Shown here one piece after another: positions 1 to 22,340 of a stretch of DNA of 22,340 nucleotides. This DNA comes from a virus. Position numbers and translations under genes: made by a program. Location of the stretch: IMG/VR virus record IMGVR_UViG_3300021406_000048, positions 1 through 22,340 of that record. One strand, given 5' to 3'. The stretch's first letter is position 1. Every line of letters starts with the position of its first letter. The notes below the pieces were generated by a model. That model saw nothing but the letters and a program-made list of their open reading frames with translations, was not told where the DNA came from and made no database searches.

Positions 1-2
1 CC

Positions 3-83
3 AAGCTAGCCAATATCGAAGCGACGCACAGAGGCGATGCAGAGCATCCCATTATGATCACTGCCACGGACTCAAGGTTATGA
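3..83 (+). CDS. C-terminal end of an upstream gene (partial, unknown)
   Basis: An open frame enters from the left edge and ends at TGA 81-83, giving about 26 residues that finish in HPIMITATDSRL. It is preferred over the other open frame here because its stop overlaps the next ATG as ATGA, the junction style used throughout this window. From its position before the terminase large subunit it could be the end of a terminase small subunit or another packaging gene, but too little is visible to recognise a family. Confidence 0.4.
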   Translation, partial: KLANIEATHRGDAEHPIMITATDSRL

Positions 84-226
84 CCAAAGAGCAGTACCAG
101 ACTCACCGAGAAGCGCTCATCCTGTACTTGAAGTGCAAGGTAGACCTGGCTGACTGGCATGGCGTATCGGATGCGGCTAATGACCTAAGAGTTCTGGAGG
201 CGCAGTGGCAAGCAACAAGAAAGTGA
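80..226 (+). CDS. Small hypothetical phage protein (48 aa)
   Basis: The ATG at 80 overlaps the previous stop (ATGA 80-83) and the frame ends at TGA 224-226. The product is short, charged and mostly helical, starting MTKEQYQTHREALILYLKCK and containing the segment DWHGVSDAANDLRVLEAQ. No domain is recognised with certainty. It overlaps the next gene by 22 bases. The open frame continues upstream to the window edge without another clear start, so a longer N-terminus cannot be excluded. It is probably one of the small accessory proteins that often sit between phage replication or terminase genes; the function is unknown. Confidence 0.6.
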   Translation: MTKEQYQTHREALILYLKCKVDLADWHGVSDAANDLRVLEAQWQATRK

Positions 227-411
227 CCTATTCGATCGCGATGTCCAAAGAGACCGGCTGTATCGTCATGGTGCGCACGCGAGGCAAGCAGGTCGAGGTA
301 ATGGGCTCGATGACGCGAGAGCAGTCACTCGATTTCGTGCAGGGCATCATGGAGTGGACAAAGGAAGTCATCAAAGAGGATGCGCCGCGGATCCAGCGCT
401 TGAACGGATGA
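205..411 (+). CDS. Small hypothetical protein (68 aa)
   Basis: The start is GTG at 205, chosen because GGAGG at 196-200 lies four bases upstream, inside the end of the preceding gene. The product begins MASNKKVTYSIAMSKETGCI. It looks like a small alpha/beta domain: an N-terminal beta hairpin with VMVRTRGKQVEVMGSM, followed by a helix LDFVQGIMEWTKEVI. No signal peptide or membrane segment is present. The stop TGA 409-411 overlaps the next ATG in the ATGA pattern, which indicates translational coupling. The family is not recognised. Confidence 0.65.
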   Translation: MASNKKVTYSIAMSKETGCIVMVRTRGKQVEVMGSMTREQSLDFVQGIMEWTKEVIKEDAPRIQRLNG

Positions 412-590
412 ATATCCAAGAATGCGAAATTCTCTATCACGTGGAGATGTCGGTTGATAAGCTGCATGAACCTGAACTTGCACGCACCGGCCAAATGTCT
501 GCCAGAATCGTTAGAGACCATTTGCCTGAGTTTAAGGATCGAAAGAATCTGAGCTTGGTGCTCTGTTTGATTGATAAAGGTGCAGACTGA
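408..590 (+). CDS. Small hypothetical protein (60 aa)
   Basis: The start at ATG 408 is preferred over an in-frame ATG at 354 because it gives the 4-base ATGA overlap with the preceding gene, matching the other junctions here. The protein starts MNIQECEILYHVEMSVDKLH and ends in VLCLIDKGAD. It is acidic to neutral, with no membrane segment and no recognisable catalytic motif. Its stop TGA 588-590 shares one base with the ATG of the next gene (TGATG 588-592). The function is unknown. Confidence 0.62.
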   Translation: MNIQECEILYHVEMSVDKLHEPELARTGQMSARIVRDHLPEFKDRKNLSLVLCLIDKGAD

Positions 591-760
591 TGCCCAAGGG
601 CGTCTATCAGCGCAAGGTCGATTTGAATCGCGAGATCAATCCAGTCGCAGCATTCAAGGCCAAAGTCTATGACTTGGAGCTGCGCGTAGCCGATTTGGAG
701 CGCCGGCTAGCCCAAGCCAATGAGTACTTCGCCAAAGGCTACATTCCGCCAGCCGTATGA
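590..760 (+). CDS. Small coiled-coil hypothetical protein (56 aa)
   Basis: ATG 590 overlaps the previous stop by one base and the stop TGA 758-760 overlaps the terminase ATG (ATGA 757-760), so the gene is locked into the coupled series. The N-terminus is basic (MPKGVYQRKVDLNRE). Residues about 23-48 read KAKVYDLELRVADLERRLAQ and onward, with leucines at heptad spacing typical of a short coiled coil. Its place directly before terminase suggests a packaging or DNA-binding accessory role, but this rests on position only. Confidence 0.68.
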   Translation: MPKGVYQRKVDLNREINPVAAFKAKVYDLELRVADLERRLAQANEYFAKGYIPPAV

Positions 761-2109
761 CATGGACGCTAACGCCGAAACAGGAACAAGCCAACGAACT
801 GCTAGCCTCGAAAGCGCAGCATATTTTACTTGCTGGTGGGTCACGTTCGACGAAAACGGTGCTATTGGTGCGCGCTATGTGCGTGAGAGCCCTGAAAGCT
901 CCTGGGTCGAGACACGCCGCTCTACGCTTCCGGTTCGGCCATATCAAGCAATCGATCATTCACGATACGTTCCCAGCGGTGATGAAGAACTTCTTTCCGG
1001 ACGTTCACTACGATCTAAATCGCTCGGACTGGTTCGCACAATTCAAAGGTGGCTCTCAGATCTGGTTCGGCGGCCTCGATGACAAGGAACGCACCGAAAA
1101 GATCTTGGGATCCGAGTACGCCACTATCTTACTCAATGAGTGCAGCCAGATCCCTTACGCCAGCCGCAATGTCGCCGTGACACGCTTAGCGCAGAATGTC
1201 ATCGATACGACTACGGGTAAGCCCTTGGCGCTCAAAATGTACTATGACGAGAATCCTCCCTCCAAAGCGCACTGGACCTATACGGTCTTTCGCTTAAAGA
1301 AGGATCCTGATACCAAGCAGTATCTGCCTGATCCAGATAACTACGGATTCATGCAGTTGAATCCTAAGGACAATCCCCACCTTCCGCCAGATTACATCAA
1401 GACGCTCGAGGCGCTGCCGGCGCGGCTGCGTAAGCGCTTCTTAGAAGGTGAGTTTTCCGATATCGCTCCTAATGCGCTCTTTCTCGATGAGAACCTGGAG
1501 AAGTGGCGCCACTTGGATGGTGACTTGCCCGACATGCTTAGGGTCGTGGTGGCTGTCGATCCGTCAGGAGCCGAGGACACGGACAACACGGACAATGATG
1601 CGATTGGCATCAGCGTTTGCGGCTTAGGCGTCGATGGGATTGGTTATGTGCTGCATGACCTTACCTGTAAGGTTGGTCCCGCTGCATGGGGTAAGGTGGC
1701 AGTTCAGGCGTACTTGCGCGAGAAGGCCGACCGAATCGTGGGAGAGATAAACTTCGGCGGTGCCATGGTGGGATTTGTGATCAAGACGGCTGCTACCGAA
1801 CTTAGCACCCGCGTGCCGTTTAGGTCACTCACTGCCAGCCGCGGCAAGGTTGTGCGAGCTGAGCCGATATCAGCGATGTTCGAGACAGGTAAGTGCAGGC
1901 TTGTCGGCTTTCACCGAGATCTAGAGGACGAGCTGGCGGGATTTACCACAAATGGCTACATGGGCGAGAATTCGCCTAACCGCGCGGATGCTATGATCTG
2001 GGCCATGTCTGATCTATTCCCGGAACTTATGAAGCCTGCCGAGGAGAAACAGCAGGTGATCATGCCGGTTGTGCGCAGAGGCGGCCCGCAGGCGTGGATG
2101 CATCGATGA
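757..2109 (+). CDS. terL: Terminase large subunit (DNA-packaging ATPase/nuclease)
   Basis: This is the motor of the packaging complex. It binds the portal, hydrolyses ATP to pump DNA into the prohead and cuts the concatemer. The 450-residue protein has an N-terminal ATPase domain with a Walker A-like loop GGSRSTKT (residues 27-34) and a Walker B strand with catalytic glutamate TILLNE (123-128, E128). The C-terminal RNase H-like nuclease domain shows AVDPSG with D268, followed by an acid-rich loop, and NRADAMIWAM with D411; these are the expected metal-binding acids. The Walker A loop has Thr where most families have Gly before the Lys. Length is somewhat below P22 gp2 (499 aa). The start ATG 757 overlaps the previous stop, and the end overlaps the portal gene. 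Confidence 0.95.
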   Translation: MTWTLTPKQEQANELLASKAQHILLAGGSRSTKTVLLVRAMCVRALKAPGSRHAALRFRFGHIKQSIIHDTFPAVMKNFFPDVHYDLNRSDWFAQFKGGSQIWFGGLDDKERTEKILGSEYATILLNECSQIPYASRNVAVTRLAQNVIDTTTGKPLALKMYYDENPPSKAHWTYTVFRLKKDPDTKQYLPDPDNYGFMQLNPKDNPHLPPDYIKTLEALPARLRKRFLEGEFSDIAPNALFLDENLEKWRHLDGDLPDMLRVVVAVDPSGAEDTDNTDNDAIGISVCGLGVDGIGYVLHDLTCKVGPAAWGKVAVQAYLREKADRIVGEINFGGAMVGFVIKTAATELSTRVPFRSLTASRGKVVRAEPISAMFETGKCRLVGFHRDLEDELAGFTTNGYMGENSPNRADAMIWAMSDLFPELMKPAEEKQQVIMPVVRRGGPQAWMHR

Positions 2110-4247
2110 ACGACCGCGATCCAGACCTCGATGCCATAGCCGATGAGGACGTGTTCGAGGAAGCCCGCGACCGCATGTCCATGTCGCTCGAGGCCGATTC
2201 GCACAATCGGGAAGCGGCGAAGGATGCGATGCTCTTTCGCGAGGGCGAGAATCACTGGGATAGCGACTATGTCACATCAGCGAGCCAGGAGAATCCGGAA
2301 CTCGTCATCAACCTCACCGACACCCTTGTTGGAAGGGTTGTTAACAGTATTGCCGATCTCGAAACACGTGGTAAATGTCATCCTATCGCCGATGGCGCTG
2401 ACACTGAGCGTGCAGACGTTATCAACGGCCTTGGACGCCATGTGGAATACCGATCAGACGCCCCTGTCGCCTACGACAACGCCACAGACAACGCCGTCTC
2501 AGGAGGCTGGGGATGGTTTAGGCTCTTAGCTGAGTGGGCCTCGCAGAACAGCTTTGATAAAGAAATCCGCATAGCGCCGATCTTCGATTGCTTCACGGTC
2601 TACCCTGATCCTGGCTCGATGATGCCCACCGCGCAGGACATGCGCTGGTGCTTGATCGCACTCATGCAAAAGCGCAATGAATTTAAGCGTTTAAATCCAG
2701 GTGTTGACCTAGTACCCTGGTCTGATGTGGGATCAGCGCGCATGGCGGCTGACTGGGAGACCAAAGAGGAAATCAGGGTTGCGCAGTACTTTCGGATTCT
2801 GGATAAGCAGGAGAAGCTCTATCAGCTAAAACTGCCCGATGGGACAAAATTCGGGGTGTTCAAATCTGATCTGCCAACTGATGCGCAACTGCGGCGCATT
2901 CAAGCTACCATTATTGGCGAGCGGGAAGGGACTAAATCTAAAGTTCAGCTGTTCCACCTGAATGGCACTAAGGTTACGCAGCGAGAAACCATTCCGGGCA
3001 CATTCATTCCAGTCATACGCGTACAGGGAAATGCCCGCATGATCGACGGCAAGGTCTATCGGCGCGGCATGGTGCAGACCATGATGGACCCGCAACGCAT
3101 GGTCGATTATGGCGAGACCTCCAAGATTCTGCGTTTAGGCCTGGCCACAAAGTCCAAGTACATCGCCGCGGAAGGACAGCTAGACGGGCATCCTGAGTGG
3201 ACTGAATCCAATCGCGAACCCATCCCAACGCTTACATATAAGCCCGTGACAATCGAGACCGGGCAGGGAGCGACGCTCCTACCGCCCCCGCAGCCGATAC
3301 CGCCGGCGCAAGTGGAGGCTGGGTTTACCGAGTTCGTGCAGGGTATGCGCTCGAACTTACTCGCGATCGCCGGCATGCCAAATGAGCCTGGACAGGATCA
3401 ATCGCAAGGGCAAACTGTTTCAGGACGCGCTTTGCAGCGCCGCGACAAGCTCTCGGATCAGTCGCACAGCCAGTACTACAAGAACAAAAAGTTAGCCGTA
3501 GCTCACGCCTGGAGGATCATGCTCGACTGGTTCCCGCCGTACTATAGCGAGGAGCGCATGCAGCGGATCATCGGTGGGGATGGCAAGCCTCAGATGATCG
3601 AGTTGAATAAGGAAATCCAAGATGCAAATGGGGTTACATCGGTCAAGAATGATCTCTCGATTGGTCGCTTTGATGTTGTCATGGAAGCAGGCCCGAGCTA
3701 CGAGACTATGCGCGAACAGGGGGCGGAAGATCTGATTGAATTGGTCACTTCTCCTGGCCCCATGGGCGAGATTGTGGCCAAGAACGCTGCGGATCTAGTC
3801 TTCAGGTCTATGGATGGCATGTACACTGAAGAGATTGCCGATCGCATAGCCGCTCAGAATCCTGAGGGCTTAAAGAAGATCATGGAGAACCTGCCGAAAG
3901 AGGCTCGCGCCGTGGTTCAGTCGCTCTCCGCGCAGAACCAGCAGCTTAAACAAGCGCTTCAAGAGGCGCAGCTTGAGAACAAGTACGGCATGGCCAAGGC
4001 GCACCTTGCCGCTACGGTCAAGGCGCACGATGTCGAGGAATCGAACAAGACCAAGCGCCAAGACACTGAAACTCGCGCCGACACGGCGATTAAGGTCGAG
4101 GCAATGCGCGGGCATGTCACACTGGCGAAGGAAGAGATTGCGGTGGGTGGTGAACTCTTGAACACCCATGTGGAGGCTGCACACAATAAAGAAGCGGCTG
4201 AGATAGCGTTGAAGTCGGCTGAAAAAGCAGAAAATGGAGCAGCGTAA
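2106..4247 (+). CDS. Portal protein, P22 family
   Basis: The portal forms the dodecameric ring at the capsid vertex through which DNA enters and leaves and onto which the tail is built. The product is about 713 aa, close to P22 gp1 (725 aa). It has the typical P22-portal start region (EGENHWDSDYV, NLTDTLVGRVVNSIADLETR) and a long helical C-terminus from about residue 600 (SAQNQQLKQALQEAQLENKY and onward), like the helical barrel of P22 portal. I place the start at ATG 2106 because it overlaps the terminase stop as ATGA. An in-frame GTG at 2094 would add four residues. The stop is followed directly by the next ATG at 4248, with GGAG at 4236-4239. Confidence 0.93.
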   Translation: MNDRDPDLDAIADEDVFEEARDRMSMSLEADSHNREAAKDAMLFREGENHWDSDYVTSASQENPELVINLTDTLVGRVVNSIADLETRGKCHPIADGADTERADVINGLGRHVEYRSDAPVAYDNATDNAVSGGWGWFRLLAEWASQNSFDKEIRIAPIFDCFTVYPDPGSMMPTAQDMRWCLIALMQKRNEFKRLNPGVDLVPWSDVGSARMAADWETKEEIRVAQYFRILDKQEKLYQLKLPDGTKFGVFKSDLPTDAQLRRIQATIIGEREGTKSKVQLFHLNGTKVTQRETIPGTFIPVIRVQGNARMIDGKVYRRGMVQTMMDPQRMVDYGETSKILRLGLATKSKYIAAEGQLDGHPEWTESNREPIPTLTYKPVTIETGQGATLLPPPQPIPPAQVEAGFTEFVQGMRSNLLAIAGMPNEPGQDQSQGQTVSGRALQRRDKLSDQSHSQYYKNKKLAVAHAWRIMLDWFPPYYSEERMQRIIGGDGKPQMIELNKEIQDANGVTSVKNDLSIGRFDVVMEAGPSYETMREQGAEDLIELVTSPGPMGEIVAKNAADLVFRSMDGMYTEEIADRIAAQNPEGLKKIMENLPKEARAVVQSLSAQNQQLKQALQEAQLENKYGMAKAHLAATVKAHDVEESNKTKRQDTETRADTAIKVEAMRGHVTLAKEEIAVGGELLNTHVEAAHNKEAAEIALKSAEKAENGAA

Positions 4248-4250
4248 ATG
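4233..4250 (+). repeat. 18-bp direct repeat, copy 1 (gene junction)
   Basis: AATGGAGCAGCGTAAATG spans the end of the portal gene (…NGAA, stop), a Shine-Dalgarno GGAG and the ATG of the next gene. An identical copy lies at 4557-4574, exactly 324 bases downstream, which is the length of the gene between them. Flanking bases on both sides differ, so the identity is confined to the junction. Confidence 0.9.
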
Positions 4251-4571
4251 GATGAACCAACCTTCAGGCTATGCGATATCGGGGGTCGCTCTGTATACCG
4301 GCAGTTGTGCCAAGTTCGCGAGGACGGCAGGACATGGCTAGGCGCACATTGGACTGACTATGATTGGCAAGGGAAGAAGGTCGGAGAGCGCACGACCTGG
4401 AACGGTTACTTCACGTCCTCGCGGGGCATAGACGATCCAGCGATACGCGCGCGATTGCCTTTATGGCAACGACTTGCCTATGGGCTTGGCCTATACGGTC
4501 ACAAAGCACATGACGATGATGGCAGCAAAGTTGCCTCGGCTATCATAAAAAATATTAATGGAGCAGCGTAA
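4248..4571 (+). CDS. Hypothetical protein between portal and scaffold (107 aa)
   Basis: A complete gene abutting the portal stop, with its own Shine-Dalgarno GGAG at 4236-4239. The product begins MDEPTFRLCDIGGRSVYRQL and is rich in aromatic and charged residues (TWLGAHWTDYDWQGKKVGER, TTWNGYFTSSRG). The middle looks beta-rich, followed by a helical segment LPLWQRLAYGLGLYGHK. It has no clear transmembrane segment or known catalytic motif. The gene is flanked by an exact 18-bp direct repeat at its two junctions, which suggests it entered as a cassette or by a duplication of the junction. P22 has no gene here between portal and scaffold. The function is not recognised. Confidence 0.75.
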   Translation: MDEPTFRLCDIGGRSVYRQLCQVREDGRTWLGAHWTDYDWQGKKVGERTTWNGYFTSSRGIDDPAIRARLPLWQRLAYGLGLYGHKAHDDDGSKVASAIIKNINGAA

Positions 4572-4574
4572 ATG
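4557..4574 (+). repeat. 18-bp direct repeat, copy 2 (gene junction)
   Basis: Identical to 4233-4250: end of the 107-aa gene (…NGAA, stop), GGAG and the scaffold ATG at 4572. The core GGAGCAGCG plus three bases plus start codon occurs a third time at 5728-5742 in front of the coat gene, where the start-codon position holds ATC. Confidence 0.9.
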
Positions 4575-5672
4575 ACGGTAGTCGTTGAAAACGGTCGGGA
4601 TCAGATCGAAGCCTACACCACAGGTAAAGGGGTGTTTCCCGTGCCACCTGAAGTGAAGGCCGATAACGATGCTCAGGCTGCCAAAAGCGAACCTGAGAAG
4701 AAAGTCGCGGACAATCCCGCTGTTCCTCCCAAGGTTGAAACGCCTCCCGATGATGCTGGCGATGACGAGGAAGGCGAGGACGGCCTTACCCCACGCCAGA
4801 AGCGCGAATTCACCAAGGCGATGCAGGCGACGATCGGCAAGAAGCACCGCATGCAGAAGGAAGCCGAGGAGTTCGCAGCCGAACAGTACAACAACGCAAA
4901 GCTAGCCGATGCGCGCGCGGCGAAGCTAGAAGCCGATCTTGCAGCTTTACGTGAGCAGCTAAAGCCTGCGAAGATTGAGGAGACTAAGAAACCCGCTAGA
5001 GCAGACTTCAAAGCAGGCGAGGAAGGCGATCAGGCCTACTGGGATGCGCTGGTTGACTATCGGGCGGATTTAAAGATCTCGGCATTGAAAGCCGATCAGG
5101 CCAAAGCCGATCAGGAGCGCTTCATTCAGGAGGAAACAGCGCACGCGCAGGCTAAGATGGATCGCGCCTTTGAACAAGGACCGGATGACTTCAAGGAAGT
5201 CTATGAATCAGCCGATATGGTGCTGCCGAACTATGTTTTGGAGTCCATCAAGAACTCAGATTTGATGGCAGAACTAGTTTATGACCTGGGCGTCCATCCA
5301 GAGAAAGCAGAGAAGATCCGCGCGATGACCGATGGTTGTCCGCCAGGCTCCGCAAGGTATGCGCGAGCTGCCCAGCGTCAATTAGTTGAAATCGGTAAAA
5401 TTGAGAGTACACTCAAACCATTCGCCAAAGAAACTAAGGCGGAAGTCAAGACAGAAGACGCCCCAGAGGCGAGTCAGAAAACGGCGAAAGCCGAGCCAGA
5501 AACGGAGTCAGCTCCGAGTAAGCCCCGCGTTAATGCGCCCATCATCAAGCCATTGAACGGCGGCAGTGCTTCCCAAGTCGAGAAAGACGAAGCTGATCTT
5601 ACGGGATCGCAAGTCTTGACGAAGTGGCAGAAGAAGCACGGCGTTGTTCTGACGGCAAGAAAAAGGCACTAG
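4572..5672 (+). CDS. Capsid scaffolding protein (probable)
   Basis: The 366-residue protein sits between portal and coat, where P22 places scaffold gp8. It has the composition of a scaffold: an acidic, Pro/Lys/Glu-rich disordered N-terminus (VETPPDDAGDDEEGEDG around residue 60), then long helical coiled-coil segments (FAAEQYNNAKLADARAAKLE; QAKADQERFIQEETAHAQAK), and a strongly basic C-terminus ending KWQKKHGVVLTARKRH. In P22 the basic C-terminal helices bind coat subunits; a similar role here is inference. Such proteins direct shell assembly and leave before or during packaging. The start ATG 4572 has GGAG at 4560-4563. Sequence similarity to P22 gp8 itself is not evident, so the call rests on position and architecture. 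Confidence 0.8.
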   Translation: MTVVVENGRDQIEAYTTGKGVFPVPPEVKADNDAQAAKSEPEKKVADNPAVPPKVETPPDDAGDDEEGEDGLTPRQKREFTKAMQATIGKKHRMQKEAEEFAAEQYNNAKLADARAAKLEADLAALREQLKPAKIEETKKPARADFKAGEEGDQAYWDALVDYRADLKISALKADQAKADQERFIQEETAHAQAKMDRAFEQGPDDFKEVYESADMVLPNYVLESIKNSDLMAELVYDLGVHPEKAEKIRAMTDGCPPGSARYARAAQRQLVEIGKIESTLKPFAKETKAEVKTEDAPEASQKTAKAEPETESAPSKPRVNAPIIKPLNGGSASQVEKDEADLTGSQVLTKWQKKHGVVLTARKRH

Positions 5673-5678
5673 CGGCGG

Positions 5679-5720
5679 GAAACTCTGAAGTTTCTATCGC
5701 GCTCTTTTTGACTTGAGCGC
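5679..5720 (+). promoter_or_regulatory. Two tandem small hairpins in the scaffold-coat gap
   Basis: In the 67-base gap before the coat gene I see two inverted repeats: GAAACT-ctga-AGTTTC (5679-5694) and GCGCTC-10 bases-GAGCGC (5699-5720). The second ends five bases before the AAGGAG ribosome binding site. They could protect or process the mRNA or tune the high coat expression. Neither is followed by a convincing U-tract on the 3' side, so a terminator is unlikely. Confidence 0.3.
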
Positions 5721-5725
5721 TGCTT

Positions 5726-5742
5726 AAGGAGCAGCGAACATC
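5726..5742 (+). promoter_or_regulatory. Coat gene translation initiation region with ATC in the start position
   Basis: AAGGAG at 5726-5731 is a strong Shine-Dalgarno, eight bases from ATC 5740. The stretch GGAGCAGCG + AAC + ATC has the same geometry as GGAGCAGCG + TAA + ATG at 4236-4250 and 4560-4574. No ATG, GTG or TTG lies at a suitable distance; the first in-frame ATG (5767) is 35 bases past the Shine-Dalgarno. Confidence 0.65.
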
Positions 5743-7122
5743 GCAAATACGGCTCTGACGATCTCGATGATCACGAATCGGGCATTGCCCGTTCTTGCCA
5801 ATCTCTGCACCCTCACTGACAAGTACAACCGTCAGTACGACAAGGAATTTGGGCAAAAGGGCAAGAAAATCGGTGCCACGTGTAACGTGCGTGTCCCGCC
5901 TCGGTATGTCGGCACCTTCGGTCCCGCGCTCAACGTCGAGCCCTCGACCGAAACGTACGTGCCGGTACCGATCCTGTACCAGTTTCACGTCGACATTCAG
6001 TTCAACACGATCAACATGTTGCTGGACATCGATGAATTCGAGGAACGCTTCATTCACCCCGCCTGTCTCGCGGTGGGCAACCGGGTAGATTCTGATGGCG
6101 CCTATTTTGGCTTCCAGAACACCGCTAACCGACTAGGTACGCCTGGAACCACTCCGACTGCCTATAAGTCATTCGGTGACTCTCGCGCCATGCTGGTGTC
6201 GGAAGGCATGCCCAAGGGCATGGTGCCGACCTGCGTGTTGCACCCGTTCGCCAATTCCTCGATGGCCGATGCCTTGAAGGGGCTTTTTAACCCCCAGGCG
6301 CGCATCGATGAGATTTACGAGACCGGCATGGTCGCCAAGAAGACGGCCGGCGCTGATTGGTTTGAAGATCCCAATATCGCGAACTACAGCACCGGATCAC
6401 TCTTGGGAGCGCCAGTTCTCGCCGGTATCACCAATGCGGTGGGTGGCTCAGCGATTCTTACCGCCGGCTGGGCGCAGTTTGGCGTCATCAACCTGTCAGG
6501 CTTGACTGCCAACTCTGCGGGCTGCTACGTCGGGGACACGATCCAGATTGCTGGTCTATTCCCGGTCAATCCGCAGTCACGTGGTCGGTATAATAGCCCC
6601 TCTGGCTTGAAGCAATTCGTGGTCCTCCCTCCGGGCGGGTATGCGCAGATGACCGGTGTTGCTACCCCCGGTAGCCCGCAGTTCGCACCAGCGACACTCG
6701 CCAACGGAACCTTCACTAATACGCCGGGACTCGCGACCACGGGCCTTTATACCGCTTCCGCTGGTGGACTTCTGACCGTGACGATCGCAGAGTGCATCAT
6801 CACCAGTGGCCAGTTCCAGAACTGCGTGGCAACTGCGGCTTTCACCGGCACCCCTGCGGTGACCTTGAATGCCGGCGCGGCTCTCGCGACCAACTCCACC
6901 GAGAACCTCTACTTCCATCGCGATGCTTTCGCACTCGGTGTGGTCGATCTGCCGCTGCCCCGCAATGCCTCAGCCTCCAGGGCATACGATGAGGACTTAG
7001 GTCTCTCGATTCGCATCGTGGAGGATTACACGATCAACAATGACGCGGAACCGACCAGGTTGGATATAGCCTACGGGTTTGCGTCGCTGTATCGCTCACT
7101 GGCCGTTCGCGTTTCAGGCTAG
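5740..7122 (+). CDS. Major capsid (coat) protein, P22 gp5 family
   Basis: The main shell subunit of the head. From ATC 5740 it has 460 residues (P22 gp5 has 430). The N-terminus reads ANTALTISMITNRALPVLAN after the initiator, matching the MANT-L-TI--IT start common in this family. Other family-like parts are the helical region LLDIDEFEERFIHPACLAVG, a beta-rich insertion-domain region with VGDTIQIAGLFPVNPQS, and the C-terminal segment NLYFHRDAFALGVVDLPLP followed by SIRIVEDYTINNDAEPTRLD. The ATC start is supported by the Shine-Dalgarno at 5726-5731 and by loss of nine conserved N-terminal codons if ATG 5767 is used. If the ATC is a sequence error, the gene simply starts with ATG. A 10-base gap separates it from the HNH gene. 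Confidence 0.9.
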   Translation: MANTALTISMITNRALPVLANLCTLTDKYNRQYDKEFGQKGKKIGATCNVRVPPRYVGTFGPALNVEPSTETYVPVPILYQFHVDIQFNTINMLLDIDEFEERFIHPACLAVGNRVDSDGAYFGFQNTANRLGTPGTTPTAYKSFGDSRAMLVSEGMPKGMVPTCVLHPFANSSMADALKGLFNPQARIDEIYETGMVAKKTAGADWFEDPNIANYSTGSLLGAPVLAGITNAVGGSAILTAGWAQFGVINLSGLTANSAGCYVGDTIQIAGLFPVNPQSRGRYNSPSGLKQFVVLPPGGYAQMTGVATPGSPQFAPATLANGTFTNTPGLATTGLYTASAGGLLTVTIAECIITSGQFQNCVATAAFTGTPAVTLNAGAALATNSTENLYFHRDAFALGVVDLPLPRNASASRAYDEDLGLSIRIVEDYTINNDAEPTRLDIAYGFASLYRSLAVRVSG

Positions 7123-7132
7123 AATCAAAGCA

Positions 7133-7618
7133 ATGGGACGCCGCAGCACTCCAGCAAACATTCGATTCGCAAGGCAATACAAGATTGCTGCGAATGGCTG
7201 CTGGGTGTGGGCTTCTAGCCTAGATCCGGACGGATACGGGTATTTCAAAGGTGAGATGCTCGGCGTGAAGCACAAGAAGGCGCATCGCTTCTCTTGGTCG
7301 TTTCACAATGAGTCTCAGATTCCCGCAGGAATGTCAGTACTTCACAGCTGCGATAATGCTGCATGTGTGAATCCGGATCATCTTCGCGTAGGCACGCAGG
7401 CAGATAACATTGCCGATAGAGAGTCACGCGGTAGAGCCGCAGATCAGCGTGGAGAGAAAGCTCATCAAGCAAAGCTTACGGAAACTCAAGTATTTGAGAT
7501 TAAGGCTTTATGCAAAACTATGACCGACAGAGAATTAGCGGCTAAGTTTAATGTCGCTAGGACGACTATCAGCAGCATCAAACATGGCCATACTTGGGCC
7601 CACTTGGAGTTAAATTAA
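7133..7618 (+). CDS. HNH homing endonuclease (HNH_3 type) with C-terminal DNA-binding helix-turn-helix
   Basis: A free-standing endonuclease gene of the kind that spreads among phages by cutting alleles lacking it. The 161-residue product has CWVW (C23), HRFSW (H51) and the core VLHSCDNAACVNPDHLRVG with H71, C73, D74, N75, C78, N80 and H83, as expected for an HNH_3 zinc-binding beta-beta-alpha fold. Residues about 112-157 (TETQVFEIKALCK, DRELAAKFNVARTTISSIK) form a helix-turn-helix. The start ATG 7133 is chosen over an upstream in-frame codon at 7079 that overlaps the coat gene; no good Shine-Dalgarno precedes it, which may mean low expression. Its last codons contain the GGAG (7606-7609) that serves the next gene. 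Confidence 0.9.
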   Translation: MGRRSTPANIRFARQYKIAANGCWVWASSLDPDGYGYFKGEMLGVKHKKAHRFSWSFHNESQIPAGMSVLHSCDNAACVNPDHLRVGTQADNIADRESRGRAADQRGEKAHQAKLTETQVFEIKALCKTMTDRELAAKFNVARTTISSIKHGHTWAHLELN

Positions 7619-8070
7619 TGGCAAATCCAGCAACGACCAATGTTACTGGGAGTAATCCTGGCCCAGATGTCGCCACTTCCCCCGATACGGTGCAGATGCC
7701 CACAGGAAACTTGTGGAAGGTCGGGCAGTTTCAGATCCAGCTCACTCCCGCAGCTTTGGGGGCTGGTCCGCTAATTACGGAACAGACATTCATTGGAACC
7801 GCTGCAACTGCAAGCGCCACCCAGTATTTCCCTACCATTGGGCTGCTCGCAACTGATGTGGTAATTGTGACAAAAGCCGGTGCACAAACCGCCAATGTCG
7901 GAATACTTGATTCCAGAGTGTCAGCAGCTGATACATTGGCAATTAAATTTCTGAATACTGCTGGTACTCCTACTCCGGCCGCTGGCACAGCCGCAGCTCC
8001 TTACATCGTCTCTGTGTTCCGCGTGCAGCCGAACTGGACGCCTGTGAACTCACCGCAGCTTGACTGGTAA
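7618..8070 (+). CDS. Small beta-rich virion-type protein (150 aa)
   Basis: The start ATG 7618 overlaps the HNH stop (TAATG) and has GGAG at 7606-7609 with eight bases of spacing; an in-frame TTG at 7594 is less likely. The protein is Ala/Thr/Gly-rich with alternating hydrophobic strands (GLLATDVVIVTKAG, NVGILDSRVSAADTLAIKFL) and no signal peptide. Its C-terminal half resembles the next gene product (shared pattern RVS--(N/D)TLA----NTAG and a closing RP/RV motif), so the two look like tandem paralogues. Its position after coat suggests a decoration, head-completion or tail component. The specific family is not recognised. Confidence 0.75.
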   Translation: MANPATTNVTGSNPGPDVATSPDTVQMPTGNLWKVGQFQIQLTPAALGAGPLITEQTFIGTAATASATQYFPTIGLLATDVVIVTKAGAQTANVGILDSRVSAADTLAIKFLNTAGTPTPAAGTAAAPYIVSVFRVQPNWTPVNSPQLDW

Positions 8071-8082
8071 GGGGAAAGGTAA

Positions 8083-8451
8083 ATGCCTGGTTCCAATCGA
8101 CCGGCTTTGGGCAATGAAATCTATGACATGGTCATCGCGCCGACTTCCCAGGCAGGTGCTGTGGCAGGCACGCTTGTCTGGTCAGCGGCCACGGTGGCTG
8201 CTAACACCACGATTGAGTTGACCGCTACGGTCCCTGGGCTTCTGGTGGGGGATCTGGTTGATATCTATCTGATCTCAGGGGCACTTTTGACTGGAATGCA
8301 GATTTGCAATGTGCGTGTTTCTTTGCCCAATACGTTGGCTGTCACCTGGGTTAATACCACGGCAGGTGTTCTCACTGTACCAACCGCTACGTGGTCGATG
8401 AACATGACCAGACCTGAGAATCCTTCCGCCTTGCCGCCGAATGCGATCTAA
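8083..8451 (+). CDS. Small beta-rich virion-type protein (122 aa), paralogue of preceding gene
   Basis: The start ATG 8083 is preceded by a purine-rich ribosome binding stretch (AAGGGGAAAGG, about 8069-8079). The product is mostly beta: TTIELTATVPGLLVGDLVDI, ICNVRVSLPNTLAVTWVNTT, ending in NMTRPENPSALPPNAI. This pattern (a strand pair, then VPGL-VGD-V, then RVS-NTLAVTW-NTTAG) recurs in small structural proteins of many phages and matches the preceding gene product at lower identity. The stop TAA 8449-8451 directly abuts the next ATG. A virion role is inferred from context. Confidence 0.75.
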   Translation: MPGSNRPALGNEIYDMVIAPTSQAGAVAGTLVWSAATVAANTTIELTATVPGLLVGDLVDIYLISGALLTGMQICNVRVSLPNTLAVTWVNTTAGVLTVPTATWSMNMTRPENPSALPPNAI

Positions 8452-8763
8452 ATGGCCACCGTCTATGTCACCGAGTACATCGACATTGATGGCACTCGGC
8501 AGGTGCCGAACGAACCGCCGCTAGTTCAGCAGACCGTTGCGATTACGGCTGGCTCTGTAGCCTCCAATCCGTTTGACCCGCGCACGACCGTCATCAGGGT
8601 GCATGCAGATGCCATCTGTTCGGTCCTAGTGGGTGGGGCGAGCGTGGCAGGGAATGTAACTACTCCCACCGCTACGGCAGCCTCAGGCCGTATGGCGGCC
8701 AATCAGACTGAATACCGTGGGGTACATGGCGGCCAGAGCATCGCCGTGATCACCAACACATGA
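8452..8763 (+). CDS. Small structural-type phage protein (103 aa)
   Basis: The gene begins immediately after the previous stop. The product has an N-terminal strand MATVYVTEYIDIDG, a central VIRVHADAICSVLVGGASV and a C-terminal RMAANQTEYRGVHGGQSIAV. I recognise this combination (VRVHADAICS followed by RMAANQTE and a PGQ/GGQ-IAV ending) as a recurring small beta-sandwich protein in phage head-tail clusters, with no assigned activity that I know. The stop TGA 8761-8763 overlaps the following ATG as ATGA. Confidence 0.75.
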   Translation: MATVYVTEYIDIDGTRQVPNEPPLVQQTVAITAGSVASNPFDPRTTVIRVHADAICSVLVGGASVAGNVTTPTATAASGRMAANQTEYRGVHGGQSIAVITNT

Positions 8764-9251
8764 ACGAAGTTCTACCGCCTCCACCGTCTGCGCTCAATGA
8801 TGCTCTTGCACTCGTACGGTTGGCGCTTAATCCTAAGGAAGCGTCAGACTACTTGGAGCAGCTTACCGCCCAAGCCTCCGCCCATGAAAGCGCTCGTAAT
8901 GCCAATGTCGGTATAGCCCAGGCCTTGGAAGCTCAAGAGCAGGCTGTGAAGCATGCGGAGGCTGATATTGTTTCACGTGAAACAAATGTGACGATAAGGG
9001 AGAGTGAGGTAGCCGCACATGCCAGTGCTTTGCGGGCACAGGTTACGAAATTGGAAGCAGATTCCAATTCCCTGGTGGAGGCGAAAGCCGCCCATGCGGC
9101 CGATGTAGCGGCACACGAACAGCAAAAGGCAGAATCTGAAGCCTCAATCGCCGCGCGCAATGAGGAAATAGATGCTCGCATGAAATCTCTGGCCGAGAAC
9201 GAAGCGGCACATGCGGCCAAGGTGGCGCGTTTGAAAGAACTGGCAGGATAG
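8760..9251 (+). CDS. Coiled-coil hypothetical protein (163 aa) whose gene contains a parS palindrome
   Basis: The gene overlaps its predecessor by four bases (ATGA). After a Pro-rich start (MNEVLPPPPSALNDALALVR) the protein is almost entirely helical, Ala/Glu-rich and heptad-patterned, for example QALEAQEQAVKHAEADIV, EVAAHASALRAQVTKLEADS and ENEAAHAAKVARLKELAG. It could be a rod-like virion spacer, an assembly chaperone or a scaffold-like protein; no family is recognised. The codons for V71-T75 form the core of the perfect palindrome at 8969-8984 that matches the bacterial parS consensus. The stop TAG 9249-9251 is one base from the next ATG. Confidence 0.75.
   Translation: MNEVLPPPPSALNDALALVRLALNPKEASDYLEQLTAQASAHESARNANVGIAQALEAQEQAVKHAEADIVSRETNVTIRESEVAAHASALRAQVTKLEADSNSLVEAKAAHAADVAAHEQQKAESEASIAARNEEIDARMKSLAENEAAHAAKVARLKELAG
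8969..8984. promoter_or_regulatory. parS: Perfect parS-like site (ParB-binding palindrome)
   Basis: TGTTTCACGTGAAACA is a perfect 8+8 palindrome identical to the consensus bacterial chromosomal parS (TGTTNCACGTGAAACA in Bacillus; very similar in Caulobacter and Pseudomonas). ParB binds parS, clamps on DNA using CTP and slides to form the partition complex. The site lies inside a coding gene, as many chromosomal parS sites do. No parA or parB gene is visible in this window, so host ParB, or a phage ParB elsewhere, would be needed. Confidence 0.7.
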
Positions 9252-9252
9252 T

Positions 9253-9732
9253 ATGTCAGTCGGCCAGACCCACGTTTCCGCTAAGTTCGTCTCGAACATG
9301 ACCTTGACTGGTCTAGCTTCCTTGTGGGCATCTGACACGATCAAGATGGGCATCATCACCAATGCGGCCCCGCCTTCGATCACAGACTCTGATCCGCGCT
9401 GGGGCGCTGGAGGCACGCAAAACTACTCAACCAATGAGGTAACCCCAGGCGGGAACTATGCCGCCGGCGGGGTAACGCTCTCCGGCACGACTTCGACGCT
9501 CTCTGGTGCGGTGACATCCTTGAATGCCACGAGCCCCATCACGATCGCGGCGAACGCTTCAAATCCCACAGGAGCGTTCTGGGCGGTTTTCTACGACTCC
9601 ACGGACGCAGGTAAGCACGTCTTTGGTTTCCTAGATTTAGGCGGTTCGTTATCATTGGTTCCTGGTTTGCAAATAAATATAAACGGTGTGTCTTCAGGAA
9701 CACAGCCTGTCTTCCAAGGGACAGCCACATAA
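9253..9732 (+). CDS. Beta-rich structural-type phage protein (159 aa)
   Basis: The start ATG 9253 lies one base after the previous stop. The product begins MSVGQTHVSAKFVSNMTLTG and contains LWASDTIKMGIITNAAPPSI, then NEVTPGGNYAAGGVTLSG and WAVFYDSTDAGKHVFGFLDLGG. This order (a short DT-KM-I/LIT strand, N-EV-GGNY-AGGVTL, then an F-DST segment) is a familiar pattern in small phage virion proteins, often encoded next to head-completion or tail genes. I know of no enzymatic activity. No signal peptide or membrane segment is present. Confidence 0.75.
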   Translation: MSVGQTHVSAKFVSNMTLTGLASLWASDTIKMGIITNAAPPSITDSDPRWGAGGTQNYSTNEVTPGGNYAAGGVTLSGTTSTLSGAVTSLNATSPITIAANASNPTGAFWAVFYDSTDAGKHVFGFLDLGGSLSLVPGLQININGVSSGTQPVFQGTAT

Positions 9733-9736
9733 ATTT

Positions 9737-10333
9737 ATGGCCCAAGGATTTTGGAATACACTAGTCAATCTTGCCGCTCCAGGAACGGCTATTGCAGCGA
9801 GCGCTGCCCGTACTTCAATGACGGTTGGTTCGACTCAGGCTCGTTATACGATGCCAGGGAATCTCTTGAAGATGCCAGGGGACCAACTGCTTATAGAGGC
9901 ATCTGGGATTATCTCGACGGTTGCGGCTGCCAATACTGAAACGATCGATATTGCCTTCGGAACTACAGCAAACCTATCAACAGGGGCATTGCCACTTGTT
10001 AATGGCATTTCGACCAATTCTCCCTGGTATCTGCGTATGTTAGCGACCGCATTTACATTGGGATCAGGCACCGCGGCACAGCTACGCTTTACAGGCTATA
10101 TCATTGGTTACCCGTTTTTTAACACGGCATTGCCCGCAACCGGTCCTGGCCCTGGCGGTAACATGATCCCGTATTCTGGTACCGCAACAGGCGCTTCAAC
10201 ACTTGGGACCACGTTCGATTCGACGGTCTCCAATCAAATCGATATCTATGCCACCTGCTCTGTCGCCACGGCGGGAACATCGATCCAGTTGCTGCAATAT
10301 AGCGTTTCTCTGCTGACAGCCACAGGATTCTAG
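9737..10333 (+). CDS. Beta-sandwich virion-type protein (198 aa)
   Basis: The start ATG 9737 is five bases after the previous stop and gives MAQGFWNTLVNLAAPGTAIA; an in-frame ATG at 9686 would overlap the previous gene by 47 bases and is less likely. The protein is Ala/Thr/Gly-rich with many predicted strands (GDQLLIEASGIISTVAAANT, LRFTGYIIGYPFFNTA, NQIDIYATCSVATAGTSIQL). The pattern GD-L-IEA-G.....T-TI-I-FGT resembles jelly-roll domains at the C-terminal end of phage fibres or decoration proteins. A surface virion role is inferred; the family is not firmly identified. Confidence 0.72.
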   Translation: MAQGFWNTLVNLAAPGTAIAASAARTSMTVGSTQARYTMPGNLLKMPGDQLLIEASGIISTVAAANTETIDIAFGTTANLSTGALPLVNGISTNSPWYLRMLATAFTLGSGTAAQLRFTGYIIGYPFFNTALPATGPGPGGNMIPYSGTATGASTLGTTFDSTVSNQIDIYATCSVATAGTSIQLLQYSVSLLTATGF

Positions 10334-10336
10334 AAT

Positions 10337-10741
10337 GTGGCAATACAAGCGATCATTTATAGCGTCGCCACAGGAAGAGTTCGCAGAGTAGTCGATCCGC
10401 AAGCGAACGTTCCGGACGTCATTGCTTTCCTAAATAGCGCCGGTGCGGGACTAGGGGAAGCGGTTTTGGTCTACACCAAGACTGGAAATGGTCAGGACAC
10501 ACTTATCGCTTGGCAAGCCGCAGTCAATGCGCACACTGGATTAAATCCAGATACCACGCAGACAGACTGGTTGGCGATTATCGATACAAACAACCTCATT
10601 GTAGGCTGTCTGATCGGGGATTTAAGTTGTGCTGATAGTTCCCCCTTAGGGACGTTGATTCCCGCGCCATGGGGCTGTAATCCAGCATGGAGCTATAACG
10701 GAATCACCTTCACGCCTCCTGTTATAGCACCGCTCAAATGA
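10337..10741 (+). CDS. Hypothetical protein, small virion/tail accessory (134 aa)
   Basis: The start is GTG 10337, three bases after the previous stop; the ATG at 10335 is in a different frame and soon meets a stop. The product starts MAIQAIIYSVATGRVRRVVD, contains a helix VIAFLNSAGAGLGEAVLVYT and ends with an aromatic, Pro-rich segment (PAPWGCNPAWSYNGITFTPP). The opening strand-turn-strand is common in phage tail-fibre-associated proteins. The stop overlaps the next ATG (ATGA 10738-10741), so it is coupled to the glycine-rich fibre gene and may assist it. The function is unknown. Confidence 0.7.
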   Translation: MAIQAIIYSVATGRVRRVVDPQANVPDVIAFLNSAGAGLGEAVLVYTKTGNGQDTLIAWQAAVNAHTGLNPDTTQTDWLAIIDTNNLIVGCLIGDLSCADSSPLGTLIPAPWGCNPAWSYNGITFTPPVIAPLK

Positions 10742-12309
10742 GCGTTATCTACATCGTCTCAGGGACCACCTATTCAGGTCCCAGTGGCATTGCGCAATTA
10801 GAGGCCATCGGCGGTGGTGGTGCTGGATTTGATGGCAATGCCTCGACCGGTTGCGGTTGCGGCGGCGGCGGTGGCGCCTACGCCATTAATCCTGCCATTA
10901 GCATTACCAATGGCGCTACGGTCCAGATTGGTGTGGGTGGGGCGACGGTTGGGGCATCTGGCACTGCGACGTTCTTCACCAATGCAGCGACATTCAAAGC
11001 TGATTTTGGCGTTGGTGCGACTTCTGCCACAACTGGAGCCTTAGGTGGTAAGGCAAGCAATTGCGTTCCCACGACTGGCGCTTTCAATGGCGGTAGCGGC
11101 GGTAGCAATACTAACGGCAATTCAGGTGGCTCAGGTGGTGGCGGCGCTGCAGGACCTTTGGGCGCTGGCGGGAATGGCGGGAATAACACCACGACTGCCA
11201 CGGGCGGTTCTGGTGGTGGTGGCAATGGTGGCGGCTCGAATGCCGCTGCGGCCAGCGGCACGACTGGTACTGCGGGTGGCAACAATCACGCTGGCTCTGG
11301 TGGAGGACCAGGCGGCGCTGGTGCTGGTTCTGCTGGCACTAATGGTGGTGGTGGAGGCGGAGGAGGCACTGGTGCTGCCAATAAGGGCGGAAACGGTAGC
11401 ACCGGCATTGAATGGGATTCTACGCACGGATCTGGGGGCGGCGGTGGTGGTGACGGCTTCAATAACACAACGACGACCGGAAACGGCGGTCTATATGGCG
11501 GTGGTGGCGCAGGATCTAATGGCTCTCAGGCATTCTTCGGGACTGGCGCAAATGGCATCATTGTCGTCACCTTCGCGGCCGGTGGAGGAACTGCTTCATC
11601 ACCGGTCACTGCGCGTTCAAGGTCACTAAAGCTTGGCACGCCGTTAAGCCGGTTACGGGGATTTTACGATGATTCGGTCATATCTACCGTCATCATCAAT
11701 GAAGCTGTCGGTACATATTCCTGGGCAGGAACCACTTCAACCGCCTCGCAGCTAATCAATAGCGATGGTGGAGCGACTGGCTATTCCTGGGACGGCACTA
11801 CATCGACGACCAATGATGTCATTAACGCCGTTGTCGGCGCTTACATATGGTCAGGCACGACGGCGGTCAATTCAGGCCTGATCAATGGTGTCGTTGGGAC
11901 ATATAGCTGGGCTGGGACGACTTCCAATCTCGTTGAAAACATCTCCCAGAGTGTCGGCGCTTATTCCTGGTTAGGGACTACTTCGACCCTCTCGCAGCTG
12001 ATCAATGCAGGAATAGGCGCTTACTCCTGGTCTGGTACTACCAGTACCTTAGGCGGACCTATAAATGCTTCGATGGGTGCATTTACCTGGATAGGCACCA
12101 CCTCGAGCGTTCCAGCTATCATCAACAGCGACGGTGGGGCACTTGCCTACAGTTGGGCAGGTACCACCTCGAGCACTTCGCAACTCATCAATGGGAGCAT
12201 TGGGGCATATAACTGGTCGGGAATTACCGCTACTATTCCGGGTAGCTCGCCAGGAGTCGCTTCTGTGTATCCATTTATCGTGAATGTCGGCACATTGATG
12301 GGACGGTAA
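10738..12309 (+). CDS. Glycine-rich fibre/adhesin-like protein with nine C-terminal repeats
   Basis: This 523-residue protein has three parts. A short start (MSVIYIVSGTTYSGPSGIAQ) leads into a glycine-rich domain, about residues 24-283, with runs such as GGGGAGPL-type and GGNGGNNTTTATGGSGGGGN, and a closing GIIVVTFAAGGG. This resembles glycine-rich domains that form polyglycine-II bundles in phage adhesins such as S16 gp38. Residues about 320-502 hold nine copies of a 20-22 residue repeat with consensus IN--VGAYSW-GTTST--QL, probably a stacked beta structure. The linker contains a basic patch RSRSLKLG. There is no catalytic motif. I infer a receptor-binding or capsid-fibre protein. Low-complexity coding makes long shadow frames on both strands here. 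Confidence 0.8.
   Translation: MSVIYIVSGTTYSGPSGIAQLEAIGGGGAGFDGNASTGCGCGGGGGAYAINPAISITNGATVQIGVGGATVGASGTATFFTNAATFKADFGVGATSATTGALGGKASNCVPTTGAFNGGSGGSNTNGNSGGSGGGGAAGPLGAGGNGGNNTTTATGGSGGGGNGGGSNAAAASGTTGTAGGNNHAGSGGGPGGAGAGSAGTNGGGGGGGGTGAANKGGNGSTGIEWDSTHGSGGGGGGDGFNNTTTTGNGGLYGGGGAGSNGSQAFFGTGANGIIVVTFAAGGGTASSPVTARSRSLKLGTPLSRLRGFYDDSVISTVIINEAVGTYSWAGTTSTASQLINSDGGATGYSWDGTTSTTNDVINAVVGAYIWSGTTAVNSGLINGVVGTYSWAGTTSNLVENISQSVGAYSWLGTTSTLSQLINAGIGAYSWSGTTSTLGGPINASMGAFTWIGTTSSVPAIINSDGGALAYSWAGTTSSTSQLINGSIGAYNWSGITATIPGSSPGVASVYPFIVNVGTLMGR
11695..12243 (+). repeat. Nine ~60-bp coding repeats (fibre repeat units)
   Basis: Each unit encodes I-N/S, three variable residues, G-A/T-Y/F-x-W, one residue, G-T-T-S/A and a variable tail. 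Seven units are 20 residues. Two (near 11755 and 12121) are 22 residues with INSDGGA, so the lengthened form itself recurs seven units apart, which suggests block duplication. DNA identity between units is only partial, so the expansion is not recent. Confidence 0.85.
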
Positions 12310-12561
12310 ATGCCAACGATGCCTAATGTAGTGGGATTGGAATATCAGGCTGCGCAAGTCGCGCTGCAGGCAGCTGGTGTCCTCGTATTAAGCTCCATCG
12401 GCTATTTTGGTGTATTTCCGATTACACCGATCTGGCAGCCCTCGAAGCAGCCACCGAATACTGTTCTTGCTCAGTCGATCGCGCAGGGCACGCAAGTAGC
12501 TGCGAACACGCCGATCAGCTTGAACATCGCGCAGTTCCCCGTGAGTGTGGCATCGCCTTAA
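12310..12561 (+). CDS. Stand-alone PASTA-domain protein (83 aa)
   Basis: The gene begins directly after the fibre stop. Nearly the whole protein is one PASTA domain: PNVVGLEYQAAQVALQAAGV (residues 5-24), a variable insert with aromatic and proline residues (YFGVFPITPIWQPSKQPPN), then VLAQSIAQGTQVAANTPISL (52-71) and a final strand. PASTA domains are best known from penicillin-binding proteins and Ser/Thr kinases, where they contact peptidoglycan or act as spacers. Here there is no signal peptide, membrane anchor or kinase. Its link to a fibre gene suggests a virion part that may touch the cell wall; this role is inference. The inserted loop makes the domain a little longer than typical. Confidence 0.8.
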   Translation: MPTMPNVVGLEYQAAQVALQAAGVLVLSSIGYFGVFPITPIWQPSKQPPNTVLAQSIAQGTQVAANTPISLNIAQFPVSVASP

Positions 12562-12589
12562 AGTAAGGGGTAATATCCAAATCACGGGT

Positions 12590-12605
12590 AACCGAGCGGT
12601 TTTTT
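12590..12605 (+). terminator. Weak terminator-like hairpin plus T-run in a 60-base gap
   Basis: In the gap between the PASTA and gp4-like genes, AACC-gagc-GGTT is followed by T residues to 12605. A competing pairing CCGAG (12592-12596) with CTCGG (12610-12614) would reach the GGGAG ribosome binding site of the next gene. Both stems are short, so leaky termination or control of translation is only a possibility. Confidence 0.2.
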
Positions 12606-12621
12606 AACACTCGGGAGTCCT

Positions 12622-13608
12622 ATGGCCAGCGCTTCGGATTTGATCAAAGGGGCCCTTCGTCGGATAAATTCCTACCAATCCGGCGAGCCCTTACAACAAC
12701 CAGATGCGCAAGATGCGCTGGACTGTTTGAACGATTGGCTAGATTCCCTGAGTCTCGACAAGGACTTCATCTACGGTTCTGTCGAAAACGTCCTCTCCTT
12801 AAACTCCAATCAAGCCGCCTACCGCATCGGTAATCCGATGCAAACTGCATTGGGAGAACCGCCGTTCATAGGAACGCTCACCGGGGGATCGAACGTCATT
12901 ACTGGGGTGACGCAGATCCCATCGGATTTGGTCGCTGGCACATCAGCCAATAATGTTGGTTCAGGCTCTAATCTGATCGACACCGCAGGCGTCATTCCGC
13001 CAGGTACGTATGTGACGGCGTTCAATGCGGGTGCGCAGACTGTGACTATGTCGCAGAACGCCACAGCGACGCCTGCCAATAACCCTGAAGGGGTTAATTA
13101 CTCGATCCCTGGGGATTGGGCGATACCTCGGCCAAATCGCATCACGCACGGCTTTACGCGCTTCTCTCAGCTTGATTTCTCGTGCGAGGTGCTAGAGACA
13201 CAGAGTCGGTTCCTAGAGATTTTGTACAAAGCACAGCCTGGACCATGGCCTACCGTCGCCTGGTACAACCCTCTCATGCCCTATGGGGTGATCACGTTCT
13301 ATCAAACGCCGGGTAATTCAGCACCGTTTCATCTCTTCACCGATACGATCCTTCAGAACCTGACCATCAATCAGACCTTCGTTTTACCTTCTGGCTATTC
13401 GCGCGCGATTAAATGGGCCTTAGCCAAGGAGATCTGCGCCGAGTACGGGTATCCGATGACCGAGGCCATCAAGACGAATGCCGATGACAGCATGAAGCTG
13501 ATCAAGGCTTTGAATGCCAAGCCTGCCGAGAAGGCGCGGTATGACCGCATGCTTTTGCGTGGACGCCGGCGTGACGCTTCCTTCATTTTTCATGGTGGCT
13601 ATAATTAA
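12622..13608 (+). CDS. Packaged DNA stabilisation / tail accessory protein, P22 gp4-like
   Basis: P22 gp4 is the first adaptor that assembles on the portal after packaging and starts the DNA-retaining tail machine. The N-terminus fits this family: SASDLIKGALRRINSYQSGE then QDALDCLNDWLDSLSLDKDF, a helical pair typical of head-tail adaptors, with helical C-terminal segments AIKWALAKEICAEYGYPM and KALNAKPAEKARYDRMLLRG. The protein has 328 residues, far longer than P22 gp4 (166). Part of the excess is a beta-rich insert at about 78-162 with DTAGVIPPGTYV (120-131) that has a counterpart in the next gene. GGGAG at 12613-12617 precedes the ATG. Confidence 0.85.
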   Translation: MASASDLIKGALRRINSYQSGEPLQQPDAQDALDCLNDWLDSLSLDKDFIYGSVENVLSLNSNQAAYRIGNPMQTALGEPPFIGTLTGGSNVITGVTQIPSDLVAGTSANNVGSGSNLIDTAGVIPPGTYVTAFNAGAQTVTMSQNATATPANNPEGVNYSIPGDWAIPRPNRITHGFTRFSQLDFSCEVLETQSRFLEILYKAQPGPWPTVAWYNPLMPYGVITFYQTPGNSAPFHLFTDTILQNLTINQTFVLPSGYSRAIKWALAKEICAEYGYPMTEAIKTNADDSMKLIKALNAKPAEKARYDRMLLRGRRRDASFIFHGGYN

Positions 13609-13623
13609 GGAAATCAATAACTT

Positions 13624-15399
13624 ATGATGCGAGGTCAATCGGCCTCCGGATTCTTTGGCGCAGACTTCGGGTTCGTCAACGGGTTCGATGAAATGCCGGA
13701 CCTCTTGCAGAACGCGCAGAGGCTCATCAATTGGTTTCCGCAAGCAGATCCTGATCCTCGAGCAAAGGAGCAGCTCGCGCTTTTAGGCTGTCCTGGACTT
13801 AATCCCGTGGCGCAAGGAGCGGTTGGACAAGTGAGGGGTGCTTGGGTACTGCCTGGCTCTCAAAAGGCGCTCGTAGCCATCAGCAACATGCTCTACGTGA
13901 TGGCCATCAGTGTGCCTGCGACCCAGACATCGAGTCCGCAGTTCTCACTCACCCAAGTCGGGGTTTTGAACACCAATTCAGGCCCCGTCGTGATGCGGGA
14001 TAACGGGGTGCTTACCCTAGGGTTAGGTGGGTACGTCCTCATCGTGGATGGCACCTTTGCCTACTACTACCTGATCTCAGGTGTCCCATACATCAACAGC
14101 TTCGCGGGTAGTTTGAGCATTGGTTCCCCCACCATCATCTTTCCTGGTTCGCTCCCCAATGGCCTGATAGTCGCCTCTACCCCCACGCTTACCGATACTG
14201 GTGGAGTGATACCTGCTGGAACGAAGGTCTCATCGGTCGACACCATTGGGCTCACGCTTACGATGAGCGCGCCCGCAACGGGCAATAGTTTCGTCGATCA
14301 GGTGACCTTGACGATCCCTATATTCGGGCAGGTTACTGACCCCGGGTTTCCTTCAAACCCTCAAAGACTCTGGTTCATCGAAGGATGGCTGGCAGTCAAT
14401 CAGGGCGGTACCCGATCCTTTCAGACCTCAGGTCCCGCCCCTTACTCCATGCTCTTCCCGGGGCTATTCAATGGTCTGAAGGACTCATCGACCGATAATT
14501 TAATCACGATGATGGAGAACAACCGTGAAGCATGGCTTATCGGTGAGCGAACTTCAGAAGTGTGGTTTAACTCCGGGGGCACGAACTTTAGTTTTTCACG
14601 CATCCCTGGAGTTGGCCCTCAGATCGGGTGCGCTGCACTTCATTCGATTGCGCGGGCCGGTCCTCAGTTGTGTTGGTTGGGGCGCAATGAACAGGGTCAG
14701 AATATCGTCGTTGTGACCTCCCAGTACAGCTGGCAGAAGATATCCACCCCTGCGATCGATTATGCCATCGCGCAGTATCCGGTGATCTCGGACGCCATCG
14801 GCTATTCTTATGAGGAAGGCGGCGAGCTGTTCTATGTCTTAACCTTCCCCACCGCCGATGTGACCTGGGTATTTGATTTCACCGCAGCGGCGATTAATCC
14901 TGCGATCGCTTGGCACCAGAGGGCCTCCTATGATCCCAATACCGGCCTCTTTCATCGCCATAGATCGAACTGCTTTATGGACTTCGGGGACGTACGAATC
15001 GTTGGTGACTATCAAACTGGTCAGCTCCATCAAATGTCCCGAAGCTTTTATACCGATGCCGGGGCACCTATTCGCCGTGTTAGACGCACGCCCCATCAGT
15101 GGCTGAAAGCAACGCGCGAAAGAATGTTCTTCTCGCAGCTTCAGGTCGAATTCACCCCAGGGGTGGGCTTACAGACAGGCCAAGGCAAGATCCCACAGGT
15201 CATGCTTAGATACTCAAACGATGGCGGCTTTACCTGGAGCAATGAATACTGGGTCACGATAGGTCAGGCCGGAAACACCAAGAACCGGGCAATCTGGCGA
15301 AAGTTGGGACAAGCTCGAGATAGGGTCTGGGAAGTCAACTTCACCGATCCGGTGCAGGCCGACATCATTGGTTGTACTTGCTACGCGCAGGCCTCATGA
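13624..15399 (+). CDS. Packaged DNA stabilisation protein, P22 gp10-like
   Basis: P22 gp10 forms the tail-hub layer after gp4 and helps hold DNA in the head. The 591-residue product follows the gp4-like gene as in P22 (gp10 has 472 residues). Family-like features are the start NAQRLINWFPQADPDPRAKE with a C-PGLNP motif, the central NREAWLIGERTSEVWFNSGG and RIPGVGPQIGCAALHSIARA, and the C-terminal LRYSNDGGFTWSNEYWVTIG and NRAIWRKLGQARDRVWEVNF. A beta insert at about 155-235 carries DTGGVIPAGTKV (191-202), matching the insert of its neighbour. Two adjacent ATGs (13624, 13627) follow AAGGAAA at 13607-13613. Confidence 0.88.
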   Translation: MMRGQSASGFFGADFGFVNGFDEMPDLLQNAQRLINWFPQADPDPRAKEQLALLGCPGLNPVAQGAVGQVRGAWVLPGSQKALVAISNMLYVMAISVPATQTSSPQFSLTQVGVLNTNSGPVVMRDNGVLTLGLGGYVLIVDGTFAYYYLISGVPYINSFAGSLSIGSPTIIFPGSLPNGLIVASTPTLTDTGGVIPAGTKVSSVDTIGLTLTMSAPATGNSFVDQVTLTIPIFGQVTDPGFPSNPQRLWFIEGWLAVNQGGTRSFQTSGPAPYSMLFPGLFNGLKDSSTDNLITMMENNREAWLIGERTSEVWFNSGGTNFSFSRIPGVGPQIGCAALHSIARAGPQLCWLGRNEQGQNIVVVTSQYSWQKISTPAIDYAIAQYPVISDAIGYSYEEGGELFYVLTFPTADVTWVFDFTAAAINPAIAWHQRASYDPNTGLFHRHRSNCFMDFGDVRIVGDYQTGQLHQMSRSFYTDAGAPIRRVRRTPHQWLKATRERMFFSQLQVEFTPGVGLQTGQGKIPQVMLRYSNDGGFTWSNEYWVTIGQAGNTKNRAIWRKLGQARDRVWEVNFTDPVQADIIGCTCYAQAS

Positions 15400-15731
15400 C
15401 CGTCTATCGCACCGCTCCCACTTATGATCTGCCACTGACCGATGGCAAGAACACCCATGCGGCGTGGTACCGATGGTTTCAGAACGTTGACTTAGGCATC
15501 CCGCCCTCGAGCGAGATTCCCATAGCGCTAGGGGCTTCCCCTTTCATCTACAGCCCTAAGATGAAGGGAGGGGTTATCGTTTCGGGGGGTACGGTCTCAA
15601 ATATCCTCATCAGCCGCTCTGGTACCTTCTACTCGACAGGCGTCACTGGTGGCCTCTTTAACCTGGCTGCAAATGATCAGCTAAAGGTGGTCTATTCGGT
15701 GGCGCCGCAGATGGTGTTTCTGCCGTCGTGA
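15396..15731 (+). CDS. Hypothetical tail-cluster protein (111 aa)
   Basis: The start ATG 15396 overlaps the gp10-like stop (ATGA); an in-frame TTG further upstream would overlap more and is rejected. The product begins MTVYRTAPTYDLPLTDGKNT, then AAWYRWFQNVDLGIPPSSE, and its C-terminal half is a beta structure with GGVIVSGGTVSNILISRSGT and LAANDQLKVVYSVAPQMVFL. This looks like a small receptor- or tail-associated beta domain that is common near tail genes of podoviruses. P22 places its needle gp26 near here, but this protein is too short and lacks the needle coiled coil. The stop TGA overlaps the next GTG. Confidence 0.72.
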   Translation: MTVYRTAPTYDLPLTDGKNTHAAWYRWFQNVDLGIPPSSEIPIALGASPFIYSPKMKGGVIVSGGTVSNILISRSGTFYSTGVTGGLFNLAANDQLKVVYSVAPQMVFLPS

Positions 15732-16171
15732 ACGAACTCACCGCGACGTTGGATCAGATAAAACGTTTGCAGGAAGCAGCCTCAAAACTTCCACAGGCCA
15801 CGCTTTTCACTGAGCATTTCTTCATTCCAGGGGTATATGTACGTTGGCTTTTCAGGCCAGCTGACACTCTCATCATCGGGAAGGTCCACAAAAAAGAGCA
15901 CATGTATGTGATCTGCTCAGGTGAGATAACAGTTATTGGCGACGGCACTAAAGAGCGTATTATAGGGCCACGCGTAATCGTCTCCCGTCCGGGAACGAAG
16001 CGAGCCGTCTACTCTCACACTGATACGGTTTGCTTAACGATCCATAGAACTGATGAAACTGATCTCGACAAAATCGAGGCAGAACTCATAGAACCGGATG
16101 ACACCGCTATGTATGACGCGCGTAACGAACTAAAGAGGCTTCAGGATGAAAGTCTTGCTGCACTGCCATAA
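15728..16171 (+). CDS. Cupin-fold phage protein (147 aa)
   Basis: The GTG start at 15728 overlaps the previous stop as GTGA. After a short helix the protein has a cupin-like barrel: LIIGKVHKKEHMYVICSGEI (about residues 49-68), TKERIIGPRVIVSRPGTKRA and YSHTDTVCLTIHRTDETDLD. The two histidines in GKVHKKEH and the later HTDT histidine could bind a metal. I recognise this arrangement (GK-H--EH----SGEI, SRPGTKR--Y-H-DTV--TIH-TDETD) as a recurring phage protein in structural clusters, whose substrate I do not know. The C-terminal helix ELKRLQDESLAALP ends at TAA 16169-16171, inside the ATAA junction with the next gene. Confidence 0.8.
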   Translation: MNELTATLDQIKRLQEAASKLPQATLFTEHFFIPGVYVRWLFRPADTLIIGKVHKKEHMYVICSGEITVIGDGTKERIIGPRVIVSRPGTKRAVYSHTDTVCLTIHRTDETDLDKIEAELIEPDDTAMYDARNELKRLQDESLAALP

Positions 16172-16992
16172 GTTGGGTTGCCGTAGGTGTCGCTGGAGCT
16201 AGCCTAGTAGGCGGACTGATCAGTTCCGGCGCATCTTCAGAAGCCTCACGCGAGCAAGTCGCGGCAGAGCGCGAAGCCCTTGCTCAGCAGAAGAGCATGT
16301 TCAATCAGATCCAGAGCAATGAATATCCATTCATTCAAGCCGGTGGCGCGGCACAGGGACAGCTAAATTACTTACTCGGCACCGGCAATCAGTTCAATCC
16401 TGACGGCACACCGAACTCCAGTCCCGCGGGTGGCTTCGGTTCGCTTAACACGCCGTTTAACATGGATACGTTCAAGTCCCTCACGCCGCAGTACAACTTC
16501 AATCTGCAGCAGGGCGCACAAGGAACACTGAATCAAGACTCCAATGCGCAGGGTGCCGAGTCTGGCGCGGCGCTGAAAGACTTGATGTCGTTCAATTCTA
16601 ATTTTGCAAATAATTCTTTCAACAGTGCATTCCAAAATTATCAGTCTCAACAAAATAATATTTTTAACAGACTCAATTCGATTGCAACATTAGGCTCGAA
16701 CGCTGGAAGTAATTCGGCTACCGGGGCTAGCCAATTTGCCGGTGCGATTGGTGGCACGCTAGGCAGCATAGGAGCCTCGCAGGCAGCCGGTACTATCGGG
16801 AGCGCTAATGCCATCACTGGTGGGATCGGAGGCGCTGCTGGGGCTTTCTACGGCCAGAATGCGCTAAATCAGATTTTGAATCAGGGCTCGACCGTCAAGT
16901 ACAACCCATCGCAGTATTCGCCTGGAGCAATGAACCCAGCGCAGCAGCCGGGTGATCCGACCAATCCTTACTACGATCCGAACGCAGGCTGA
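16168..16992 (+). CDS. Probable ejection (injection) protein, P22 gp7 position; likely AUA start
   Basis: The frame is open from ATA 16168, whose last two bases are the first two bases of the previous TAA stop (ATAA), copying the ATGA overlaps used elsewhere. Starting there gives 274 residues opening with a glycine-zipper-like hydrophobic segment SWVAVGVAGASLVGGLISSG, then an Ala/Glu/Gln helix to QQKSMFNQIQ and PFIQAGGAAQGQLNYLLGTG. That opening is typical of phage internal virion proteins. The first ATG in frame (16297) would delete it and has no Shine-Dalgarno. The C-terminus is low-complexity (GGIGGAAGAFYGQNALNQ). Together with the next two virion genes it matches the P22 gp7-gp20-gp16 order and sizes; P22 gp7 has 229 residues. 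The role in DNA ejection is inferred. Confidence 0.75.
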   Translation: MSWVAVGVAGASLVGGLISSGASSEASREQVAAEREALAQQKSMFNQIQSNEYPFIQAGGAAQGQLNYLLGTGNQFNPDGTPNSSPAGGFGSLNTPFNMDTFKSLTPQYNFNLQQGAQGTLNQDSNAQGAESGAALKDLMSFNSNFANNSFNSAFQNYQSQQNNIFNRLNSIATLGSNAGSNSATGASQFAGAIGGTLGSIGASQAAGTIGSANAITGGIGGAAGAFYGQNALNQILNQGSTVKYNPSQYSPGAMNPAQQPGDPTNPYYDPNAG

Positions 16993-17024
16993 TGGCAGAC
17001 TATAACGACAGCATTCTCTCAACC
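16992..17024 (+). repeat. Degenerate duplicate of the start of the downstream ejection gene
   Basis: ATGGCAGACTATAACGACAG at 16992 resembles the true gene start at 17676 (ATGGCAGATTTCAATGCCAG). The first 21 bases match at 15 positions, encoding MADYNDS versus MADFNAS. After a one-base gap both copies give an SLN reading. This copy is overlapped antisense by the end of the HNH gene. It probably marks the original position of the gene start before the endonuclease was inserted. Confidence 0.55.
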
Positions 17025-17620
17025 GACCAGCCTCTCTGGCGCCGAAGATGTATGAGATACCTAGGTATTCCCAATTCATCTGCCCAGTCAGCTAGTTTTT
17101 TGGTCTGGCCGTTATGCGTCAAAAATACAGTATTGCGTCTATTTCTGGCTTGCTGTGAACCGGTAGCCCAATGACAATTTTCTTTGGAATATGGACCATT
17201 ATTATCGATTCGATCGATAGTTTTTCCTTGCGGAGGAAGTCCCATATCGGCATAGAAGTTTTCAAACTTCATCCAACGGTTACATACTGTTATGCCTCGT
17301 TCGCCATATCTAAAGAAGCTTTTGTTTTTTGGATTAGAGCAGCGATCAATCATCTTGCACCAAGTACCATATATCCTGGTTTTGCTCATGCCATGAGTTC
17401 TGGTTTGGTCTCCAACTGTACCTCCATTAGGGAAAAGACCTTTTCGGCATCCGCAAGAAGTAGTCTGTCTGCTTCTAAGTTTGCTGCTATCTACAATGCT
17501 TTCCTTTCCGCATTCACAACGACAATGCCATCTGGTTCGATAATGCGCATCGCTAGCGGCACTTATCTTAAAGAGCGTAGTCAATTGTCCAAATCTTTCG
17601 CCAGGTTTGATTGGAGGCAT
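17000..17620 (-). CDS. HNH homing endonuclease, antisense, with N-terminal Cys-rich finger
   Basis: This is one of only two credible minus-strand genes in the window. The 206-residue product starts MPPIKPGERFGQLTTLF at 17620. A zinc-ribbon-like region WHCRCECGKES to SCGCRKG (C33/C35/C37, C56/C58) precedes the nuclease part: IYGTWCKMIDRCSNPKN, YGERGITVCNRWMKFENFYA and GKTIDRIDNNGPYSKENCHW (about 132-151). This is the phage AP2/HNH-type endonuclease signature. A C-terminal DNA-binding segment LADWADELGIPRYL to GWSVERMLSL follows. Its last codons read antisense through the duplicated target-gene start at 16992-17024. The gene is visibly more AT-rich than its neighbours, consistent with transfer. 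No clear Shine-Dalgarno is seen upstream. Confidence 0.9.
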   Translation of the reverse strand: MPPIKPGERFGQLTTLFKISAASDAHYRTRWHCRCECGKESIVDSSKLRSRQTTSCGCRKGLFPNGGTVGDQTRTHGMSKTRIYGTWCKMIDRCSNPKNKSFFRYGERGITVCNRWMKFENFYADMGLPPQGKTIDRIDNNGPYSKENCHWATGSQQARNRRNTVFLTHNGQTKKLADWADELGIPRYLIHLRRQRGWSVERMLSL

Positions 17621-17675
17621 GTTTTACTATGCCAAGATAAATTAGAAAATGCAACTCTTGGTGTGAGTTAGTTAT

Positions 17676-19076
17676 ATGGCAGATTTCAATGCCAGTGTGT
17701 CACTAAACGTGAATCCTCCAGACCCTAATCAGGGTCTAAATACCCTAAATAAGATCATGCAGCTCGGAAGCGCTGGTCTTGGAATACAGCAGCAAAAACA
17801 GGCCTTGCAAACTGGGCAATCTATACAGCAAAGCGCTCAGGCTAAAGCGCAGATAGATACTCAATCTGCCAAGGAAAACCAAGCACTCGCTGGATTGATG
17901 TCTGATCCGGTAAAAAATGGCATTGTTGACCAAGATGGCAATCCAACGCCTGATGCACAAAAAATAGTAATGCAAGCCGCTCCGACCACTGGATCGCAGC
18001 ATTATGAAAACATCGTCAGCGCAGCCACAAAAAAGGTTGCATTCAACTCAGCTGTCAATAATTTAAGAAGTTCTGAGCGCGCAGAGTTAGGTCAAACCAT
18101 CGCAGGCGTGACAGCACGAGCCGAGCAGCCTAGCGATATAATCGACGCTATCGATAATCTAGTTGCTTCAAAAAAAGGCACACCGGAAGCTGGCAACTAT
18201 CAAACTATCGCTAACACTGCCAAGCAAGCCATTACGCACATGGCCAAGCAGACCCAAGGTGGTAATCCGCCACCACCCGGCAAAGAGCCATGGAAGATAG
18301 GCGCAGCCAATATTGCCTCATCGATCGCAGGGATCACTCCTACTGCACAAAACACAGGAGCAGGGTTAGTCAATAGAGATCCAGTTCTTGGTGGTCTCTC
18401 GCAACCTCCTGGTGGGGCTACCGGAAGCGCAATCAATCCCACACCGCCGCAGGTTGCAGGGGCCACCAAGCGCCAGACCGAGACCGGCAACGCCGATATC
18501 GATACCTCGAATCTGGTGGTCGCAGCGCAGAAGGATGCTCGCACGAATATTGATCTGACCAAGCGTATCGATCAACTTGCAGATATTGTATCTCCCGGTG
18601 CGTTGCCTGCGAAGGTTAGCTCAGGTCTTGGAGCATTGGGCCTTCAGGATATCAATCAGGCCCGTACAGAACTTGAGAAGGATTTGGGTAGATTGCGAGG
18701 TTCCGCTGGAGCTAGAGCCGGATCTGACTCGCGAGCTGCTGAAGTGTTGAGCGGTTTGCCGACTGCCCAGACCCCAACTCAGACCATCCATCAGGCCATG
18801 GATGTCACTCGGGGTACTGCCCGTCAGGATCTCGCCTTAGGACAATTGCGTGAGAAGAATTCCGCAGCAACCAAAGGCCAGATGAACGGGTTCCAGGGTG
18901 ACTATGCCCATGCCACAGCGGCAGCAAGTCCTTTGATGCACGAATATTATGCACTCTCGCCAGAAGAACAGGTCGGCTTCTTTCAGCGTAATTTCAAAAC
19001 TAAAGAACAGGCTAAGGCATTCAGGGCGCAAGCCGAATCAGTCAAGAGGCTAAGCCCAGATGTCACTGGCCAGTGA
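17676..19076 (+). CDS. Probable ejection protein, P22 gp20 position
   Basis: The 466-residue product (P22 gp20 has 471) lies second in the ejection triplet. It begins MADFNASVSLNVNPPDPNQG, followed by a Gln/Ala/Ser-rich helical stretch (GIQQQKQALQTGQSIQQSAQ) and several amphipathic helices, with a flexible Pro/Gly-rich middle (GGNPPPPGKEPWKIG). The C-terminal half has helices such as DARTNIDLTKRIDQLADIVS and LRGSAGARAGSDSRAAEVLS. This composition is typical of proteins that travel with the genome through a short tail. The start ATG 17676 has only a weak ribosome binding site; the endonuclease insertion separated it from the upstream gene to which it was probably coupled. It overlaps the next gene by 17 bases. 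Sequence similarity to gp20 itself is not evident. Confidence 0.72.
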   Translation: MADFNASVSLNVNPPDPNQGLNTLNKIMQLGSAGLGIQQQKQALQTGQSIQQSAQAKAQIDTQSAKENQALAGLMSDPVKNGIVDQDGNPTPDAQKIVMQAAPTTGSQHYENIVSAATKKVAFNSAVNNLRSSERAELGQTIAGVTARAEQPSDIIDAIDNLVASKKGTPEAGNYQTIANTAKQAITHMAKQTQGGNPPPPGKEPWKIGAANIASSIAGITPTAQNTGAGLVNRDPVLGGLSQPPGGATGSAINPTPPQVAGATKRQTETGNADIDTSNLVVAAQKDARTNIDLTKRIDQLADIVSPGALPAKVSSGLGALGLQDINQARTELEKDLGRLRGSAGARAGSDSRAAEVLSGLPTAQTPTQTIHQAMDVTRGTARQDLALGQLREKNSAATKGQMNGFQGDYAHATAAASPLMHEYYALSPEEQVGFFQRNFKTKEQAKAFRAQAESVKRLSPDVTGQ

Positions 19077-20850
19077 TCCAATAGATCAGGCCTTTCCTGA
19101 GGCCTCAGCGGCTCCGACGCCTTTTACTGGTGATCCGATCGATCATGCTTTCGCCGCGCAAGATAAGGCTGAAGCGTCGCCGGCGCCTGAGGATCCGGAA
19201 GGAGAAGCTGCTAGGGCTTTGAGCCGCGGCTCTACTGCGGTCATGAGTTCGCCCTACAATCCGATCAATTGGCCACAGATGGCTGCTGATGAACTAGCAG
19301 AGCGTTCTGCCAGTACTACGAAATTCACTGATCCTGAGAGCGGTCAGACCTTCGATGTGCCTCCGATGCACCCTGCTGTTTCTACCGCGATCAAAGTAGC
19401 TCCAATCCTTGCGGGAGCCCCTTCCATAGTAAAAGGCGGGGCGGCACTACTTCGTTCTATCCCCAGTTGGTTCAAAGGTGCGCCGGCGACTGTTGAGAGC
19501 GCACAAGCTGCTTTGAATGCCGCTCAGTCGGGTAAGTCCATGGGCGCAGCATCGACCGCGGCCAACATCCAAGAGGCCAGCCCTGAGCTTCAGAAAGCCA
19601 TTATCGATACCACACGAAAGACTGGAGGGGCGGTCAATCCGGATGTCTTGAACCGAAGACTGGAAGCTGATTCTTTGCCGGTCAAGATGAATCTGACTGA
19701 AGGGCAGGCCACGCAGGATCCTTCCATAATCTCAAATGAAATGAACATGCGCGGCAAGCACAAGGAACTCGCCGAAGCATACAACCAGCAAAATGGTCAG
19801 TTGATCGATAACTTGCGCACTATCCGCGAACAAGCTGGACCTGATGTGTTCTCGACCAATCCGGGCGAGCATGGCGATACGATCATTCAGGCATATGAGG
19901 ACAAAGCGGCTGCGGCGGATGCTGAAATAAGCTCCAAGTATCAGAAACTCAAAGACGCCAATGGCGGACAGTTCCCTGTGGATGCCAATGCTCTTTTGGA
20001 GAATTCATCCAAGGCACTGCATAACGAACTGCTGTTCGATCACGCACCCAAAGCGGTCATGTCAACGCTCGGTCGTCTTGCGGATAACGGTAACATGACG
20101 TTCGAGAACTTCGAGTCCTTGCGTACTAATCTTGCGCGCATTCAGCGCTCATCCTTGGATGGCAATGAACGCGCGGCTGCGGGTGTGATACGAAACCAGA
20201 TGGAGGCTATGCCTCTTGCTCCAGGTGCTGCAAAGCTTAAGCCTTTGGCAGATGATGCGCGAAACTCCGCGAAGGCTCAGTTCCAAGCATTGGAAGCCGA
20301 TCCTGCCTACAAGGCAGCAGTCAATGATTCAGTTCCTCCTGAGAAGTTCGTGCAGCGATTTATCACGGGACCGAATGCCACGCGCGAATCAGTCACGGCC
20401 ATGAAGGCTAATCTTGCGGATAATGATGCCGCCTCGCAGACCTTAGGCGTCGCAGCGCTCGATCATCTACGCAATGCCGCCAAGGTAGATAACATGGGCA
20501 ACGGCAACTTTGCCGCAGCCTCATTCAACAAAAACTTGGATAACTTGCGACCGAAACTGCAATTGCTGCTGCCTCCTGAGCAAGCGCAACACTTGGATAC
20601 TTTGGGTAATGTGGCTCGCTATACGACCGCCCAGCCTAAAGGCTCGTTCGTCAATAACTCGAATACGCTGGTCGGAGCTTTGGCCGGACATGGGGCTAAT
20701 GTCTTGGAGGGCGTGGCGAATGTGAAGGTTGGCGGAATTCCAGTCGGTTCCATGGTCCGTGGAGCAATGGGAAAGCGTGCCGAGGAAGCGGCAGTGCGCA
20801 GAGCTTTGGATCCGGCCTCAGGTTTGGAACGCCTGAAAGAGACTCAGTGA
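19060..20850 (+). CDS. Probable ejection protein, P22 gp16 position
   Basis: The third and largest gene of the triplet, 596 residues (P22 gp16 has 609). The N-terminus carries a duplicated short motif, DPIDQAF (6-12) and DPIDHAF (25-31), followed by an acidic Ala/Pro linker. A hydrophobic stretch STAIKVAPILAGAPSIVKGG (about 106-125) may contact membranes. The rest is long and helical (RKTGGAVNPDVLNRRLEADS, EDKAAAADAEISSKYQKLKD, HLRNAAKVDNMGNGNFAAAS), ending VRRALDPASGLERLKETQ. Tandem DPIDxAF-like motifs occur near the N-terminus of many phage internal virion proteins. The start ATG 19060 overlaps the previous gene. No transglycosylase or protease motif was recognised. The ejection role rests on order, size and composition. 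Confidence 0.72.
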   Translation: MSLASDPIDQAFPEASAAPTPFTGDPIDHAFAAQDKAEASPAPEDPEGEAARALSRGSTAVMSSPYNPINWPQMAADELAERSASTTKFTDPESGQTFDVPPMHPAVSTAIKVAPILAGAPSIVKGGAALLRSIPSWFKGAPATVESAQAALNAAQSGKSMGAASTAANIQEASPELQKAIIDTTRKTGGAVNPDVLNRRLEADSLPVKMNLTEGQATQDPSIISNEMNMRGKHKELAEAYNQQNGQLIDNLRTIREQAGPDVFSTNPGEHGDTIIQAYEDKAAAADAEISSKYQKLKDANGGQFPVDANALLENSSKALHNELLFDHAPKAVMSTLGRLADNGNMTFENFESLRTNLARIQRSSLDGNERAAAGVIRNQMEAMPLAPGAAKLKPLADDARNSAKAQFQALEADPAYKAAVNDSVPPEKFVQRFITGPNATRESVTAMKANLADNDAASQTLGVAALDHLRNAAKVDNMGNGNFAAASFNKNLDNLRPKLQLLLPPEQAQHLDTLGNVARYTTAQPKGSFVNNSNTLVGALAGHGANVLEGVANVKVGGIPVGSMVRGAMGKRAEEAAVRRALDPASGLERLKETQ

Positions 20851-20981
20851 ATGGGTCCTAAAGCGCAAATCCAGATCATGAGAAGCGAGAGGCTGATTCC
20901 GCTGATCCAAAAGACTACTTTGCGAAAGCCCTCGTGGACGATGCAGAACCAGACGATGCCGAGTGCGAATATCCATTGCAT
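20844..20981 (-). CDS. Minus-strand small membrane protein (45 aa, two hydrophobic helices)
   Basis: On the minus strand, ATG at 20981 is preceded by a perfect AAGGAG (20994-20989) with seven bases of spacing. The product starts MQWIFALGIVWFCIVHEGFR and continues KVVFWISGISLSLLMIWICA to a short LGPIH tail. It has two hydrophobic helices separated by a short charged loop HEGFRK, the shape of many tiny phage inner-membrane proteins. A holin-like, antiholin-like or superinfection role is possible but unproven. It overlaps the end of the gp16-like gene by seven bases. A TATGAT hexamer on the minus strand (21008-21003) lies upstream and could be a -10 box, but I see no good -35. The + strand frame across the same DNA looks non-coding. 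Confidence 0.65.
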   Translation of the reverse strand: MQWIFALGIVWFCIVHEGFRKVVFWISGISLSLLMIWICALGPIH

Positions 20982-20988
20982 AAGGTGT

Positions 20989-20994
20989 CTCCTT
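20989..20994 (-). promoter_or_regulatory. Shine-Dalgarno AAGGAG for the minus-strand membrane protein
   Basis: Reads AAGGAG on the minus strand, seven bases before the ATG at 20981. It is among the best ribosome binding sites in the window and is the main reason for accepting this short gene over the + strand alternative. Confidence 0.6.
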
Positions 20995-21009
20995 GTGGGC
21001 ACATCATAA

Positions 21010-22340
21010 ATGACCGTCGCCTATCTTGCACCGGCACTGCGTCTCAAAAGCTGGTTGAATAACGGCCAGCCGAACGCCTTTGGCTCGGTCTTTACATATG
21101 CGGCAGGCACGGTCATTCCGGCGGCGACCTATACGGATAACACCGGCTCGGTCGCCAACACCAACCCGATCCAGTTGAACCAACGCGGTGAGGCTAGCGT
21201 CTGGCAGCTTCCCAACATAGCGCTCAAATACATCGAATTTGACGCCAATGGCAATCAGATCGGCTCGACCGATCAGGTCATCAATCAGCAGCTTCTGTCC
21301 CTAAACGGTGGGACTGACACAGGTTCCTCGATCCTATACCTGCTCAATTTCTTAAGCCCCTACACCTCGTACAGCCAGTTCGCCGGAACCCCGATTTTCT
21401 TCGTGCCGTCAAATAACAACGCCCAAAGTCCCTCGATCAATGTGAATGGCATAGGAGTGGTTGGGCTATTCAACGCGAACGGCACGTCATTGGGGCCGAA
21501 CCAGATTCAGGCCAATTTCATCACCGAGATCGTCTATCAGGCGAATATCGGTACCTCCGGAAATTCCGGCTTCGTTCTGCTGCAGTCAGGCTCACTCACG
21601 GGGTCCATCGTAGGCACGTTCGGCCAGGAAGTGCCGATCGCGAGTGCCACGACGACCGATCTAGGCACACTGCCTGCGCATGTGGGATTGGTGACAGGAA
21701 CCACAACCATCACGAGCTTAGGTAACGCTGCTTCACTTCTGGCGCCGTTCTATCTGCTGCGTTTCTCTGGTTCGCTCACCTTAACCAATAGCGCTTCCTT
21801 GGCGCTACCTGGAAGCGCGAACATCATCACCCAGCCGGGGGATGCGCTGCTGGCCCAGTTCTTAGGATCATCGGCCTGGAAGGTGACTGCGTATTTTGCT
21901 GCCACTGGGGCTGGAACCGGAAATGCCAAGATCAAGCCGTCTGATACGGTCATAAGCAACTCGACCGCGCTTACCCCTGATCCTGACCTACAGAGTAACC
22001 AGCTCGCGGTAGGTCGATACAGTTGGGAGATCTTCCTGATATTCGACTCTGTGACCGCCGGTGATGGCTTTAAATGGACGAACGACGGTACCGCAGTAGA
22101 TTCCAGAGGGGCAGCGCCTGCCCTTGCCTACGGCTTTGTAAACGGCTCTGCGTATGGACCGAAGGCTGAAACCCCGTACGCCACGACCATCACTTATGGA
22201 ACCGTAGGAACTGGGGCGAGCAGTAACGAGGTCATGTACAAGGGATCGTTACTAGTCTCTACCCCAGGTAACTTTGGCATCTCCTGGGCACAAGCCTCAG
22301 CCACCGCTGCTGCAACGACGTTGCGGGCAGGCTCATACCT
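21010..22340 (+). CDS. Tail fibre/spike protein, N-terminal part (runs off the window)
   Basis: The frame is open from ATG 21010 to the right edge, 443 codons, so the C-terminal receptor-binding part may be missing. The N-terminus is a virion-attachment domain: NAFGSVFTYAAGTVIPAATY, then NPIQLNQRGEASVWQLPNIA and YIEFDANGNQIGSTDQV. This G-V-TYAAGT--P--TYTD...NP--L---GEA---W order is common in podovirus fibres and tailspikes. A beta-repeat domain follows (VPIASATTTDLGTLPAHVGL, TGTTTITSLGNAASL, FSGSLTLTNSASLALPG), then a jelly-roll-like domain (GRYSWEIFLIFDSVTAGDGF). No depolymerase motif is visible yet. The position after the ejection genes matches the tailspike of P22-like phages. The Shine-Dalgarno is poor. 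The stretch 20982-21009 before it holds the leader of the minus-strand gene. Confidence 0.88.
   Translation, partial: MTVAYLAPALRLKSWLNNGQPNAFGSVFTYAAGTVIPAATYTDNTGSVANTNPIQLNQRGEASVWQLPNIALKYIEFDANGNQIGSTDQVINQQLLSLNGGTDTGSSILYLLNFLSPYTSYSQFAGTPIFFVPSNNNAQSPSINVNGIGVVGLFNANGTSLGPNQIQANFITEIVYQANIGTSGNSGFVLLQSGSLTGSIVGTFGQEVPIASATTTDLGTLPAHVGLVTGTTTITSLGNAASLLAPFYLLRFSGSLTLTNSASLALPGSANIITQPGDALLAQFLGSSAWKVTAYFAATGAGTGNAKIKPSDTVISNSTALTPDPDLQSNQLAVGRYSWEIFLIFDSVTAGDGFKWTNDGTAVDSRGAAPALAYGFVNGSAYGPKAETPYATTITYGTVGTGASSNEVMYKGSLLVSTPGNFGISWAQASATAAATTLRAGSY

Follow-up and report, generated by a model that had tools for sequence, protein, structure and literature searches.

A probable AUC start at the major capsid gene of an uncultured P22-type phage, and avoidance of AUG at coat gene starts across its clade

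Where does the major capsid gene of this uncultured soil phage begin, and what does a start outside AUG, GUG, and UUG at such a gene mean? The window (i.e., the whole 22,340-base stretch of DNA analysed here) carries its genes in the P22-type order of terminase, portal, a 107-aa insert, scaffold, and coat (Table 1). The coat protein matches PF11651 P22_CoatProtein (1.1e-17, profile search) and, over residues 2–460, phrog_283 major head protein (1.9e-48). Read directly, the coat frame opens at an in-frame TAA and continues GGA GCA GCG AAC ATC (5740) GCA AAT ACG GCT CTG ACG ATC TCG ATG (5767), which translates around the start as (I)ANTALTISM and holds no ATG, GTG, or TTG before 5767. The sequence-only reading, which had followed the frame upstream of ATG 5767 to ATC 5740, had found ANTALTIS encoded there, and had noted a strong AAGGAG eight bases before the ATC, is thus confirmed on both points. 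The in-frame stop lies five codons upstream of the ATC, and the Shine-Dalgarno (SD) sequence is strong, as would be looked for in a gene with a non-canonical start.

Table 1 Features of the coat gene region and neighbouring genes in the window
Feature	Position	Strand	Remarks
P22-like portal gene	2106..4247	+	PF16510 7.6e-117
Scaffold gene	4572..5672	+	ATG start; ends ARKRH*; phrog_8865 head scaffolding protein 2.2e-10
Coat leader	5673..5739	+	67 nt from scaffold stop to coat start; predicted hairpins GGAAACT..AGTTTCT and GCGCTC..GAGCGC
Predicted hairpin CGCTGCT-TAAGG-AGCAGCG	5719..5737	+	Loop holds part of the SD; folding prediction
In-frame TAA	5725..5727	+	Bars starts further upstream
Shine-Dalgarno AAGGAG	5726..5731	+	8 nt before ATC; duplex with 16S tail −8.4 kcal/mol
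Major capsid (P22-type coat) gene	5740..7122	+	From ATC 5740 (probable start); 460 codons; protein (M)ANTALTISMITNRALPVLA...
ATC start codon (probable)	5740..5742	+	Between TAA 5725 and ATG 5767, no other near-cognate start stands at SD distance; relatives have GTG/TTG/ATC/ATT/ATG as the homologous codon
First in-frame ATG (Met10)	5767..5769	+	Not conserved; rejected as coat start
HNH endonuclease gene, just 3' of coat gene	7133..7618	+	PF13392 HNH_3 8.7e-9
Next virion-module gene (MANPATTN...)	7618..8070	+	ATG start; served as control

Comparison with relatives fixed the codon at which the gene begins. Among 73 close relatives, coding conservation set in sharply at coat codon 2: amino-acid entropy in the coat frame fell from 3.4 bits at codon −1 to 0.43 at codon 2 and was 0 at codons 6–9, third positions were free, in-frame stops were frequent a few codons upstream of codon 1, and the second base of codon 1 was T in all 73. 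The conserved N-terminus is ANxxLTIS. Across the 22 non-redundant genomes with AUC or AUU at codon 1, codons 6, 7, 9, 11, 12, and 13 were invariant in amino acid and were each written with two to six synonymous codons. In 21 of these 22 genomes, the stretch from the upstream stop to coat codon 1 is free of canonical starts (L040 has a GTG at codon −3 that lies right against the SD and was discounted as a start), and in L078, with an ATT coat start, the first canonical start downstream comes only at codon 74. Since conservation begins at codon 2 and no canonical start is available between the upstream stop and codon 1, AUC or AUU is read as the coat start in these genomes, and for the window we consider it very probable, on this comparative evidence, that translation of the major capsid gene truly begins at ATC 5740, as the sequence-only reading had proposed. 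Translation from the internal ATG 5767 would instead yield a coat protein nine residues shorter. This ATG is the first in frame, and Met10 is kept in 56 of the 73 closest relatives; however, 17 of the 73 have Q, T, L, W, or D at residue 10, the sister clades have Y or Q there, codons 2–9 are amino-acid-constrained in the AUC/AUU genomes too, and AAGGAG lies 35 nt from 5767, all of which makes an internal start extremely improbable.

The codon used at this position turned over extensively among relatives. Coat loci were drawn from IMG/VR, GTDB contigs, and phage records, and the clade defined by the window and L102 comprised 153 coat genes after collapse at 97% identity, which start with GTG (61), TTG (47), ATG (23), ATC (12), and ATT (10; L304–306 were counted as ATG, one codon past an apparent ATC, and L293 as GTG). 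About 85% of clade coat genes thus lack AUG, with AUC/AUU at about 14% and AUG at about 15%. For the close relatives, whose codon the sequence-only reading had singled out as a check, the counts were TTG 30, GTG 26, ATC 8, ATT 6, and ATG 3 (n = 73). Codon changes on well-supported branches numbered at least 10 for ATC and at least 8 for ATT (in an earlier tree, a 76-row clade had an SH-aLRT of 99). These counts bear on whether the ATC arose by misassembly, by a sequencing mistake, or by a mutation private to this genome, with ATG (or GTG/TTG) as the true codon and AUC unused. Such an error would fit a window that is a single metagenome-derived virus record, the lack of any further exact match to the start region in IMG/VR (0 matches, a search from which the record itself may be left out), and another odd start in the window, ATA 16168, at a position that is ATG in relatives. 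Against it, a further 21 non-redundant genomes, recovered from separate samples, have ATC or ATT as the homologous codon, and the tree places the origins of these codons at many points; other AUC/AUU starts share the upstream motif, and ATG is itself rare at the coat codon (3 of 73 close relatives). With 22 non-redundant genomes and at least 18 changes on the tree, sequencing error cannot explain the AUC/AUU starts, and we regard an error or private mutation in the window as very unlikely.

The second odd start belongs to a virion-module gene (16168–16992) that was called from ATG 16297 and is open upstream. Its conserved N-terminus (SWVAVGVAGASLVGG...) begins after ATA 16168–16170, which overlaps the upstream stop TAA 16169–16171 and corresponds to ATG in relatives L176, L178, and L391; the ATA is an AUA start, a recent mutation, or an error.

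The departure from AUG is a property of the coat gene. Coat genes of the outgroup start with ATG almost without exception (Xanthomonas phage PBR31; Vibrio, Shewanella, Rhodoferax, and other phages; Paraburkholderia contigs). In the clade's own genomes, the next gene is ATG in 139 of 142 (versus coat, Fisher 2.7e-53) and in 61 of 61 within the close clade, the portal gene is ATG in 14 of 15, and the scaffold gene is mostly ATG (95 of 126, a rough count because the start caller chose among ATG, GTG, and TTG by SD alone). Since the next gene in the same genomes keeps ATG so consistently, avoidance is specific to the coat gene; as judged from the start codons compared, AUG is shown to be avoided at the coat gene and not at its neighbours. 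The same observation bears on the suggestion that the host or phage initiates unusually (e.g., a lenient IF3 or a special initiator tRNA), so that AUC would not be weak at all. The window has at least two virion genes with starts outside AUG/GUG/UUG (5740 ATC and 16168 ATA), which would fit this suggestion, but neighbouring genes keep ATG, and neither a tRNA gene nor an IF3 gene was found in the 15 phage records searched for each. Adaptation to altered host initiation, which the sequence-only reading had entertained, is accordingly set aside as very improbable.

Several observations lie beside these counts. The control gene (7618–8070) has a very strong SD and an ATG start and is perhaps a decoration protein; neither it nor the likewise conserved gene 8083–8451 had a PHROG match, and the former had no Pfam match either. 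Outside the clade, the coat gene of another P22-type subfamily (L395, 2544–3779; PF11651, 6.7e-15) has an ATT start after TAAGGAGCAGCGAAC, and by this example AUU coat starts may reach beyond the clade. Two loci, L386 (2463–3155) and L428 (ORF at the contig end), encode related virion-like proteins (..GSAVAGSEAA..) after TAAGGAGCAGCG, with apparent starts ATT and ATC, respectively.

The string preceding the coat start had been described from the window as the same at 4236–4250, at 4560–4574, and at the coat gene. Its recurrence is indeed above chance: GGAGCAGCGNNNATS occurs at 4236, 4560, and 5728, i.e., three copies versus 0.01 expected from shuffles, and the three occurrences of GGAGCAGCGNNNAT[GC] are likewise far above chance. 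However, the two ATG copies are not independent, as both are part of an exact 18-bp direct repeat (AATGGAGCAGCGTAAATG, 4233–4250 and 4557–4574) that flanks gene 4248–4571; as ends of one direct repeat, they amount to one piece of evidence and not two. The flanked gene encodes 107 aa of no family and is an inserted gene between portal and scaffold; a homologue sought in relatives gave 0 matches. The candidate that TAAGGAGCAGCG is a signature of AUC/AUU starts only was rejected, as it precedes ATG at 35 of 66 distinct sites among the matches listed, and, where an ORF of at least 60 aa follows, ATG comes next in 29 of 42 among the matches listed across the collection. Alone, TAAGGAGCAGCG is an ordinary strong ribosome-binding site (RBS), mostly before ATG, and it is also found before the ATT coat gene of L395.

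The leaders of the clade's coat genes set them apart as well. In the clade, opening the RBS was predicted to cost 11.0 kcal/mol at the coat gene versus 7.0 kcal/mol at the next gene (p 8e-16). When upstream leaders were dinucleotide-shuffled with the SD and coding sequence fixed (40 shuffles each), the cost was 10.99 kcal/mol for the clade's native coat leaders versus 8.62 kcal/mol for shuffled ones (p 1.6e-11), and 39 of the 153 exceeded all 40 of their shuffles. Outgroup coat leaders showed no structure excess over shuffles (p 0.63), and the next gene's leader showed none either, being slightly less structured than its shuffles. The excess depended on the start codon: it was +2.8 for ATG, +2.9 for GTG, and +2.7 for TTG versus −0.2 for ATC/ATT (p 4e-4). 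The window belongs to the open-leader class, as do most AUC/AUU leaders; its RBS costs about 10.3 kcal/mol to unfold versus 12.0 for its own shuffles, i.e., it has no excess of SD-sequestering structure. Over phylogenetically independent pairs, the trade-off between codon and leader ran in the same direction and was not significant (about 6.4 versus 1.3 pairs, median p 0.125). SD strength as a compensating variable did not differ between codon classes (p 0.33). Such a trade-off is the outcome expected under selection for low initiation.

The structures differ in form between subclades. In the sister clades, a CUCCU further upstream pairs with the SD AGGAG, and the outer pairs of this stem covary (80 of 112 pairs versus 66.2 ± 3.2 permuted, with a maximum of 78 in 5000 permutations). 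In the close clade, many members have a longer stem that closes just before the start codon (P1 stem, −15.0 versus −13.1 ± 0.5 in a permutation test), and a three-stem model (P1-P2-P3) fits many, though not all, members. An SD buried in clade-specific, covarying hairpins, within a leader that in the close clade directly follows the scaffold stop, would suit an on/off translational operator, opened by a phage or host factor or by the ribosome leaving the scaffold gene, with the weak codon limiting leak. Yet neither a binding motif nor a ligand was identified, an Rfam search of the coat leader returned no RNA family, leader architectures vary between subclades, and the window and most AUC/AUU leaders are without the structure. 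We consider such an operator conceivable but somewhat unlikely.

Homing endonucleases offer a possible origin for the AUC and AUU starts. An HNH gene lies directly before the coat gene in 7 of 21 AUC/AUU loci versus none of 141 others (p 2e-7). All seven (L022, L057, L078, L208, L225, L239, and L246) start their coat gene with AUC or AUU, and the HNH stop falls 10–18 nt before the coat start in those where it was located (i.e., all but L225). In L057, the HNH gene opens with the same leader and TTG as the coat gene of its relative L065, which suggests that the cassette entered immediately behind the native start codon and made it its own; insertion directly after a native TTG or GTG was found in L022, L057, and L078. 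A motif, [AG]GCGNNN, precedes the codon at 13 of 22 AUC/AUU starts, both with and without an HNH gene, versus 0 of 145 others (p 6e-14), and 9 of the 22 AUC/AUU leaders are without [AG]GCG. In the window, no HNH gene stands directly upstream of the coat start, its HNH gene being downstream. The core of the window's start region, GCTGCTTAAGGAGCAGCG, is identical over 18 nt to the stop/SD region that ends the L246 HNH gene, and the cassette 3' end (TAAGGAGCAGCGNNNAT[CT]) is present. Since the 3' end of an HNH cassette is often found at AUC/AUU starts, the window's AUC may be a cassette scar from which the HNH gene has since gone.

Other inserts were seen in and around the coat gene. The HNH gene of the window sits between the coat gene and the next virion gene, where relatives have only a short gap. 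Intron-like inserts follow about coat codon 32 in L058, L059, L060, L062, and L063, several with a nuclease-like ORF (L059 gave an Rfam group I intron match that stayed below threshold, 20 bits, E 0.014), and L073 has a short ORF-less insert after coat codon 54. In L084 (3001–4516, phage record ctn9Y15), the coat gene is annotated in two pieces with a small ORF between them, which may be another insert. A self-splicing intron at the start codon of L022, L057, and L078 was considered and rejected: the last base of the exon is not U, the insert neither ends in G nor begins with GUGYG, and the HNH gene is an ordinary ORF with its own stop 13–15 nt before AT[CT].

This traffic raises the question of whether non-AUG starts are simply a side effect of homing endonucleases or of relaxed selection, with HNH genes bringing AT[CT], leader turnover bringing GTG and TTG, and expression being restored otherwise. 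The restriction of directly preceding HNH genes to AUC/AUU loci, their insertion at the coat start codon, and the occurrence of HNH genes and intron-like inserts within or near the coat gene all speak for it. However, a single step separates GTG and TTG from ATG, yet across dozens of changes ATG remains rare while the adjacent genes are ATG, and canonical-start leaders have extra RBS sequestration that outgroup leaders do not. The rarity of ATG and the extra sequestration point to selection for low initiation, and we find the side-effect explanation unlikely.

We favour an account that joins the ATC 5740 start, lowered coat initiation throughout the clade, interchangeable brakes, and a probable origin from HNH cassettes, and we consider it probable as a whole. 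By analogy with infC, pcnB, and sigR, fMet-tRNA would initiate at AUC with a third-base mismatch, aided by AAGGAG and resisted by IF3. Most relatives place GUG or UUG behind an SD-hiding leader, and a minority place AUC or AUU behind an open leader and a strong SD. While AUG avoidance and leader structure were shown statistically, we infer that the sequestering leader and the AUC/AUU codon act as interchangeable brakes; for the regulatory brake imagined by the sequence-only reading, clade-wide AUG avoidance and sequestered leaders thus lend weight to the idea, and the braking itself would be their presumed function. The purpose might be to keep coat synthesis from outrunning the scaffold, which is encoded just upstream, so that the coat does not misassemble; alternatively, coat translation might await a signal or a scaffold-leaving ribosome that opens the leader. 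HNH homing-endonuclease cassettes probably insert at the coat start codon, seize the native leader and start, and supply a new SD and AT[CT], and the window would carry the 3' end of such a cassette without the HNH gene. That an uncultured podovirus-type clade holds coat initiation low by either an SD-burying hairpin or AUC/AUU, and that AUC/AUU spreads by homing-endonuclease cassettes, is a proposal that we make tentatively. Use of AUG by 23 of about 150 clade members counts against a brake. A brake on the most abundant virion protein would also call for a reason, because selection for AUG is generally strongest in genes with high expression (PMC5622118). Net coat output may still be high despite low initiation, as the finding is silent on protein abundance and mRNA strength.

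Non-canonical starts that act as translational brakes are known; the coat gene would add a case at a major capsid protein, across a clade, with codon turnover and a link to homing endonucleases. The closest parallels are infC (encoding IF3; ATT in E. coli and ATC in Streptomyces) and pcnB (AUU), which likewise have a near-cognate AU(U/C) start behind an SD, the start serving to keep initiation low (PMC9410913, PMC5472188). For infC fidelity mutants, gains in output in the range of 3- to 15-fold are cited (PMC5472188). However, infC and pcnB are regulatory or housekeeping genes, whereas the coat is a major virion structural protein whose codon switches among AUC, AUU, GUG, and UUG between relatives. 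Streptomyces sigR, with a GTC start and IF3 repression, resembles the coat gene in having a group-conserved non-canonical start behind a strong SD, and its start determines how much sigR product is made relative to that of an adjacent gene of the operon (PMC5472188); it differs in being a regulatory sigma factor, in its other codon, and in an N-terminus mapped by experiment. The clade shares with the P22-type family (PF11651, phrog_283) the coat gene, the terminase-portal-scaffold-coat order, and the family's N-terminus, but nearly all cultured relatives examined use AUG, in contrast to the non-AUG starts of this uncultured clade. Among phage homing endonucleases, HNH_3 genes are known next to essential genes that include capsid and terminase (PMC10448857, PMC2988022). 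The cassette here differs in sitting exactly after the coat start codon, taking the leader and start, and leaving a new SD and AUC/AUU, and no description of such a takeover was found in the papers searched.

Belinky et al. (2017) reported purifying selection for AUG that is strongest in highly expressed genes, start codon/SD compensation, and switches to AUU in 1 of 61,358 ancestral AUG starts, and discussed the proposal that GUG/UUG starts combined with masked SDs serve regulation (PMC5622118). The coat clade shows the opposite pattern, with AUG avoided and AUU recurrent, and runs counter to the rule that retention of AUG is strictest in highly expressed genes. As AUC/AUU starts are so rare, gene callers limited to ATG, GTG, and TTG miss them, which implies wrong capsid N-termini in many metagenomic phage annotations. 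Capsid translation in these phages would become a natural test bed for IF3-dependent start discrimination, for phage SD-sequestering leaders, and for the rewiring of invaded genes by homing endonucleases. Overall, clade-wide avoidance of AUG at one gene suggests that synthesis of the main capsid protein is deliberately restrained.
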